Both the position numbers and the translations under genes were made by a program. The notes below the pieces were generated by a model that was not told the origin of the DNA, did not search any database, and worked only from the letters and a program-made list of their open reading frames with translations. A stretch of 64,000 nucleotides of DNA from Acidobacteriota bacterium (lineage in GTDB: Bacteria > Acidobacteriota > Terriglobia > Terriglobales > Acidobacteriaceae). Where the stretch lies: NCBI GenBank assembly GCA_021816455.1, contig JAKAXU010000003.1:1-64000 (forward strand), read 5' to 3'. Below, piece by piece: positions 1 to 64,000 of the stretch (its first letter is position 1; each line of letters starts with the position of its first letter).

Positions 1-148
1 CTTGAAACAGGCCATCACAACTCGTGTTCCCTGCAGGACAAAAGACAAGTTAAAGAAGGCTGCAACGGAACACATGTCGGCAATCGAAAACAATCCAGAA
101 AGAATCAAAGCCTTCTTCAAAGACCCCCTCGTCGCCTATGCCGCGTAA
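1..148 (+). CDS. C-terminal end of an unidentified protein, possibly a transposase
   Basis: An open frame enters from the left edge (codons from base 2) and stops at TAA 146-148. About 48 residues are visible. They are basic, with a lysine-rich stretch, then a segment reading IENNPERIKAFFKDPLVAYA before the stop. Tails of the form 'NP-R-(I/V)-x-x-(F/Y)-F-x-D...YAA' remind me of C-termini of DDE-type transposases, but I cannot confirm this from 48 residues. Codon use is A-rich compared with the genes that follow, which would fit a mobile element. No terminal inverted repeat could be recognised after the stop. Confidence 0.4.
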   Translation, partial: LKQAITTRVPCRTKDKLKKAATEHMSAIENNPERIKAFFKDPLVAYAA

Positions 149-204
149 CAGTATTACCGGGCCGGATCAATAGCAACAGCGCAGTTGGTTGTATATATAT
201 CTCT

Positions 205-1140
205 CTATCCTTGATCGGGATATATGACCGGATGGTCCCTTGGGCTTGCCAGCTGAGTCAAGATTTGATTGCACCCATTACAGCAGGGTGGAAAGAGGAA
301 ACGAGAGAGTCCTGCTCTGTGACTCCATCCCGCTGCCACGATTGCAATTTTAAGATCGTAGGCTATCCGCCTGAAATAATGCAGCGGATCTGCGAATGCG
401 TGTTCACGAATATGCGCAGATAAAGTAATAATCGCAGTTCGCGCTGCGGCGTGCAAGTGTGACCGCACTCGCGCCTGGATGTGGTCTGGATAGTACAGCT
501 GGATGAAGAGGAGAGTGGAAAGACCTGCGTGACGAAGTGGCTTTGCTCCACTGCGCCTTTGCCAGGCGTGACGGACTTGCGCATCCGGCAGGAATTTAAC
601 TAGAGATTCAGATTTGGCGCGCAGATAAAGTGCCATGTCCTCGTTTGCCGCAAAAGGAAAGTGTTCGTCAAAGCCGCCGATCTTATCAAATAGAGCGTGC
701 CGGATGGCAAAGTTGCAGGACCAGAGATGCCCTCCTGTTTCGTTATCCGGACAGTAATCTGCAAAGCCTTTTCGTTTTCCGATGGCGGTAATCCGTCCTT
801 CGAATACGTCGATCCCCGGGTTTTCGTCTGCGAATCGTGAGTATCTTTCAACCAGATCTGGAGAAGGAATACAGTCATCGTCGAGAAAAATAAGAAGCGG
901 TGCCGTTGTAGCTTTTGCTCCGCAGTTGCGGTTGGCTGCGGGTCCTTTCTGAGGCCCCTGAACAACGGTAACGCGAGGAAACTCTTGATGAAGAGCTTGG
1001 CGTGTGAGTTCAGCATCGCCATCATCTGTGACTATGACGTCTAAATCTTGCTCGGAGCAAGGAAGCTGCCTGAGGCACTGGATTAATATTTCCGTACGAC
1101 GAAAAGTGGGGATAACGATCGCAACCTCGCTGAATTTCAT
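205..1140 (-). CDS. Glycosyltransferase family 2
   Basis: Inverting-type GT-A glycosyltransferase of about 311 residues, probably adding a sugar to a surface polysaccharide or lipid carrier in the cytoplasm. The N-terminus has the family pattern VAIVIPTFRR, then VIVTDDGD, and the nucleotide-sugar and metal-binding DxD-type motif in LIFLDDDCIPSPDL. A later ED pair (FAANEDMALYLR) fits the catalytic base region. No membrane segment is obvious. I chose ATG 1140 because GGAGG lies 8 bases upstream. The frame stays open 62 codons further upstream, but that part reads as low-complexity sequence with no homology signal. The acceptor sugar cannot be told. The next gene upstream on the same strand is a broken acyltransferase, so the locus may be a decaying remnant of a polysaccharide cluster. 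Confidence 0.85.
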   Translation of the reverse strand: MKFSEVAIVIPTFRRTEILIQCLRQLPCSEQDLDVIVTDDGDAELTRQALHQEFPRVTVVQGPQKGPAANRNCGAKATTAPLLIFLDDDCIPSPDLVERYSRFADENPGIDVFEGRITAIGKRKGFADYCPDNETGGHLWSCNFAIRHALFDKIGGFDEHFPFAANEDMALYLRAKSESLVKFLPDAQVRHAWQRRSGAKPLRHAGLSTLLFIQLYYPDHIQARVRSHLHAAARTAIITLSAHIREHAFADPLHYFRRIAYDLKIAIVAAGWSHRAGLSRFLFPPCCNGCNQILTQLASPRDHPVIYPDQG

Positions 1141-1291
1141 ACTTGGAGCCTCCATTTTCAGTTTGAAATGTGAGCCGCGCTCGGCACGTGCCTGTCCTTC
1201 CAGTGCAGAATCCTCGACTCCATCGCCCACCAGGACAGATAGGCTACGCCCGGGCTCACCGCGAGTCCCACCAGCGATTCGCTCATCGCGA

Positions 1292-2250
1292 TCATTCTTC
1301 GCGACCATCCAGATGTTGTTTTTCAAAGACCCAGATCGTCAGCACCCGAAATGGATAATGCACCAGATAAAGGGTATAGCTCACCTTTCCGATCGAACGC
1401 AGCCAACTCAGCCGCAGCAGCCGCACTCCTGTGCCCGATCCTCCTGCGTTGCCAATTACCGCAAAAACCATCGATGCGAAAATAGCATCGGCAAGCGAGA
1501 TTCCCGCCGCGTTGAAGATGCGCGACGATTGGTCTCCATGCGTAGGAATCGCCACCACCAGCCACAGCGGCAGCAACACCATCCATGCCCGGCGTATCCA
1601 TCCTGCCACGCTCTGCATGGCTTTGTCGCCCAGCCGTTCCCTCTGGTGAACCAGTGCAATCAATGATCCAAAGCCCAGTCCATCCATTCTGCAATAAAAG
1701 GTGAAGGTCTCAGGAGACGTCGGTGTATGAAAGTGCCAGCGCAGCACTGGCGCGAGCAGGATCATGCCTATCACGCTCATCCACACGCCGAGCATCGAAA
1801 AAATCGCACCACCGCCACTCCGGAGTTGATCATGCTGAGGGCGTGCGGCGTCACGGGCCGGCCAACGTGCAGGATTGCTGGCTGGCCTACCTGCAGGCTC
1901 GTGTAATAAAAGACGTACCGCAACCACAGGCCGACAGTAGCGGGTTTATGCACTGCCAGCGAGATCAGGAAATACACCGTAAGACACAGGTAATACGGCG
2001 GAAAAATCCGCAGCGCGCGCCGAGCATAGAACGTCTTGAAATAATCTTCCTTCTCGCGCAGACCAAGCAGGATTGTGGTAATCAAAAATCCAGAGAGGAT
2101 GAAGAAGATGTCAACGCCAAGCCAGCCAAACCCTGCTCCGGAGTAGGGAATCCACGAAAAATAATGAACTGCAATCACCATCAGCACAGCAATCGCCCGC
2201 AGCCCATCCAGTTCACGGATTCGCATCCATCCCCGCCTTTCAGACTGCAA
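1292..2250 (-). pseudogene. Acyltransferase family 3 (OafA/YrhL-like), broken by deletion and frameshift
   Basis: The first half (2250 to about 1800) reads as the N-terminus of a membrane O-acyltransferase: RIRELDGLRAIAVLMVIAVH with the family's RxxDGLRx motif, several hydrophobic helices and FFILSGFLIT. The second half (about 1810 to 1292) continues in another frame with further helices and ends with the typical SIGKVSYTLYLVHYPF segment. At the junction the usual WSLAVEEQFYL-type motif is missing, so roughly 20 codons appear to be lost as well as the frame. Such proteins acetylate or acylate cell-surface sugars. Start may be TTG 2250 (AGGA 7 bases upstream) or ATG 2226. A sequencing error could explain a shift but not the missing motif. 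Confidence 0.8.
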
Positions 2251-2306
2251 AGATTTATCCTGTTGTTCAGAGTCTAAACGCGCGATCCTTCCGCTTCGAG
2301 GTCTTT

Positions 2307-5300
2307 TTGTCCGATTTTCTCACCGAGCTTCGCCGTCGCGTGCTTGTATACGACGGCGCGATGGGCACCAATATCCAGCGTCGCAACCTCACCGCCGACG
2401 ATTACTGGGGCAAAGAGGGCTGCAATGAACTGCTCGTCCTTTCGCGTCCCGATGTCATCCGCGAGATTCACGCCGAGTTCCTCGCCGCGGGCAGTGACAT
2501 CATCGAGACTGACAGCTTCGGCTCCACCGACATCGTCCTCGCCGAGTACGACCTGGCCGATCGTGTCCACGAACTGAACCTCGCCGCTGCGTGCCTCGCC
2601 CGTGAAGTCGCCGACAGCTTTTCCGCGCAGGAGAAGCCGCGCTTCGTCGCTGGTTCCATCGGCCCCACCACCCGCCTGCCCTCGCTTGGCCACATCGGCT
2701 ACGACGCTATGCTCGCCAGCTATCGCCAGCAGGCCGACGCCCTCATCGAGGGCGGTGTCGATATTCTGCTCATTGAAACCAGCCAGGACCTGCTGCAGGC
2801 CAAGATCGCTGCCGCTGCCTGCCAGGACGCCATCGCCGCTGCCGTCGAACAAGGTCATCGCCGCGTCGCTCTGCAAATCCAGATCACCCTTGAAGCCACC
2901 GGAGCCATGCTTCTCGGCTCAGAGATCGGTGCCGCGCTCGCCGTCCTCGAAGCGCTCCAGCCGGACGTCATCGGCCTCAACTGCGCCACCGGCCCCGAGG
3001 AGATGAACGACGCCGTTCGCTTCCTCTGCCAGAACTCCACGCTGCCCATCGCCATCCAGCCCAACGCCGGCCTGCCCCAGAACGAAGGCGGCCACGCCGT
3101 CTACAAGCTCACCCCCGCCGAACTTGCCGCGCACCATCGCCGCTTCGTCACCGAATACGGCATCTCTATCGTTGGAGGCTGCTGCGGCACTACCCCGGAG
3201 CATCTCCGCGCCGTCGCTCAGGCCGTCACTGGCCTTGTTCCGCTCGTCCGCAACGTTCGCCCGCAGAGCGTCGCCGCCAGCGCCTTCACCGCCGTCCCGC
3301 TGGAAGTTGATGGCCAGCCCGTCGTCATCGCTGAGGAGATGAACACCACCACCCGCCTCGAGCACTTCCGCAATCTCGTCCGCTCCGCCGACTACGAAGG
3401 TATTCTCAGCATGGCTCGCCGCCTCATTGGCGAAGGCTCCCAGATGCTTGATCTCTGCTGCGCCATCGTCGGCGAGGATGAGCAAGCGTACATGAACGGC
3501 GTCCTTGAAAAAATCGCCACTCGCGTCCCCGCGCCCATTCTTGTCGATTCCACCGAAGCCATCGTCATCGAGGAGGCTCTCAAGCGCATCCCCGGAAAGC
3601 CCATCATCAACTCCATCAACCTCGAAGACGGCGAAAAACGCACCAGTCGCGTCCTGCCTATGGCTCGCCGCTACGGTGCCGCCGTCATCGCTCTAACCAT
3701 CGACGAAGACGGCATGGCCCTCACCGCCGACAAAAAAGTCGCCATCGCCCACCGTATCCACGATATGGCCGTCCATCGCTACGGCCTGCGCCCGCAGGAT
3801 CTCATCTTCGACCCGCTCACACTGCCCATCTCCACCGGCCAGGAAGATTACCGCTCCGCCGCCATCGAAACCCTCGAAGCTGTCCGCCGCATCAAGCTCG
3901 AACTGCCCGGCGTCAAAACCGTCCTCGGCGTCTCCAACGTCTCCTTCGGCCTCGGCGCTTATGCCCGCCGTGTCCTCAATTCCGTCTTCCTCAAAGAAGC
4001 CGTCGATCGCGGTCTTGACACCGCCATCGTCAACTATTCCCGCATCTATCCCCTCTACAAAATCCCCGAGCGCGAGGTCGAGCTTGCCCGCCGTCTCATC
4101 TTTCAGCAGTGGGAAACAGCCGATGGCCAGCGCGTTGATCCGCTCCAGGCCTACATGGCCCACTTCAACGCACTCGGCAAAGGCGCCGTGCCCGAAGACG
4201 AACTCGCCGTCGAAGACCTCACCGTCGAGGATCGCCTCAAGCAACTCATCATTCGCGGAGAGCGTACCATCGGCTCTGGAGAGCACAAGCAATCCCTCGA
4301 AGAAGCCCTTGAATCCGCTCTTGTTTCCTACTCCCCGCTTGCCCTCATCAACGATGTTCTGCTCGACGCCATGAAGACCGTCGGCGAGCTTTTCGGCGCG
4401 CGCAAGATGCAACTCCCCTCCGTGCTCGACTCCGCAGCCGTCATGAAGGCCGCCGTCGCTTATCTTGAGCCGAAGATGGAAAAATCCGACGGAGCGGGCA
4501 AAGGCACCATGGTCCTGGCCACCGTCAAAGGCGACGTCCATGATATAGGCAAGAATCTCGTCGACATCATCCTCACCAACAACGGCTACCGCGTCCTCAA
4601 CCTCGGCATCAAGCAGCCCTCCGACACGATTCTCGCCGCCGCTCGTCAGCAGCACACCGATGCCATCGGTCTCAGCGGCCTGCTCGTTAAATCCACCCTC
4701 GAGATGAAGTACGTCCTCCAGGACCTGGAACGGCTCAGCCTGCAAATTCCCGTCATCTGCGGCGGTGCCGCCCTCACCCGCAAATACGTCGAAGAAGACC
4801 TGCGCAAAGAGTACAGCGGCCCCGTCTACTATGCAGAAGACGCCTTTGCTGGCCTCGCCATCATGAGCGACCTCACCAGCGCCAACTCCGACCTGCGCGA
4901 GCAGCGCCTCACCGAGGGCCGCACCGTCAAGGTCTTCGCCCGCGGCGGCGTCGCCACTGCGGACATCACCACCGTCACCCTCACCGCCGAAGGGCGCTCG
5001 CCGGTCGTCGAGCCTCCGCCCAACATTCCCCAGCCGCCATTCTGGGGCGCGCGCGTCTTCAAAGACTACGCGCTCGACGACCTCTTCCCATTTCTCAACG
5101 AAACCGCGCTCTTCAAGAACCAGTGGCAGCTCAAAACCGCCTCACAATCCGACTACCTGCGCCTCGTCGAAGAAAAATTCCGCCCCATCCTCACCGAACT
5201 TCAACGCGAAGTCCAGGCCTCCGGCATCTTCCACCCACAGTCCGTCATCGGATTCTTTCCCTGCAACAGTTCCGGCGACGAGGTTATCCTCTTTGACCCC

Positions 5301-5816
5301 GAAGATACTGAGTGCGAGATCGAACGCTTCCATTTTCCGCGTCAGTCCCAGGGCCGTCGGCTCTGCATCGCCGATTTCTTTCTTCCCGCCAGCGCAGGGC
5401 GTCGTGACGTTATCGGTTGCACTATCGTTACCATCGGCCATCAGGCATCGATCGAAACCCAGAAGCTCTTCGAATCCGGCGACTTCACTCGCTACCTCTA
5501 TCTCCACGGCCTCGGCGTCGAAACCGCCGAGGCCCTCGCCGAATACGTTCATAAACAGGCCCGGACTCTGCTCGGCATCGCCGCCGCAGACTCACCCAAA
5601 GTCACCGATCTCTTCCACCAGAAATATCGCGGTTCGCGCTACTCCTTCGGCTATCCGGCATGCCCCAATCTCGAAGATCAGGCCAGGATATTCAAGCTTC
5701 TCAAGCCCGAGGAGTCGATCGGCGTCCGACTCACCGAAGGCTTCCATCTGGAGCCGGAGCAGAGCACCAACGCAATTCTCGTCCACCATCCCCAGGCCAA
5801 GTACTTCGTCGCCTGA
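2307..5816 (+). CDS. metH: Cobalamin-dependent methionine synthase
   Basis: Transfers a methyl group from 5-methyltetrahydrofolate to homocysteine through cobalamin, in the cytoplasm. At 1169 residues it is close to full length (E. coli about 1227). Domains in order: homocysteine-binding barrel with zinc ligands Cys226 (GLNCATG) and Cys292/Cys293 (GGCCGTT); pterin-binding barrel around 340-600; cobalamin cap and Rossmann domains with the lower axial ligand His745 in GDVHDIGKNLV; and a C-terminal reactivation domain binding S-adenosylmethionine (SRYSFGYPACPNLEDQ). The start is TTG 2307, with GAGG 5 bases before it; the N-terminal barrel begins right there. Only about 56 bases separate it from the divergent acyltransferase, too little for a cobalamin riboswitch. 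Codons end in C far more often than in the neighbouring cellulose and nuo genes. Confidence 0.97.
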   Translation: MSDFLTELRRRVLVYDGAMGTNIQRRNLTADDYWGKEGCNELLVLSRPDVIREIHAEFLAAGSDIIETDSFGSTDIVLAEYDLADRVHELNLAAACLAREVADSFSAQEKPRFVAGSIGPTTRLPSLGHIGYDAMLASYRQQADALIEGGVDILLIETSQDLLQAKIAAAACQDAIAAAVEQGHRRVALQIQITLEATGAMLLGSEIGAALAVLEALQPDVIGLNCATGPEEMNDAVRFLCQNSTLPIAIQPNAGLPQNEGGHAVYKLTPAELAAHHRRFVTEYGISIVGGCCGTTPEHLRAVAQAVTGLVPLVRNVRPQSVAASAFTAVPLEVDGQPVVIAEEMNTTTRLEHFRNLVRSADYEGILSMARRLIGEGSQMLDLCCAIVGEDEQAYMNGVLEKIATRVPAPILVDSTEAIVIEEALKRIPGKPIINSINLEDGEKRTSRVLPMARRYGAAVIALTIDEDGMALTADKKVAIAHRIHDMAVHRYGLRPQDLIFDPLTLPISTGQEDYRSAAIETLEAVRRIKLELPGVKTVLGVSNVSFGLGAYARRVLNSVFLKEAVDRGLDTAIVNYSRIYPLYKIPEREVELARRLIFQQWETADGQRVDPLQAYMAHFNALGKGAVPEDELAVEDLTVEDRLKQLIIRGERTIGSGEHKQSLEEALESALVSYSPLALINDVLLDAMKTVGELFGARKMQLPSVLDSAAVMKAAVAYLEPKMEKSDGAGKGTMVLATVKGDVHDIGKNLVDIILTNNGYRVLNLGIKQPSDTILAAARQQHTDAIGLSGLLVKSTLEMKYVLQDLERLSLQIPVICGGAALTRKYVEEDLRKEYSGPVYYAEDAFAGLAIMSDLTSANSDLREQRLTEGRTVKVFARGGVATADITTVTLTAEGRSPVVEPPPNIPQPPFWGARVFKDYALDDLFPFLNETALFKNQWQLKTASQSDYLRLVEEKFRPILTELQREVQASGIFHPQSVIGFFPCNSSGDEVILFDPEDTECEIERFHFPRQSQGRRLCIADFFLPASAGRRDVIGCTIVTIGHQASIETQKLFESGDFTRYLYLHGLGVETAEALAEYVHKQARTLLGIAAADSPKVTDLFHQKYRGSRYSFGYPACPNLEDQARIFKLLKPEESIGVRLTEGFHLEPEQSTNAILVHHPQAKYFVA

Positions 5817-5861
5817 TCGCTTCTGCCGCGCCCGAGTTTCGGCCTGTTTCTACAGCGTCCT

Positions 5862-6956
5862 TCAATGCGGATTGGCGTAGTAGCCGATCGGCGCATGGAC
5901 CACCGCCCCCGGCGTGTTGCTCAACGAAACCGAAATGGCATGAAACGCATTCGGGTCGCTGGTCTTCGTCGGCGAGTAGACCAGTGTGTACCACGATTTC
6001 AGCGTGCCCATCGCCTGCTCGATTTCACCCTGAATATCCGTGCTCTGGTTCAGCACCAGCCCACCCGTATGCCTGGCCAGAACCTGCAGCATCAGGTCTG
6101 GCGTGTCCACCTGCTCATACTTCTTCACCGGCTTCACAAACGCCTGGTAATAATCCAGATTTTCTCCCGGAAGGTCCAAGATCGGATCGATTGAATCCAG
6201 CGTAATCCGTGCCATCAGCAGATTGTCCGTCAGCGTCTCATCCAGCTCAAAGTCTCGCTGCAGATCTTCTTTGCTCATGGCCAGATAATCGCGCGACAAC
6301 GGATGCCAGCCATGGCTGATCCACACCACCAGTTTCCTTCCAGGTTGCGCGGATTCAAACCGCGCCAGCTTATTCATCTGGTCCATGCTCCACATTGCCC
6401 GGTCCATCTCCCCGTAGTAGCCCGCCTGAAAGCGCAGCGAATGCACCGGGTTTGGTGTCCGCTGAATGTACTGCGCCAGAGCGTTGCCGTCCTCGGTCGC
6501 ATGTGGTGGGATGGTCATCTGAGTGTCGGTCAGCATCACGATCCGAGTCGGCACCGGAAGTCTGCCGCCTCTGCGCCGCAGAAACTCCTCCACATCCTGC
6601 CGTTCGAGCTGCATCTTTTCCCAGGTGCAGTTCACCGCGTCCAGCACGATCACCATCTCAGCCGGGGTCTTCGACCCGCTCAAAGCCAATCCCCCCGTCT
6701 GCATCGCCAGAAGCTTCTCCGGCCTTCCATTATCAGCAATCTGAAAATCGAACGGACTCAGCCCGGTTACAGGCTTGCCGTCGGCTCCCGTCACCGTCAC
6801 GTCCACCAGCAGGTGCCCTGTGCTTGTCTGTACTCCGCTCGTAGCCTTGTCCGCGGCCATAGCGTTTGGCCAGTACACCACACACGCACCCACCGTGGCC
6901 GACAGAGCCACGGCGCCAATCCAGCGCCGCATCTTCCTCTTTGTTCCATTTCGCAT
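5862..6956 (-). CDS. Exported VWFA-related acidobacterial protein
   Basis: About 364 residues. A basic N-region, a hydrophobic stretch and an AMA-AD cleavage site indicate export. The rest matches the VWFA-related family seen in many paralogues in Acidobacteriota: a beta-sandwich-like start (VDVTVTGADGKPVTGLSPFDF), then a von Willebrand A-type fold with VIVLDAVNCTW, where the usual metal-site DxSxS is replaced by DAVNC, and later KLVVWISHGW. Function is unknown; such domains bind proteins or ligands outside the cytoplasm. ATG 6956 was chosen because GGAG lies 9 bases upstream; an ATG 18 bases further up has no such site. It is convergent with metH, 45 bases apart. A perfect inverted repeat lies just upstream. 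Confidence 0.85.
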   Translation of the reverse strand: MRNGTKRKMRRWIGAVALSATVGACVVYWPNAMAADKATSGVQTSTGHLLVDVTVTGADGKPVTGLSPFDFQIADNGRPEKLLAMQTGGLALSGSKTPAEMVIVLDAVNCTWEKMQLERQDVEEFLRRRGGRLPVPTRIVMLTDTQMTIPPHATEDGNALAQYIQRTPNPVHSLRFQAGYYGEMDRAMWSMDQMNKLARFESAQPGRKLVVWISHGWHPLSRDYLAMSKEDLQRDFELDETLTDNLLMARITLDSIDPILDLPGENLDYYQAFVKPVKKYEQVDTPDLMLQVLARHTGGLVLNQSTDIQGEIEQAMGTLKSWYTLVYSPTKTSDPNAFHAISVSLSNTPGAVVHAPIGYYANPH

Positions 6957-7002
6957 GACATCTTTCTCCTGCATCGCCGGGCAACTTCACTTCGGTACTC
7001 AA

Positions 7003-7036
7003 CCTCCGGAACCCCTCAGTCGCCGAGTTCCGGAGG
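7003..7036. repeat. Perfect 10-bp inverted repeat upstream of the VWFA gene
   Basis: CCTCCGGAAC (7003-7012) and GTTCCGGAGG (7027-7036) are exact reverse complements around a 14-base spacer. It lies 47 bases upstream of the VWFA start, in the 283-base gap after yvcK. No T-run follows on either strand, so it is unlikely to be an intrinsic terminator; an operator or an mRNA 5' hairpin is possible. The same gap also holds a weaker 7-bp inverted repeat (7064-7070 with 7077-7083) and AAACCGG/CCGGTTT (7198-7204 with 7224-7230) just after the yvcK stop, which might act as a weak terminator. Confidence 0.6.
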
Positions 7037-7239
7037 CGAGTGCCTTACTCATTCAGATGCAACCCGTTTCTTCCTCGAAACGGTCTCTCCGATCTTTTCT
7101 TTTGATTTCGCTCCTTCTGCTGGCTCGGAGTGGGCAATTGTTTATGGATTCGTAATCTTTTCAACGAAATTCAATGTCTGAAAAGGTAAAACATGCCAAA
7201 CCGGCCCACATCGGTGCAATCGCCCGGTTTCAGCCAGCT

Positions 7240-8244
7240 TCAGGTCGTCTGTGTCTGTGGCCGGGCCAGCCGCGCCAACTCCAGCAGCGCGCCGGCCACG
7301 CGCTCTGGCGCATGGCGCAGAACGTCTCCTTCGGAGAGGAAGTTGCCCACCAGGCACCGGATGCCCATCGCCTCGATACGTTCCACATCTGCCGCGATGG
7401 GAACCGCGCCTTCCACTGCATAGCGCAGCAGCATCTGTGGCGAGACCGGAGCCGTATTCACCAGCGCGTAGTCGAAGATCGGCTCGCCGGTATGCTCGTA
7501 GATGCGTTCGATATGCTGGGAGGCGGTCAACCCCAGGCTTTCGTTGGCCTGCGTCATCAGGTTGCAGATAAACACGCGAACGGCGCGCGTCTCGGCCAGC
7601 GCCTCCGGAATGCCTTTTACCAGCAGGTTGGTAATCAGCGACGTGTAGAGCGATCCCGGTCCAACCGAGATCAGGTCCGCGCGCTCGATGGCCTCGATCG
7701 TCTCCGGCAGCGGCTCGGCCACCGGCGGATCGAGCATCAGCTCGACAATCCGCTTTCGGCTCGCTGTGATCTTCGTCTCGCCCCGCACCTCGGAGCCATC
7801 GTCCATCCGTGCCACCAGCGTCAGATTGGCCGTCGTCGCTGGATAGATGCGTCCGCGCGTCGCCAGAATCTTGCTGGCAAGCTGGATTGCATGGCCAAAG
7901 TCGCCGGTAATCTCTGTCAATGCGGCCACGAACAGGTTCCCGAAGTTGTGTCCGCGAATCTCGCCGCCGGAGCGGAAGCGATGCCGGAAGAGCTGCGAGA
8001 TCAGGTCTTCCTCTTCGCTCAGAGCCACCATGCAGTTGCGCAGGTCGCCTGGCGGCAGCATATTGAACTCTTCCCGCAGTCGCCCCGAAGATCCACCGTC
8101 GTCGGTCACCGTCACCACGGCGGCCAGATCCCCAATCGGTGCCTCTTCCGCGCGCGCTGCCTGCCCGGCCGCCGCCACATGGCGTCGAAGCCCGCGCAAC
8201 AGCGTCGAAAGGCCTGTGCCTCCGCCGATGGCGACCACGCGCAT
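7240..8244 (-). CDS. yvcK: YvcK/CofD-like gluconeogenesis and cell-envelope factor
   Basis: Cytoplasmic UDP-sugar-binding protein of the YvcK (GlmR/CuvA) family, which shares a fold with the CofD transferase. Visible motifs in order: GGGTGLSTLLRGL nucleotide loop, VTDDGGSSGRLREEF, PPGDLRNCMVAL, GHNFGNLFVAAL, GPGSLYTSLI and FICNLMTQ. In Bacillus and mycobacteria members help balance carbon flow into cell-wall precursors; the exact role here is inferred. About 334 residues from ATG 8244, which falls directly before the first beta strand. No good ribosome site is seen there. The frame is open to TTG 8325, and TTG 8280 is another possible start, giving a short polar N-tail as in some relatives. 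The TPR gene upstream on the same strand ends at 8350, so the two may be co-transcribed. Confidence 0.9.
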   Translation of the reverse strand: MRVVAIGGGTGLSTLLRGLRRHVAAAGQAARAEEAPIGDLAAVVTVTDDGGSSGRLREEFNMLPPGDLRNCMVALSEEEDLISQLFRHRFRSGGEIRGHNFGNLFVAALTEITGDFGHAIQLASKILATRGRIYPATTANLTLVARMDDGSEVRGETKITASRKRIVELMLDPPVAEPLPETIEAIERADLISVGPGSLYTSLITNLLVKGIPEALAETRAVRVFICNLMTQANESLGLTASQHIERIYEHTGEPIFDYALVNTAPVSPQMLLRYAVEGAVPIAADVERIEAMGIRCLVGNFLSEGDVLRHAPERVAGALLELARLARPQTQTT

Positions 8245-8349
8245 CGGATGGGAACTCGGGCTGGAGAGGTCGTCGTTCAAACAGGCAGCTTTCTTTCGGA
8301 GCAATCCAGCAAAGCAATCCAGCAAATAATCGTCAGGCTACAGGCGGCC

Positions 8350-8955
8350 TCAGGAAATCTCAGGGTACAGTAGTTCAGTAAACCGCGGGTCTTCCAGCAT
8401 GGCCTGGAAATCGGAATCCGTTCTGGCCTGCAGCCGGTTGCGTTCGTTGCGCGCGATGGCCTGAGAGAGCGACTCCAGACACTCTTCCGTCTGGCCTGTC
8501 ACAGCGGCCAGCACCGCCAGTCCGTAATGCGCGTAATCGGCTTCCGGCTGCTCGGCCAGTATCTCGTGGAATTGTTCCCGCGCTTCCTCGAAGTAGTCCC
8601 GGTTCAACAGTGAAATCGCATAATCATAGCGCTCTTCCAGTGAATCGAAACTGAGCTTCCCGCGGTCCTTTTGCCGATGGCAGGCCGACAGATACATCTT
8701 GCAGCGCTCGGCAATCTCCGGCGTCGCCGTCGCTATGAGCTTGTCAAAAGCAACAATGGCCTTTTCATACTTCGCCGTTTGCATCAGTTGCAGCGCTGCC
8801 TGATATTGATGCAGTGTCTGCGCCGAAGGCGTAGCTGGCACTCCCGGCCGGTTGGGAGTTGAACTGGCCGACTTGCGGCGACTGGAAGATGCAGTGTGCG
8901 AATCGGATGTCATCGTTTGCGAGCAATCCCGGTGGTTCTTGGATTCATCAGCCAT
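8350..8955 (-). CDS. TPR-repeat protein of unknown function
   Basis: 201 residues. The first 45 are Ser/Thr/Pro-rich and probably disordered. From about residue 48 there are helical repeats fitting tetratricopeptide repeats (for example YQAALQLMQTAKYEKAIVAFDKLI and YAISLLNRDYFEEAREQFHEILAEQPEADYAHYGLA in part). The end (DSDFQAMLEDPRFTELLYPE) is typical of TPR proteins in this phylum. No signal peptide or membrane helix is seen, so a cytoplasmic scaffold is likely. It starts at ATG 8955, with ATG 8913 as an alternative. It precedes yvcK on the same strand. The partner protein cannot be predicted. Confidence 0.75.
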   Translation of the reverse strand: MADESKNHRDCSQTMTSDSHTASSSRRKSASSTPNRPGVPATPSAQTLHQYQAALQLMQTAKYEKAIVAFDKLIATATPEIAERCKMYLSACHRQKDRGKLSFDSLEERYDYAISLLNRDYFEEAREQFHEILAEQPEADYAHYGLAVLAAVTGQTEECLESLSQAIARNERNRLQARTDSDFQAMLEDPRFTELLYPEIS

Positions 8956-9130
8956 TCATATCTGGGGAGTGGACGAACCAACTCCGTTTGTTCAGGGCGT
9001 AGCCAATTCTTTATACGCAGAACGCCGCCTGCCGTCAATGGTTCGGAGATCGGGCTGAGCTTCGGGCCTCGGCGGCTGAGAGCAGAAGAGAACGCGCTAC
9101 TGTCTTCTGATCTTACTCCCACAGCCAGTT

Positions 9131-9778
9131 TCAGTGGCTTGTCCCCTTGCTTCCGTAAACAGCCGGGTTCAGGTTTGGGTCGTTGTACATTTTCAACTGC
9201 CGATAGAGTTTGAAGCGCCGCCGCCCATCCAGCGTCTGCTGCCACAGCTGCGTCAGACACTCGGCCAGATCGCCGCGCTGCTCCAGCAGAATCGCCAGCC
9301 GCTCTCGGTTGCGCTCCGCGTGGCCCTCCGGCGCATCGGTCCTGCCGATCTCCTCGCGGGTGTGAAAGATTTTGAGCGACAGAATCGAAAGCCGGTCGAT
9401 CATCAGCCCTGGAGACTCGGAGTTCAACTCTGCATCCGGTGCAGGCAGCCCGTGCCTGTCCAACTCATCCAGCAACATTTTGTCGATCTCCTCAGCCAGG
9501 TCGTTACGCCGCTGGTTCGTCACGTCGATGCGCCGCTTCACCGCCGCCAGTTGCCCGTCGGTCGCACCCTCGGTTCGCGCCGCATCCTCGGTATGCCATA
9601 GCTCAAAGTTCGCCAGATGCTGGCGGGCAACCGTTGCCAGCCAGGCGCTCGTCGGCGCCCGCCAGCTCTCGATCGCCTCCCGGTGCCATGCCTCGTTCAG
9701 CTGGTCATGCAGTCGCGGAATCTCGTCCAGTTCGTTCTTATCCAACCGGTTCTCACCCGGCCCGTTTGGGATATCCAT
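9131..9778 (-). CDS. DUF4254 family protein
   Basis: 215 residues, soluble and helix-rich. The pattern LHDQLNEAWHREAI, then WLATVARQHLANFELWHTED and a late MIDRLSILSLKIFHTREE matches what I know of DUF4254, a family of unknown function often found near glycosyltransferase or lipopolysaccharide genes. The end GRRRFKLYRQLKMYNDPNLN is also characteristic. No signal peptide. ATG 9778 is the first start in frame. It is divergent from the ATP-grasp gene, 135 bases apart, so the two may share a control region. No catalytic residues can be named. Confidence 0.75.
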   Translation of the reverse strand: MDIPNGPGENRLDKNELDEIPRLHDQLNEAWHREAIESWRAPTSAWLATVARQHLANFELWHTEDAARTEGATDGQLAAVKRRIDVTNQRRNDLAEEIDKMLLDELDRHGLPAPDAELNSESPGLMIDRLSILSLKIFHTREEIGRTDAPEGHAERNRERLAILLEQRGDLAECLTQLWQQTLDGRRRFKLYRQLKMYNDPNLNPAVYGSKGTSH

Positions 9779-9913
9779 CGGCTATGAGTGTATAGGATGT
9801 CCCGCATCGCCGTGTGCAGGCAATTTCTGCCTGATGTGGTACTACTATCGTCACGCAGGCGGCAGTTTGCGGGCCAATCGTGACGCCTGTGCTCCGAGGG
9901 AGGGCTTTCACGC

Positions 9914-11113
9914 GTGACAAAGACCAGCGAATGCTTTCTGTGCATCGCCAGTTACGAAAAAGGGCAGCCCTATCTGCGCCAGCTTGCTGCTCTTGACGTT
10001 CGTCCGTTTCTGCTCACTGTGGAGAAACTGGCGGAGGGGGACTGGCCACGCGAAATTCTGGCGGAAATTGTCACTATGCCCGGGGGTATGACGCTCGAGC
10101 AGATTCGCAACACGGTCGTGTGGCTCGCGCGCAGTCGCCGCTTCGACCGCATCACGGCGCTCGATGAGTTCGACCTGGATGTGGCCGCACATCTGCGCGA
10201 GCACATGCGCATTCCCGGCATGGGTGCCACGGCCACGGCCTATTATCGTGACAAGCTGGCCATGCGCATCGCCGCGCGCGAGGCCGGTTTCCTCGTGCCG
10301 CGCTTTGTGCGGGTGCTCCACTACGACGAGCTGCGCGACTACATGAACGAAGTCCCTGCGCCCTGGCTGCTCAAGCCGCGCACCGAAGCCTCCGCGTTGG
10401 GCATCCGGCGCATCCACGACGCCGAGCAGCTTTGGCGCGCGCTCGACGAGCTGGGCGACCGCCAGACCAGTTTCCTGCTGGAAGAGTTTGTTCCTGGCGA
10501 CATCTTCCACGTCGACTCGATCCTCAGCCAGGGACGAGTCGTCTTTTCTTCCGCGCATCAGTACGGCAAGCCGCCGCTGCAGCTGATGCAGCAGGGCGGA
10601 GTCTTCACCACGCGCACCGTGGACCGCGACAGCGCAGAGTGGCGCGAGCTGACCGGCATCAACGCCCGCCTGGCACCCGCGCTGGGCATGCGCAGCGGTG
10701 TCACCCATGCCGAGTTTATTCGCGCCGACGGACGCGTTTACTTCCTTGAGATTGCCGCGCGCGTCGGCGGAGCATTTATCGCCGATCTCGTCGAGCAATC
10801 CACAGGCATCAACCTGTGGCGGGAGTGGGCGCGGCTGGACGTGGCAGAGTTACGCGGCGAGCCGTACGTCCTACCCCCGCTGCGTGAGGAGTACGCCGGC
10901 AGCGCGCTGTGTCTGGCGCGGGAGGCCGATCCGGACCTCTCCAGCTTTACCGATCCAGAGATTGCTATGCGCGTGCGTAAGGATCATCACGCGGGTCTGC
11001 TGGTCCGCTCGCACGATCCGATCCGCGTTCGGCAGCTTCTGGAGCAGTACGCGGCGCGATTTTCAGAACAGTTTCTGGCCACCATGCCGCCACCAGAGCG
11101 CCCAACGGATTGA
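9914..11113 (+). CDS. ATP-grasp domain protein
   Basis: 399 residues. ATP-grasp enzymes join a carboxylate to a nucleophile through an acyl-phosphate, in the cytoplasm. Visible parts: an N-terminal pre-ATP-grasp region up to about 105; DKLAMRIAAREAGFLVPRF; the ATP-binding lysine in PWLLKPRTEASALGI; the hinge in SFLLEEFVPGDIFHVDS; and the metal-binding EIAARVGGAF. This resembles carbamoyl-phosphate synthase or biotin-carboxylase-like single-domain ligases. The substrate is unknown. Start is GTG 9914, with a GGAGG-type site about 10 bases upstream. It is transcribed away from the DUF4254 gene, and a tRNA gene follows on the other strand. Confidence 0.85.
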   Translation: MTKTSECFLCIASYEKGQPYLRQLAALDVRPFLLTVEKLAEGDWPREILAEIVTMPGGMTLEQIRNTVVWLARSRRFDRITALDEFDLDVAAHLREHMRIPGMGATATAYYRDKLAMRIAAREAGFLVPRFVRVLHYDELRDYMNEVPAPWLLKPRTEASALGIRRIHDAEQLWRALDELGDRQTSFLLEEFVPGDIFHVDSILSQGRVVFSSAHQYGKPPLQLMQQGGVFTTRTVDRDSAEWRELTGINARLAPALGMRSGVTHAEFIRADGRVYFLEIAARVGGAFIADLVEQSTGINLWREWARLDVAELRGEPYVLPPLREEYAGSALCLAREADPDLSSFTDPEIAMRVRKDHHAGLLVRSHDPIRVRQLLEQYAARFSEQFLATMPPPERPTD

Positions 11114-11218
11114 TCCCGGCGGCTGGGAACCGCCAGAGAACGCACGGGGCGAGCAGAGGAACACCTGCAGGACTGATTTCTCGGAGTGGAATCGCTTAGG
11201 AGAGGCGGAAGAAGTAAC

Positions 11219-11294
11219 TGGTGAGCTCGCTGGGAATCGAACCCAGGACCCACGCATTAAAAGTGCGTTGCTCTACCGACTGAGCTACGAGCTC
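11219..11294 (-). tRNA. tRNA-Lys (anticodon UUU)
   Basis: The reverse strand folds as a complete cloverleaf: acceptor GAGCTCG pairs with CGAGCTC, T8-A9 are present, the D-arm begins GCTC-AGTCGGTAGAGC, the anticodon loop is CTTTTAA with anticodon TTT, and the T-arm is CTGGG-TTCGATT-CCCAG. The discriminator is A and the CCA end is encoded in the genome (positions 11221-11219). It is convergent with the ATP-grasp gene. Confidence 0.97.
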
Positions 11295-11295
11295 C

Positions 11296-11626
11296 AGATG
11301 AACTTCCATTCAGGGGAACTTCCTTTACTAAGTTAGCACAGGCGCTACGGATGCAGTCCACGGAGACCACTTCCGGAAACGGCAACGCCTCCTGCAAATG
11401 TTGCAACTGTGGTCCGCGACGCACAGCCTATCCCCAAAAAGTGGTAACCAAAAGTTGGGTGAGTGTTATTTTCAATGACAACAGGGCACTCGTATTCTGA
11501 GAGTGAGTGCTCCTGCGTCCAGAGTTCTACTGGAATGAGGCAAATCACGAAGGGATCAGAGACTGAACCGTTGCTGCTGGAGCGGTTGCTCTTCACCTCG
11601 TGATGCATCGGAGAAATCGATAATCT
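11296..11626. other. Gene-free stretch between tRNA-Lys and the cellulose operon
   Basis: About 330 bases without a convincing reading frame. The left end holds the tRNA promoter candidate. The rest should contain the promoter and leader of the cellulose operon. A GGAG lies about 13 bases before the GTG start of bcsQ. I see no riboswitch I can name: the GEMM cyclic-di-GMP motif was looked for and not recognised. Confidence 0.5.
11330..11338 (-). promoter_or_regulatory. Candidate extended -10 promoter of tRNA-Lys
   Basis: The reverse strand reads TGCTAACTT: a TG-N extension followed by TAACTT, about 36 bases before the tRNA. A start site about 7 bases after it would leave a leader of roughly 29 bases. 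The same TGCTA pattern recurs before several other genes in the window. No clear -35 box. Confidence 0.4.
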
Positions 11627-13726
11627 GTGGCGGAAACCGGCTACAAAACGGAACAATTCGGCTCTCCGGAAGATGTGACGACGCTTTTTGCGTGGGCCAA
11701 CATGCGGGGAGCGCGCTACCGCGATTTTTCCTCGTCACGAGCCAGGATGCGCGACGAGATCCGCCGCAAAGTTGAAGAGGCAGCCGAGGAAGAACACCTC
11801 CGTCAGTTAGAGCGCGCGCAGCGCGAGGAGCAGGAAGCGATGCAGCGCGCAGCGCAGGAGGCAGCGGCGCGGGCGGAGATGATTCGCCGCGCGGAAGCGG
11901 AACGGATGGCAGAGATCGCCCGTCACGCCGAGACCGAGCGACAAGCCGTGCTGGCCGCGCAGGAGGCACAGCGAAGAGCGAAGTCGCATCGGCCGCATGA
12001 GGCGATCCCGCCTCCGGTCACTTTGCCCGAGTATGCCCGCTCTTCGGCGCAGGTACCTTTTTCAGCAACCTATTCTGCCGAATCCGCGCATATGCTCTCC
12101 TCAGATGTGGATACTGAAGGTGCGAATCCCGGTAGATTTTCGCGAATCGAAACGCAGCCATCCGAAATGTCAGGGTATATCGATGACAATCCGGTTCCAA
12201 GGTCTGCTGCGCCGGAGGGAATACGGATCCCGGTCTCGGGTCTGGATCATCAGGACTGGATGCCGGGCATGATGCAAGGCTCGATGCCGCGTTCCATGCC
12301 GGATGCGACTCTGCATCCGGAGCCGATTCCCGTGCAGTTTTCGGTGCCGGATTCGGGAGAGGATATGGATACTCCGGTGCTTCCATCCTGGCTGACTGAA
12401 TTGCCGCAGAATGAATTTCCGCTCGCAGATCTGCCGCATGCCCGGGTGCAGGAACAGCCGAGAGCAAGGCCGGGTGCGCCGGAGGCGCCGATCTCCGTGC
12501 ATGCAGCAGCTCAGGACTCCGTGGCTGGGGATTTTTCCTCGTGGACTCGCACTCTCTCCGAAGCACATCCGAAGCAGGAAGCGGAGTGGACAGGGCACCA
12601 ACATGGACAGGAGCAAGCGTCCGAGTATCCGCCGGAACGAGGCCAGGAACGAGCTTTAAATCAGGAAGTGGAACGCAACGCGGAAGGCGGCTTCGTAGGT
12701 TTGCAGGAGTTCTCCCTGGGCGAAGCCAGTGCCTTGCGCGCTGTGCCCGCTTCGACTCAGTCTCACCCCTCCGGTCGTATGTCAGAGTATTCCGCTCCAA
12801 CCCCGCTCTGGCCGCAAACCCCCACGGCAGCGGATCGTGCGACGTTGGCTGCTGCTTCGGGTATGGAGATTGATCCGCTGGCTGCATCCCGAGAGCGCAT
12901 CACGCGCAACTGGTATGCGCTGAAGAGCATCTTTCATCCGGAGCAGGAACTGGCGCGGGCTCCGGATCGCGTGCCGGTGCTGGCAGTTTTTTCGCTGGCC
13001 GGCGGCGTCGGCAAGACAAGCTTTCTGGCTTCGATGGCGCGCGCGCTTTCCTCGCGCTCGGAGCAGGTTCTGTTGGTGGATATGTCGGCGTATGGACTCA
13101 TGCCGTTCTTCTTCGGTGCACGCGATCAGAAGCCGGGACAGCTGCGCACTTTCACGCCCGCCGGAACGACGGCTGACGCCCCGATTCAACTCATCACGCT
13201 CGATCCGGACCGACTCGGCGTTGAGCCGGGCGGGCAGGATGCGCTGCTGCGCGCGATTCAGCAGCACTCCGGCGGAGTTCATCGCCTTCTGCTGGATCTG
13301 CCGACGGCTTCGGGAGAGATTATGCGGCGCGTTTTGCGGCTGAATCCGACGGTGCTGGTGCCGGTTACGCCAGATATGAACTCAGTGGTAAGCGTCCAGG
13401 CGATTGAATCGTACTTCCGAGGCCAGAATCTTGGTTCGGCCGGGCAGATCGAGCCGTTGTATCTGCTGAATCGCTTTGACCCTTCGCAGCAGCTGCACGT
13501 GGATATTCGCAACCTTCTGCAGGAACAACTCGGCGGTCGGTTGCTGCCGTTTGTTTTGCGCAGTAGCCCTGTGGTGAGCGAGGCGCTGGCGGAAGGAATG
13601 ACCGTGATGGATTACGCTCCAGGCGCGGCGATTGCCGAGGATTATCTCAACCTTGCCAACTGGATTCGCAGCATCTCGGCTCCGGCCGCGATTGCGCTGC
13701 GAGGAGCGCGCTGGAGCGAACGATGA
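11627..13726 (+). CDS. bcsQ: BcsQ-type ATPase with long N-terminal extension
   Basis: 699 residues; ordinary BcsQ is about 250. The C-terminal 250 residues are a ParA/MinD-like ATPase: VLAVFSLAGGVGKTSFLASM with P-loop GGVGKT at 459-464, then LLVDMSAYGLMPFFFG, RLLLDLPTASGE, and an end matching BcsQ (SSPVVSEALAEGMTVMDYAP). BcsQ helps localise and assemble the cellulose secretion complex at the inner membrane. The extension starts with a conserved-looking segment (SPEDVTTLFAWANMRGARYR, residues 13-32), followed by a strongly charged coiled coil at about 40-118 and a 300-residue Pro/Ser/Glu-rich linker. The first segment may stand in for BcsR or BcsP, small partners of BcsQ. GTG 11627 is the only sensible start. 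The stop overlaps the bcsAB start by ATGA. Confidence 0.85.
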   Translation: MAETGYKTEQFGSPEDVTTLFAWANMRGARYRDFSSSRARMRDEIRRKVEEAAEEEHLRQLERAQREEQEAMQRAAQEAAARAEMIRRAEAERMAEIARHAETERQAVLAAQEAQRRAKSHRPHEAIPPPVTLPEYARSSAQVPFSATYSAESAHMLSSDVDTEGANPGRFSRIETQPSEMSGYIDDNPVPRSAAPEGIRIPVSGLDHQDWMPGMMQGSMPRSMPDATLHPEPIPVQFSVPDSGEDMDTPVLPSWLTELPQNEFPLADLPHARVQEQPRARPGAPEAPISVHAAAQDSVAGDFSSWTRTLSEAHPKQEAEWTGHQHGQEQASEYPPERGQERALNQEVERNAEGGFVGLQEFSLGEASALRAVPASTQSHPSGRMSEYSAPTPLWPQTPTAADRATLAAASGMEIDPLAASRERITRNWYALKSIFHPEQELARAPDRVPVLAVFSLAGGVGKTSFLASMARALSSRSEQVLLVDMSAYGLMPFFFGARDQKPGQLRTFTPAGTTADAPIQLITLDPDRLGVEPGGQDALLRAIQQHSGGVHRLLLDLPTASGEIMRRVLRLNPTVLVPVTPDMNSVVSVQAIESYFRGQNLGSAGQIEPLYLLNRFDPSQQLHVDIRNLLQEQLGGRLLPFVLRSSPVVSEALAEGMTVMDYAPGAAIAEDYLNLANWIRSISAPAAIALRGARWSER

Positions 13727-16700
13727 AAGTCGCGCGAGTCTGGCAGAATATCGGCGCGGGCAGATCGTTCAGTCTGCGCCTGTTTCGATTCGTCTTTTTG
13801 CTGTTTGCGGCGGTGGCCTGTTACTTCTTTGTGGTGTTGCCGCTCACCTGGCCGCAGCAGGCGGTCTGTGGTCTGCTGATGCTGATTATCGGGCTGACAA
13901 TCAGCCGGGCGTCCGAATCCTATCTGGTTACGCTGATGCTGATGATCATGTCCTTGTTTGCGACCTTCCGTTACGGCTACTGGAGGCTTTCGCAGACGTG
14001 GAATTTCTTTCAGGATCCGGCCAATCACTGGGGCGCGCTGGACGCATTTTTCATCCTGCTTCTGATCTTTGCGGAGACCTACGCCTTCCTGATCCTTGCG
14101 CTGGGCTATTTCCAGACGATCTGGCCGTTGAGACGCGCACCGATGCCGCTTCCTGAGGATACGGACCTGTGGCCTCATGTGGACGTGTTGATTCCCACAT
14201 ATAACGAGCCGCTGGAGGTGGTGCGCTACACCGCGCTTGGCGCGATGAATATCGACTGGCCCACCGATAAGCTGCATGTCTACATTCTGGATGACGGACG
14301 GCGTAAGGAGTTTCAGGAGTTCGCCTTCCAGGCCGGGATAGGGTACCGCATTCGCCCGGATAATTTTCACGCCAAGGCGGGCAACATCAATACGGCGCTG
14401 AAATCGCTGAACTCGCCGTATGTGGCGATATTTGACTGCGATCACGTGCCGACGCGCAGCTTTCTGCAGGTGACGATGGGCTGGTTTCTGCGCGACCGTA
14501 AGCTGGGCATGATGCAGACGCCACACCACTTCTACTCGCCCGATCCGTTCGAGCGAAATCTGGGCCAGTTTCGCGTGATACCCAACGAAGGCGAGCTTTT
14601 CTACGGGATCGTGCAGGACGGCAACGATTTCTGGAACGCATCGTTTTTCTGTGGCTCCTGCGCGGTGCTTCGTCGCACGGCACTGGATGAGATCGGCGGC
14701 ATCGCAGTGGAGACGGTGACCGAGGACGCGCACACTTCGCTGCGCATGCAATCGCGCGGCTGGAACACGGCCTACATCAACATTCCGCAAGCGGCTGGCC
14801 TGGCGACAGAGCGGCTGTCGGCGCACGTCGGCCAGCGCATCCGTTGGGCGCGGGGAATGATCCAAATTCTGCGAGTGGACAATCCGCTCTTCATCCCTGG
14901 GTTGAAGCTTCCGCAGCGGCTCTGCTACTTCAACGCGATGATGCACTTCATGTATGCGCTGCCGAGGCTGATCTTTCTGACTGCGCCGCTAATCTATCTG
15001 CTGCTCTCCGACACGAACGTGCCGGGCTACTGGGCAGCGATTCTGGCTTATGCGCTGCCGCATCTGACGCTTTCGAATATTACGAACTCGCGTATTCAGG
15101 GAGCGCACCGCCATTCCTTCTGGAACGAAATCTACGAGACGATCCTGTCGCCCTATATTTTGCTGCCGACGCTGCTGGCGATGATCAATCCAAAGCTGGG
15201 CAAGTTCAACGTGACGGCCAAAGGCGGAGTAGTAAAACAGAGCTTTTTCGATCGTCGCATCGCGCAGCCCTTTCTGGTGCTCCTATTCTTTAATTTCATC
15301 GGGCTTTTGATTTCGATTCCACGCTTTTTCATCTGGGATCGCGATCGCCCCGGCACGGTGATCATGAATGTGATCTGGTGCGGATTGAATATCATTGTGC
15401 TGGGTGTCTGCGTCGCCGTTTCGCGCGAGATGCAGCAGCTTCGGCAGTACGTGCGTGTGAAGCTGGTGACGGAGGCGGAGATCGTCTTCGCGGATGGTCG
15501 GCGCGTTCGAGGTACGACCATCGACGCCTCCAGCGGTGGCACCTCAATGCGCCTGCCCATCGCCGCGGAAGTGGGTGCCGGCGAACTGGGGCGCATTGCA
15601 TTTTCCAACTCTCTGATCGAGGGCGACCTGCCGATCTCCGTGGTTTCCGTGGAGGGGACACTGCTGCGTCTGCGGTTTGAAGAGATGACGATTCATGAGC
15701 AGGAGATATTGACAACGGTGCTGTATTCACGAGCCGACACGTGGCTGGGCTGGGGTGAGGGTCGCGAGGTGGATCAGCCGATGCGCAGTCTGGGGCGCAT
15801 CTTTGCAATTTCGTTTCGCGGGCTGCGCATGATGTTTAGTGCATTACTGTTTCCCGTGCCTCGATTGAAGAAATCCAGAAAATCTTCGACCAAAGGCTCG
15901 GTTGCTGCGCGCGCCGCAAGCTTGGTGCTTGCGATTGTGCTGGTCGGCTCCAGTCTTGCCGCCCGGGGAATGACGCAGGCTGCCAGGAATGCCGGTTCGC
16001 CTTCCGGGCCAGGCGCCACCGCATCGGAGACAAATGGTCGGCCTGTACTGACACCTGCGCCGCCGGGTCAGTTTCACGATCTCTTCACGCTGAAGGATGT
16101 CGGGATCAGCTCGATGGAGTTGCGCGGCATCGACGGACGGCAGGATGTTTTTTTCAACCTGAAGCAGACGCATGTTGTGCGGACAGCGAAGATGCATATC
16201 TCCTACGCCTTTTCGCCCAGCCTGCTGCCGCAGCTCAGTCACATCCGGCTGCTGATGAACGGTACGCTCTTTGCGACGATTCAGGTTCCACCGAACGAAA
16301 ACGCAGAGACGGGGAGCCGCGAGATGCAGGCAGATTTTACCGTGCCGGCGGACTTGCTGGTCCGGCACAATGTTTTCACGGTGGAGTTTATCGGCCATTA
16401 CACGATGGTCTGCGAAGACCCGGCGAATACAGCGTTGTGGGCGCGCGTCAACGATTCGTCTTATTTGGAGGTGGCAGGCGATATCCTTCCGCTTGCCGAC
16501 GATCTGAAGCAGTTGCCGCTGCCGTTTCTGGACCGAGAGTCGATCGAAGCGCCGAAGATATCGATGGTCTTTGCTGCGACACCCACGCCTACGGGAATAC
16601 AGGCGGCAGGAATCATCGCCTCCTATTTTGGGATGGAGTCAGAAAATCGTCCGACGCGCTTCCCGACCTACATCGGTGCGCTTCCGGAGGGGGACAGTAT

Positions 16701-18168
16701 CCTGATTGCCGAGACCCCGTCGCAGCTTCCGAGCGAATTGAATCTGCAGAACGTGAGCGGTCCGACGGTGGCGATTCGTCCGAATCCGAACGACCTGTAC
16801 AGCAAGGTTCTCATCGTGACGGGAGAGACTGCCGACCAGACGCTGATTGCCGCACAGGTCGTAGCGATGCACTCGGATTTGCTGCAGGGAGCGACCGCGA
16901 CGATTACGAAGATGGTACTGCCCAACCCGTCGCAAGCCGATGATGCGCCCCGCTGGGCACGCACCGACCATACGATTGCTTTGTGGGATTATGCAACGGC
17001 CGAATCGCTGCAGAATGATGGCTCGGCGCCGCTGAATGTCTATTTCAAGATTCCTCCGGATCTGTTTTTTGTGCAGAAACCGAATGCCATGCTGAATATG
17101 ATCTATCGGTATAATTCGATTCCAATCGGGCCGATATCGAGCATTCAGGTGCGCGTCAACAATGCTTTTCTCGGCTCTTTGCCGCTGATTCCCGGGACGG
17201 ATCCGGCGCGCGTGGTGAAGACCGAGATTCCCGTTCCGGTGGTGAATCTGCGGCCGTTTTCCAATTCGCTGTCCTTCGACTTTACCTTCCAGATTCTGAA
17301 AAAAGGCGGATGCAGCGATACGACGCCGATCAATATGCAGGGCGCTGTGATGCGGGATTCGTATCTGGATCTGCGCAACTATCCGCACTATGCAACATTG
17401 CCGAATCTGGAACTGTTTTCCAACGCAGGTTTTCCGTTCACGCGCTTTGCAGATCTCAGCCAGACCACGGTGGTGCTGCCGCCGATTCCGACGGCGCAGG
17501 AGATCGAATTGTTTGTCACGCTGATGGGTCATTTTGCGCGCCAGACCGGGATGCCGGTGCTGCGCGTGACGGTGAAGAATCCGGATGTGATGAAGCAGGG
17601 CGTGGATGCGGATTTTCTGGTGCTGGGGACCGGAGATGATCAGCCCGCATTTGACCGGCTGGGCAATACGCTTCCGGTGAATGTACGCGCCGGACAGATC
17701 CAGGTGAAGGACACGCTGGGTTTTTTCACGCCCTTTCATCATGCGTGGTGGAAGATTCCAGAGCCGGATCGATCCGAATCCGGCGAACTGACGGCCTCCG
17801 GGGTTCCGGATTCTGTGGTCGAGGCCGTCGAGTCTCCATATAAGCTGGGCCGCAGTCTGGTTGTTATCAACATCAAGGACGCTGCGATTTACGACACTTT
17901 TCTCGATACATTTCTGAAGGTTCAGCAGGCGAGCGACGTGAGCGGGACGGTGGCGGTTCTGCATGGCGATTCCTTCCAGTCATTTCGCATCGGAGACCGC
18001 AGCTATCAAGTTGGGGCGTTGCCACTGTGGAACCGTTTGACATTGTGGTTCGTGGAAGTTCCTTGGCTGGAGGCAATTCTGGTTGCGGTGCTGGCCTTTC
18101 TGATGGCGGCGTGGACGCGCATCTGGCTGCGCGAACATGCGCGAAAACGGCTGCAAATGGAAGATTGA
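13723..18168 (+). CDS. bcsAB: Cellulose synthase BcsA-BcsB fusion
   Basis: 1481 residues. Residues 1 to about 735 are BcsA, the membrane UDP-glucose beta-1,4-glucosyltransferase: DDG at 190-192, DCD at 238-240, TED at 333-335 and QRIRW at 371-375, with membrane helices on both sides. A PilZ domain follows with RQYVR (574-578) and DASSGG (601-606), the cyclic-di-GMP binding signature, so synthesis is probably switched on by cyclic-di-GMP. Around 725-745 a hydrophobic segment brings the chain to the periplasm, and from about 785 the rest is BcsB, ending in a membrane anchor (LEAILVAVLAFLMAAWTRIW). A similar single-chain AcsAB is known from Komagataeibacter (about 1550 residues). It overlaps bcsQ by 4 bases and is 2 bases from bcsZ. 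Confidence 0.96.
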   Translation: MKVARVWQNIGAGRSFSLRLFRFVFLLFAAVACYFFVVLPLTWPQQAVCGLLMLIIGLTISRASESYLVTLMLMIMSLFATFRYGYWRLSQTWNFFQDPANHWGALDAFFILLLIFAETYAFLILALGYFQTIWPLRRAPMPLPEDTDLWPHVDVLIPTYNEPLEVVRYTALGAMNIDWPTDKLHVYILDDGRRKEFQEFAFQAGIGYRIRPDNFHAKAGNINTALKSLNSPYVAIFDCDHVPTRSFLQVTMGWFLRDRKLGMMQTPHHFYSPDPFERNLGQFRVIPNEGELFYGIVQDGNDFWNASFFCGSCAVLRRTALDEIGGIAVETVTEDAHTSLRMQSRGWNTAYINIPQAAGLATERLSAHVGQRIRWARGMIQILRVDNPLFIPGLKLPQRLCYFNAMMHFMYALPRLIFLTAPLIYLLLSDTNVPGYWAAILAYALPHLTLSNITNSRIQGAHRHSFWNEIYETILSPYILLPTLLAMINPKLGKFNVTAKGGVVKQSFFDRRIAQPFLVLLFFNFIGLLISIPRFFIWDRDRPGTVIMNVIWCGLNIIVLGVCVAVSREMQQLRQYVRVKLVTEAEIVFADGRRVRGTTIDASSGGTSMRLPIAAEVGAGELGRIAFSNSLIEGDLPISVVSVEGTLLRLRFEEMTIHEQEILTTVLYSRADTWLGWGEGREVDQPMRSLGRIFAISFRGLRMMFSALLFPVPRLKKSRKSSTKGSVAARAASLVLAIVLVGSSLAARGMTQAARNAGSPSGPGATASETNGRPVLTPAPPGQFHDLFTLKDVGISSMELRGIDGRQDVFFNLKQTHVVRTAKMHISYAFSPSLLPQLSHIRLLMNGTLFATIQVPPNENAETGSREMQADFTVPADLLVRHNVFTVEFIGHYTMVCEDPANTALWARVNDSSYLEVAGDILPLADDLKQLPLPFLDRESIEAPKISMVFAATPTPTGIQAAGIIASYFGMESENRPTRFPTYIGALPEGDSILIAETPSQLPSELNLQNVSGPTVAIRPNPNDLYSKVLIVTGETADQTLIAAQVVAMHSDLLQGATATITKMVLPNPSQADDAPRWARTDHTIALWDYATAESLQNDGSAPLNVYFKIPPDLFFVQKPNAMLNMIYRYNSIPIGPISSIQVRVNNAFLGSLPLIPGTDPARVVKTEIPVPVVNLRPFSNSLSFDFTFQILKKGGCSDTTPINMQGAVMRDSYLDLRNYPHYATLPNLELFSNAGFPFTRFADLSQTTVVLPPIPTAQEIELFVTLMGHFARQTGMPVLRVTVKNPDVMKQGVDADFLVLGTGDDQPAFDRLGNTLPVNVRAGQIQVKDTLGFFTPFHHAWWKIPEPDRSESGELTASGVPDSVVEAVESPYKLGRSLVVINIKDAAIYDTFLDTFLKVQQASDVSGTVAVLHGDSFQSFRIGDRSYQVGALPLWNRLTLWFVEVPWLEAILVAVLAFLMAAWTRIWLREHARKRLQMED

Positions 18169-18170
18169 AA

Positions 18171-19331
18171 ATGACTCGACTGCGGTTGAAGGCAATTCTG
18201 GCGGCTACCCTGCTGTGTTTCCCTGCGGGATCCTGTTTGCACGCACAAAGCGGGCCGGACGCAGCGGCGCTTTGGAGGGCCTACGCGGCGCATTTTCTGA
18301 CGGAGGATGGTCGCGTAGTTGATCCGCAGGGTGGAGATCGAACCACTTCAGAAGGACAGAGCTATGCACTGTTTTTCGCGCTCGTCAACGACGATCGGGC
18401 GAGCTTTGACCGTGTACTCGGCTGGACGAAGGCCAACCTTGCTGACAACAACCTTGGCGCGCATCTTCCTGCCTGGGAGTGGGGAAAGCGCAAGGATGGC
18501 TCGTGGGGACAGATGGATCCGAACTCTGCGGCGGACTCCGATCTGTGGATTTCTTATGATCTAATCGAAGCGGGCCGTTTATGGAAGTCGACCCGGTATC
18601 GAGAGATTGGCCTGCGTCTGCTGCACGAAATCGCTCGACGGGAGACGGCGACGCTGCCGGGATTCGGTCCGGTTCTGTTGCCTGGCGAGTACGGATTTCA
18701 TCTGAAGAAGTCGTGGATACTGAATCCCTGCTACACGCCACTGTTTCTGCTGAATCGACTGACAAAGGTGAACCCTGCCGGACCCTGGATCGGGATTGCG
18801 CTAATGCAGCCGGAGTTGATGCGAGCCAGCACGCGGAAGGGATTTGCGATGGACTGGGTGAGCTATACGCCAGGGAGCGGATTTGAGCCGTCGCGGGAGA
18901 ATGCCGTCAATTCCCAAGGCGCACTCGGCAGCTATGATGCGATCCGGGTGTATCTGTGGGCGGGCATGACGAGCGACGAGGAGCCTGCGCGCCGGGATAT
19001 ATTGCAGGCGTTGAGCGGGATGAGCAGCTACCTGGCGCAGCATGCTGCTCCACCGGAAAAAGTGGATGCGCAGGGAGAGCCGATGGGTGCCGATGGACCA
19101 GTGGGATTTTCCGCCTCTGTGCTGCCATTTCTGGATGGCGTCGGAGACCAGGCGGCAGTGTCGAGGCAGATGCAGCGGATCGAATCGCAACTGGATGAAA
19201 AAACTGGACTTTACGGGAAGGTTCCAACCTACTACGATCAGAATCTGATCCTATTTGGAACCGGATGGATGCAAAAGCAGTTCCGCTTTTCCGCAGACGG
19301 AGAGTTGATCGTGCAATGGCAGAGTCGTTGA
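18171..19331 (+). CDS. bcsZ: Periplasmic endo-beta-1,4-glucanase BcsZ (GH8)
   Basis: 386 residues with a signal peptide (MTRLRLKAILAATLL, cleavage near HAQ-SG). Family 8 glycoside hydrolases cut cellulose by inversion. In bacterial cellulose operons BcsZ trims or untangles glucan in the periplasm. Expected catalytic residues are present: Glu61 in TTSEGQSYALF as proton donor and Asp256 in GSYDAIRVYLW as base. Other family landmarks are AWEWGKRKDGSW and SADSDLWISYDLIEAGRLW. ATG 18171 has GGAAG 7 bases upstream; the frame is open further upstream but that is only overlap with bcsAB. A start for bcsC (ATG 19316) is embedded in its last codons. Confidence 0.95.
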   Translation: MTRLRLKAILAATLLCFPAGSCLHAQSGPDAAALWRAYAAHFLTEDGRVVDPQGGDRTTSEGQSYALFFALVNDDRASFDRVLGWTKANLADNNLGAHLPAWEWGKRKDGSWGQMDPNSAADSDLWISYDLIEAGRLWKSTRYREIGLRLLHEIARRETATLPGFGPVLLPGEYGFHLKKSWILNPCYTPLFLLNRLTKVNPAGPWIGIALMQPELMRASTRKGFAMDWVSYTPGSGFEPSRENAVNSQGALGSYDAIRVYLWAGMTSDEEPARRDILQALSGMSSYLAQHAAPPEKVDAQGEPMGADGPVGFSASVLPFLDGVGDQAAVSRQMQRIESQLDEKTGLYGKVPTYYDQNLILFGTGWMQKQFRFSADGELIVQWQSR

Positions 19332-19360
19332 AGGGATGGAAGAGGCGCAGTTGGAAGCGG

Positions 19361-19363
19361 TAG
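19361..19363 (+). other. In-frame TAG splitting the expected BcsC signal peptide
   Basis: ATG 19316 overlaps the end of bcsZ in another frame and is in frame with bcsC. It encodes a basic N-region of 15 codons, then TAG, and immediately afterwards the hydrophobic core of a signal peptide. Without the stop, this would be a normal Sec signal. One base change (for example from AAG, CAG or TGG) would create the TAG. Confidence 0.6.
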
Positions 19364-19378
19364 ATCGCGGCGGCAGTT

Positions 19379-22300
19379 GTGTTGGCCTGCGTCGCCGTGA
19401 CTGGCCGTGCGCTAAAACCCAACAGCGCGGAAGCTGTTCTGATTCAGAAAGCACAGGCTCTGGAAGCACGCGGACGGCCGGATCTGGCGGCACAGGTGTG
19501 GCAGCAGATTCTGCTGGCGGACCCCAACAACTCCGAGGCTCTGGAGGGGGTCGCCCGGTCGTTTCGACTGACAGGAAATACCGATGCTTCGAACAAAGCG
19601 ATCGACCGGCTGCGCAGGATCGATCCGAATGACCCGAATATTCGGAAGCTGGAGAATCTGCACAGCAACCGCGCTATTGATGAGCGTCTGGCGACCGCCG
19701 GATCGCTGGCCAAGGCGGGGAATCCGGTTGCGGCAATGAAAATTTATCGCGAGTACTACGGGGATCATCCGCCGGATGGGGATATTGGCCTGGCGTACTA
19801 CGACACGCTTTATGCGACGCCCGGAGGACGTGACGAGGCGATTGCGGGAATGCGCGCGATGGCGGCGCGGAATCCGGCCGATCCTCGCTTCGAGGTCGAG
19901 CTGGGCAAGATGCTCACCTACGAACCGCGAACGCGCTCCGAGGGAATTCATCTTTTGCAGCAGCATCTGGATGTCGATGACGCCTCTGTGGCGCTGCGCC
20001 AGGCACTGCTGTGGGATGCGGCCAATCCGTTGTCGGCGGCCGAGCTTCGTGAGTACCTGAAAAACAACCCGCAGGATAGGGAACTGGCGGAGAAGCTGCG
20101 CGAAAACGAAGGCAAGCTCGAGCAGATGAACTCCGGAATTGCGCGTACACCCGCCGAGCGATCTGCCTTTGCGGCTCTCGATGCGCATCGGTATAAGGAA
20201 GCGGCTGCACGATTTCAGACCATTCTGCAGCAGAACCCCAACAATCCGCGCGCCGACGTCGGGATGGGATATTTGCGGATGCAACAGAGCGATTTTGGCG
20301 CGGCGCTGAGCTACTTTACGCATGCCACCGAACTCGGTTACCGAAGCAAGGCGGTGAGCAATGCGCTGACGATCTCGCGCTTCTGGTACACGCTGAGTCA
20401 GGCCGCAGACGCTGCGAAGGCAAATGAAGACGATGTGGCTATGGAGCACTATCGGGCTGCGCTGGCCATGCGTCCCCACAGCCCGGAGGCGCTGAGCGGA
20501 CTGGCTGGGCTGTATCTGAAAGAACGGAATTATCCGGCGGCGATCGGCACGTATCAGACGCTGTTGCGGATGCATTCCGCTTCCACGGACAACTGGCGGG
20601 GATTGTTCCTGGCCGAGGCGCAATCGGGCCAAAGCTCGGCGGCGATGGCGACGATGCGCCGGTTCTCGCCAACGGTGATGAGCGCACTGCATCGTGATCC
20701 GGTGTTTCTTCAGGCGCTGGCAGGAATCTATCAGCGGCAGGGACAGACGGCTCTGGCGCAGGCTACTCTGAGGCAGGCGCTCAGCCAGCCAATTCCTGCC
20801 GACGACGCGAAGCTGAAGATTGGCTTGCAGCTCCAGTATGCGGGGATGCTGGTCGGTGCGCGGGAGTACAGCCAGGCAATGGGGGTCTATCAACAGATTC
20901 TGAATGAAGATCCGAACATCCTGCCGGCGTGGATGGGACTGACGGCGGCTTATCATCAGATGGGTCAGGACGCGGCGGCTATCCAGCTCGTGGAGCGGAT
21001 GCAGCCGACGACCTATGACGCGGCGCTGAGCGATACGGATTTTCTTTCGCTGCTGGCGTCGATCTATCAGCAGGCCAATCAACTGGAGATTGCGCAGAGC
21101 CTGCTGGAGCGTTCGGTGCGGATTCAGACAAAGGAGAACCAGCCGCCGACTCCGATGCTGATGACGCAACTGGCGGGTATTGACATGCTGCGCGGGAATA
21201 CGCAGCAGGCGTATGGGCTGTACCGGCAGGTTCTGACAGCGCATCCGGATAACCTGGATGCATGGGAGGGATTGATCGGGACGCTGCAAAGCACGGGGCA
21301 CACCAGCGAAGCGCTGCAGCAGATTCAACTGATTCCGCCCGCTGTGCGAGCACGACTGGAGCAGAGTGTGCAGTTTGTGCAGACGGAGGCAAGTCTCTAT
21401 TCGGCGGCCGGGGATACGGCGCTTGCCGCGGCGTACTTCAACCGGGTGCGCGGATATTATCAGGCGGCGCATGAGCCGTTGCCGGCAGAGGTGGAAATAC
21501 AGAACGCGTATCTGCTGTTCAATGCGAAGAATGATCGGGCGCTCTATCCGGCGTTGATGCAGCTAGGCTCGCGGAGCGATCTGACGATTGCTCAGCGAAA
21601 GACGGTGCAGGGTCTGTGGGCCAACTGGGCGGCGCGGCGAGCGACAGCCGATGTGGCGAGGGGTGATACGCGCGCGGCGACGGAACTGTTGGATGCGACG
21701 GCGCAGGCGTTTCCAAACAATCCGGATGTGCTGCGAACGGTTGCCGGGGGCTATGTGAATGCGGGCCATGCTCGAGAGGCACTGTCTTTGTTTCGCAGGA
21801 TTGGGATGCAGAATGCGACTGCGGCGGATTATCAAAGCGCGATCGGCGCGGCGTTGGCCGCCAATGACCGAAATCAGGCGGAGGCGTGGCTGCGCGATGC
21901 GCTGAGTCTGTATCCGCGAAGCGCGGCGATCCTGGGCACGGCTGCGCGATTTGAGCAGGCACGAGGAGACTATGCGCGCGCTGCGGATTACTGGCATGCA
22001 TCCCTTCAGGCGTTGCCTCCGGTGACGCCAACCGACACGCTGGCGCACGAGTTGGTGCATCCGGAAGACAATACGAAGGTGTGGAAGGCGACGACGCCTC
22101 GTCAGCTTGCCACGCTGCTGAATCCGGACGACCGGCCGTTCCAGAATACAATTCAGCTTCCACCGCTGCCCAGCTATGGACACGATCCATATGAAGGCTC
22201 GGCCCCGGTAACGCTGCCGAGCGTTGGTTCGGCAGGGCAGGGAAGCACGGTCACCCAGACGCAGCCAAACAATCCGATAGCCTCCGCGCTCCCTCTCAAT

Positions 22301-24493
22301 GATGGCTGGTCGCAGTCGCCGGTGAGCGCGAATGCCGGAAGGAAGGTGGCTCCCGCGTTACCGATGATGGCGGAGAGGCCGCAGGATGCCACAGACGCGG
22401 CGGATACGGTCGTCGCGGAGCCTGCTCCGGAGAGTTCCTTGACGGCAACGCGCAAGACGCGCCGAAGCCGTGCGCACGGGTCAGGCTATCAGGGTCAGAT
22501 GCATCTGCCGACCGGTGGACAGACAGTGATGAGCACCGATGGAGCAGTACCGCAGCAGGAAACCGACACTCCCGCAGCAGCGCCGGAAACGCCGCCGCAA
22601 ACGCTGGAGACTTCGCCGATGGTCTCTGAGCCACAGGCGTTGGTGGACCGGCCAGCGGTTCAGGACGGTTCTTCCAGCACGCACACGAATCTCGGCATGA
22701 ATTCGGAGAATGGATTGCGCATCAGCGCGCAGCCGATGGGGGCTCTGGCGGCTAGGACGCAGGCGATGCTGGCCGATGAGACGGACGGGCAACTGACAGA
22801 AGGGATGTATCTGCCGGGTGGGGACGGATGGAAGCAATCCGGTGAGTCCGTTGCGAACGCGCAGAATCCGGATGGGTCCACGCTGGCCTATCGCACAGCG
22901 CAATACACGCCGTCGGCACAAGATGCAGCTGCGGCGGCATATTCGGCGAAAGTCAACCAGCAGCAGCCATCTAAGCAAGGGCAGGCAACGCCTGCGCGAA
23001 GACGACGAAGGCGGCGTGGCGCGAGCGCTGTTCCGGCGCAGCAGCAGCAGCAGCCAACTCCTGCGGCTCCCGAACAGCAGCCGCCAGTTCCGACAGCGAT
23101 GCCACCGATCGAAGAGCCGCAACAGACGTATACTGAGCCGCAGGGCCTGACCGACGAGCAACTACAGGAGCGTAATCTGCCGCCGTTGCGGGGATCGTGG
23201 GTGAAGGTGCGTCATGCGCCCCGGGTGCTGAGTCCGCGCGAAGAGGCCGAAGACCAGTTGAGGGCCATTGAAGGCTCTTACAGTGGATGGCTGGGTGGAG
23301 CGGGGATTCTGGATTACCGTTCCGGGCAGCCTGGATTCGATTTCATGACGGCGTTGGAGTCGCCATTCGAGCTATCTGCTCCACTGGGACAAACAGGTCG
23401 GTTTACGGTGATTGGAACGCCGGTGTTTCTCGATTCCGGACAGGCGACAGGGAACACGGTTGTGCCGCTGAGTACGCTGAGTGGAACGCCGGTTGGCTTG
23501 CAGCCTGAGCCGCTGGGGACGTTGCTTGCGACCAACACGACGGTGCCAAATCAGCAGAACGCGGTGGGCATGGGAGCCGAAGCGCAACTTGCCTTTTCCA
23601 CCTTTGCGATCGCTGCCGGCACGACGCCGTATGGATTCCCGGTCTCCAATCTTCTTGGGCGTCTCTACTGGCGACCGCGCAACGGGCCGTTTTCGATCAA
23701 TCTGGCCCGAGACTCAGTGCGCGACTCGCAGATCTCGTGGGCGGGTATGCGCGATCCCGGGACAATCACGCAGATTTTTCCCGGAAATATCTGGGGTGGT
23801 GTCGTGGCCAATCAGGGCACGCTGCAATATGCGCACGGGGATCTGAGTTCGGGATTCTATGTCGGACTCGGAGGTCAATACATCACCGGGCACCATGTGC
23901 TGACAAATCATCGCGTGGATGGCTCGCTGGGTGCCTACTGGCGCGTGAAGCAGTATCCGGAGTATGGAACGCTGGATGTGGGAGCAAACTTTTTTGCGAT
24001 GTCCTATGCCAACAACGAACTGGCTTACACCTATGGTCAAGGCGGCTACTTCAGCCCGCAGACCTACTTTCTGGCGAATATTCCAGTGACCTGGACAGGG
24101 CATTATCTGACGCGATGGCACTATTCGATTCTCGGCAGCCTGGGAATTCAGGCTTTCAACAACAACACGGCGCCGCTATTTCCGCTGGACAAGGCGCTGG
24201 AGGTGGGTACGACGGTCACGGTGGGCGGAAATGCGGTGGGAAATCTGGCGATTCCGGCACTGACCAGCGTGGGGCCGAACTACGACCTGGTGGGGCAGAC
24301 CGCGTACCAGATCAGCGATCACTGGTTTGCGGGCGGATTCCTGAGCGCAAACAACTCACGGAATTACGCATCGGTGATTGCCGGTTTCAGCGTTCACTAT
24401 ATGTTCCGCTCGCAGCCCTCGACCGTGACCACGCCTACCGGGCTGTTCCAGTACGATGATCAACACGCGCTGCGCCCACTGCTGGTTCCCTGA
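19379..24493 (+). CDS. bcsC: Cellulose export outer-membrane protein BcsC, unusually long and with a doubtful start
   Basis: 1704 residues from GTG 19379 (BcsC is usually 1150-1300). Residues to about 890 are TPR repeats for the periplasm; about 920-1270 is a Pro/Gln/Ala-rich linker with a run of seven Arg near 1207; about 1290-1704 is the BCSC_C beta-barrel that lets glucan cross the outer membrane. The N-terminus from GTG is hydrophobic (LACVAVTGRA) but lacks the basic region of a signal peptide. That region exists upstream in the same frame: ATG 19316 gives MAESLKGWKRRSWKR, then TAG at 19361-19363, then IAAAVVLACVAVTGRA. So either translation starts at GTG 19379, which has no good ribosome site, or the gene carries a nonsense mutation. 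Last gene of the operon. Confidence 0.88.
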   Translation: MLACVAVTGRALKPNSAEAVLIQKAQALEARGRPDLAAQVWQQILLADPNNSEALEGVARSFRLTGNTDASNKAIDRLRRIDPNDPNIRKLENLHSNRAIDERLATAGSLAKAGNPVAAMKIYREYYGDHPPDGDIGLAYYDTLYATPGGRDEAIAGMRAMAARNPADPRFEVELGKMLTYEPRTRSEGIHLLQQHLDVDDASVALRQALLWDAANPLSAAELREYLKNNPQDRELAEKLRENEGKLEQMNSGIARTPAERSAFAALDAHRYKEAAARFQTILQQNPNNPRADVGMGYLRMQQSDFGAALSYFTHATELGYRSKAVSNALTISRFWYTLSQAADAAKANEDDVAMEHYRAALAMRPHSPEALSGLAGLYLKERNYPAAIGTYQTLLRMHSASTDNWRGLFLAEAQSGQSSAAMATMRRFSPTVMSALHRDPVFLQALAGIYQRQGQTALAQATLRQALSQPIPADDAKLKIGLQLQYAGMLVGAREYSQAMGVYQQILNEDPNILPAWMGLTAAYHQMGQDAAAIQLVERMQPTTYDAALSDTDFLSLLASIYQQANQLEIAQSLLERSVRIQTKENQPPTPMLMTQLAGIDMLRGNTQQAYGLYRQVLTAHPDNLDAWEGLIGTLQSTGHTSEALQQIQLIPPAVRARLEQSVQFVQTEASLYSAAGDTALAAAYFNRVRGYYQAAHEPLPAEVEIQNAYLLFNAKNDRALYPALMQLGSRSDLTIAQRKTVQGLWANWAARRATADVARGDTRAATELLDATAQAFPNNPDVLRTVAGGYVNAGHAREALSLFRRIGMQNATAADYQSAIGAALAANDRNQAEAWLRDALSLYPRSAAILGTAARFEQARGDYARAADYWHASLQALPPVTPTDTLAHELVHPEDNTKVWKATTPRQLATLLNPDDRPFQNTIQLPPLPSYGHDPYEGSAPVTLPSVGSAGQGSTVTQTQPNNPIASALPLNDGWSQSPVSANAGRKVAPALPMMAERPQDATDAADTVVAEPAPESSLTATRKTRRSRAHGSGYQGQMHLPTGGQTVMSTDGAVPQQETDTPAAAPETPPQTLETSPMVSEPQALVDRPAVQDGSSSTHTNLGMNSENGLRISAQPMGALAARTQAMLADETDGQLTEGMYLPGGDGWKQSGESVANAQNPDGSTLAYRTAQYTPSAQDAAAAAYSAKVNQQQPSKQGQATPARRRRRRRGASAVPAQQQQQPTPAAPEQQPPVPTAMPPIEEPQQTYTEPQGLTDEQLQERNLPPLRGSWVKVRHAPRVLSPREEAEDQLRAIEGSYSGWLGGAGILDYRSGQPGFDFMTALESPFELSAPLGQTGRFTVIGTPVFLDSGQATGNTVVPLSTLSGTPVGLQPEPLGTLLATNTTVPNQQNAVGMGAEAQLAFSTFAIAAGTTPYGFPVSNLLGRLYWRPRNGPFSINLARDSVRDSQISWAGMRDPGTITQIFPGNIWGGVVANQGTLQYAHGDLSSGFYVGLGGQYITGHHVLTNHRVDGSLGAYWRVKQYPEYGTLDVGANFFAMSYANNELAYTYGQGGYFSPQTYFLANIPVTWTGHYLTRWHYSILGSLGIQAFNNNTAPLFPLDKALEVGTTVTVGGNAVGNLAIPALTSVGPNYDLVGQTAYQISDHWFAGGFLSANNSRNYASVIAGFSVHYMFRSQPSTVTTPTGLFQYDDQHALRPLLVP

Positions 24494-24642
24494 AACACTT
24501 CCTTCGACCAATCGCTCCCCCCGATACGGGTTTCGGGATGGGCATACGCCCTGTGCGTCTGGGCTGAGTGGGATTGCGCCGCTGTCTTTGCTCTTCTCGT
24601 AGCTTGAGAGGGCATGTGGCTTACAGGTGCCGCCAGCAATAT

Positions 24643-24668
24643 AATGTATTGACGAATTATGATACATT
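24643..24668. promoter_or_regulatory. Palindromic candidate operator upstream of the GntR-type regulator
   Basis: AATGTAT (24643-24649) and ATACATT (24662-24668) are exact reverse complements around 12 bases, about 95 bases before the regulator start. AraR-type repressors bind palindromes of this general form, so autoregulation is a reasonable inference. A TTGACG that could be a -35 box overlaps it (24649-24654), but no good -10 box at the right distance was found. The rest of the 270-base gap after bcsC (24494-24763) holds short GC-rich inverted repeats near 24530-24555 and nothing I can call a gene. Confidence 0.5.
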
Positions 24669-24763
24669 CTTAAAAGATTGAATTCTCTGGAAATGTTTTC
24701 AGCGCGGGCAGATGTAGGTTATGAAGATACCGGGACATTCGGCATGTGCTGCGGGGGCTAAAG

Positions 24764-25939
24764 ATGACGGAGTCAGCAGGAAAATCGATCCCGAAGCATC
24801 AATTGATCTTTGATTATCTTCATAGCAGAATTCTGAGCGGTGTCTTCAAGCCAGGGGACCGGCTGCCAAGTGAAGCGGAACTAGGCAAGACATTTGGTGC
24901 TTCCCGGATCACGGTGGCCAAGGCAGTGCTTGAGTTGCAGAGAATGAACCTTGTGACGCGCCGACCGGGAGCAGGGACGCATGTGACGCGTAAGCCTCCG
25001 GCGGTCGGCTACACGCTCAGTCTGCTGATTCCCGAGCTTGGCAGGACGGATATCTTCGAGCCGATCTGTCATGGCATGATGCGTTCGCCGTTTGCGCGCC
25101 CGGACTCACTGCTGTGGCCGAACGTCTCTCGCGGGAACGGAAGCGCCGGAACGACGACCTCCAGCGACAAGGAGACGATCGAACAGGCCGAGCATATGGC
25201 GCAATACTTCATCTCGCAGCAGGTGGCTGGTGTCTTTTTTGCTCCGTTGGAACTGATTGCGGGTATGGACGCTGCCAATCGACGCATTATGCGGATGCTG
25301 GAACGCTCACGGCTTCCAGTGGTGCTGCTGGATCGGTGTTATCTGCCGTATCCGGAACAATCCACACACGATCTGGTCGGGATAGATAACCGGCGCACCG
25401 GATTTCAGATCACGCGACACCTGATACAAAGCGGCGCGCAGCGGGTGCTATTTTTTGCAGAGCCGCACTCGGCGCCGACGGTCGATGCGCGGATATCAGG
25501 ATTTCTTGAAGCCTGTCGCCATGCTGGAATTTCGCCGGAGGCAGTTCATCTCCGCACCGCACATGCGTTGGATTCTGGCGCGGTACGCGAGATCGTGGAG
25601 CAGATTCATCCGGATGGAATTGTCTGTGCGAATGATGTGACTGCTGCTCGTCTGATGCAGACGATTCTAAGCCTGGGGCGCAGGATTCCGGAGGAGATAA
25701 GAATCGTCGGCATCGACGATGTGCGTTACGCGAGCCTGCTGCCTGTGCCGCTGACGACGATGCATCAGGACTGCAATGCGATTGGCGTGATCGCGATGGC
25801 GACGATGCTGGAGCGTCTGGAGCATCCGGAGCTGCCGACACGGGAGATTCTGCTGCCGACACGGCTGATCAAACGAAGCTCGTGTGGGAGCTGGTCTGCG
25901 TCCGGCGAGACTGCCGAAGTGGATGCGGAAACGGCGTGA
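24764..25939 (+). CDS. GntR-type regulator with sugar-binding domain (AraR-like)
   Basis: 391 residues. The N-terminus is a GntR winged helix-turn-helix (IPKHQLIFDYLHSRILSGVF, then GDRLPSEAELGKTFGASRITVAKAVLELQ). From about residue 85 it becomes a LacI/periplasmic-binding-protein-like ligand domain (LSLLIPELGRTDIF; GVFFAPLEL; VVLLDRCY; DLVGIDNRRTGFQITRHLI; GIVCANDVTAARLMQ; RIVGIDDVRYASLLPVPLTT). This layout is that of Bacillus AraR, a repressor released by a sugar, so a sugar-responsive role is likely. ATG 24764 has GGGGG 6 bases upstream; GTG 24746 is the alternative. No sugar genes are adjacent, but the L-fucose-like cluster lies about 20 kb away. It ends 15 bases from the convergent cytochrome gene. 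Confidence 0.88.
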   Translation: MTESAGKSIPKHQLIFDYLHSRILSGVFKPGDRLPSEAELGKTFGASRITVAKAVLELQRMNLVTRRPGAGTHVTRKPPAVGYTLSLLIPELGRTDIFEPICHGMMRSPFARPDSLLWPNVSRGNGSAGTTTSSDKETIEQAEHMAQYFISQQVAGVFFAPLELIAGMDAANRRIMRMLERSRLPVVLLDRCYLPYPEQSTHDLVGIDNRRTGFQITRHLIQSGAQRVLFFAEPHSAPTVDARISGFLEACRHAGISPEAVHLRTAHALDSGAVREIVEQIHPDGIVCANDVTAARLMQTILSLGRRIPEEIRIVGIDDVRYASLLPVPLTTMHQDCNAIGVIAMATMLERLEHPELPTREILLPTRLIKRSSCGSWSASGETAEVDAETA

Positions 25940-25954
25940 ACCGGAGAGATGCGT

Positions 25955-26314
25955 TCAGTATCCGGTGTGCGCGGACGGGTGTGGATGGGAACGCAGCCAG
26001 GCGACCAGTTCTCCGACTTCCTCGGAGGTCAACGAATCGCCGAAGGCGGGCATCTTCCGACCGCCATTCTGAATCTGGTTTGCTAGGCGTGTGCCGCGCC
26101 AACGCCACCATCCGAGTCGAGTGAGCGCCGGACCCTTTGCCGTGCCCATCGCAGTTTTTCCATGGCAGTAGCCACAGCCTTTCGATTGGTAGAGGGATGC
26201 GCCGGCATCCAGCTTCTGCGATCGGGTGAGAGCCGAGGATGGCAGCGCGGAGATGCAGGCCAAAAGGGCGGGAACGGCAACGGATTGAATCGCTAGGCGC
26301 ATGGGAAAGATCAT
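25955..26314 (-). CDS. Small exported monoheme cytochrome c
   Basis: About 119 residues. A hydrophobic N-terminus (RLAIQSVAVPALLACISALP) indicates export, and the LLAC segment could be a weak lipobox. One heme site CGYCH at 47-51 follows SLYQSKG, and a possible axial methionine lies in GGRKMPAFGDSLTSEE, the usual class I cytochrome c ending, followed by ELVAWL. It would shuttle electrons in the periplasm. Its upstream neighbour on the same strand ends 23 bases after, or rather lies beyond, this start at 26338, and encodes a five-heme cytochrome, so the two are probably co-transcribed and may exchange electrons. TTG 26320, ATG 26314 and ATG 26302 are all possible starts; none has a strong ribosome site. 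Confidence 0.85.
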   Translation of the reverse strand: MIFPMRLAIQSVAVPALLACISALPSSALTRSQKLDAGASLYQSKGCGYCHGKTAMGTAKGPALTRLGWWRWRGTRLANQIQNGGRKMPAFGDSLTSEEVGELVAWLRSHPHPSAHTGY

Positions 26315-26337
26315 CAGCAACAGTGTAGCGAACGCTG

Positions 26338-28776
26338 CTAAAAGCCTCCTCCGGATATGTAGGTGTACTGGACTTTCGAGTTTTTCTGCGGTCCGTCGCC
26401 AGTGAGGTCATGGAGATGCCAGGCGACGCTCTCGCCTGCAACTTCCGGATGTTTGCGCAGAAATTGCAGAGCATAGATGGAGGCAGTGGGGTCGATTTTT
26501 TCATCGGCAAAGCGCGCGGCCTCATAGCTGGCTTTGCTGCGCTGTCCGAGACGTCGATAGAGGATGGCCAGGTTGTAGTGTGCGGCGAGATCGTCTGGGT
26601 CGATCGCCTGGAGCTTCTGGTAAATTTCTTCCGCTTTCGTGTACTCGTGTTTCTGGTAGTAGCTGAATCCCAACTGTCGCAAAGCGTCGCGGGAGCGGGG
26701 ATAGCCGACCAGCACTGATTGTAGGTCGACGATTGCCTGATTGACGTCACCGGCATTGCGCTCGACGAGTGCACGATAGTAGAGCGCGCGCGCATCACCC
26801 GGCATGAGAGCCAGCGCGCGGGCAAGATTCGGACGCGCGTCGTCGTATTTTTCCCAAAGAATTTCGACCACCGCCATATTGGTGTAGGCATCGCCGTAGT
26901 CTGGACGCAGAGCCGCGACGCGCTCGAATGCGTGGACCGAGGCGGCATACTGCTGGGCGTCGAGCAAAGCGATTCCGAAGTTGTTCCAGCGCATCCATTC
27001 GGGATTTTCATCGGCCTGCGGGCGCACGGGATTGTTCTTGCCGAGGACGAAGGTTCGCGTCTGCGAGGCCATCTCGACGACCGGCTCAGGATAATGCTGT
27101 TTGTTCATCGCAAAGTCGATGAAGTGCTGGTCAAATCGACGATAGCGGACCGAGGCGGAGATCCGAATGGGGCCTTTGACATCGTTGGGCAGGCGGAAGC
27201 GATAGCGAACGATCTGACTGCGGCCGGACTGGATCGTGTTGTTGTAGGCGAGAACGCGGTTGTGCCAGATCTGATGCAGGTCGTTGAACTGCCCCTGCTT
27301 GTTGATGATGCGATTGGTGAAGGAATGTGCCTCGGTATCGAGGTCGCCGTTCGGCTGCAAAAATCCACTTTCCGCCAGTGTCTTTCCGGTACCATCTTTG
27401 ACCACGAAGTTGACCCAGGATTCATAAAAGTCCCGCTGCTCTGGAACGAAAGAGTGTCCAATCCCTTTGTTCTGAATGACGACGTCAGCTACGAGGGTTT
27501 CTCCGCCAGCCAGAGAAAAGCTAGTGAGTCCGAGTGGCGCGACGAGGACGGAGTCGTTTCTGGTGGCACCGGCGCTTTCGATCTCCAAGGCAAAGAGATC
27601 GACGTTGAAAACGCCGGTCTTCAGGAATGCGTCGACTTTGGCCGCCTGATCGGGATATTTATAAAACTGTGGAATGAGGGTGTTTGCCCCGACCCATCGA
27701 TGATCTTCCAGCATTCCCTGCGTGCTGGTGTAATCGGAGGCTCCGGAGGGCAGAGGCGCGCTCTTCATGTGGCAGGTCTGGCAGGTGGAGACAGAGTCCT
27801 TGCGGTAAAAGGGAAGGGGCGATTGTTTGGCGAAGCTGGAGTTCTGCCACTCGTCGTAGACGGTGAAGGCGCGAAGCCATTTGTAGTCGTCCAGCGTTTT
27901 GGGAATGGCCGCTTTATGGCAGGCGGCGCAGAACTCAGGAGTACTCAGCAGAGGGCGCATGACTGCCTGGCTGTGCCGGTCGAGGTGCGCGAGAATTTCG
28001 CTGTCCGGCACGGGGGAGGTGATCGGCTGTCCATGCTCGTCGACCAGGACGGCGGGAATTCCCATCACCCAGCTGCCGGTGCCCATGGTCGTTGTGGAGA
28101 CCATGGCGTGGCAGGTCATACAGGTGACACCCTCGCTGGCGAAAGGACGTTTGCGCGGCATGCCCTGAGAGAGATCGCCGGAGAGCAGCGCGACGGGATT
28201 ATGACAGCCTTCGCAGTGCCGGGCGTACTGCACACCCTTTTCGTCGATCAGCATGTTGACGTTGCGCAGGTACCAGGGAGTGCGAAAGCTGTTGGCGTGG
28301 GCTGACTGGCGCCACTGGTGATAGCTCTCTTTGTGGCAATGGCCACAGTATTCGGCGGTCAGAAAGCTCTTCGGGCTGTAAAACTGCCCGTTGATACTGG
28401 TTGCGTTCGAGGGCAGGAAGGGATGGTCTTTCCCGAAGGCATAGTTGTAACGGCCTGCGACGTGCTGGTCGTACTGCGAGGGCGGAACGACGGCCCAAGG
28501 TGCGACGGTGGGCTGATCGGGAGGGTAGGACGAATCGCCGAAGACGCCCTGATCGTCGGAATCCGTGGAGGAGGAACCGGAGGCAGAGGCGGGCTGCGAC
28601 TGAGTGTTTGACGCGGCGGCAGAGTCCTGCGGACCGGACTTCGGTTTTGAGGCAGCCAGCGCCGATTCGGATAGAGATCCGGCGAGAAGTGCGGAGGCTG
28701 CCAGAGAGGCGAGCAGGACAAAGGAAGCAGAGCGCGCAAATCCGGGGCCGATCGATTGCAGACGCGCAGAGAACAT
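26338..28776 (-). CDS. Exported five-heme cytochrome c with C-terminal TPR repeats
   Basis: 812 residues from ATG 28776 (GGAGG 11 bases upstream). The signal peptide is FARSASFVLLASLAASALLA with cleavage after ALA near 41, followed by a Ser/Ala/Gln-rich linker to about 75. Five heme sites are seen: CGHCH 144, CEGCH 188, CMTCH 219, CAACH 283 and CQTCH 332. This arrangement resembles the cytochrome c554 type. Residues about 390-600 form a beta-rich region, and the last 200 are TPR repeats (for example YASVHAFERVAALRPDYGDAY). Likely a periplasmic or surface electron-transfer protein; the acceptor is unknown. The frame is open 106 codons upstream but that stretch has no signal. It heads a pair with the small cytochrome c and is divergent from nuo. 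Confidence 0.85.
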   Translation of the reverse strand: MFSARLQSIGPGFARSASFVLLASLAASALLAGSLSESALAASKPKSGPQDSAAASNTQSQPASASGSSSTDSDDQGVFGDSSYPPDQPTVAPWAVVPPSQYDQHVAGRYNYAFGKDHPFLPSNATSINGQFYSPKSFLTAEYCGHCHKESYHQWRQSAHANSFRTPWYLRNVNMLIDEKGVQYARHCEGCHNPVALLSGDLSQGMPRKRPFASEGVTCMTCHAMVSTTTMGTGSWVMGIPAVLVDEHGQPITSPVPDSEILAHLDRHSQAVMRPLLSTPEFCAACHKAAIPKTLDDYKWLRAFTVYDEWQNSSFAKQSPLPFYRKDSVSTCQTCHMKSAPLPSGASDYTSTQGMLEDHRWVGANTLIPQFYKYPDQAAKVDAFLKTGVFNVDLFALEIESAGATRNDSVLVAPLGLTSFSLAGGETLVADVVIQNKGIGHSFVPEQRDFYESWVNFVVKDGTGKTLAESGFLQPNGDLDTEAHSFTNRIINKQGQFNDLHQIWHNRVLAYNNTIQSGRSQIVRYRFRLPNDVKGPIRISASVRYRRFDQHFIDFAMNKQHYPEPVVEMASQTRTFVLGKNNPVRPQADENPEWMRWNNFGIALLDAQQYAASVHAFERVAALRPDYGDAYTNMAVVEILWEKYDDARPNLARALALMPGDARALYYRALVERNAGDVNQAIVDLQSVLVGYPRSRDALRQLGFSYYQKHEYTKAEEIYQKLQAIDPDDLAAHYNLAILYRRLGQRSKASYEAARFADEKIDPTASIYALQFLRKHPEVAGESVAWHLHDLTGDGPQKNSKVQYTYISGGGF

Positions 28777-29177
28777 GGCAGACGAGACCTCCGGGGAAGA
28801 AGACAGCGGGTTGAAGCAAGTTCGGGCGGAGCGAATGTGAGGAAGCGATCCGACGGATATGTCCCAAAGTTTCTGGCCGCGCTGATCTATAGAACGAAGA
28901 TTAGCAGGAACGCGGATACTGCTGTCTTCCACCCAAGGTTGTAGTTCTGAATCCGGCCAGGGTGAGGCTGTGGTCTCCATTTTTCGGGATGTGGGATGTT
29001 TTGCGCGATGTGCATTCCCTGCGGGTGGCGTACCGAACGGGGAACCTTTTACGATGAAGTGCGAAAAGGTGTGGCTGAAATGTGATTCAGTCACGGGCGT
29101 CTATCTTCCGTGAAGGCGCAAACTGATAGGGTAAAAACTGGCGCGGCATTTGTGACGAAGACCGCGAAGAGTCCATC
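28777..29177. other. Divergent control region between the multiheme cytochrome and nuo
   Basis: About 400 bases with no convincing gene. It must hold promoters for both directions. A weak GTGA-N5-TCAC palindrome lies near 29082-29094. Towards nuoA there is an extended -10 candidate listed separately. An open frame on the minus strand continues the cytochrome upstream, but its sequence looks non-coding. Confidence 0.45.
29124..29132 (+). promoter_or_regulatory. Weak candidate -10 element for the nuo operon
   Basis: TGATAGGGT: a TG-N extension followed by TAGGGT, about 45 bases before nuoA. It matches the consensus only partly and no -35 box is evident. Confidence 0.25.
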
Positions 29178-29543
29178 ATGGCCATCTACGCACCGATCCT
29201 GATCTTGTTTTTCGCCGCTCTTGGCTTCGCTCTGGCTCCGCTGATGCTGGCGCGCCTGTGGGCTGTCTGGGTTTCGCCGCCTAAACCGAATGCGACGAAG
29301 AACGCCATTTATGAGTGCGGACTGGAGTCCCGAGGGGACGCATGGGTGCAGTTCCGCTCTGGATATTACCTTTACGCGATCATTTTTCTCATTTTTGACG
29401 TGGAAGCTGTTTTTCTACTGCCGTTTGCGGTTGCATTCACGGGTCTGGGCGCCGGTGCCTGTCTGGCGATGTTTGTCTTTGTGCTGTTGCTGGTCGAAGG
29501 GTTGGCCTGGGCGTGGGCGAAGGGTGTGCTGACGTGGGCGTGA
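29178..29543 (+). CDS. nuoA: NADH-quinone oxidoreductase subunit A
   Basis: 121 residues with three membrane helices, the usual size. The conserved loop NAIYECGLESRGDAWVQFRS and the helix YYLYAIIFLIFDVEAVFLLP with its two acidic residues are clear. NuoA sits beside NuoH at the junction of the membrane and peripheral arms, where quinone reduction couples to proton movement. First gene of a 12-gene operon running to 41367. Confidence 0.96.
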   Translation: MAIYAPILILFFAALGFALAPLMLARLWAVWVSPPKPNATKNAIYECGLESRGDAWVQFRSGYYLYAIIFLIFDVEAVFLLPFAVAFTGLGAGACLAMFVFVLLLVEGLAWAWAKGVLTWA

Positions 29544-29575
29544 GCCGAGTGGGCTTGGGGACCGAGGAGTGAGGA

Positions 29576-30214
29576 ATGGCAGTCGAGCCGGATCTGAAGA
29601 TTGAATTGGGCAAACAGGGAGTCTTCGTGACCACCCTGAATGAACTGTATAACTGGGGTCGCCGCAACTCCGTGTGGCCGATGCAGTTTGGCTTGGCCTG
29701 CTGCGCCATCGAGATGATTGCGACGACGATGGCGCGTTACGACCTTGCGCGCTTTGGAGCGGAGGTTTTTCGTCCTTCGCCGCGTCAGGCGGACCTGATG
29801 ATTATCTCCGGGACGGTGACTAAGAAGATGGCTCCACAGGTGGTTCGGTTGTACAACCAGATGGCGGAGCCGCGTTATGTGATTGCGATGGGCGCGTGCG
29901 CGATCTCCGGCGGCCCGTTCAAGCAGGGGTATAACGTGCTGAAGGGGATCGATCGCTACATTCCGGTGGACGTGCATATTCCGGGCTGTCCGCCGCGGCC
30001 GGAGGCGTTGATTCACGCCTTTATGACGCTTCAGAAAAAGATTGCGGCACAGCCTCTGACGGGCGAATCGCGTCCGCGTCATCTGGACGCGCTGGCTCAG
30101 GGCGAGTTTCCAGTACCGGTTCCGTCAGCGCACGACCTGGAGCCTCCGGTGAACCGTCTGGTGTGGCCGCTTCCGGCTGGCGCAGCAACGGCAGGCAGTG
30201 GAGAAACGGCATGA
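29576..30214 (+). CDS. nuoB: NADH-quinone oxidoreductase subunit B
   Basis: 212 residues. Carries the terminal 4Fe-4S cluster N2 that reduces quinone: adjacent Cys42-Cys43 in [10 protein letters not shown], a further Cys in [12 protein letters not shown] and the last in [11 protein letters not shown]. These are all present. The C-terminus has a Pro/Ala-rich tail of about 50 residues beyond the core fold, longer than in E. coli, which may be unstructured. Starts 32 bases after nuoA and overlaps nuoC by ATGA. Confidence 0.96.
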
Positions 30215-30888
30215 AGTCGGCAGAGGAACTTGTGGAGGAGTTGAAGAGTGCGCTGCCAGGTGTGGATGTGGCACTGGTTGTCAATCCAAGCCCGTCGGCG
30301 CAGCATTCGCTGCGGGTTGCCGCGGAGGATGCTTTGCGCGTAGCGGCGTATCTGCGCGATCAGGCCGGATACGATTACTGCTCGAACGCCACCGGAGTGG
30401 ACTGGCTGGACAAGGAGACGAGCGAGAAGGTGAAGACGACGCGGACGGTCTCCAAGCAGGTGGATGGTGTCGAGCAGATGGTTGAGGAAGTCGTGGAGGA
30501 GACGGTCAAGCGTGTGGAACCGGGCTTCCTGGAGGCGGTGTACCACCTGTACTCGATGAAGCGCGGACATTCGGATCCGCATCCGCCGCTGGTGCTGCGC
30601 ATGCGCACGGAGAATCGTGCGGATCGTGTGGAGTTGCCGTCGCTGACGCCGGTCTGGCGCTCGGCGGAGTTTCAGGAGCGAGAGATATTCGATCTTTACG
30701 GGATCGTCTTCAAGGGCCATCGGGATCTGCGTCGGCTGCTGATGTGGGAGGAGTTTGAGGATCATCCGATGCGTCGGGATTATGTCGATCCGGATGACTA
30801 TGAGTACGAGCCGACACCGCATGATGAGGTGCTGAAGCGAGCCGAGGAGCATCGGGCGCAGATGGCTGCGGCGGAGGGAGCGCGATGA
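30211..30888 (+). CDS. nuoC: NADH-quinone oxidoreductase subunit C
   Basis: 225 residues from ATG 30211. The C-terminal signature [15 protein letters not shown] followed by [20 protein letters not shown] is typical of the 30-kDa subunit of the peripheral arm. Between the N-terminal fold (GVDWLDKET) and [11 protein letters not shown] there is an insertion at about 68-103, rich in Glu, Lys and Val, which most NuoC proteins lack; it probably forms a charged helix on the surface. The subunit stays separate from NuoD, unlike the NuoCD fusion of E. coli. Overlaps both neighbours by 4 bases. Confidence 0.94.
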
Positions 30889-32039
30889 GCGGAACGGGGA
30901 TTCAATCCTTTCTTCCTCCGGTTATCGACGTGGAGGCGGGCGAGGAACTGCTGGAAGTCGCGATGGGACCGCACCATCCCTCAACGCATGGCGTTTTCCG
31001 GATGGACGTGGCGCTGGACGGGGAGCGAGTTGTGAGGTTGAAGCCGGTTTTTGGCTATCTGCATCGCAACCACGAGAAGATCGCGGAGAAGACGACGTAT
31101 CTGGCATCGATGCCGTATACCGATCGGTTGGATTACTTCTGCTCGATGACCAACAATTGGGCCTACGCGCTGGCGGTGGAAAAGCTGGCGGGTATGGAGG
31201 TGCCGGAGCGCGCCGAGTATCTGCGCGTGATCACGGCAGAGCTGACGCGCGTGCAGAACCACGCCAGCGCGATTGGATTTCTGCTGCAGGAGATGGGTGC
31301 CAGCGGGACTCCGCTGATGTACGCCTTTCGCGAGCGGGAGAAGATACTTGATCTCTTCGAGGCGCTGAGCGGCTCGCGTATGATGTGCAACTACATGCGC
31401 TTTGGCGGATGTCGCGTGGACCTTCCGGCAGGCTGGCTGGATCGCGCGAAACTGGTGGTCGCCGGCCTGCCGCGTTTCATCGATGAGATCGAAGCACTGC
31501 TGACGAGCAATGAAATCCTGATGGCGCGATCGCAGGGGGTGGGCGTGCTGAGGCCGGAGCTGGCAGTGAATGCCGGCGTGACGGGCGTGATGCTGCGAGC
31601 CACCGGCGTCAACTACGATGTGCGCAAGGTCGATCACTACGGCATCTACGATCGATTCAGCTTTCGCGTTCCGCTTGGCGATCACGGCGACATCTATGAC
31701 CGATACATGTTGCGCGTGCTGGAGATGCGCGAGTCGGTGAAGATACTCGAACAAGCGATGGCGCAGATTCCGGAAGGACCGATTCTTGATCCGAAGTCGA
31801 AGCCGCGCGGTTTTCGTCCGAAGCCGGGCGAGGCGTATGGCCGTATCGAAGCGCCGAAGGGCGAGCTTGGTTTTTATCTCATAAGTGATGGCTCAGGCAA
31901 TCCGTATCGCTATCGCGTGCGCCCGCCATCGCTCATTAACCTCACGATTCTTGAGGACATGTGCCTGGGGCAGAATGTCGCCGATGTGGTGCTGATCTTT
32001 GGCAGCGTGGATATTGTGCTGGGCGAGGTGGATCGATGA
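30885..32039 (+). CDS. nuoD: NADH-quinone oxidoreductase subunit D
   Basis: 384 residues, the usual size of the 49-kDa subunit, related to NiFe-hydrogenase large subunits but without metal-binding cysteines. The quinone-site loop [13 protein letters not shown] is present near the start, as are [12 protein letters not shown] and the C-terminal [12 protein letters not shown]. With NuoB it forms the quinone cavity. Starts within the nuoC stop. Confidence 0.96.
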
Positions 32040-32064
32040 GAAACGGCCCGCAGCGGGAGGCGCA

Positions 32065-32733
32065 ATGTTAGGCGAAGGAATCCTGAAGGGATTGGCGGAG
32101 ACTGCGAAGAATTTTGCTGGGAGTTTTGTCTCCGAAGAGCGGCTGACGACGGTCGAGTACCCTGAGGTGCGTCTGCCGCAGATTGAAAATACGCGGGATT
32201 TTCCGTTTCTGGTCTATGACGGCAACGATCCAATGGCGGGTCTGCGCTGCGTCTCCTGCCAGATATGCGAGAAGGAATGCCCGCCGAAGTGCATTTATAT
32301 CATCAAGAGTACCGACAAGAAACCGGATTATGTGGGAAAGCCGCAGTTTTATCCTGCGCGCTTCGATATCGATGTTTCTGTTTGCATGAGTTGCCAGATC
32401 TGCGTGGAGGTCTGTCCGTTCGACGCGATCAAGATGAATACCGAGTTTGAGCTGAGCACGGACGATCGCTTCGGCGGCTTGATACTGGACAAGCACAAGC
32501 TGGCCAAGTCGAACGAGTACTACCAGCACATTCATCCGACGGAGGCAGCCGAGGTAGATGGTCGGCTGGCCGAGGAAAAAGCGAAGGTAGAGGCCAAGGC
32601 AAAGGCCGCAGCCGAGGCGGCAGCGGCAAAGGCAGCGGCGGCGAAAGCTGCTGAAGGCGCTGCCAAGGCTGCCGATAGGGCAGCAGACGGAGCTTCCGGG
32701 CAACCGTCGGGTGCCAGGGAGGGCCGTGCATGA
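32065..32733 (+). CDS. nuoI: NADH-quinone oxidoreductase subunit I with Ala/Lys-rich tail
   Basis: 222 residues from ATG 32065, preceded by GGGAGG. Two 4Fe-4S binding sites: Cys62, 65, 68, 72 (CVSCQICEKECPP) and Cys107, 110, 113, 117 (CMSCQICVEVCPFDAI), passing electrons to NuoB. The usual subunit ends near residue 165. Here a tail at about 168-222 follows, made almost only of Ala, Lys, Glu and Gly, probably a long charged helix. Placed between nuoD and nuoH, not after nuoH. As NuoE, F and G are missing, NuoI may be where electrons enter this complex. Overlaps nuoH by ATGA. Confidence 0.95.
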   Translation: MLGEGILKGLAETAKNFAGSFVSEERLTTVEYPEVRLPQIENTRDFPFLVYDGNDPMAGLRCVSCQICEKECPPKCIYIIKSTDKKPDYVGKPQFYPARFDIDVSVCMSCQICVEVCPFDAIKMNTEFELSTDDRFGGLILDKHKLAKSNEYYQHIHPTEAAEVDGRLAEEKAKVEAKAKAAAEAAAAKAAAAKAAEGAAKAADRAADGASGQPSGAREGRA

Positions 32734-33941
32734 ATCCAGGTATTGCTTCCCGCGTGGACCAGATTTTTGTCATTCTGCAGCATCGCATCGCAGAGTTGTT
32801 TCCTGCCGTGTTGCAGCCGTGGGTCGCGATGATCCTTGGCGTGGTGGGCATTGTTGCGGTCTTTCCGGGTATCTTCGCGTTGACGACGGTGCTGGAGCGC
32901 AAGGGGCTGGGGCGCATGCAGAACAGGCTGGGGCCGAATCGCGTGGGGCCTTTCGGAATTCTGCAGCCGATCGCCGATGCGATCAAGTCGCTGACCAAGG
33001 AAGATATCGTGCCGCGCACCGCCGATGAGGTGGTGCATTTTCTGGCCCCGGTGGTTCTGGTGGTCGCCATCTTCCTCGGCTATGCGGTGCTGCCGGTGGG
33101 ACGCAATATGGTGCTGCTGAAGATCGACTCGGGCATCCTGTTTTTCTTCGCGATCGGAGCATCGACGGAGCTTTCGATCTTCATGGCCGGTTGGTCGAGT
33201 CGCAACAAGTATTCGCTGCTGGGCGCGATGCGGGCTGTAGCTCAAATGATCAGCTATGAGGTGCCTCTGCTGCTGGCGGCAGTGGTGGCGATCATGATGA
33301 CCGGCTCTCTTTCGCCGACGGCAATCGTGCGGGCGCAGGGTGGATTCACGGGTTTTTTCCCGCGCTGGTATGTTTTCACTCCTTGGGGCTTTGCGGGTTT
33401 TGTTCTCTTCGCCATTGCCGCGCTTGCGGAGACCAACCGATCGCCGTTTGACCTTCCGGAAGGAGAGTCGGAGTTGGTGGCCGGCTACTTCACGGAATAC
33501 TCGGGGTTTAAGTTTGCATTGTTTTTTCTAGGCGAATATCTGGGCATGATGTCGATTGCAGGCTATGGTATTACGCTCTTCCTGGGCGGCTGGGGTGCGC
33601 CAGCCTCTTTTCTGGAATTCATTCCGTCATGGGCGTGGTTTTTTGCCAAACTCTTTCTGGCCATCTTCTTTTTCATCTGGCTGCGAGGCACCTTGCCGCG
33701 CTTGCGCCAGGATCAGCTCATGAACTTCGCCTGGAAGTTTATGCTGCCGATGACTCTGCTAAATCTGATGGTGGCCGCGGCATGGAGATTTCTGGGCGAG
33801 TGGTTTGGAACAGGTATTTTGGCAGAGGGTGTGCGCTGGCTGCTGTGCGCGGCGATTCTGGCGGGAGCCTACGTTGCGCTTGCGCTGACGCTGTTGCGTC
33901 GCCAGAAGATCGCGGCAAGGAGCTATCGTTATGCCGACTGA
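32730..33941 (+). CDS. nuoH: NADH-quinone oxidoreductase subunit H
   Basis: 403 residues, about eight membrane helices, somewhat longer than E. coli (325). Conserved landmarks: KGLGRMQNRLGPNRVGPFG, AETNRSPFDLPEGESELVAG and YSGFKFALFFLGEY, the acidic loop facing the quinone channel. It closes the quinone site from the membrane side and links to NuoA, J and K. The extra length is partly at the N-terminus before the first helix. Confidence 0.96.
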   Translation: MNPGIASRVDQIFVILQHRIAELFPAVLQPWVAMILGVVGIVAVFPGIFALTTVLERKGLGRMQNRLGPNRVGPFGILQPIADAIKSLTKEDIVPRTADEVVHFLAPVVLVVAIFLGYAVLPVGRNMVLLKIDSGILFFFAIGASTELSIFMAGWSSRNKYSLLGAMRAVAQMISYEVPLLLAAVVAIMMTGSLSPTAIVRAQGGFTGFFPRWYVFTPWGFAGFVLFAIAALAETNRSPFDLPEGESELVAGYFTEYSGFKFALFFLGEYLGMMSIAGYGITLFLGGWGAPASFLEFIPSWAWFFAKLFLAIFFFIWLRGTLPRLRQDQLMNFAWKFMLPMTLLNLMVAAAWRFLGEWFGTGILAEGVRWLLCAAILAGAYVALALTLLRRQKIAARSYRYAD

Positions 33942-33974
33942 TTTGATGAGCTGCCGGAAAGGATCACTACAGCG

Positions 33975-34484
33975 ATGATGGAAGGTTTCCTATTCGGATT
34001 GCTGGCAGTGTTGACGCTGTCCGGAGCGGTTGGCGCTGCGCTGCTGCGCAATCTTGTCCACTGCGCGCTGAGCCTGACGCTGACGTTTGTCGGATTGGCG
34101 CTGCTTTATCTGAACCTGGACGCGCAGTTTGTGGGCTTGTCGCAGGTTCTGGTGTACATCGGTGCGGTGGCGATTCTGGTGGTTTTTGCCATTCTGCTGA
34201 CGGGCGGAGCGGGGAAGATGCCGACTCATCCGACGGTTTCCGCGGGTTGGAGGACGGGCTGGCTGGCTGCGGTGGCTGTGGGTTTCGTGCTAATTGGCGC
34301 GCTTCTACATTCGCCGTTGCCTCACTCGGACGTTCCCGCACCGGAGGTTACGGTGCAGCAGATCGGCCGACTTCTGATGGGACCGTATGTTCTGCCGCTG
34401 GAGATTGTTGCGGTTCTGCTGACGGTGGCGCTGATTGGCGCCGTGATCGTTGCCATGCCGGAGCGGAAGGGGGAGTCGAAATGA
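33975..34484 (+). CDS. nuoJ: NADH-quinone oxidoreductase subunit J
   Basis: 169 residues, five membrane helices. The third helix carries the family pattern LSQVLVYIGAVAILVVFAIL, which includes the pi-bulge region needed for coupling. Preceded by 33 bases after nuoH, the longest gap within the downstream half of the operon. Two ATG codons (33975, 33978) are possible starts. Overlaps nuoK by ATGA. Confidence 0.95.
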   Translation: MMEGFLFGLLAVLTLSGAVGAALLRNLVHCALSLTLTFVGLALLYLNLDAQFVGLSQVLVYIGAVAILVVFAILLTGGAGKMPTHPTVSAGWRTGWLAAVAVGFVLIGALLHSPLPHSDVPAPEVTVQQIGRLLMGPYVLPLEIVAVLLTVALIGAVIVAMPERKGESK

Positions 34485-34789
34485 GCCTGACGGCTTATCT
34501 GGTGGTTGCGGCGCTGCTGTTCACACTGGGTCTGGGAATTGCACTGACGCGCAGGAATGCGATTCTCGTTTTGATCGGGATTGAATTGATGCTGAATGCC
34601 GCGAATCTGAATCTGGTGGCATTCTGGCGATTCGGAGCTCATCCGGAGTTCCTGACGGGGATGCTCTTTGCACTGTTTTCCATCGCCGTTGCCGCAGCGG
34701 AGGCGTCGGTGGGACTTGGGCTGGTGATTGCCTGGCATCGCCACTCCAGGACGACCGATCTGGACGGCATGACAAGGATGAAAGGATGA
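34481..34789 (+). CDS. nuoK: NADH-quinone oxidoreductase subunit K
   Basis: 102 residues, three membrane helices, normal size. Both buried glutamates are present, in LIGIELMLNAANLN and in the third helix (AVAAAEASVGLGLV). They form part of the central proton path. ATG 34481 has a GGGGGAG site before it. The stop overlaps the nuoL start. Confidence 0.96.
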   Translation: MSLTAYLVVAALLFTLGLGIALTRRNAILVLIGIELMLNAANLNLVAFWRFGAHPEFLTGMLFALFSIAVAAAEASVGLGLVIAWHRHSRTTDLDGMTRMKG

Positions 34790-36891
34790 CAGCTTTGCAG
34801 ATGGCCACCATCGCTTCGCCGGACTCCGCCTCGGTCGCATGGATCGTGCGCAGTCTCTGGCTGATTCCCGCCGTGCCGATGGCAGCAGCCGGGCTGATTG
34901 CGCTGCTTCCGCAGCCACGGCGACGCCCGGCGGCGATGCTTGCGGTCGGTTCGCTTGCGGTCTCCTTTCTGCTTGCTGTGACGGCTTTTGCGCATGTGCT
35001 GCTGCACTGGAGCAGCGGCGCTGCGACGCGAGAGACGGTGAGCGTCGACTGGCTCTCGCTCGGCTCTTCGACACTCCAGATGGGCTGGGTGCTGGATCCG
35101 CTGGCCGCGATCATGCTGGTGATGGTCACGTTTGTCGGGTCGTTGATCTTCATCTACTCGATCGGCTACATGAGTCATGATGAAAATTTCACGCGCTTTT
35201 TCTGTTTTCTGGCGCTCTTCGCCGGAGGGATGCTTGGCGTTTTGATCGCTAACAGCCTGCTGCTGTTGTTCATGTGCTGGGAGATCGTCGGATTGACCTC
35301 GTACCTGCTGATCGGCTTCTGGTATCAGAAGCCAAGCGCCGCGGCGGCTGCGAAGAAGGCATTTCTGACGACGCGCGTGGGCGACATCTTCTTTCTGCTG
35401 GGCATGGTGTGGCTCTTTGCACAGACCGGGACGCTGCTTTTTTATAACCACGGAGCAGGAGCGATGGAACCAGCCGCGCTGGCGGTGCTGCTGAGCCAGC
35501 ATGCGGCGTGGGGACTGAGCGCCGCAGGAGCCATCGGATTGTTGATCTTTGCGGGGGCAGCGGGCAAGAGCGGTCAGCTTCCGCTGCATGTGTGGCTGCC
35601 GGATGCGATGGAAGGTCCGACGCCGGTCTCGGCGCTGATTCACGCGGCGACGATGGTGGCTGCCGGAGTGTATCTGGTTGCGCGCGTTTATCCGCTGATG
35701 AGCGCGGGCGCCGGTGCGGGAACGACGACGGTTCCGCTGACCGTGGTGGCGTGGATTGGCGCGACAACGGCGCTCTTTGGAGCGCTTGTCGCGGTGGCGC
35801 AGTTCGATATCAAGCGCATTCTTGCTTACTCGACGGTCTCTCAGCTTGGATACATGATGGTGGGGCTGGCCACGGGTGGCGTGGCCGTTGGGATGTTCCA
35901 TCTGATCACGCACGCGTTCTTCAAGGCACTGCTCTTCCTTGGCGCTGGCTCTGTGATTCATGGCTGCCACGAGGAGCAGGATATTCGGCGCATGGGCGGA
36001 CTGCGTTCGGATATGCCGCTTACCTTTGCCACCTATACGGTCGGCATGCTGGCGTTGAGCGGATTTCCGATTCTGTTTTCCGGCTTCTGGAGCAAGGACG
36101 CGATTGTGGGCGCGGCGCACCACTGGCCTGTCTCGCAGGGGCCGTTTTGGATGCTGCTGATCGGAGCTTTGCTGACGGCGTTTTACATGATGCGTCAGGT
36201 GGGATACGTCTTCCTGGGAAGGTGGCGCGGCCACGGACATGCGCATGAGTCGGCCGCGGTGATGACCGTTCCGCTTGCGGTGCTGGCGTTTTTTGCCATG
36301 GCTCTGGGACTGCTGGGAACACCGGCATGGCCGTGGTTCACCGCCTTCCTGGAGAGTCGTCCGCTGGCCTTTGATTTTGCCGGATTCGGCGAGCCGGGCC
36401 TGCTCCCGCTGATGGCGGCAACTTCGCTGCTGGTTCTGCTGGCGCTGGGCGTTGGATGGCGGCTCTATGTCACGAAGGCAAATGACAGCGATGCGGATCC
36501 GGATGTTCTGCAGACGGCGTCGCCGACGGTCTTTCGATGGCTGGAGTCACGGCTCTACTTTGACGAGTTGTATGGGGCGACATTCCTGCGCGCGTATGCT
36601 TTGTGCGCCGCGTTTGCCGCGTGGCTGGATCGTCGGCTGTGGGGTGGTCTTGTGGCGCTGGTCGCCGATGGTTTCCAGGCCCTCGGGCAATGGAACAAAT
36701 CTGTGGACGGTCAGTGGATCGATGGCGGCTTCGACAAAGGTTGCGAGGAGCTGACAACGGCCGGAGGAGTGCTGGCGTGGCTGCAAACAGGGCGCGCACC
36801 GGGTTATCTTCGTACACTGGCCCTCGGCTTGCTGCTGCTCCTGCTGGGGCTGATGGTGGTAGCCTCCACACTCGGGCAGGTGAAGCTATGA
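34786..36891 (+). CDS. nuoL: NADH-quinone oxidoreductase subunit L with extended lateral helix
   Basis: 701 residues; E. coli NuoL is 613. The antiporter core is intact: the TM5 Glu in LLFMCWEIVGLTSYLLIG, the TM7 Lys in AGAAGKSGQLPLHVWLPDAMEGPTPVS, and the broken-helix region QFDIKRILAYSTVSQLGYM. The extra length is mostly in the lateral helix that runs along the membrane arm. From LYFDELY (590-596) to the last membrane helix (GYLR, 673-676) there are 87 residues, against my count of about 53 in E. coli and about 58 in typical relatives. Such an extension is what would be needed to reach past an additional NuoM. Overlaps nuoK and nuoM1 by 4 bases each. Confidence 0.96.
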   Translation: MTALQMATIASPDSASVAWIVRSLWLIPAVPMAAAGLIALLPQPRRRPAAMLAVGSLAVSFLLAVTAFAHVLLHWSSGAATRETVSVDWLSLGSSTLQMGWVLDPLAAIMLVMVTFVGSLIFIYSIGYMSHDENFTRFFCFLALFAGGMLGVLIANSLLLLFMCWEIVGLTSYLLIGFWYQKPSAAAAAKKAFLTTRVGDIFFLLGMVWLFAQTGTLLFYNHGAGAMEPAALAVLLSQHAAWGLSAAGAIGLLIFAGAAGKSGQLPLHVWLPDAMEGPTPVSALIHAATMVAAGVYLVARVYPLMSAGAGAGTTTVPLTVVAWIGATTALFGALVAVAQFDIKRILAYSTVSQLGYMMVGLATGGVAVGMFHLITHAFFKALLFLGAGSVIHGCHEEQDIRRMGGLRSDMPLTFATYTVGMLALSGFPILFSGFWSKDAIVGAAHHWPVSQGPFWMLLIGALLTAFYMMRQVGYVFLGRWRGHGHAHESAAVMTVPLAVLAFFAMALGLLGTPAWPWFTAFLESRPLAFDFAGFGEPGLLPLMAATSLLVLLALGVGWRLYVTKANDSDADPDVLQTASPTVFRWLESRLYFDELYGATFLRAYALCAAFAAWLDRRLWGGLVALVADGFQALGQWNKSVDGQWIDGGFDKGCEELTTAGGVLAWLQTGRAPGYLRTLALGLLLLLLGLMVVASTLGQVKL

Positions 36892-38402
36892 GCCATGTTC
36901 TTTCTTTTCTGACGGCGCTGCCGGTTGCGGGCGCAGTGCTTGCCGGGCTTGCCGGTGCGCGAGCGCGTATGATCGCGCTGGCCGTCTCGCTCATCGCGCT
37001 TGCAGGATCGGTGTGGATATGGTTTTCGGTCGGCACGGTCGGCCGGATGGTCTTTGTGGAACGCTCGGTGTGGGTGCCGGACCTGGGCATCGAGTACCAC
37101 CTGGGCGTGGATGGCCTGGGTGCCATGATGCTGGTGCTGGCGGCGCTGGTGACGGTCATCTCGCTCTTTGCCTCCCGCTCGGTGTTGCGTCAGCCGGGCT
37201 TGTATTTCGGTCTGGTGCTTCTGCTGGAGGCTGGACTTTTCGGCACCTTTACCGCGCTGAATTTCTTCCACTGGTTCCTGTACTGGGAGCTGAGCCTGAT
37301 TCCAGCTTTTTTCCTGATTCGCCTGTGGGGAGGGCCGCGCCGGGGTCCGGCAGCGACCCAGTTCTTTGTGTACACGATGGTCGGTTCGGTAGCGTTGCTA
37401 CTGTCGTTCCTGGCCTTGTTCGTTGCGACGGGCGGCATGGATTTTCTCGCGCTTGCGCAACTGGCTTCAACGGGCGAGCTGCATCGGCTGGTCGAAGCAC
37501 ACCTCGGTCATCTGGAAATGTTGCTGGCCTGCGGAGTCCTGCTAGGTTTTGCCGTCAAGGTGCCGCTGATGCCGTTCCACACATGGCTTCCGGAGACCTA
37601 TGCCGAAGCGCCGACGGCGATCACTATCCTGCTGACCGGGGCGATGTCGAAGATGGGCGTCTATGGGCTGATCCGGATCGCGCTTCCGATCTTCGGCAGG
37701 GAGCTGTTCGCATTGCGCGGCGAACTGCTCACGCTGGCCGTGCTGACTGTGGTGGCCGGAGCGTGGGCCGCGGTGGTGCAGAAGGATCTGAAACGTATCT
37801 TTGCCTATTCGTCAATCAATCATCTGGGCTACTGTCTGCTGGCCCTCTTCGCGGTGCTGTTGCCGACGGCTGGCGACCCGGCGCGGACGTTGAGCGCTTC
37901 TGCTGCGCTGGACGGGGCAATTCTGCAAATCTTCAATCATGGCCTGACCGCAGCCACCATCTTCTGGTTCCTCTGCATGCTGGAGGAGCGCAGCAAGGGC
38001 GCGCTGTTGCTGGACGACTTTGGCGGGTTGCGGAAGAAAGTGCCGGTCTTTTGCGGCCTGATGGGGATTGCACTCTTTTCGTCGCTGGGCCTGCCCGGGC
38101 TGAACGGATTCGTCAGTGAATTTCTGATCTTCCGCGGAGTCTTCCCGCTGGCCTGGCAGGCGGCGACGGTTGCAGTGCTCGGACTTCTGATTACGGCTGC
38201 CGTGATTCTTACCGTTCTCCAGCGCGTTTTCAGTGGTCCTCTGCGGGATCGCTGGAGCGCGATGCCGGACCTGACTTTGACGGAGCGGGTGGCTGTTGCA
38301 CCGGCTCTCGTGCTGATGCTGCTTCTGGGCCTTGTGCCACAGATTCTTCTTGGCGTAATCAATCCGACCGTCCTTCATCTTATCGACGGGTGGAGATTCT
38401 GA
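36888..38402 (+). CDS. nuoM: NADH-quinone oxidoreductase subunit M, first copy
   Basis: 504 residues, about 14 membrane helices, normal length. All antiporter residues are in place: Glu in FLYWELSLIPAFFLI, Lys224 in FAVKVPLMPFHTWLPETYAEAP, Lys in TGAMSKMGVYGL, and Glu in LNGFVSEFLIF. Start ATG 36888 overlaps the nuoL stop; the frame is open further upstream only as a shadow of nuoL. The stop TGA shares its last base with the ATG of the second copy. The two copies are clearly different proteins, not a recent duplication. Confidence 0.95.
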   Translation: MSHVLSFLTALPVAGAVLAGLAGARARMIALAVSLIALAGSVWIWFSVGTVGRMVFVERSVWVPDLGIEYHLGVDGLGAMMLVLAALVTVISLFASRSVLRQPGLYFGLVLLLEAGLFGTFTALNFFHWFLYWELSLIPAFFLIRLWGGPRRGPAATQFFVYTMVGSVALLLSFLALFVATGGMDFLALAQLASTGELHRLVEAHLGHLEMLLACGVLLGFAVKVPLMPFHTWLPETYAEAPTAITILLTGAMSKMGVYGLIRIALPIFGRELFALRGELLTLAVLTVVAGAWAAVVQKDLKRIFAYSSINHLGYCLLALFAVLLPTAGDPARTLSASAALDGAILQIFNHGLTAATIFWFLCMLEERSKGALLLDDFGGLRKKVPVFCGLMGIALFSSLGLPGLNGFVSEFLIFRGVFPLAWQAATVAVLGLLITAAVILTVLQRVFSGPLRDRWSAMPDLTLTERVAVAPALVLMLLLGLVPQILLGVINPTVLHLIDGWRF

Positions 38403-39928
38403 TGCTTGCGTGGACGATCTATCTTTCCTTTGGCGGCGCATTGCTGATCGCCCTGTTCACGCAGGGGCGGCCGCAAATGGCGCGCGCTCTTGCCCTGGTT
38501 ACTGCGCTGGGCGGGCTGATCCTTGCTGTTCTGGCGTTCTTTACGCAGTCCGGCGTCGCTCCGATTGTGGATGCAGCGTGGATTCCGGCGATGGGCATCC
38601 GATATACGCTCTCGGCCGACGGCATCAGCCGCGTGCTGGTTCTGCTGACCGGCTTCGCAGCGGTAGCCGGAGTTCTTTTCTCATGGAACATCGATCGGCG
38701 CGTGAATGAATTTTTTGGGTTCTACCTGGCGCTGATCGGCGGGGTCTACGGTGTCTTTCTCTCCGCGGATCTTTTTCTGTTTTTCGTCTTCTATGAGGTT
38801 GCCATTGTTCCCAAGTATTTTCTGATCGCGATATGGGGTTCCACGCGTCGCGAGTATGGGGCGATGAAGCTGGCGCTCTACTCGTTTCTCGGGTCGGCAA
38901 TGGTGCTTGTAGGCCTGCTGGCGGCATACGCCATCTCTGGTGGACACACGCTGAATCTTGCCGCATTGCAGCAGTTTGCATTCCCAGTATCGTTCCAGAT
39001 GTGGGCCTTTCCGCTGGTCTTTCTGGGATTTGCAATTCTTGCGGGCATTTGGCCGCTGCACACCTGGGCGCCAACGGGCCACGTTGCGGCTCCCACGGCG
39101 GCATCGATGCTGCTGGCTGGCGTGGTGATGAAACTGGGCGCTTACGGGTGTCTTCGCGTTGCGATGACGCTGTTCCCGCATGGCCTCGATCCGTGGGGAT
39201 GGAGCTTCCTCGGCATCGGCTCATGGAGGGCGGTTTTTGCATTGCTCGCGGTAATTGGGATCGTCTATGGAGCCGCAGTGGCGCTAATCCAGAATGACTT
39301 CAAGTTCGTCATTGGCTACTCCAGCGTCAGTCACATGGGGCTGGTTCTGCTGGGGTTGATGTCATTGAGCCAGATCGGTCTCGACGGGGCGGTGCTCCAG
39401 ATGTTTTCTCACGGCGTACTCGCCGGGCTGCTCTTTGCTACGGTGGGCCGCATCGTTTATGAGCGCACCCATACGCGAGACCTGAGCGCGCTGAGCAGGA
39501 TGCACCTCAGTCGCACGCTTCCATTTGCTGCATGGCTCTTCGTTCTTGCGGGCATGGCTTCCATGGGTCTGCCCGGATTCAGCGGCTTCATCGCGGAGTT
39601 GCAGGTGCTGATCGGCGCGTGGGCGGCCTTCCCGGTCTTTACGGTGATTGCCGGAGTGGGGATCGTAGTGGGAGTTGCTTATACCTGGCGCGCGATGCAG
39701 AAGGCATTTTTCAGCGATGCCCCGGCAGGCAGTTCGCCATCGGCTTTATCCCTTCCATCGCAGGAGCTGCATGTCTTTGATCCGATTACCTGGGCAGAGA
39801 AAGCAGGGGTCGTGCTGCTGCTGGCGGCCAGTCTCGCGGTCGGACTGGCACCTCGACTGTTGCTGGACCAGATTACTCCGGCAGTTCTCGCGCTGCCCCA
39901 TACTCTGCTGACGGGAGGCCGTCTATGA
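38402..39928 (+). CDS. nuoM: NADH-quinone oxidoreductase subunit M, second copy, TM7 lysine missing
   Basis: 508 residues, the same fold as NuoM. The TM5 Glu (FVFYEVAIVPKYFLI), the TM8 Lys (GVVMKLGAYG) and the TM12 Glu (FSGFIAELQVL) are present. In TM7 the usual K-(V/L)-P is replaced: residues 210-222 read FAILAGIWPLHTW, with Leu213 where NuoM1 has Lys224. This lysine is considered central for proton transfer, so the second copy may move protons differently or play a structural part. ATG 38402 overlaps the stop of the first copy (TGATG); GTG 38390 is in frame but less likely. Overlaps nuoN by ATGA. Confidence 0.94.
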   Translation: MLAWTIYLSFGGALLIALFTQGRPQMARALALVTALGGLILAVLAFFTQSGVAPIVDAAWIPAMGIRYTLSADGISRVLVLLTGFAAVAGVLFSWNIDRRVNEFFGFYLALIGGVYGVFLSADLFLFFVFYEVAIVPKYFLIAIWGSTRREYGAMKLALYSFLGSAMVLVGLLAAYAISGGHTLNLAALQQFAFPVSFQMWAFPLVFLGFAILAGIWPLHTWAPTGHVAAPTAASMLLAGVVMKLGAYGCLRVAMTLFPHGLDPWGWSFLGIGSWRAVFALLAVIGIVYGAAVALIQNDFKFVIGYSSVSHMGLVLLGLMSLSQIGLDGAVLQMFSHGVLAGLLFATVGRIVYERTHTRDLSALSRMHLSRTLPFAAWLFVLAGMASMGLPGFSGFIAELQVLIGAWAAFPVFTVIAGVGIVVGVAYTWRAMQKAFFSDAPAGSSPSALSLPSQELHVFDPITWAEKAGVVLLLAASLAVGLAPRLLLDQITPAVLALPHTLLTGGRL

Positions 39929-41367
39929 CAGCCGCAGCCTACGGCAATCTTTTCAGCATTCTGTGGCCGGAGTCGATCCTGGAAATTGTCTCCCTGGTGA
40001 TCCTTGTTGTGGATTTGGGCTGGATGCGAGGCGAGACGACGGCGACCCGCATGCGTGTAGCCAGTTTGCTGGGATCGATTGGAGCGGTGCTTTCGTTCGC
40101 CTGGCTGGAGATGCACGTCGGCATCGCGTCTGTGATGGGTGGCGCGCTGGTTTCCTCGCCGACGGTTGTCGCGGCACAGTCTTGCATCCTCATCCTCACG
40201 ACTCTGGTTCTGCTGCTTGGCCTCTCCGTGCGCTTCACGCGCAACCCGGGCGAGTACGTCGCGCTGGTTTTGCTGGCAACGACGGGCATGATGCTGGTAG
40301 CCGCTGCGCGTGACCTGCTGATCATCTTTGTTGCGCTTGAGATGCTGAGTCTCTCGCTTTATGTTCTTGCCGCATTTGCCAAAGATTCGGCGGCATCGGC
40401 CGAAGCTGCGCTCAAGTACTACCTCTTCGGAGGAATGTCGGCAGCGTTTATGCTCTTTGGCTTCAGCTACCTCTACGGCTTGACCGGAACGACGAGCCTT
40501 TCGGCGATTGCCGCTTCCTTGGCGATTGCTCCGCTTACGCCCCTCGCTTTGGTTGCTTTGGTTCTGGCCGCGGTTGGCCTGGGCTTCAAGGTTGCTGCGG
40601 TTCCGTTCCACCTCTGGGCGCCAGACACGTATCTGGGCGCGCCCGCTCCGGTGGCTGCTCTGATCGCCTCCGGCTCCAAGGTTGCCAGCTTCGCCGTGCT
40701 CATCGCTGTCACTGCTGCGCTGGTCCCCGCGTGGGGATGGACGGCGACGCTGCTTTGCATGGCGGCAGCCTCGATCGTGCTGGGAAATCTCTCGGCACTG
40801 GTCCAGTCGAGTGTTCGTCGCATCCTTGCCTGCTCGGCCATCGCACATGCCGGATACATGCTGCTGGGCATCGCGGCGCATACCCTGGCAGGCGATCAGT
40901 CCGTAATGACATATGCCGTGACCTATGCGCTGACGACGGTTGGAGCCTTCGGCGTCGTGGCCATTGTCGAGCGCAGTGCAGGCAGTGATCGCCTGGACGC
41001 CTTTGCCGGTCTGAGCGCGCGCAGTCCGCTGCTTGCGGCCACGCTGCTGGTCTTTCTGCTTTCGCTTGCCGGAATTCCACCGTTGGTTGGTTTCTGGGTG
41101 AAGTTTCAGATGTTTGCCGCTGTGTTGCGCGCACCGCTCGCATCGGGATGGGGACTTGGCCTGGTCATGCTCGCTATTGCAGGCAGCGCAGTCTCGCTCT
41201 ACTACTATTTACAGGTTCTCAAGCGCGCCTACGTGACTCCCGCCGTTATTTCCGCTCCGTTGAAGGTTACGCGCCTGGAGCTTTTTCTACTGGTTGCGAT
41301 TGCCGTGGCGGTTGTCCTGCTCGGAATTTTCCCGGATATGCTGATGCAGTGGATTCCTGCTGTGTAA
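39925..41367 (+). CDS. nuoN: NADH-quinone oxidoreductase subunit N
   Basis: 480 residues, about 14 membrane helices, normal size. TM5 Glu in LLIIFVALEMLSLSLYVL, TM7 Lys in GLGFKVAAVPFHLWAPDTYLGAPAP, and KVASF in TM8 are present. It is the antiporter-like subunit nearest NuoK. Last gene of the operon. A convergent glycosidase gene ends 48 bases downstream; no clear terminator hairpin is seen in between. Confidence 0.96.
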   Translation: MTAAAYGNLFSILWPESILEIVSLVILVVDLGWMRGETTATRMRVASLLGSIGAVLSFAWLEMHVGIASVMGGALVSSPTVVAAQSCILILTTLVLLLGLSVRFTRNPGEYVALVLLATTGMMLVAAARDLLIIFVALEMLSLSLYVLAAFAKDSAASAEAALKYYLFGGMSAAFMLFGFSYLYGLTGTTSLSAIAASLAIAPLTPLALVALVLAAVGLGFKVAAVPFHLWAPDTYLGAPAPVAALIASGSKVASFAVLIAVTAALVPAWGWTATLLCMAAASIVLGNLSALVQSSVRRILACSAIAHAGYMLLGIAAHTLAGDQSVMTYAVTYALTTVGAFGVVAIVERSAGSDRLDAFAGLSARSPLLAATLLVFLLSLAGIPPLVGFWVKFQMFAAVLRAPLASGWGLGLVMLAIAGSAVSLYYYLQVLKRAYVTPAVISAPLKVTRLELFLLVAIAVAVVLLGIFPDMLMQWIPAV

Positions 41368-41415
41368 CCAAGACCGAATGGGTTCCTCTTCGCCCGAGTT
41401 TCGCCTGGCAACAGC

Positions 41416-42750
41416 TTATGCCTGCGTCAGAGGGATCAGCGATGTGATTCCGCGCAGGCGGAGATAGTTTTGATCTTTGGCGCGGCTTTCAAGGACAATC
41501 GCCGGATCCTTGCCGACGGTCATCAGGTTCATCCATGCCGAAGCGTATCGCCAGTCGGAGGGCCAGGGTTTCTGACTCAGTCCTCGATCTGGTATGACAA
41601 GCGCGATTCTCGAAGTTGTCGGAGCCGGTCGGCCAGTTCGCAGTTCGTGCGCCAGAGTGGCAAACTCTTTGCCTTGCGGCTTGGGGCGATTACTTAGGTC
41701 GAGAAGTCCAAGCGTATATTCATAGCTGCCGAAGCTCGCGATTTTCGGGTCAATATCGTGCGAGCACCACCATGTGATTCCCCAGAGATTGCTGCATCTG
41801 GCAAGATTGTGTACGGTGTGCCGCATAAAATTCGGTTTCGCCGTCGCGGGCATCTCCACGTCCCCGACGCCGATCTCTTCCACCCAGACGGGCCGCGCCG
41901 GATCGTGTTGATACGCGGTTGCCAGTTCCACTTCGTATGCCGCCAGGTGTCTGGCCTGCGGTGAATCGTAAGCGAACCGGTCCAGCACTCCATCGAAGTA
42001 GATGTAAGAGTGAATTGCAGTGGCTGCACCCGTGTTTGCAAGGGTTGAGCGGGAAAAGCCGAAATCAGCAAACCAATGAGAGTGATCCGCGCCGTTTACA
42101 TGAAAGCGACCGGGCGCGAATTGGCTGCATGTGTTCAGGATTTCTCCAGCCCACTGGTCCGCCAGCACAGGCTCGACTGCATTTGCTCCTGTCATCAGTA
42201 CGCCGAGTTCATTGCCGATATCGAATCCCAGAAAACGTCGATGAGAGCCGATGATTTCGGCGATCCGGTGGAAGAGCAGTTTCTGGGCTTCGAGAACCTC
42301 CGGCGAGGTGAACAGATTCCAGTTTTCGTTCTTCTGTGGCCGAGCCAGCGGCGCAGTCCAGGCCGGCAAAAAAGACAATCCGCTCATCCAGCCGTTCAGG
42401 ACGGTGACCTCAACGTCGAGTCCGCTACGATCCGCGGCCTCCAGCAACTGATGCAGATGTTCGACGGCCCGTTCGTTCACAACGTTGATTCCAGGCTGGA
42501 AGATCGGCCACAGGCACTGCGCGCGGATATGATCCATGCCCAGGGCTGCGATCCCATCCAGATCGTCCTGAATTGCCTGCTGGTTCCAGTCCTGCCAGCA
42601 GTACCACCAGAGTCGCCGCGGAGTGTAGTTCACTCCAAAGCGAAGTTGGGCAGGCTGTATTTCGTGTGCCGAATATCCACGCAAGGGAAGCGCGGATCCG
42701 ATGCAGGCAGCCGTTGCGAATTCAAGAAAACCGCGCCGAGTCTCGATCAT
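41416..42750 (-). CDS. Exported glycosidase with cellulase-type TIM barrel (GH5-like), Tat signal
   Basis: 444 residues from ATG 42750, which has GGAGG 4 bases upstream. The N-terminus ETRRGFLEFATAACIGSALP is a twin-arginine signal, so the protein is probably exported folded. The barrel resembles family 5 and related retaining glycosidases: RFGVNYTPRRLWWYCWQDWN, acid/base Glu181 in LGFDIGNELG, and the likely nucleophile at Glu291/Glu292 in PVWVEEIGVGD. The substrate may be a beta-mannan, beta-glucan or similar; I cannot decide. It is the last gene of an operon with a thiolase and another glycosidase, 28 bases after the thiolase. Confidence 0.8.
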   Translation of the reverse strand: MIETRRGFLEFATAACIGSALPLRGYSAHEIQPAQLRFGVNYTPRRLWWYCWQDWNQQAIQDDLDGIAALGMDHIRAQCLWPIFQPGINVVNERAVEHLHQLLEAADRSGLDVEVTVLNGWMSGLSFLPAWTAPLARPQKNENWNLFTSPEVLEAQKLLFHRIAEIIGSHRRFLGFDIGNELGVLMTGANAVEPVLADQWAGEILNTCSQFAPGRFHVNGADHSHWFADFGFSRSTLANTGAATAIHSYIYFDGVLDRFAYDSPQARHLAAYEVELATAYQHDPARPVWVEEIGVGDVEMPATAKPNFMRHTVHNLARCSNLWGITWWCSHDIDPKIASFGSYEYTLGLLDLSNRPKPQGKEFATLAHELRTGRPAPTTSRIALVIPDRGLSQKPWPSDWRYASAWMNLMTVGKDPAIVLESRAKDQNYLRLRGITSLIPLTQA

Positions 42751-42778
42751 CGCACCTCCACGATACTGATTCTGACTT

Positions 42779-43984
42779 TTACTGCGGCGCACGCAGAACC
42801 GTTGATACCGAGGCACAGACCGGCCCACCGATATTGAATGTTGCCGCGTGGCGCACATTGCGCACCTGCAGCGGTGCGGGCACCCTGCCCAGCAGTTGCC
42901 AGCCAGCCCAGCCCACCATGGCAATTCCGGTTGCGCCGACAGGATGTCCTTTGGCGATCAGCCCGCCGGAGGTATTCAGAGCGCAAGACCCATCGACCGC
43001 GGCATTTCCATCAGCCCAGTAAGCAGCGCCTCGACCCGGCGCCGCAAGTCCCAGTATCTCCGCCGCCAGCGCGGCCATCACCGTGAAGCAGTCATGGACC
43101 TCCGCCGTCTGAATCTCTGCCGGTGTCACTCCCGCCATCGCAAATGCACTCCGAGTCGCGCGATAAGCCGCTTCTGGATGGAGGACGTTGCGTCGTCCAT
43201 GCTGCAAAGGATCGACCGCGCTGCCCCAGCCGGCGATCTGCACGCAATCTTTCGCGTGCAACCCCAGGCGCTCCAATCCATCCCCGGTTGCGAGCAGAAG
43301 AGCCGCGTAGCCGTCGGTGATCTGCGAACAGTCGTAGGTTTTGAGCGGCAGTCCTTCCACCAGATACCGGTTCGTTCCGGCGATGGTGACAGCGTTCTCC
43401 AGTGTCAATTCGGTTGTCCGCATCTGTGCGTAAGGATTGTGCCGAGCATTGGCATACTCAGTCACGGCAATGGAGGCCAACTGTCGTTCACTGACCTTCC
43501 ACGCCTGCATATAGTCCCGCATGATCTCGGCAAAGATATGCGGAAAAACGAAGACTTTGCCGGACCGCTCCGCGGGGTCGGAAAAATATCCGAGCGCTTC
43601 GCCCACGCGCTGTCCGTCGGCCTTTCCCGTTTCGTCGCGCATCTTTTCGATGCCAACTGCGAGCGCGGTTTCGCCCATGCCGGCCTGCAGGCGCAGGATG
43701 CAGTTTAAAATCGCCTGTCCGCCGGAAGCGCAGGCATTTTCGACGCTCTCGATAAGCTTGGCTTCCATGCCCGGAACACCGGCCAGCAGGCCGGAAAGCA
43801 GTCCCTGCTGGTGGAGGGAAAAACTGCACGCCGAAGCGATCGAAGCCGAATCAATGCTCGCAGCTTCGGTCCGTGCTTCTGCGCAGACGCCTGCTACAGC
43901 GGCTGCCAGCATCTGTTCCTGTGTCATTGCCATCAGTTTTCCGAATGGCGATTGAAAATAGGCCGCGATGTAGATTGGTTTCAT
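42779..43984 (-). CDS. Thiolase family protein (acetyl-CoA acetyltransferase-like)
   Basis: 401 residues. Thiolases make or break beta-ketoacyl-CoA. The acylated cysteine is Cys85 in VENACASGGQAIL; the histidine sites are AEVHDCF and KGHPVGATG near the C-terminus. The overall pattern is that of the SCP2/DitF-like branch, often not a plain acetoacetyl-CoA thiolase. No partner acyl-CoA genes are nearby. Oddly, it lies between two glycosidase genes and overlaps the first by 4 bases, so it is co-transcribed with them. The frame is open further upstream, but ATG 43984 (AGGGA 6-7 bases before) is the natural start. Confidence 0.87.
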   Translation of the reverse strand: MKPIYIAAYFQSPFGKLMAMTQEQMLAAAVAGVCAEARTEAASIDSASIASACSFSLHQQGLLSGLLAGVPGMEAKLIESVENACASGGQAILNCILRLQAGMGETALAVGIEKMRDETGKADGQRVGEALGYFSDPAERSGKVFVFPHIFAEIMRDYMQAWKVSERQLASIAVTEYANARHNPYAQMRTTELTLENAVTIAGTNRYLVEGLPLKTYDCSQITDGYAALLLATGDGLERLGLHAKDCVQIAGWGSAVDPLQHGRRNVLHPEAAYRATRSAFAMAGVTPAEIQTAEVHDCFTVMAALAAEILGLAAPGRGAAYWADGNAAVDGSCALNTSGGLIAKGHPVGATGIAMVGWAGWQLLGRVPAPLQVRNVRHAATFNIGGPVCASVSTVLRAPQ

Positions 43985-45138
43985 TTTGTTGTCCCTGTGC
44001 GGTTGCGGCTGTTGTAGTCGCGCAAAATTGCGGCTTCGCGCGTACGGTATGGTCTGCCGTCCGGATAGAAGAGATCGTGAAACCAGATGGGCGGTTGCTC
44101 GATGACGTAAGGACGCTGCCAGGAATCCCACGGCAGGTTGGTCTGGCTTTTCCCCACGACCAGGCCCCAGTTGATCGCTCCTACCAGGCCTCTGCTCCAG
44201 ACGACAGGCAGGATCGTGTCAAAGGTGCTGCCCACGCTGCGCGCCATGTATTCGGTGCAGAGGATCGGACGATGAAATTGTTCCAACTCATTCACGCGCT
44301 GCTCGAACTCCTCAGGCCAGCCATAGTTGTGGAAGCTCAGAATATCGGATTCGGTGATCTGGATTCGCGCGACTTCGCTCATCTTCACAAGGCTGGACCA
44401 ATCGCCCTGCCAAACACCGCTGGTCAGCGGCTGCGAAGGGTTCACGGAGCGTGCCCAGTCGAAGACCTGCGGCAGCAAAGCCGCTACGCGCGCCACCTTG
44501 CCGGGCGGTTCCATCCAGTGATACTCCGGCCCGTTGGTATTGTCCGGCTCATTCCATAGATCCCATGCCAGGATGCGGTCATCCTGTGCAAAGGCGCCGA
44601 TCACGCCCTTCACATAGGCTTCGAGCCGCGGCTGCTGCGCCGGGTCCATCAGCGCGACTTTGCCGGGACTTTGCACCCAGCCAGAGTTATGCACGCCGGG
44701 AATCGGCGGTCGCTGCGGCCCCAGTCTTGGATAGGGATCCCAGCAGGAATCGAAGAGGACAAAGACCGGTCGGATGTGATGCCTTGCCGCAATGGCAAGA
44801 AACGTGTTCATCCGCTGCTGCATTCCCGCCGAGTCCTGTTCCCACAGCAGATCGTGCAAAAAGACGCGCATCGTCTTCATGCCTACGCTCTGGGCATAAC
44901 CTAGCTCGCGATCGATCGTTGCCGGATCAAAGCTCGCAGCCTGCCACATCTCCAGTTGATTGATGGCATCGGAGGGAAGAAAATTCCCCCCGGTCAGGAT
45001 AGGAGGCTGCTTTGCCTGCCAGGCCTGGGCTTCCGCTTCACTCCAGCGTGCGCGTGCGTGAGCCACCAGGGAAAGGGTTGTCAGCATTGCGGCGAGCAGG
45101 GAAGAGAAACGCAAGCCGAGAATCGGGATTCGTAGCAT
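43981..45138 (-). CDS. Exported glycoside hydrolase family 5-like enzyme
   Basis: 385 residues with a Sec signal peptide (RFSSLLAAMLTTLSLVAHARA). A TIM-barrel glycosidase: acid/base Glu197 in ILAWDLWNEPDN and nucleophile Glu296 in RPILCTEYMARS, with a substrate-site HNYGWPEEF between them. Such enzymes act on beta-1,4-glucans, xylans or mannans; relatives are often called 1,4-beta-xylanase, without proof. ATG 45138 has AGGA 9 bases upstream. First gene of a three-gene operon, divergent from the fuconolactonase-like gene, 107 bases apart, which suggests shared control of carbohydrate use. Confidence 0.82.
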   Translation of the reverse strand: MLRIPILGLRFSSLLAAMLTTLSLVAHARARWSEAEAQAWQAKQPPILTGGNFLPSDAINQLEMWQAASFDPATIDRELGYAQSVGMKTMRVFLHDLLWEQDSAGMQQRMNTFLAIAARHHIRPVFVLFDSCWDPYPRLGPQRPPIPGVHNSGWVQSPGKVALMDPAQQPRLEAYVKGVIGAFAQDDRILAWDLWNEPDNTNGPEYHWMEPPGKVARVAALLPQVFDWARSVNPSQPLTSGVWQGDWSSLVKMSEVARIQITESDILSFHNYGWPEEFEQRVNELEQFHRPILCTEYMARSVGSTFDTILPVVWSRGLVGAINWGLVVGKSQTNLPWDSWQRPYVIEQPPIWFHDLFYPDGRPYRTREAAILRDYNSRNRTGTTK

Positions 45139-45245
45139 CACGGAGTATCCTTGGGCGTGGTTGTCGTGTCTTGCTGTGTGCGTAACAGTGCGTCGCTGGA
45201 AACAGGCGACTGCCGAGAATATCATACGGGCAGGAGTCACTGCTC

Positions 45246-46136
45246 TTGCAAAATCCGATGACTGCAACCAGTCCGAACCCTCTCTCCGTCACGCTTGGAC
45301 GCGTCGATGCACATCAGCATTTCTGGAACTATTCGGAGCAGGAATTTGAGTGGATCGACGATACGATGCAGGAAATCCGGCGCGATTTTCTGCCCGCCGA
45401 TCTTGCACCGCAGCTTCGCGCCAGCGGTGTGGAGGCAACCATCGCCGTGCAGGCGCGCCAGTCGCTGGCAGAAACGGACTGGCTTCTCGAACTGGCCGCT
45501 TCCACGCCATGGATTGCCGGAGTGGTTGGCTGGCTTCCGCTAGCATCGCCGACGTTTCACGCATTGCTTGATCGCTACATCGGCCAGCCCAAACTACGCG
45601 GTGTGCGTCATGTCCTGCAGGCGGAGCCAGATGCTTTTTTCGAGGACGAGGCTTTCCATCGAGGGATGCGTTTGCTGCAATCCACCGGTCCTGCCACCGG
45701 CCTTGTTTATGACCTGCTGATCGTCGAGCGCCAGATGAAGCAGGCGCTGCGCTTTGTGGATCGGCATCCAGATCAGGTCATCGTCCTGGACCACATGGCG
45801 AAGCCGCGTATTGCCGCCGGTGAGCTTCAGCCCTGGGCGACGCACCTGCGCGCACTTGGCTTGCGCAAGCATGTCTCCTGCAAGCTCTCCGGCCTGGTTA
45901 CCGAAGCTGATGCTGACCGTTGGACGGTCGAAGAGTTGCGGCCATTTGTGGAAGTCGCGCTGGAGGCTTTTGGACCATCGCGACTGCTCTTTGGTTCAGA
46001 CTGGCCGGTCTGTACGGTTGCGGCGAGCTATGCGCGCTGGTGCGAAGCGGTGGAGGATCTGCTGCGCAATTGCACGGGAGCGGAGCGCGAGGCGATTTTG
46101 GGCGGCAACGCGCAGCGCGTCTATCGGCTGGTCTGA
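45246..46136 (+). CDS. Amidohydrolase, L-fuconolactonase-like
   Basis: 296 residues, a cytoplasmic metal-dependent TIM barrel of the amidohydrolase-2 family. Landmarks: RVDAHQHFWNY at the start (metal-binding HxH), VGWLPLASP, LRGVRHVLQAEPD, HMAKP, SCKLSGLVTEAD and RLLFGSDWPVC with the C-terminal Asp. L-fuconolactonases open the lactone made by L-fucose dehydrogenase. Start TTG 45246 has AGGAG 9 bases upstream; ATG 45258 is the alternative. The two convergent genes downstream encode the sort of hydrolase and dehydrogenase used later in the same pathway. Another sugar lactone (for example L-rhamnonolactone) is possible. Confidence 0.82.
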   Translation: MQNPMTATSPNPLSVTLGRVDAHQHFWNYSEQEFEWIDDTMQEIRRDFLPADLAPQLRASGVEATIAVQARQSLAETDWLLELAASTPWIAGVVGWLPLASPTFHALLDRYIGQPKLRGVRHVLQAEPDAFFEDEAFHRGMRLLQSTGPATGLVYDLLIVERQMKQALRFVDRHPDQVIVLDHMAKPRIAAGELQPWATHLRALGLRKHVSCKLSGLVTEADADRWTVEELRPFVEVALEAFGPSRLLFGSDWPVCTVAASYARWCEAVEDLLRNCTGAEREAILGGNAQRVYRLV

Positions 46137-46176
46137 AGAGGTTCTGCGTTCCTCCGGCTAGTGCAACCAGCAATGG

Positions 46177-47010
46177 CTACGCCGACTCTGCCGCCACCGG
46201 ATTTGTGAGTGTTCCCAGACCGTCGATTGTGATGCTGACCCTGTCTCCGTTGCGCAGCCAGCGCCGGGGAGTGCGCGCGAATCCTACGCCACTCGGTGTA
46301 CCGGTCGAAATGATATCGCCCGGGAGCAGAGGGGTCAGAGACGAAATGTAGGCAATCAGTTCCGGAATGCGGAAGATCAGCTCGCACGTGTTGGAGTCCT
46401 GCAATATCTCACCATCGATCTCAAGCCGAATGCGCAGGGCGTGCGGATCCGGTATCTCATCTTTGGTCACAATCGACGGACCCATCGGGCAGAAGGTTGG
46501 AAGGCTCTTGGACAAAGACCACTGCGAGGTGGAAAACTGCACATCGCGCGCGCTCACATCATTGACGATCGTATAACCGTAGACATGCTCCATCGCCGCC
46601 TCTGCGGGGATGCGGTATCCGCCTCTGGCGATGACAGCGGCGAGTTCTGCTTCGTAATCCGGCTCTAGTGTCTCCCGTGGAAGCACGATCGTCTCTTCCG
46701 GACCGACGATTGAAGGAGCCATCTTAAAAAACACGACGGGAAATTTTGGAAGATCGAGCTTCGATTCCATCGCATGGTCGCGATAGTTCAAGCCGATGCA
46801 GAAGATGCGTGGAGGATTGCTGAGCGGCGCATGCAGTCGCACTTCGTCCAACGGAAAACGCGCGGCCTCCGGAGGCTCCGGGTCTGGGCTTTGGATTGCG
46901 TGGAGTGTGGTTTTGTAGCTGCGCGAAAGGTCAACAACTTCCCTGGAATCCTCCAGCAAAACACCCGGTTTGCGGATGCGCTCGTGCGTCGAAAAAGTCA
47001 CTAGTTTCAC
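46177..47010 (-). CDS. Fumarylacetoacetate hydrolase family protein
   Basis: 277 residues. The family cleaves C-C bonds of 2,4-diketo acids, or hydrates or decarboxylates related ones. Metal ligands: the glutamates in PDYEAELAAVI and the Asp in TIVNDVSARD; also KMAPSIVG and the end GDIISTGTPSGVG. In the neighbourhood of a fuconolactonase and a short-chain dehydrogenase, the likely substrate is 2,4-diketo-3-deoxy-L-fuconate (or the rhamnose equivalent), giving pyruvate and lactate. Starts at GTG 47010 with GGGGGA just upstream, 34 bases after the dehydrogenase gene. Confidence 0.87.
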   Translation of the reverse strand: MKLVTFSTHERIRKPGVLLEDSREVVDLSRSYKTTLHAIQSPDPEPPEAARFPLDEVRLHAPLSNPPRIFCIGLNYRDHAMESKLDLPKFPVVFFKMAPSIVGPEETIVLPRETLEPDYEAELAAVIARGGYRIPAEAAMEHVYGYTIVNDVSARDVQFSTSQWSLSKSLPTFCPMGPSIVTKDEIPDPHALRIRLEIDGEILQDSNTCELIFRIPELIAYISSLTPLLPGDIISTGTPSGVGFARTPRRWLRNGDRVSITIDGLGTLTNPVAAESA

Positions 47011-47044
47011 TGTTTCCCCCGGTTTTGTGCAATCGATGTTTGGA

Positions 47045-47833
47045 TTATGCCGCTGTCCATCCGCCGTCGATGGTCATCAACGATCCGGTGATAAAACCTG
47101 CCGCCGGAGAGGCCAGATAGCGCACCATCCCCGCTACGTCCTCCGGCGTTCCCAGTCGCCCGATCGGTTGGCGTGCGCGCAACTCTTCCCGCACTTTTTC
47201 CTTTTCATGGGCATGATATTTGTCGAGGTATCCTTCCACAAACGGCGTCTCCACGGTTCCGGGGCAGATGGCGTTCACGCGCAGTTCGCGTGGATACTCC
47301 ACGGCGAGCTGGCGCGTCATGGCAAGCACCGCGCCCTTGGTGGCACAGTAGGCGAAACGCTGCCGGATGCCAATCATTCCTGCAACCGATCCGATATTTA
47401 CGATGCATCCTTTTCGTTCGCTGGCAAGCAGCAGTGGAAGCATCGTGCGGGTCACCAGATAGACCGAGCGCACGTTGACGTTCATCAGGCGGTCGAAATC
47501 CTCCGCCTCTGTCGTGGCAATGGAACCGACGTGTCCGATCCCTGCGTTGTTGATCAGCACGTCGAGGCGGTCGAGTTTTTCGCGGACGGCGCGGATAGAA
47601 TCCATATCTGTCACATCCATGCGAACTGCTTCGGCCTGTAAGCCTTGGGCTGTTAGCTCTGCTTCGAGCCTCTGTGTAGCCTGCAACTGGATATCTGCGA
47701 TCCAGACGCGCGCGCCGGCAAGCGCCAGTTCGCGGACGGTCGCTTTCCCGATTCCGCTTGCGCCGCCTGTGACCAGCGCCGTATAACCGATCATGCTGAA
47801 CGCCTGTTTTTCCTGATCCTTCACCGCTTTCAC
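47045..47833 (-). CDS. Short-chain dehydrogenase, probably 2-keto-3-deoxy-L-fuconate dehydrogenase type
   Basis: 262 residues, Rossmann fold. NAD-binding TGGASGIG, then NNAG, catalytic Ser in GSVAGMIG and YCATK, and the typical PGTVETPF and FITGSLMTIDGG. An Asp after the second strand (WIADIQ) suggests NAD rather than NADP. The substrate is inferred from context: it would oxidise 2-keto-3-deoxy-L-fuconate, whose product the next gene can cleave. The start could be GTG 47833, GTG 47824 (AAGGA about 10 bases before) or ATG 47794. The genes for sugar dehydrogenase and sugar-acid dehydratase are not in the window. Confidence 0.85.
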   Translation of the reverse strand: MKAVKDQEKQAFSMIGYTALVTGGASGIGKATVRELALAGARVWIADIQLQATQRLEAELTAQGLQAEAVRMDVTDMDSIRAVREKLDRLDVLINNAGIGHVGSIATTEAEDFDRLMNVNVRSVYLVTRTMLPLLLASERKGCIVNIGSVAGMIGIRQRFAYCATKGAVLAMTRQLAVEYPRELRVNAICPGTVETPFVEGYLDKYHAHEKEKVREELRARQPIGRLGTPEDVAGMVRYLASPAAGFITGSLMTIDGGWTAA

Positions 47834-47989
47834 TTCCTTTCGTTTGGATGCAGGCTTGAAAGAAGACGCATCGAAAGGCTTTCAGGCGAGCCATAAAACG
47901 TTTTCATCCGCGTTCTGAATCTCCCGCATACTGCCCGGAATCTTCCCGGACGAATCGCGTGTTCGGCTTCTCCGCTTCCATCTTCCAAT

Positions 47990-48211
47990 TCAATCTTCTG
48001 TTTCGAATGGCTCCACGCGCAACGTTCCATCCCGTTTGGCGATAAGCTGTTGGATGCGTCCCTCTGCGGAATCCAGTTCCTGTCGGCACGCCGTCGACAG
48101 ACGGACGCCTTCCTCAAAAAGTCGCACAGAATCTTCCAGAGTCAATTCGCCCTGCTCAAGCTGCTGCACGATTATCTCCAGCTTGTGCAGGGAATCTTCA
48201 AACTTGGCCAT
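47990..48211 (-). CDS. xseB: Exodeoxyribonuclease VII small subunit
   Basis: 73 residues, all helical, of the expected size. The family pattern is clear: FEDSLHKLEIIVQQLEQGEL, TLEDSVRLFEEGVRL and CRQELDSAEGRIQQL. XseB molecules coat the coiled-coil of XseA and are needed for degrading single-stranded DNA. xseA is not adjacent in this window. It lies 48 bases after the methyltransferase/reductase fusion on the same strand and may be co-transcribed with it. Confidence 0.93.
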   Translation of the reverse strand: MAKFEDSLHKLEIIVQQLEQGELTLEDSVRLFEEGVRLSTACRQELDSAEGRIQQLIAKRDGTLRVEPFETED

Positions 48212-48259
48212 TGTCGTTCTTCTTTCTATCTGCTTTGCTTCATTCGGATTTCAGAATTA

Positions 48260-50161
48260 TCAGGAGGCAGAGCGTTTCGTTGTCGAGCCGGGCAGAATGG
48301 ATTCCAGAATCTCCGCTGCCAGCCCATAGCGCCCGAACGGAGCGCTTACCTGCACGCCCTGCACCATGGGTCGCACCTCGGCCAGCATTTCCTGCGCGAT
48401 GCGAATTCCCTCGATGCGCGCAGCATCCGGCGTCTCTGCCTGGGCCATGCGCAGCATCACGGCTTCGGGCATGGAGACGCGCAAATCGTTGCGCATGAAC
48501 TCGGCATTTCGCAAGCTCGTCAATGGCCAGATACCGGCAATGACCGGAATGCGGAAGGATTCGATCCGCTTCAGAAAACGTTCCAGCAGGCGAAGGTCGA
48601 AGACCGGCTGAGTGATCGCGTACTCGGCTCCGGCATCCACCTTCCAGGCGAAGCGTCGCAACTCCTGCTCGATATCTGGCACGCCGGGGTTGGCCGCCAC
48701 TCCGATGGTGAAATTGGTGGAGCCGCCGATGGCATTCGATCCGATATCGAGGCCGTGATTCAGGCGGCGCACGATATTCACCAGGCCGATCGCATCCACG
48801 TCGAAAACAGCCGTCGCATCGGGATAATTTCCGAGCTTCGGCGGGTCGCCGGTGAGGCAGAGAACATTCTTCAGTCCAAGCGAAGATGCTCCTAGTAGAT
48901 CGGACTGAATGCTCAGGATGTTTCTGTCCCGGCACGTGTAGTGGAGCACGGTTTCGATGCCGGTCTGCTGTTGTATCTGAATGCACAGACTCTGCGCGCT
49001 CATGCGGGCGGAGGCACGGGGCGAATCCGGCACGTTGATCGCGTGGATGCCGAGCGAGGTGAGCAGCTTCGCTCCCTCAATCTCCTTGGAAGAGTCGATT
49101 CCGCGCGGAGGGACGATCTCCACCATCGAAACAAATTTTCCTTCCGCGATCAGCCTTCCGACGGTAGACCGCTGCGCCAGCGGCAGGGGCGGAGTTTCAG
49201 CGCTCATTTCGGCGTGGGTCGGCTCGGTGAGCGCGATGTGCGTCTGCGCGTCAATGGCCCGAAGAGCGGACTTCATGGCGCGAATATGATTGGGCGTCGT
49301 ACCGCAGCATCCGCCGACAAACTGTGTTCCCGCCTTTACGGCTTTGCGCGCGAAACTCGCCATGTATTCCGGGGAACAGAGATAGATGTTTCGGCCTTCG
49401 ACGGCACGCGGCATTCCGGCATTGGGCATCGCCATCAGAGGCAGATGGGTGGCGGTACGCATCGATTCGACAGCCGTCAAGACCGTCGATGGCCCCGTCG
49501 AACAGTTGCAGCCGACTCCGTCTGCTCCGGCTTCGGTCAATGCAGATGCGGCTTGCTCCGGGGATGTGCCGTCGAGGCAGCGTCCTTCGTCGTCCACAGT
49601 GAGCATGACGGCAACCGGCAAATCCGGTGCAATCGACTTTGCCGCAAGCAAGGCTTCGCGCGCTTCATTCACGGCGGGCATGGTCTCGACGATCAGCAGA
49701 TCGATTCCGGCGTTCACCAGCGCCTGTATCTGTTCGGCAAAGGCTTCGCGCGCTTCGGAAAGAGCAACCTTGCCAAGCGGTTCGAGGCGCACGCCAAGCG
49801 GTCCCACGGCCCCGGCGATCCACGCCTCACCGGCCTGCTTTTCCTTGAAATGCGCCACGGCTTCGCGTGCGATGCGAACTCCGGCGGCGTTGATATCGCA
49901 GACCTTGTCGCTCAGCCCGTGTCGCTCCAGTCGGAATCGATTCGCGCCGAAAGTATTTGTCTCCAGAATCTCTGCGCCGCTCTGCAGATACTCTTCGTGA
50001 ATCGCCAGAATCAGGGATGGGTCCGAGAGGTTTAGCTCGTCGTAACAACGGTGAATGAAAACGCCGCGTCCGTAGAGCACCGTACCCATTGCGCCATCGC
50101 ACAACACGGGCCGGTCCTGAAAGAGCTTCGCTAGAAGAGAGGGGTGATTTGTGCTTGCCAC
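48260..50161 (-). CDS. Fused homocysteine S-methyltransferase / methylenetetrahydrofolate reductase
   Basis: 633 residues. Residues 1 to about 310 form a homocysteine-binding barrel: LCDGAMGTVLYGRG, then Cys in GCNCSTGPST and Cys-Cys in FVGGCCGTTPNHI for zinc. Residues about 335-625 form a MetF-type barrel: VEIVPPRGIDSS, CRDRNILSIQSDLLGA, LTGDPPKLG and GVAANPGVPD, ending with GVQVSAPFGRY. This architecture is known as the YitJ type in Bacillus. It could supply 5-methyltetrahydrofolate for MetH and methylate homocysteine from another donor. Start GTG 50161, with only a weak site. With metH at 2307 the window has two homocysteine methyltransferase modules and no separate metF. Confidence 0.95.
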   Translation of the reverse strand: MASTNHPSLLAKLFQDRPVLCDGAMGTVLYGRGVFIHRCYDELNLSDPSLILAIHEEYLQSGAEILETNTFGANRFRLERHGLSDKVCDINAAGVRIAREAVAHFKEKQAGEAWIAGAVGPLGVRLEPLGKVALSEAREAFAEQIQALVNAGIDLLIVETMPAVNEAREALLAAKSIAPDLPVAVMLTVDDEGRCLDGTSPEQAASALTEAGADGVGCNCSTGPSTVLTAVESMRTATHLPLMAMPNAGMPRAVEGRNIYLCSPEYMASFARKAVKAGTQFVGGCCGTTPNHIRAMKSALRAIDAQTHIALTEPTHAEMSAETPPLPLAQRSTVGRLIAEGKFVSMVEIVPPRGIDSSKEIEGAKLLTSLGIHAINVPDSPRASARMSAQSLCIQIQQQTGIETVLHYTCRDRNILSIQSDLLGASSLGLKNVLCLTGDPPKLGNYPDATAVFDVDAIGLVNIVRRLNHGLDIGSNAIGGSTNFTIGVAANPGVPDIEQELRRFAWKVDAGAEYAITQPVFDLRLLERFLKRIESFRIPVIAGIWPLTSLRNAEFMRNDLRVSMPEAVMLRMAQAETPDAARIEGIRIAQEMLAEVRPMVQGVQVSAPFGRYGLAAEILESILPGSTTKRSAS

Positions 50162-50461
50162 GATACCTATGATGCTACCGCGTTTTGCTGTCGGCTGGTG
50201 CGTCCTTTAAAGGGCGATGAGTATTGCAGACATGCAGATCGAGTTCCCGGGACCTGGGTGAAACCCTGCTGCGTGTGTATGCTGCTTTCGACTGGCTGCC
50301 TGCTGCGTCGAAAGGATGGAAGCACGCACGGAATCAGCCCCCGGAACGGCAATGCATAGGCAGAAGCGCGCTGCGCTTTCCGGTGTATGCTGCGAAGCTG
50401 TTCCGGTGCCCTGGTTTGCTATACTTGGCCAGACAGCTCGTTTTGAATGAGGTAGAGGATT
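50162..50461. other. Gene-free stretch between the MetF-type fusion and a lipoprotein gene
   Basis: 300 bases, divergent control region. A compact pair of structures lies at 50242-50266: an almost palindromic AGTTCCCGGGACCT followed at once by the hairpin GGGTGAAACCC. They lie about 80 bases upstream of the minus-strand gene, where a leader RNA could form. I cannot match them to a named S-adenosylmethionine or cobalamin riboswitch. The right end holds a promoter candidate for the lipoprotein. Confidence 0.4.
50417..50425 (+). promoter_or_regulatory. Extended -10 promoter of the lipoprotein gene
   Basis: TGCTATACT: TG-N plus TATACT, one base from the consensus -10, about 37 bases before the TTG start. 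No -35 box of note, as expected for extended -10 promoters. Confidence 0.5.
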
Positions 50462-51874
50462 TTGAAGAAAAGGGGTCTCGCGCTCTGCGCCCTGGCGGCT
50501 CTGATGGTCGCCGCTGTGCTTTCGGGCTGTGGAAACAACCTGTATTTCGCCGGTCGACTTCTGCCCCCCAGCGGAATCTCCAACCGTGTTCTGATCGCGA
50601 TTCAGAATCCAAGCCCCTTCAGCAAGGGGGCGCTCCAGATTGTGGATGCGTATTACGACATCCGCCAGAGCTACAACGATCGGGTTCCTGGCTTCAGCAT
50701 CGCGGGGTACTCCGGTTCGGAACCATCCACCATTCAGAACATGCCCGAGGAGCAGGTCGGAGCCGTGTACGGCTCAGGCGACGGATCGTTCACGCTGGTG
50801 AATTACCAGAAGGAAAATAACGGCGGGGCGATTGCTAACCTGGGGACTTTGTCGGCCAGCATTTTCACCACGCGCAGCCAGAATTTTGTCTTTGCAGCCG
50901 ACCAGCAGGCGCATTTCTTCACGGTGGTGGATAAGGTTGCAGGCAAGATGTACAGGTTGGGTCTGCCTGGCGTTTACCGAGTTTCTACGAATCCGGGCGG
51001 TTCTGTCGCGATGGCTTTCGTTCAGAACTCCAACTATGCTTATTATCCGCGTCGGCTTCAAGGCTTCGAAACAACCGCCTACAGCGGCGGCCCGTCGACC
51101 TGGCCGCCGAATGCTGTCGATTGCGAGCCGATGAATGCTCCTGGCATGTGCCTGTTCGAAGTGGCCGACAGCAATCACAAGCCGATCCAGTTTGACCGCC
51201 CCATCAAAGCACTGTGGAGCGCGGACGGGAGCACGGCCTACATCCTCAACTGCGGTCCGGAGTGTGGCGGAAATCAGTCTTCCGTCGAATTGCTGCCGAC
51301 CGCGCCGCTCATTATTCAGAGCGGACAGCAGTCCGGTTCCATCCCGACCTCGCCGACTACGATTCCGACTCCGGGCGGGGCAAGCAACGGTCTGGTAAAC
51401 AGCGAAACGCTTTACGTCTATGGGCAGCAACCGCAGCCGGACGGCCTCTTTGCGGGCTTTCTGACTGTCGTGAATATGGCCAACAACACAGCGGGGAATG
51501 CGATTTCGGTGAGCGATGGCGCGCCGGGGCAGCCGACAAAGATGGTTCTGGGCGACGACAACACGCTCTGGCTCGGCTCTGTCCGTTGCGAACAGGGCGA
51601 GCGATATGCGAAGGGTGAGCCGTATGGCTGCCTGACCATGTTCAATACAGCCACCAACTCGGTGACGATGCTGGAGCCATTTCAGGGCGATCTGACGGGA
51701 ATTGCCGCGATCCTAACGCTGCACAAGGTTTATGTCGCCGAGGGCGGCCAGGTGTATATCTTCTCGACGGTCGATGGTTCAGCGATCAACAACTTTTACG
51801 TGATGGTCACTGGCACCGCCTATGACGTTGCGTATATGGATGCGACAACAGACGCGGACAACACCGACTATTGA
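50462..51874 (+). CDS. Lipoprotein of unknown function, beta-propeller-like
   Basis: 470 residues. A clear lipoprotein signal: MKKRGLALCALAALMVAAVL followed by the lipobox LSGC, so it should be anchored to a membrane by a lipid on Cys at about 23. The rest is beta-rich, with repeating segments such as QNFVFAADQQAHFFTVVDK, IKALWSADGSTAYILNCG and KMVLGDDNTLWLGSV, reminiscent of seven-bladed propellers of the YVTN type. Paralogues of this style are frequent in Acidobacteriota. No enzyme motif. Start TTG 50462 with AGAGGA upstream. It ends 14 bases before bshB1, so they may share a transcript. Confidence 0.75.
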   Translation: MKKRGLALCALAALMVAAVLSGCGNNLYFAGRLLPPSGISNRVLIAIQNPSPFSKGALQIVDAYYDIRQSYNDRVPGFSIAGYSGSEPSTIQNMPEEQVGAVYGSGDGSFTLVNYQKENNGGAIANLGTLSASIFTTRSQNFVFAADQQAHFFTVVDKVAGKMYRLGLPGVYRVSTNPGGSVAMAFVQNSNYAYYPRRLQGFETTAYSGGPSTWPPNAVDCEPMNAPGMCLFEVADSNHKPIQFDRPIKALWSADGSTAYILNCGPECGGNQSSVELLPTAPLIIQSGQQSGSIPTSPTTIPTPGGASNGLVNSETLYVYGQQPQPDGLFAGFLTVVNMANNTAGNAISVSDGAPGQPTKMVLGDDNTLWLGSVRCEQGERYAKGEPYGCLTMFNTATNSVTMLEPFQGDLTGIAAILTLHKVYVAEGGQVYIFSTVDGSAINNFYVMVTGTAYDVAYMDATTDADNTDY

Positions 51875-51888
51875 TGCGGTGAGGCTTC

Positions 51889-52632
51889 ATGGATCAACCG
51901 GGCACAGCGACGCCTCTGGATGTGCTTGCCATCGCCGCCCACCGGGATGACGTGGAGCAGACCTGCGGCGGAACGCTGCTGCGGATGGCGGATCGAGGAC
52001 TGCGCACTGGGATTCTGGATCTGACGCGCGGGGAATCCGGGACGCGAGGCACAGCCGCAGAGCGTGCCGCGGAGGCCGCGGAAGCCGCAGTCCTCCTCCG
52101 CATTGCGCATCGCGAGGCCCTGGATTTTCCTGACGGTGCCATCGCAAACTCGCTGGAAAATCGCATCGCAGTAGCTCGCGTTCTCCGCCGTCTGCGTCCC
52201 CGTGTAGTGATCCTGCCCTACGGCGAAGCGCGGCATCCCGATCATGCCATCTGCGCATCCCTGGGGTATGAAGCCTGTTTTCTTGCGGGCCTGACGAAGT
52301 TTTCGGCGGGCGACCTTGGTCCGGACACTCCGCATCGTCCCTTCAAAATCGTCTATGCAAGCTTGTACGCCGATGTGCGACCCACTTTCATTGTGGATAT
52401 CACCCCGTACATTGAGACGCGGTTGAAGGCTTTGCTGGCCTATCGTTCGCAGTATGGAAATCAGCAGCAGGGAAGCGCGCTGTTTGTTCCCGAGCATGAG
52501 ATTCGCGAGCGCCTCCTGGCGGAGGCGCGCCACTATGGGCTGCTTGCCGGAGTTCGTTACGGGGAGCCGTTTGTGCAGCGCGAGGTTGGCCTGGTCGATG
52601 ACCTGACGCTGATTCCCGTGCAATCGATCTGA
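51889..52632 (+). CDS. bshB1: Bacillithiol biosynthesis deacetylase BshB1
   Basis: 247 residues, a PIG-L/LmbE-type zinc deacetylase in the cytoplasm. It removes acetate from GlcNAc-malate in bacillithiol synthesis. Landmarks: IAAHRDDVEQTCGGTL with the zinc ligands His and Asp, LDLTRGESGTRGTAAER typical of BshB1, YGEARHPDHAICASL with further zinc ligands, and the late AYRSQYG. The common AHPDD motif here reads AHRDD, with Arg for Pro; the metal ligands themselves are kept. The bshA and bshC genes are not in the window. It sits between a lipoprotein gene and an unknown gene on the same strand. Confidence 0.9.
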   Translation: MDQPGTATPLDVLAIAAHRDDVEQTCGGTLLRMADRGLRTGILDLTRGESGTRGTAAERAAEAAEAAVLLRIAHREALDFPDGAIANSLENRIAVARVLRRLRPRVVILPYGEARHPDHAICASLGYEACFLAGLTKFSAGDLGPDTPHRPFKIVYASLYADVRPTFIVDITPYIETRLKALLAYRSQYGNQQQGSALFVPEHEIRERLLAEARHYGLLAGVRYGEPFVQREVGLVDDLTLIPVQSI

Positions 52633-52666
52633 AATTTTGACCTCGGTTTCGCAGGAGTGCATGCGG

Positions 52667-53461
52667 ATGTCCGCCAATTCCATTCCAGAAGATCCGATGA
52701 ACGTGCCCGCCGCATGGCTCCTGGTGATGACTGCGACCGTTCATCCATCTCCGCAGGCAGGAGTCCGGCGCGCGGATCCTGCGCTGCGGACGGCCGACTA
52801 TGAGCGCGCTCTTCGCTTCTGGCTTGCTGAGACACATCCCTGCGCCGCTCGCATTCTTTTTCTGGAAAATTCGGGCGCTGATCTGGCCTCGTTGAAGGCG
52901 ATTGCAGAACAGGAAAACTCCGGGAAGAAACCGGTCGAGTTTCTCTCCATCCCCGGCAATCGGATTCCCAAAGGTCTGAACTATGGCTATACGGAGATGG
53001 AGTTGCTTGACTCTGGTCTGGAGCTTTCGGAGCTGCGTCGAGTGACGACCCACATGGTGAAGACCACGGGACGGCTCGTCTTTCCGGCGCTTGGCCGCGC
53101 ACTCGATTGCCTGCCCGGTCCACCGGAACTGATGATCGACTGCCGACGATTTCCGTGGCCGCGGCGTGGCGCCGATGCCCGAGTGCAGCTCTTTGCCTGC
53201 TCCCACGCATTTTATGACAGCCATCTTCGCGACTGTCGTCGGCGCATGAACACGAGCGATCTTCGGCTGCTGGAGCAGCTTCTTTACGCTCAGGTGATCG
53301 GTTCTCTGGGTCAGCCGGGTGTTTATCTGCGTTTTCCCTGCAATGTTGACCCCGTTGGTTACTCTGGTTTCCGGGCGCGCAGCTACCAAAGTTTCGGACA
53401 ACGGATCGACCAATCTTTGCGCGGGGCCCTCCGTCGCCTCGCGCCTTCGGTCTGGTACTGA
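52667..53461 (+). CDS. Uncharacterised protein, possibly glycosyltransferase-like
   Basis: 264 residues from ATG 52667 (AGGAG 9 bases before; ATG 52661 and TTG 52637 also in frame). No signal peptide. The start (WLLVMTATVHPSPQAGVRR, then ADYERALRFWL) and ILFLENSGADLASL look like an alpha/beta fold of the kind found in sugar-transfer genes of surface polysaccharide loci. Then comes HMVKTTGRLVF and MIDCRRFPWP. The KxTGR-type motif recurs in such proteins in my memory, but I cannot name a family. It follows bshB1 by 34 bases. Confidence 0.6.
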   Translation: MSANSIPEDPMNVPAAWLLVMTATVHPSPQAGVRRADPALRTADYERALRFWLAETHPCAARILFLENSGADLASLKAIAEQENSGKKPVEFLSIPGNRIPKGLNYGYTEMELLDSGLELSELRRVTTHMVKTTGRLVFPALGRALDCLPGPPELMIDCRRFPWPRRGADARVQLFACSHAFYDSHLRDCRRRMNTSDLRLLEQLLYAQVIGSLGQPGVYLRFPCNVDPVGYSGFRARSYQSFGQRIDQSLRGALRRLAPSVWY

Positions 53462-53506
53462 TTTTTCTGTATTTTTCGTAATGCGGCAAAGGAATCTCCA
53501 GTTTCC

Positions 53507-53536
53507 TTGACGGTCTTGTTTGCCGACGCCAATAAT
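53507..53536 (+). promoter_or_regulatory. Candidate sigma-70-type promoter of sdhCAB
   Basis: TTGACG (53507-53512), 18 bases, then AATAAT (53531-53536). Both boxes are one or two bases from consensus. It lies about 75 bases before the sdhC ATG and after the stop of the previous gene. Confidence 0.5.
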
Positions 53537-53611
53537 GCAGATGTGGCTTGAATGGCACTTTTTCCGGAATCCATTCATGCCGTCCACTTGATTTGTTCAG
53601 GAGCACTACTC

Positions 53612-54409
53612 ATGGCTACCGCCGCACGCCCTGATGCAAGCCAGACTTCCAGCCCTGTGGGTCGCGGTGTGGAGCCGCTGCGAGCTGGAAAAGGCAACTC
53701 ATTTCTGCTTCGCAAGCTGCATTCGCTTTCCGGCATTGTGCCCATTGGGGCATTTCTCATCGAGCATCTGCTTTCGAACTTCGAGGCGCTCAAGGGGCCG
53801 CTTGCCTACGCCGAACAGGTAAAGTTTCTGAACAGCCTGCCGCTGGTGCGCGTTCTGGAAGTGTGCCTGATCTTCATTCCGCTTGCCTATCACGCGCTCT
53901 ACGGTGTCTATATCGCCTTGCGCGGCAAGGCCAACGTGATCTACTACCCGTGGTCCGGCAACTGGATGTATATGATGCAGCGCTGGACCGGCTACATCGC
54001 CTTCGTCTACATTCTTCAGCATGTCATCCGCCAGCGATTCATGGGGGTCAGTCTGCCGGAGCATCCTGGCGCCGCCTTCCACAAAGTGCAGATGGAGCTG
54101 TCCAATCCGTGGATGCTGGCCGTTTACGTCATCGCGATGATCGCCGTCTGCTGGCATTTTTCCTACGGCATCTGGCTGTTTGCAGCCAAATGGGGGATCA
54201 CGCCGGGAGCCAATGCTCGTCGGCGCTTCGGTTACGTCTGTGCCCTGCTGGGGGTGGTTCTGGCCATCATGGGACTGGCCAGCATCTACGCCTTCGTTGG
54301 GCCGGAATACAGGAATGCTCCGGCGGATGTGATGCCGGCGCAAACGCATCTGACAGCGCCCGCATGGCATGGCACGGAGTTCCTGCGGGCAAGGAAATTG
54401 CGCGTCTAG
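53612..54409 (+). CDS. sdhC: Succinate dehydrogenase cytochrome b subunit
   Basis: 265 residues from ATG 53612, with AGGAG 8 bases upstream. Five membrane helices of the single-subunit b558 type, so no SdhD is needed. It anchors the enzyme, binds heme b and passes electrons to quinone. Histidines for heme can be seen in KLHSLSGIVPIGAFLIEHLL, PLAYHALYG and FVYILQHVIRQRF; FHKVQMELSNPW follows. The end is a hydrophilic tail. The open frame extends 20 codons upstream without a ribosome site. First gene of sdhCAB. Confidence 0.93.
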   Translation: MATAARPDASQTSSPVGRGVEPLRAGKGNSFLLRKLHSLSGIVPIGAFLIEHLLSNFEALKGPLAYAEQVKFLNSLPLVRVLEVCLIFIPLAYHALYGVYIALRGKANVIYYPWSGNWMYMMQRWTGYIAFVYILQHVIRQRFMGVSLPEHPGAAFHKVQMELSNPWMLAVYVIAMIAVCWHFSYGIWLFAAKWGITPGANARRRFGYVCALLGVVLAIMGLASIYAFVGPEYRNAPADVMPAQTHLTAPAWHGTEFLRARKLRV

Positions 54410-54470
54410 GTCTTCGCACAAGACCGGAATCGACTCCCGGAACTGGCACGAAAGGATAGGAATCAAACTC

Positions 54471-56249
54471 ATGGCGGCACCCAAAATTATCGTTGTCGGT
54501 GGCGGGCTGGCAGGTCTGGCCGCGGTCATCAAGATCGCCGAAGCAGGCGGCAATGTCGATCTCTTCTCGATCGTTCCGGTCAAGCGTTCCCACTCAGTTT
54601 GCGCACAAGGCGGCATCAACGCGGCGAAGAATTTGAAAGGAGAAGGCGACACCACCTGGAAGCACTTCGACGACACAATTTACGGGGGGGATTTCCTCGC
54701 CAACCAGACGCCGGTGAAGGCGATGTGCGAGGCTGCGCCTGGCATCATCGATCTGCTCGATCGCATGGGGGTTCCGTTCAACCGCACGCCCGAGGGGCTG
54801 CTTGATTTCCGTCGCTTCGGTGGGACGCTCTATCACCGCACGGCCTTTGCCGGGGCTACTACGGGACAGCAGTTGCTCTATGCGCTCGATGAGCAGGTAC
54901 GCCGCTATGAGTCCGAAGGCCATGTCCGTAAATTCGAAGGTTGGGAGTTTCTTTCCGCAGTGCTCGATTCCGAGGGCGTCGCGCGCGGCATCTGCGCGAT
55001 GAACCTGCGCTCGATGGAGGTGACGACCTTCCCCGCAGACGCCATCATCATCGCTACCGGTGGCATCGGTGCCATCTTCGGCAAGAGTACAAACTCAGTG
55101 GTCTGCACCGGCTCGGCTCAGGCTGCGCTCTATCAGCAGGGCGCCTGGTACGCCAACGGCGAATTCATTCAGGTGCATCCGACCTCGATCCCCGGGGAAG
55201 ACAAGCTGCGGCTCATGTCGGAGTCAGCCCGTGGCGAGGGTGGTCGAGTCTGGGTTCCGCGCACGCCGGGCGACAAGCGTGCCGCGCGCTCCATACCGGA
55301 GAGCGAACGATGGTACTTCCTCGAAGAGTGGTATCCGAAGTACGGCAATCTCGTCCCGCGGGACGTGGCCACGCGCGCTATTCACAAGGTTGTCTATGAG
55401 CACGGACTGGGCATTGACGGCCAACCAATGGTCTATCTCGACCTGACCCACATCGACCGCGCGACACTCGAGCGCAAGCTCGAAGGCATCCTCGAAATCT
55501 ACGAGAAATTTGTGGGTGACGATCCGCGCGAAGTTCCGATGAAGATATTTCCGGGCATGCACTACACGATGGGCGGCCTGTGGGTGGATTTCAACCAGAT
55601 GACGAACATTCCTGGCATCTTTGCCGCCGGTGAGGCCGAGTATCAGTATCACGGAGCCAATCGTCTGGGAGCCAACTCGCTTGTCAGTTGCATCTTTGGT
55701 GGCTTCCAATCCGGTCCGAATGCCGTGGCCTATGCGAAGTCGCTGAAGGCAGCCGCGGGCGACGGCGGACATGCGCAGGAGCTTGCTCGCCAGCAGGAGC
55801 TGAACAAGCAGCTTCTCTCCTCCGACGGCACGGAAAATCCCTTCCGTATCTGGCGCGAACTGGGCGAAACAATGACCAAGAACGTTACCGTTATCCGTCA
55901 CAATAAAAACATTCTGGAGACGGAGAACAAGATCGACGAGATGATGGAGCGCTACCACAGGATCAACCTGAGCGATCGCAGCCAGTGGGCCAATACCAGC
56001 TTTGCCTTCACGCGCCAACTCTGGAATATGCTTCAGATTTCGCGCGTGGTGGCGCAGGGTGCACGGTTGCGGGATGAGTCTCGCGGCGCGCATTACAAGC
56101 CGGATTTTCCGGAGCGCAACGACGAGAAGTTTCTCAAAACCACCAAAGCCAGCTTCGACGCGGCGGCCAACGCGCCTCGTTTCGAGTACGAGGACGTGGA
56201 TATACAGCATATCCCGCCCCGGCCGCGCCGCTACGATGCCGCAAGCTGA
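54471..56249 (+). CDS. sdhA: Succinate dehydrogenase flavoprotein subunit
   Basis: 592 residues. Oxidises succinate to fumarate on the cytoplasmic side. FAD-binding VVGGGLAGLAAVIKI at the start, His41 in KRSHSVCAQGG as the covalent flavin attachment site, the active-site region QVHPTSIPGEDKLRLMSESARGEGG in part, RDVATRAI with the catalytic Arg area, and MHYTMGGLWVD. C-terminal helical domain present. ATG 54471 has AGGA 9 bases upstream. It lies 61 bases after sdhC and 51 before sdhB. Confidence 0.96.
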   Translation: MAAPKIIVVGGGLAGLAAVIKIAEAGGNVDLFSIVPVKRSHSVCAQGGINAAKNLKGEGDTTWKHFDDTIYGGDFLANQTPVKAMCEAAPGIIDLLDRMGVPFNRTPEGLLDFRRFGGTLYHRTAFAGATTGQQLLYALDEQVRRYESEGHVRKFEGWEFLSAVLDSEGVARGICAMNLRSMEVTTFPADAIIIATGGIGAIFGKSTNSVVCTGSAQAALYQQGAWYANGEFIQVHPTSIPGEDKLRLMSESARGEGGRVWVPRTPGDKRAARSIPESERWYFLEEWYPKYGNLVPRDVATRAIHKVVYEHGLGIDGQPMVYLDLTHIDRATLERKLEGILEIYEKFVGDDPREVPMKIFPGMHYTMGGLWVDFNQMTNIPGIFAAGEAEYQYHGANRLGANSLVSCIFGGFQSGPNAVAYAKSLKAAAGDGGHAQELARQQELNKQLLSSDGTENPFRIWRELGETMTKNVTVIRHNKNILETENKIDEMMERYHRINLSDRSQWANTSFAFTRQLWNMLQISRVVAQGARLRDESRGAHYKPDFPERNDEKFLKTTKASFDAAANAPRFEYEDVDIQHIPPRPRRYDAAS

Positions 56250-56300
56250 AGCAGTAGGAATCCTGTGAATCGCCGGTATGCACCGGCTATGGAGAGAAAG

Positions 56301-57050
56301 ATGGCAGAGAAGACCATTCAGATCGAAATCAAGCGCCAGAGCGGACCGGATGCTCCGTCGACCTGGGAGAAGTTTGAGGTTCCCTGGAAGCCGGGCATGA
56401 ACGTGATCTCCGCGATGATGGAGATTGCGGCCAATCCCGTCAACGCTGAGGGGCAACAGACCACTCCCATCGCCTACGACTCCAACTGCCTGGAGGAGAT
56501 TTGCGGCTCCTGCGCGATGGTCATCAACGGCAAGGCGCGCATGGCCTGCTCAGCGCTGGTGGATAAGCTGGAACAGCCGATCCGTATCCAGCCGCTTACA
56601 AAGTTTCCCGTGGTGCGCGATCTGGCCGTCGATCGCAGTGTACTCTTCGAGAACCTGAAAGCTGTGAAGGCCTGGGTTCCGGTCGATGGAACCTACGATC
56701 TTGGCTCCGGCCCGCGTGTCTTTCCGCAGCAGCAGGAGATGGCTTATCCGCTTTCCAACTGCATCAGTTGCTGCTGCTGCATGGAGGTCTGTCCGCAGTT
56801 CAACGAGTCAACCGGATTTGTCGGTGCGGCGACGATTGCGCAGGTGAAGCTCTTCAACTCGCATCCTTCGGGCAAGGTGCTCAAGGAGGAACGTCTGCGT
56901 GCGCTGGCTGGTGACGGCGGCGTTCAGGAGTGCGGTTTTGCCCAGAACTGCGTTCAGGCGTGTCCCAAGCAACTGCCGCTCACCGAGGCTATCTCTGACG
57001 TGACGCGCGACGTGACCCTTCAGGTTGTGAAAGATTTTTTGCGCGCCTGA
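56301..57050 (+). CDS. sdhB: Succinate dehydrogenase iron-sulfur subunit
   Basis: 249 residues from ATG 56301, with GGAG 6 bases upstream (GTG 56265 and ATG 56289 are also in frame). Three clusters: 2Fe-2S with Cys63, 68, 71 and 83 (CLEEICGSCAMVINGKARMAC in part), 4Fe-4S in CISCCCCMEVCP, and 3Fe-4S in CGFAQNCVQACP. It carries electrons from the flavin to heme and quinone. The CCCC run in the second motif is unusual-looking but keeps the needed spacing. Followed by a strong terminator. Confidence 0.96.
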   Translation: MAEKTIQIEIKRQSGPDAPSTWEKFEVPWKPGMNVISAMMEIAANPVNAEGQQTTPIAYDSNCLEEICGSCAMVINGKARMACSALVDKLEQPIRIQPLTKFPVVRDLAVDRSVLFENLKAVKAWVPVDGTYDLGSGPRVFPQQQEMAYPLSNCISCCCCMEVCPQFNESTGFVGAATIAQVKLFNSHPSGKVLKEERLRALAGDGGVQECGFAQNCVQACPKQLPLTEAISDVTRDVTLQVVKDFLRA

Positions 57051-57070
57051 TGCCGTGCATCCACTCTTCG

Positions 57071-57100
57071 GGCCGTGCTTGGTGCGCGGCCTTTTGTTTT
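57071..57100 (+). terminator. Intrinsic terminator of sdhCAB
   Basis: GGCCGTGC (57071-57078), loop TTGGT, GCGCGGCC (57084-57091): an 8-bp stem with one G-U pair, followed by TTTTGTTTT. It lies 21 bases after the sdhB stop. Confidence 0.85.
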
Positions 57101-57135
57101 GCACGACACTGTGTCAATTCCCTGTTTTGCCAACC

Positions 57136-57144
57136 TGCTACAAT
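57136..57144 (+). promoter_or_regulatory. Extended -10 promoter of the dipeptidase gene
   Basis: TGCTACAAT: TG-N plus TACAAT, one base from consensus. It lies between the sdh terminator and the dipeptidase start at 57198, giving a leader of roughly 47 bases. No clear -35 box. Confidence 0.55.
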
Positions 57145-57197
57145 CCGATTCATTCCATGTTCGCTGCTACTTACACTTCCTTGAGGCTCGTGATCCC

Positions 57198-58529
57198 ATG
57201 CTCCATATCTCCTTTCCCGCGGCCCTTGCGCTCGTACTTGCGGTTCCTGCCATGACATCCGCTCAATCGACGTCCAATCATGGCGCAGCACACCTCGGTG
57301 CGGCGCTCACGCCGGAGCAGGTTCACCGAGCCGCCATCGTCATTGACACGCACGAAGACACTCCGCAGCGGCTGGTCGATGACCATTACGATCTGGCTGA
57401 TCCGCTGGGCAGCGGTCAGGTGAATCTCGACGCAATTCACAAAGGCAATCTGGGCGCGGCTTTTTTCTCCATCTGGGTTGAGCCAAAGCTTTATCAGGGT
57501 CAGTATGCACATCGCACGTTGGAGTTGATCGACGCTGTGCGCAACCAGGCCGCGCGCCATCCGGATCAGATTCGCTTCACCACCACGGCAGAGGGCATTC
57601 TTGAAGCGCATCGTGAACACAAATTTGCGCTTCTCATGGGTATCGAAGGCGGCCATTCCATTGAGCACTCGCTTGCTTTGCTGCGCATGTACTACGATCT
57701 CGGTGTCCGTTACATGACCCTCACCTGGTCCAACTCCAACGGCTGGGCGGATTCCTCCGGCGACGCAGATGATCCGACCGTTCCGCACACTGCAGAAGGA
57801 CTCAGTGACTTCGGCAAAGATGTCGTCTATGAGATGAATCGCCTGGGCATGATTGTCGATGTCTCGCACGTCTCGGACAAGACTTTCTATCGCACGCTCA
57901 TCATCAGCCGCGCCCCGGTCATCGCCTCGCACTCTGGCGCACGCGCCCTGTGCGACGCTCCGCGCAATATGACCGACGATATGCTGCGCGCCATCGCGCG
58001 CTCCGGCGGCCCGGATTCCAAGGGTGGCGTCGTCATGGTCAATTTCTACTCCGGCTTCATCTCGCAGGCTTATCGCAACGCGCAGATTGCCCAGCGCCCG
58101 GAGGTGCTGAAAGCCGAGCAGGCGCTGCGCGACAAATTCAAGGCCGAGGGCCGCACGCTCACCTACGGCGATCTGGATAAGGTGGATCGCGAATACGCCG
58201 ATCGCATTCCGCGTCCACCGCTCTCCGATCTGATCGACCAGATTGATCACATCGCCAAAGTCGCCGGCATCGACCACGTTGGCATAGGCACGGACTTTGA
58301 TGGCATCTCCGGCCAACTACCGCAGGGCATCGACTCCGCCGCCGATCTGCCCAAGGTCACTGAGGCGCTGATGGCGCGCGGCTACTCCGCCGCCGACTGC
58401 GACAAGATTCTCGGCAGAAATTTTCTGCGTGTCTTTCAGGAGATCGAGCAGGTCAGTCATCAACTTCAGTCTGAAAGTCGTCCCCGGATCACCGTCATGC
58501 AGCCTCGCTCTGCCACTCCGGCGCACTGA
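57198..58529 (+). CDS. Exported dipeptidase, peptidase family M19 (membrane dipeptidase)
   Basis: 443 residues. Signal peptide LHISFPAALALVLAVPAMTSA. A dinuclear zinc TIM barrel that cleaves dipeptides, including D-amino acid ones. Ligand motifs in order: VIDTHEDTPQRL, GIEGGHSIEH with the bridging Glu, VDVSHVSDKTF, IASHSGARALCD and VGIGTDFDGI. It would act in the periplasm to recover amino acids from peptides. ATG 57198 is preceded by GAGG at 11 bases; the longer open frame upstream runs into the promoter. It stands alone, between a terminator and the next promoter. Confidence 0.92.
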   Translation: MLHISFPAALALVLAVPAMTSAQSTSNHGAAHLGAALTPEQVHRAAIVIDTHEDTPQRLVDDHYDLADPLGSGQVNLDAIHKGNLGAAFFSIWVEPKLYQGQYAHRTLELIDAVRNQAARHPDQIRFTTTAEGILEAHREHKFALLMGIEGGHSIEHSLALLRMYYDLGVRYMTLTWSNSNGWADSSGDADDPTVPHTAEGLSDFGKDVVYEMNRLGMIVDVSHVSDKTFYRTLIISRAPVIASHSGARALCDAPRNMTDDMLRAIARSGGPDSKGGVVMVNFYSGFISQAYRNAQIAQRPEVLKAEQALRDKFKAEGRTLTYGDLDKVDREYADRIPRPPLSDLIDQIDHIAKVAGIDHVGIGTDFDGISGQLPQGIDSAADLPKVTEALMARGYSAADCDKILGRNFLRVFQEIEQVSHQLQSESRPRITVMQPRSATPAH

Positions 58530-58721
58530 GCGTGGAGTCATCGCAGAGGCAGTGGGAACGCACGAGGCAGTGTGACTGAGAAACCGGTTGCTGGCCGAGG
58601 GGTTACTCTCTGCAGGTCCGTAAACTCCTATACATACAGGCGCATCCATCATTTTCGAACAGAATTCAACCGGACACTCCACGATTTCTTCTGTCCAGAG
58701 CGAGTCTGTGAAAATTGCGCG

Positions 58722-58730
58722 TGCTACTAT
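58722..58730 (+). promoter_or_regulatory. Extended -10 promoter of the M1-type peptidase gene
   Basis: TGCTACTAT: TG-N plus TACTAT, about 70 bases before the GTG start. The 190 bases before it, after the dipeptidase stop, show nothing else that I can name. Confidence 0.5.
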
Positions 58731-58734
58731 CGAG

Positions 58735-58757
58735 CCGTAGCGCTCCCGCAGCTACGG
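58735..58757 (+). repeat. Leader hairpin downstream of the promoter
   Basis: CCGTAGC (58735-58741) and GCTACGG (58751-58757) pair perfectly over a 9-base loop. It would form at the very 5' end of the peptidase mRNA. No T-run follows, so it is not an ordinary terminator; a stabilising 5' stem is a possible role. Confidence 0.5.
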
Positions 58758-58799
58758 CAATGCGACTCCAAAATATCTTTTCTATGACGAGAGGTTCCT

Positions 58800-60824
58800 G
58801 TGCTGATTGCCCGCTCCTCGTTTCGTCCCGCTGTTTGCCTGTTGCTGTTGGCAGCGCTGATATTGATCTCTCCGATTGTCTTGTCGGCTCAGCAGACGAC
58901 TAACAGCGCCGCGAGCTTCGATGCGCATGCAGGATTTGACCCGCGCACGACATTTGCGCCGCTGACCTTGCCGGATCCGGTGAATGTCTATCGTTCGAGC
59001 AACGGTGCGCCGGGGCCGAACTACTGGCAGAACCGGGCGGATTATCAACTTCATGCCCGGTTGGATACGGTCGCCAAAGAGTTGCACGCGACTGAGATCA
59101 TCACCTACACGAACAACAGCCCGGATGTTCTGCCCAGTGTCTGGCTGCGCCTGGAACAGAACATCTATCGCCAGGACTCGCGTGCGCATATCGTGATGGG
59201 TGGGTTGATGGGACGGCGCGGACGAATGGGCGCACAGGGAACGGCGGAAAAGACCTGGACCGATGGCTTTGTCTTCGATTCCGTGGAGATTGAATCCGGG
59301 AAAGGACGAGTGAAAGCCGATTGGCTTGTCAACGACACAAGGATGCAGATTCGACTCCCGGAGCCGCTACGCGGACACGGCGGGCAGTTGCGCATCCATA
59401 TCGCGTATCACTATCAGATTCCAGGAGTCTGGGGTGGACGCACATCGTGGGGAAAATCGGCCAGGGGCGAGATATATGACATGGCGCAGTGGTATCCGCG
59501 CATGGCGGTCTACGATGATCTGCGCGGCTGGGATACGCTCCCGTATCTGGGCAACGAGTTCTATCTCGAGTATGGCAATTTCGATTACTGGGTGACGGTG
59601 CCGTCGGATATGATCGTCGCTGGTTCCGGCGCGTTGATGAATCCTGCCGAGGTGTTGACGAAGACGGAGATGGAACGGCTGGAACGGGCGCGTCACAGCG
59701 ACAGCACGGTCTATATTTGCAAGCCTTCGGAGGTCGGTGACCGGGAGAGCCGTCCGAAACAGGGCGGGAGCCTGACCTGGCACTTTCATATGGATCAGAC
59801 ACGCGATGTAGCCTGGAGCGCCTCGCCGGTCTTTGTCTGGGATGCGGCTCGGATCAACCTGCCGACAGGCAGGACGGCGCTTGCCATGAGCGTGTACCCG
59901 CCGGAGAGCGTTGGGCCGGATGCGTGGGATCAGTCCACGCAGTATGTGAAGGACACAGTAGAGCGGTTTTCGCGGCACTGGTATCCGTATCCGTGGCCGA
60001 ACGCGATCAACGTGGCGGGATTTTCCACAGGGATGGAATATCCGGGCATCGTCTTCGACGGCGTGCCGGACAAGGGGAAGTTTCTTTTCTGGGTGACGGC
60101 GCATGAGATTGGACACGACTGGTTCCCGATGATTGTGGGATCGAACGAGCGTCGGCATGCGTTCATGGACGAGGGTTTCAATACGTTCATCGACATCCAG
60201 GAGTCGGCTGATTTCGCCGGGGGCAAATTTGGACCGAAGCGCGATTCCGAGTACTCTGCTGGCGGGGAACCGGCGGAGATGATTCTGAAGGTGCTGGATA
60301 ATCCGGATGCGCCGACACTGATGATGCCCGCCGATGCGTATCCTTGGTCACTTAGTCATCCAGTCAGCTACTTCAAAGGAGCATACGGAATGGTCCTTTT
60401 GCATGACCAGATTCTGGGTCCGCAGCGCTTTGACTGGGCCTTCCGCAAGTACATCCGAGACTGGGCGTTCAAACATCCGTCTCCTTCGGATTTTTTCCGC
60501 GAGATGGAGAGCGAGGGCGGCGAAGACCTGGGATGGTTCTGGCGCGGGTGGTATTTGAACAACTGGAAGTACGATGTGGCGGTGGAGAAGATCGACGGTA
60601 AGACGGTGACGCTGAGCAATCTCGGACAGCTTGTGTTGCCAACGCCGGTCGAGGTGAGCTTCAGGGACGGAACCAAGGAGCGTCTGGTTCTGCCGGTTGA
60701 GACCTGGCTGAAGAGTGGGACGCATATCTGGTCGTTGGAGAAGCCCGTTGCTTCGGTGGTGGTCGATCCGGACCACGTTCTTCCGGATGACAATCGCAGC
60801 AACAATCGCGCAAGCGTGCAGTAG
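58800..60824 (+). CDS. Exported metallopeptidase, M1 (gluzincin) family
   Basis: 674 residues. Signal peptide SFRPAVCLLLLAALILISPI, cleavage near LSAQ. An N-terminal beta domain (to about 350) is followed by the catalytic domain: HEIGH at 435-439 and the third zinc ligand Glu458 in MDEGFNTF, with 18 residues in between as in M1 aminopeptidases. Upstream, GFSTGMEYPGIVF resembles the substrate-binding GxMEN motif, with MEY in place of MEN. It probably trims peptides in the periplasm. Start GTG 58800 with GAGG 5 bases before. It is separated from the next peptidase gene by about 65 bases. Confidence 0.9.
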   Translation: MLIARSSFRPAVCLLLLAALILISPIVLSAQQTTNSAASFDAHAGFDPRTTFAPLTLPDPVNVYRSSNGAPGPNYWQNRADYQLHARLDTVAKELHATEIITYTNNSPDVLPSVWLRLEQNIYRQDSRAHIVMGGLMGRRGRMGAQGTAEKTWTDGFVFDSVEIESGKGRVKADWLVNDTRMQIRLPEPLRGHGGQLRIHIAYHYQIPGVWGGRTSWGKSARGEIYDMAQWYPRMAVYDDLRGWDTLPYLGNEFYLEYGNFDYWVTVPSDMIVAGSGALMNPAEVLTKTEMERLERARHSDSTVYICKPSEVGDRESRPKQGGSLTWHFHMDQTRDVAWSASPVFVWDAARINLPTGRTALAMSVYPPESVGPDAWDQSTQYVKDTVERFSRHWYPYPWPNAINVAGFSTGMEYPGIVFDGVPDKGKFLFWVTAHEIGHDWFPMIVGSNERRHAFMDEGFNTFIDIQESADFAGGKFGPKRDSEYSAGGEPAEMILKVLDNPDAPTLMMPADAYPWSLSHPVSYFKGAYGMVLLHDQILGPQRFDWAFRKYIRDWAFKHPSPSDFFREMESEGGEDLGWFWRGWYLNNWKYDVAVEKIDGKTVTLSNLGQLVLPTPVEVSFRDGTKERLVLPVETWLKSGTHIWSLEKPVASVVVDPDHVLPDDNRSNNRASVQ

Positions 60825-60888
60825 AAACCGAAAGGAGCAATCTGCCGAAGGGTGAATGAATCTCGAGGTGTCTGGTAGAGTGGGATGC

Positions 60889-63009
60889 ATGTTCGGGAAG
60901 CTGATCTCAGTTGCTTTGTTGACTTCTGTTGTTGCCTTTGTTGTGACTGCCACGGGCATGGCGCAAACCGCGAAATCCAGCGCAGGCTCAGGTCGTGCAG
61001 AGACGGGTGATGCAGGCTCAGGCGCGGGTGGATCTGGTAAGGCAAGCTCGACGCTGCGGGTCTTCGATCCGACGCTCATCGACCGGACAGTGAACCCGTG
61101 CCAGGACTTTTATCAGTACTCGTGCGGAGGGTGGCTGAAGAAGCATCCGCTGCCTGCGGACCAGTCCTATTACGGACGCTTCAGTGAATTGTATGATCTG
61201 AACCGCGAGCATCTGCGCGGGATTCTGGAGCAATCGGAGACGGGCAGCAACAGGACGCCAAACGAGCAAAAGATCGGCGACGAGTATGCAAGCTGCATGG
61301 ATGTTACGGCCCTGAACGAGAAAGGAATTACTCCGCTTCAGCCCGTGCTGGACCAGATTGCGGCGCTGAAGAACTTCCGTCAGTTGCCGTCACTGGTTGG
61401 CGTGCTGCAGCGTATGGGAGTGGGCGTCTTCTTCGATATGGGATCGAGTCCGGACTATGCCAACTCGACTCAGATGATCGCGTTCTATGATGCGGGCGGC
61501 AAGGGATTGCCCGAGCGTGGTTTCTATACCCGCGCCGATGCGAAGTCGGCGGAAATTCGAAGCGAGTACGTGGCGCACATTGCGAAGATGCTGACACTGG
61601 CGGGCGAGCCTGCGGATAAGTCTCATCAGGACGCCGCGGCTGTCATGGCCTTCGAGACGAAGCTGGCTGAGGCTTCTCTCACAGCAACCGAGGAGCGCGA
61701 TCCGCAGGCGGTCAATCATCCGAGCGATGTGGCGACACTGAGTCGGCAGATGACACACTTTTCGCTGCCGGATTATCTGAAAGCTTACGGCGGACCGGCC
61801 AGCGGAAAGATCAACGTAACACAGCCAAAGTTCTATGCAGCAGTGAACGAACTGGTGGCTACAACGCCAATCGAAACCTTGCGCGCATACATGCGCTGGC
61901 ATGTGTTGCATTCCTATGCGGCGACCAGCCTGCCGGAGAGCTTCGAGCAGGAAAACTGGCACTTCTACGCGCATATTCTCAATGGCGCCGAGAAGCAGCA
62001 GGATCGCTGGAAGACATGCACCAGCCGAGTGGACCACGAGATGGGCGACGCTCTGGGGCAGGTGTATGTGGCGCGGTATTTTCCGCCATCGGACAAACAG
62101 CGGACGCTCGACCTGACCCTGGCCATCGAGCAGGCCATGAGCCGCGACATCGACAGCCTGGACTGGATGAGCGCCGAGACCAAGGCTCAGGCCAAGATCA
62201 AGCTGCATGGGGTGATGAACAAGATTGGCTATCCGGACAAGTGGAAGAGTTATGCCAAGCTGACGATTGTGAAAGACGATGCGGCAGGCAACCAGATGCG
62301 CGTGCAGGAGTTCAGCGTTGCGCGCGATCTGGCCAAAATCGGCAAGCCAGTGGACCGCAGTGAGTGGGAGATGACGCCTCCTACGGTCAACGCCTACTAC
62401 GACCCGCAGGAGAACAATGTGAATTTCCCGGCGGGATATCTGCAGCCGCCATTTTTCAGCAGCAAGGAAGACGATGCGGCAAACTACGGCGACATGGGAT
62501 CGACGATTGGTCATGAACTGACGCATGGATTCGACGACGAGGGTCGGCAGTTCGACGCAAGCGGCAACCTGAAGGATTGGTGGACGAAGAATGACGAGGA
62601 GAAATTCACGGCACGCGCGGCATGCATGGTGAAGCAGTATGACGCGATTGAAGCAGTGCCCGGTGTTCATCTAAACGGAAAACTTACGCTGGGCGAAAAT
62701 CTCGCCGATCTCGGAGGGCTGAAACTTGCGCTGATGGCATGGCTGTTGAAGACCGAGGAAAAGCACGTGGATATGTCGGCGACGATGGATGGATATACGC
62801 CGGAACAGCGTTTCTGGATCGCCTATGCCCAGCAGTGGTGCTCCCAGACACGTCCTGAGGCGCTGCGCACGCAGGTTGAGACTGATCCGCATGCGCCGGA
62901 CAAATATAGGACGAACACGGTCCTGCAGGATATGCCGGAGTTTGGCCGAAGCTTCTCGTGCAAAAAAGGGGGTGCAATGGTGATTGCTGAGCCGTGCAGC
63001 ATCTGGTAG
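60889..63009 (+). CDS. Exported metalloendopeptidase, family M13 (neprilysin/PepO-like)
   Basis: 706 residues from ATG 60889; ATG 60856 in the same frame has GAAGGG 3 bases before it and cannot be excluded. Signal peptide LISVALLTSVVAFVVTATGMAQ, then a Gly/Ser/Ala-rich linker. The M13 pattern is complete: PCQDFYQYSCGGWLKKHPLP at the start, VNAYYDPQENNVNFPAGYLQ, zinc site HELTH at 542-546, third ligand Glu603 in GENLADLGGLK, and the C-terminal CKKG...CSIW. It cuts oligopeptides outside the cytoplasm. It lies just after the M1 gene, and its end is marked by a bidirectional terminator. Confidence 0.94.
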   Translation: MFGKLISVALLTSVVAFVVTATGMAQTAKSSAGSGRAETGDAGSGAGGSGKASSTLRVFDPTLIDRTVNPCQDFYQYSCGGWLKKHPLPADQSYYGRFSELYDLNREHLRGILEQSETGSNRTPNEQKIGDEYASCMDVTALNEKGITPLQPVLDQIAALKNFRQLPSLVGVLQRMGVGVFFDMGSSPDYANSTQMIAFYDAGGKGLPERGFYTRADAKSAEIRSEYVAHIAKMLTLAGEPADKSHQDAAAVMAFETKLAEASLTATEERDPQAVNHPSDVATLSRQMTHFSLPDYLKAYGGPASGKINVTQPKFYAAVNELVATTPIETLRAYMRWHVLHSYAATSLPESFEQENWHFYAHILNGAEKQQDRWKTCTSRVDHEMGDALGQVYVARYFPPSDKQRTLDLTLAIEQAMSRDIDSLDWMSAETKAQAKIKLHGVMNKIGYPDKWKSYAKLTIVKDDAAGNQMRVQEFSVARDLAKIGKPVDRSEWEMTPPTVNAYYDPQENNVNFPAGYLQPPFFSSKEDDAANYGDMGSTIGHELTHGFDDEGRQFDASGNLKDWWTKNDEEKFTARAACMVKQYDAIEAVPGVHLNGKLTLGENLADLGGLKLALMAWLLKTEEKHVDMSATMDGYTPEQRFWIAYAQQWCSQTRPEALRTQVETDPHAPDKYRTNTVLQDMPEFGRSFSCKKGGAMVIAEPCSIW

Positions 63010-63025
63010 CGACTGTGCATCATGG

Positions 63026-63062
63026 AAACACAAGGCCCGCCGGAGTGGCGGGCCTTGTGTTT
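63026..63062. terminator. Bidirectional terminator between the M13 peptidase and sucD
   Basis: AAACACAAGGCCCGCC (63026-63041), loop GGAGT, then the exact reverse complement (63047-63062): a perfect 16-bp stem with A and T at its ends, 17 bases after the peptidase stop and 19 before the sucD stop. Confidence 0.9.
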
Positions 63063-63080
63063 CAGTGTTGGGATGCGCAG

Positions 63081-63956
63081 TTATGCTTTGCCGATGACCT
63101 CGGCGAGCTTGGCGCCGATGTCAGCCGGTGAGACGACGACGTGGATGCCTGCCTCGCGCATAGCCTTCATCTTTTCGGCAGCCGTACCCTGTCCTCCGGA
63201 GATGATGGCTCCGGCATGACCCATGCGACGACCCGGAGGCGCGGTCTGACCGGCGATGAAGCCGACGACGGGCTTTTTCACATGGGCCTTGACGTAGGCT
63301 GCGGCGGCCTCTTCGGCTGTGCCGCCGATCTCGCCGATCATGATGATGGCTTCGGTGTCGGGGTCTTCGTTCAGCAGCTTGAGCGCGTCGATGTGCGTGG
63401 TGCCGATGATCGGGTCACCGCCGATGCCGATAGCGGTGGACTGACCGATGCCGCGCTGGGTGAGTTGGTGAACGGCTTCGTAGGTGAGGGTGCCGGATTT
63501 GGAGACAATGCCGACGGTGCCTTCCTTGTGGATGCGCGCGGGCATGATACCGATCTTGGCCTTGCCGGGCGAGATGACGCCGGGGCAGTTTGGGCCGATG
63601 AGGCGTGACTTTGAAGTTTTGATCTTGCTCCAGACGCGGACCATGTCGAGCGAGGGAATGCCCTCGGTGATGCAGACGATCAGGGGCAGTCCGGCATCTT
63701 CGGCTTCCAGAATTGCATCCGCGGCAAACGGTGGCGGCACAAAGATGACGGTCGCGTTGGCACCGGTTTTTTCGACGGCTTCGGTCACGGTATTGAAGAC
63801 CGGCCAGCCTTCGTGCGTCGTGCCTCCTTTGCCTGGCGTCACGCCGCCAACGACTGTGGTTCCATATTCCGCAGCGCCCTTGGCATGAAAAGTACCTTCC
63901 TTGCCCGTAATGCCCTGCACGATGAGACGAGTATTTTTATCCACGAGTACAGACAT
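63081..63956 (-). CDS. sucD: Succinyl-CoA ligase, alpha subunit
   Basis: 291 residues, full length. TCA-cycle enzyme making ATP or GTP from succinyl-CoA, with the beta subunit SucC. CoA-binding Rossmann fold ([18 protein letters not shown]), [25 protein letters not shown], and the phosphorylated histidine in [16 protein letters not shown] 63956 has a GGGG site just upstream, inside the end of sucC. The stop of sucC and this ATG are one base apart. Confidence 0.97.
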
Positions 63957-63957
63957 C

Positions 63958-64000
63958 TTATGCCCCCGCTTTCGCTGCCGCGACGACAAGATCAGCGGCT
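63958..64000 (-). CDS. sucC: End of succinyl-CoA ligase beta subunit (partial)
   Basis: The last 13 codons before TAA (63960-63958) read [13 protein letters not shown], which fits the C-terminus of SucC. The gene continues beyond the window. Position directly upstream of sucD is the usual order. Too short to be sure on sequence alone. Confidence 0.75.

Follow-up and report, generated by a model that had tools for sequence, protein, structure and literature searches.

The window studied here, 64,000 nucleotides of an Acidobacteriaceae draft genome, carries one complex I cassette in the order nuoA-B-C-D-I-H-J-K-L-M1-M2-N, and the second NuoM (M2) lacks the lysine of the ion pair formed in NuoM by E. 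coli E144 and K234 (PMC9271201, excerpt). The cassette belongs to the known “2M complex I” class; the class itself is not new. The reading favored here, held with moderate confidence, is a predicted 2M-type complex I without an NADH module of its own, with a four-module arm in which M2 would be a conserved non-standard module, likely a relay or structural one.

All genes of the cassette lie on the + strand. The first, nuoA (29178..29543), is matched by NuoA models, each below its own cut-off, and is followed by nuoB (29576..30214; family scan, with the CC and GCPP cysteines present), nuoC (30211..30888), which is separate from nuoD and matches TIGR01961 at 101.7 bits (below the cut-off of 122.45), and nuoD (30885..32039; family scan). 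The product of nuoI (32065..32733) matches NuoI models below their cut-offs and has two CxxCxxCxxxCP motifs and an Ala-rich C-terminal tail. The family scan identified nuoH (32730..33941), nuoL (34786..36891; 701 aa), and the last gene, nuoN (39925..41367); nuoJ (33975..34484) matches NuoJ models below their cut-offs, and nuoK (34481..34789; 102 aa), with no family-scan match, was named from its position, size, and relatives in other cassettes. Residue alignment to E. coli NuoM was used for nuoM1 (36888..38402; 504 aa) and nuoM2 (38402..39928; 508 aa from ATG, or 512 aa from an alternative GTG start 12 bases upstream), and both products match NuoM chains best in a PDB sequence search. The first-pass annotation had described two complete, different NuoM genes after nuoL and overlaps of a few bases, and both observations hold: M1 and M2 share 33% identity across 473 aligned residues, and the overlaps are 4 bases for L/M1, 1 base for M1/M2 (13 with the GTG start), and 4 bases for M2/N. 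One trait of 2M complex I, a second NuoM gene in a nuoL-M-M-N cassette, is present in the window. A clade of M1 and M2 is compatible with the data (p-AU 0.566), which bears on a recent duplication of the two.

In 50/50 genomes the nearest NuoM-type gene upstream of M2 is M1, the L-M1-M2 order is kept in all 32 genomes whose sequence reaches NuoL, and the cassette with an 81-residue NuoL lateral-helix span recurs in other assemblies, at 24 of 25 loci and in 32/32 genomes (the sets partly overlap); the lone exception among the 25 loci has a NuoL containing unknown residues. Judged by sequence comparison, M2 is under purifying selection and not decaying, because selection constrains it more strongly than L, M1, or N in six close comparisons (dN/dS 0.034-0.069, the lowest of the four subunits in each, the values being rough with many dS > 1). 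The predicted model of M2 has a pLDDT of 92.6 and is closest in fold to Paracoccus NuoM (TM-score 0.90). Assembly artefact, chance, or a pseudogene is ruled out by the recurrence in other assemblies together with the constraint on M2. Plasmid relatives were considered as a route to other phyla, and queries with M1 and M2 gave only NuoM of less than 60% identity.

The two NuoM proteins differ at key residues. M1 keeps Glu134 (E. coli E144), Lys224 (K234), Lys255 (K265), and Glu411 (E407), and has Gln158 at the position of K173. M2 keeps Lys244, His311, His337, and Glu399, but has Leu213 at the position of K234 and a new lysine, Lys138, six residues after Glu132 (E144). In 50/50 other genomes M2 has leucine for K234 and lysine for M150, with the equivalents of E144, K265, H322, H348, and E407 kept; the K234 equivalent is kept in M1 of 47/47 genomes and in 56/56 single-copy NuoM, including that of E. 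coli. The stretch around the lost lysine is also altered, with K-x-P becoming L-x-G and the equivalents of L244, D246, and A247 changed. The lysine and the glutamate are on what we take to be TM7 and TM5, respectively. K234 has been called essential in E. coli NuoM (PMC5061711, excerpt), and it alone of the standard-pump residues (E144, K234, K265, E407) is lost from M2; an extra NuoM that is a standard pump is a proposed property of 2M complex I, outside its gene-content definition. Complementary changes in M1 and M2 do not form a pattern: of 72 conserved columns, M1 is changed in 13 and M2 in 18, with 4 in common, about as expected from independence. None of the literature matches listed concerns lysine loss in a 2M NuoM, although Chadwick et al. 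2018 may discuss it.

The genes nuoE, nuoF, and nuoG are absent from the window cassette by both ORF list and family scan, and NuoE, F, and G are absent from all 18 2M cassettes visible whole upstream; the genome of the window organism, a draft 86.5% complete, has no NuoF-family match. The absence of the NADH-oxidising module is a point that the first-pass annotation had not raised. NuoD has the motif GPHHPSTHG, presumably of the quinone site, and no CxxC pairs, which we take to be the nickel ligands of [NiFe] hydrogenase; by these motifs it is of the quinone type, which places the cassette with complex I rather than with [NiFe] hydrogenase. Among 39 flanks compared across the family, no candidate electron-donor gene adjoins the cassette, and even the most widespread neighbour families occur in 7 of them. 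The window organism has one NuoD plus a divergent one on another contig. A genome of the same genus (G044) has a canonical complex I set; over the 100 kb of it that were compared, synteny with the window stops near window 58.5 kb. That the window organism has lost canonical complex I is a candidate reading of this incomplete draft.

The second trait of 2M complex I, an insert in the NuoL lateral helix, is also present. Measured on an alignment, from FDELY up to the last TM helix, the region has 81 residues in the window (residues 592-672). E. coli has 52 and 37 other Acidobacteriota NuoL have 55-57, which makes the window NuoL longer by 29 and 24, respectively; an insert of 26 aa has been reported elsewhere (PMC9040806, excerpt). 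A lengthening of about 30 had been proposed earlier and is close to these values; the accompanying count of 87 residues between LYFDELY and GYLR is correct with both motifs included, 76 lying strictly between them. AlphaFold2 of NuoL alone gives a continuous helix at 589-645 and a break at 646-656, with pLDDT < 50 over 644-672.

Acidobacterium capsulatum belongs to the same family as the window organism. Its “unusual complex I,” reported in 2024 as expressed, has a duplicated nuoM as in the window; the available part of that report contains no residue or helix analysis (PMC11636273). This complex is presumably orthologous to the window cassette. 2M complex I is reportedly described by Chadwick et al. 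2018 (ISME J 12:2668) and resembles the window in having a second NuoM adjoining the first and a lengthened NuoL. The absence of a K234-type lysine from the window M2 may set it apart from M2 of other clades. A link to Nitrospira-type 2M complexes, drawn in the first-pass annotation, is supported by excerpts of PMC6606698 and PMC9040806: the 2M complex of Nitrospira moscoviensis is missing part of the NADH module, as in the window, while clade 3 Nitrospira is described as being without nuoE, F, and H and having an enlarged nuoG (PMC6606698), whereas the window has nuoH. NuoC and NuoD are separate in Nitrospirales, as they are here. In “Ca. Manganitrophaceae,” the 26 aa insert is in MrpD2 of Complex_I_3, and Complex_I_1/2 have NuoL inserts of similar length, all comparable to that of the window NuoL; the authors call the gene content and order of Complex_I_1/2 similar to canonical forms, while Complex_I_3, unlike the window, has two NuoM and two MrpD-like subunits (PMC9040806, excerpt).

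The long helix is not confined to 2M cassettes, being found in 20 single-NuoM cassettes of the phylum as well as in 24 of the 25 2M loci, with 37 loci short. A missed second NuoM was checked in some of the long single-NuoM genomes by counting PF00361 genes genome-wide, and is ruled out for G083 and G131 (one contig each), which have the long helix and no spare NuoM, since two L-M-N sets explain all six PF00361 genes in each; in G060, a single nuo L-M-N set is accompanied by two PF00361 genes near 421-425 kb. Helix length alone is therefore no proof that two NuoM are built in, and the earlier argument from it to a complex containing both NuoM finds no support in that form. The long helix could instead be a trait of the lineage without the N-module, unrelated to the second NuoM (later gain or loss), which is rather unlikely. 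In its favor, E/F/G are found in 12/12 short-helix cassettes visible whole upstream, in 1/13 long single-NuoM cassettes (a lone NuoF match), and in 0/18 2M cassettes, and a tree built on D, H, B, I, K, N, and C from 51 cassettes sets the short cassettes apart from the long lineage, which includes one short member (SH-aLRT 99.8). However, 13 of the 37 short loci are without E/F/G in the stretch taken, each only partly visible upstream, the NuoL body tree has no long/short split, and published 2M complexes elsewhere carry a similar insert. Cyanobacterial NDH-1 is also without E/F/G, and its NdhF has 75 residues from FDELY to the protein end, compared with 73 for E. coli and 110 for the window; a long helix is thus not required where the N-module is missing. 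It is improbable that the complex exists in two forms, one with M1 and the other with M2, each arm having three antiporter modules; the single-NuoM cassettes do indicate that the helix needs no two NuoM genes, but M1 adjoins M2 in 50/50 genomes, in the window the two share a single overlapping operon with one copy each of L and N, and 24 additional residues would lengthen the helix by about 36 Angstrom, approximately the size of one module. A more speculative proposal, to which only a slim chance is given, is that the helix acts as a ruler, each antiporter module taking up about 24 residues: long single-NuoM cassettes would build NuoM in twice, and in Acidobacteriaceae the two positions would be occupied by diverged genes, M2 without the ion-pair lysine being a non-pumping relay or clutch in a redox-driven pump.

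Lys138 could replace the lost lysine of M2, and the cassette would then encode an ordinary 2M complex I with a pumping M2 and five protons per cycle. This is rather doubtful, even though the loss of K234 and the new lysine are both fixed in 50/50 genomes, the other pump residues checked are kept, and M2 is under the strongest constraint of the four subunits compared. On an ideal helix, a lysine at i+6 would point away from the face that carries the glutamate, and the altered stretch (L-x-G) reads like HycC of E. coli formate hydrogenlyase, an enzyme unaffected by 18 substitutions in HycC (PMC5061711, excerpt). HycC also has leucine at the K234 position (PMC5061711, excerpt, and alignment here) within a stretch near-identical between HycC and M2 (FGLLAGIIPLHGW against FAILAGIWPLHTW), but it has a hydrogenase partner, and an alanine where M2 has the new lysine.

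In the favored reading, a 2M-type complex I with M2 as a non-standard module, electrons would probably enter at NuoI from a ferredoxin-like carrier, and quinone would be reduced at NuoD/B/H, as the motifs suggest. The membrane arm would consist of four antiporter-like modules, L-M1-M2-N, clamped by the lengthened NuoL lateral helix. M2, having lost the ion-pair lysine conserved in the other modules and gained Lys138, would most likely be a structural or relay module passing the coupling signal along the arm. The first-pass annotation had proposed a simple extra pump that could change the proton/electron ratio. The TM7 lysine is missing from M2 throughout the genomes checked; it is doubtful that there is a plain “fifth proton,” and the H+/e- ratio is probably not simply one proton higher.

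An old and still open question is how, in complex I, quinone reduction drives pumping in a whole series of homologous modules. Such a series, by one description, can be extended to four modules that work by the same mechanism (PMC7419157, excerpt), and in a wave model the ion-pair lysine is used to pass the signal (PMC9271201, excerpt). An extra module with a natural, fixed loss of that lysine bears on whether every module must carry the pair, and, given the long-helix relatives with a single NuoM, helix length can no longer serve by itself to prove an extra pump; these two observations, the lysine loss in M2 and the long helix in single-NuoM cassettes, go beyond the first-pass annotation. The complex may have gained length and yet not move additional protons in the standard manner.

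The window, part of an Acidobacteriaceae draft genome, carries one complex I cassette (29178-41367, + strand) with the gene order nuoA-B-C-D-I-H-J-K-L-M1-M2-N, M1 and M2 being its first and second NuoM. Two distinct NuoM genes do follow nuoL, as the first-pass annotation had noticed: M1 and M2 share 33% identity and the best match of each is to solved NuoM chains. The claimed overlaps of a few bases are also present, since nuoL (end 36891) shares 4 bases with nuoM1 (36888-38402), which shares 1 base with nuoM2 (38402-39928); nuoM2 and nuoN (start 39925) overlap by 4 bases, all on the + strand. NuoD has the GPHHPSTHG motif and no CxxC, and the cluster cysteines are retained in NuoB and NuoI. 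In nuoC (30211-30888), a charged stretch of 31 letters at approximately residues 74-105 appears to be extra, and most NuoC models align only beyond it. Beside nuoA, in divergent orientation, a gene (26338-29094, - strand) encodes a protein of 918 amino acids in which TPR repeats accompany a haem domain of the cytochrome c554 type; relatives of this protein occur upstream of the two-NuoM (2M) cassette in 7 of the 20 upstream stretches compared, including the window.

A second NuoM together with a lengthened NuoL is reportedly the gene content that defines the 2M complex I of Chadwick et al. (2018), and the window cassette has both. Of 200 genomes of the family, 51, that of the window among them, have a close relative of M2 (E up to 1e-150), and the 13 of 396 phylum genomes with relatives at E up to 1e-110 all belong to the same family. 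M1 is the next upstream gene of antiporter type before M2 in all 50 other genomes, and the order L-M1-M2 is kept in all 32 of the other M2 genomes that reach NuoL. A scan of genome contigs returned 26 loci, nearly all from Acidobacteria or genera thereof. For Acidobacterium capsulatum, a complex with duplicated nuoM is already reported in PMC11636273.

M1 and M2 were aligned with NuoM from E. coli, whose numbering is used here, and with the single-copy NuoM of the phylum. The K234 site is Lys in 56/56 single-copy sequences (E. coli included) and Leu in 25/25 M2 (window included); in a second genome set of 50 M2 and 47 M1, partly overlapping the first, it is Leu in every M2 and Lys in every M1. 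Equivalents of E144, K265, H322, H348, and E407 are retained in all 50 M2. M1 has its own change, with Gln at the K173 site in 45 of 47 genomes (Lys in 55/56 single-copy NuoM). The dN/dS of M2 (0.034-0.069) is below that of M1, L, and N in every one of six close comparisons, the ratios being rough with many dS >1. A confident AlphaFold2 model of M2 (pLDDT 92.6) matched NuoM folds, the best being Paracoccus NuoM (TM-score 0.90).

PMC9271201 lists the opening of NuoM's E144/K234 pair among the steps of the electrostatic wave, and PMC5061711 terms K234, K265, and E144 of NuoM essential and gives Leu at the K234 site of E. coli HycC; our alignment finds a near-identical stretch around this Leu in HycC and M2. 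Because this essential partner of E144 has been lost, M2 would be unable to work exactly like the other modules. The M150 site, six residues past E144, is Lys in 50/50 M2, Ala (46) or Thr (1) in M1, and Met in 54/56 single-copy NuoM. The new lysine may have taken over the role of the lost one. This is the less favored reading; since several neighboring conserved sites have changed as well, the residues lean toward M2 as a relay without pumping.

In the window NuoL, the 87 residues counted from LYFDELY to GYLR include both motifs, and only 76 lie between them. Measured on an alignment, the span of the lateral-helix region, taken from FDELY up to the last TM helix, comes to 81 residues in this NuoL; E. 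coli has 52 residues there, and 37 other NuoL from Acidobacteriota have 55-57. The same 81-residue span recurs in 24 of 25 2M loci, with L019, whose sequence includes unknown residues, as the exception, and in 32/32 genomes of the second, partly overlapping set. Long spans are not confined to 2M cassettes: 20 cassettes for which the stretch taken holds one NuoM have them as well (81 in 14, 82-92 in the rest), and in several of these NuoL examined an FD..VVDG.VN-like motif is repeated internally. Two of these cassettes lie in genomes recorded as a single contig (G083 and G131) that have just six antiporter-type genes, corresponding to two L-M-N sets. Helix inserts in NuoL of near-canonical complexes from another phylum are mentioned in PMC9040806. 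In a single-chain model of the window NuoL, residues 589-645 form one helix and 646-656 are mostly non-helical, with pLDDT <50 over 644-672.

The genes of the NADH-oxidizing N-module (nuoE, nuoF, and nuoG) are absent from the window cassette and from 18/18 2M relatives seen whole upstream. Among other cassettes seen whole upstream, they accompany 12/12 with a short helix and 1/13 with a long helix and one NuoM, the sole case being a lone NuoF hit (L060). They were not found in 13 of 37 short loci within the stretch taken, which counts against helix length tracking N-module loss, none of these 13 being seen whole. In a tree of seven other subunits the long and short cassettes form separate groups (SH-aLRT 99.8), except that L077, a row with a short span, sits within the long group; the tree of the NuoL body shows no such division. 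In the cassettes sampled, then, a long helix goes with the lineage lacking the N-module more closely than with the second NuoM; the latter, relative to the long-helix lineage, would be a further step or have been lost elsewhere. L077 (G139) has a span of 54 residues despite its long-helix lineage, possibly through loss of the extension, and its genome has one further antiporter-type gene near C1:260 kb.

The NuoM of the phylum form four groups (short-helix, long-helix single, M1, and M2), L086 excepted, and a grouping of M1 and M2 as closest kin is not rejected (p-AU 0.566). L086 (G073:C20) is a long-helix cassette with one NuoM whose branch is long. Two trees place it next to the 2M group, and in one NuoM tree its neighbor is M1; it may have been drawn there by long-branch attraction or be kin to the 2M line with a single NuoM. 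Where one genome has two cassettes, their NuoL bodies can resemble each other much more closely than their other parts do: for G125 (L069), identity is 76% for the NuoL body, 34% for the lateral helix plus last TM, 54% for NuoM, and 41% for NuoN. G105 shows a weaker contrast (63% versus 39%), and most of the 20 genomes compared show a slight one. The NuoL-body tree mixes the two types (13 changes), while the cassette tree keeps them apart. The pattern resembles gene conversion of NuoL in which helix length is left untouched.

No match to PF01512 (the NuoF family) was found in the window's draft genome, which is 86.5% complete. This may be a gap in the draft, because G044, of the same genus, has a canonical set with nuoE, nuoF, and nuoG about 43 kb from its own 2M cassette and PF01512 is matched in 57/60 family genomes, possibly including proteins other than NuoF. 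A second complex I-like cluster (L007, G000:C41, 5864-13047) has two antiporter-type proteins, a fused 30/49 kDa-type subunit, and a 20 kDa-type subunit. In its large-subunit frame the only CxxC precedes the matched domain, and the nickel-type motif pair is missing; the cluster may be hydrogenase-4-like or "hydrogenase-related."

As the N-module is missing from the cassette, electrons would enter the window complex from a ferredoxin-like carrier. The cassette has the gene content of a 2M complex I, but the standard extra pump proposed for that complex fails at one key residue in M2. The five-pump-like arm first suggested is therefore supported in part: the window encodes a 2M-type complex, probably with four modules, but its M2 is non-standard and a NuoL helix of this length is no marker of two NuoM.
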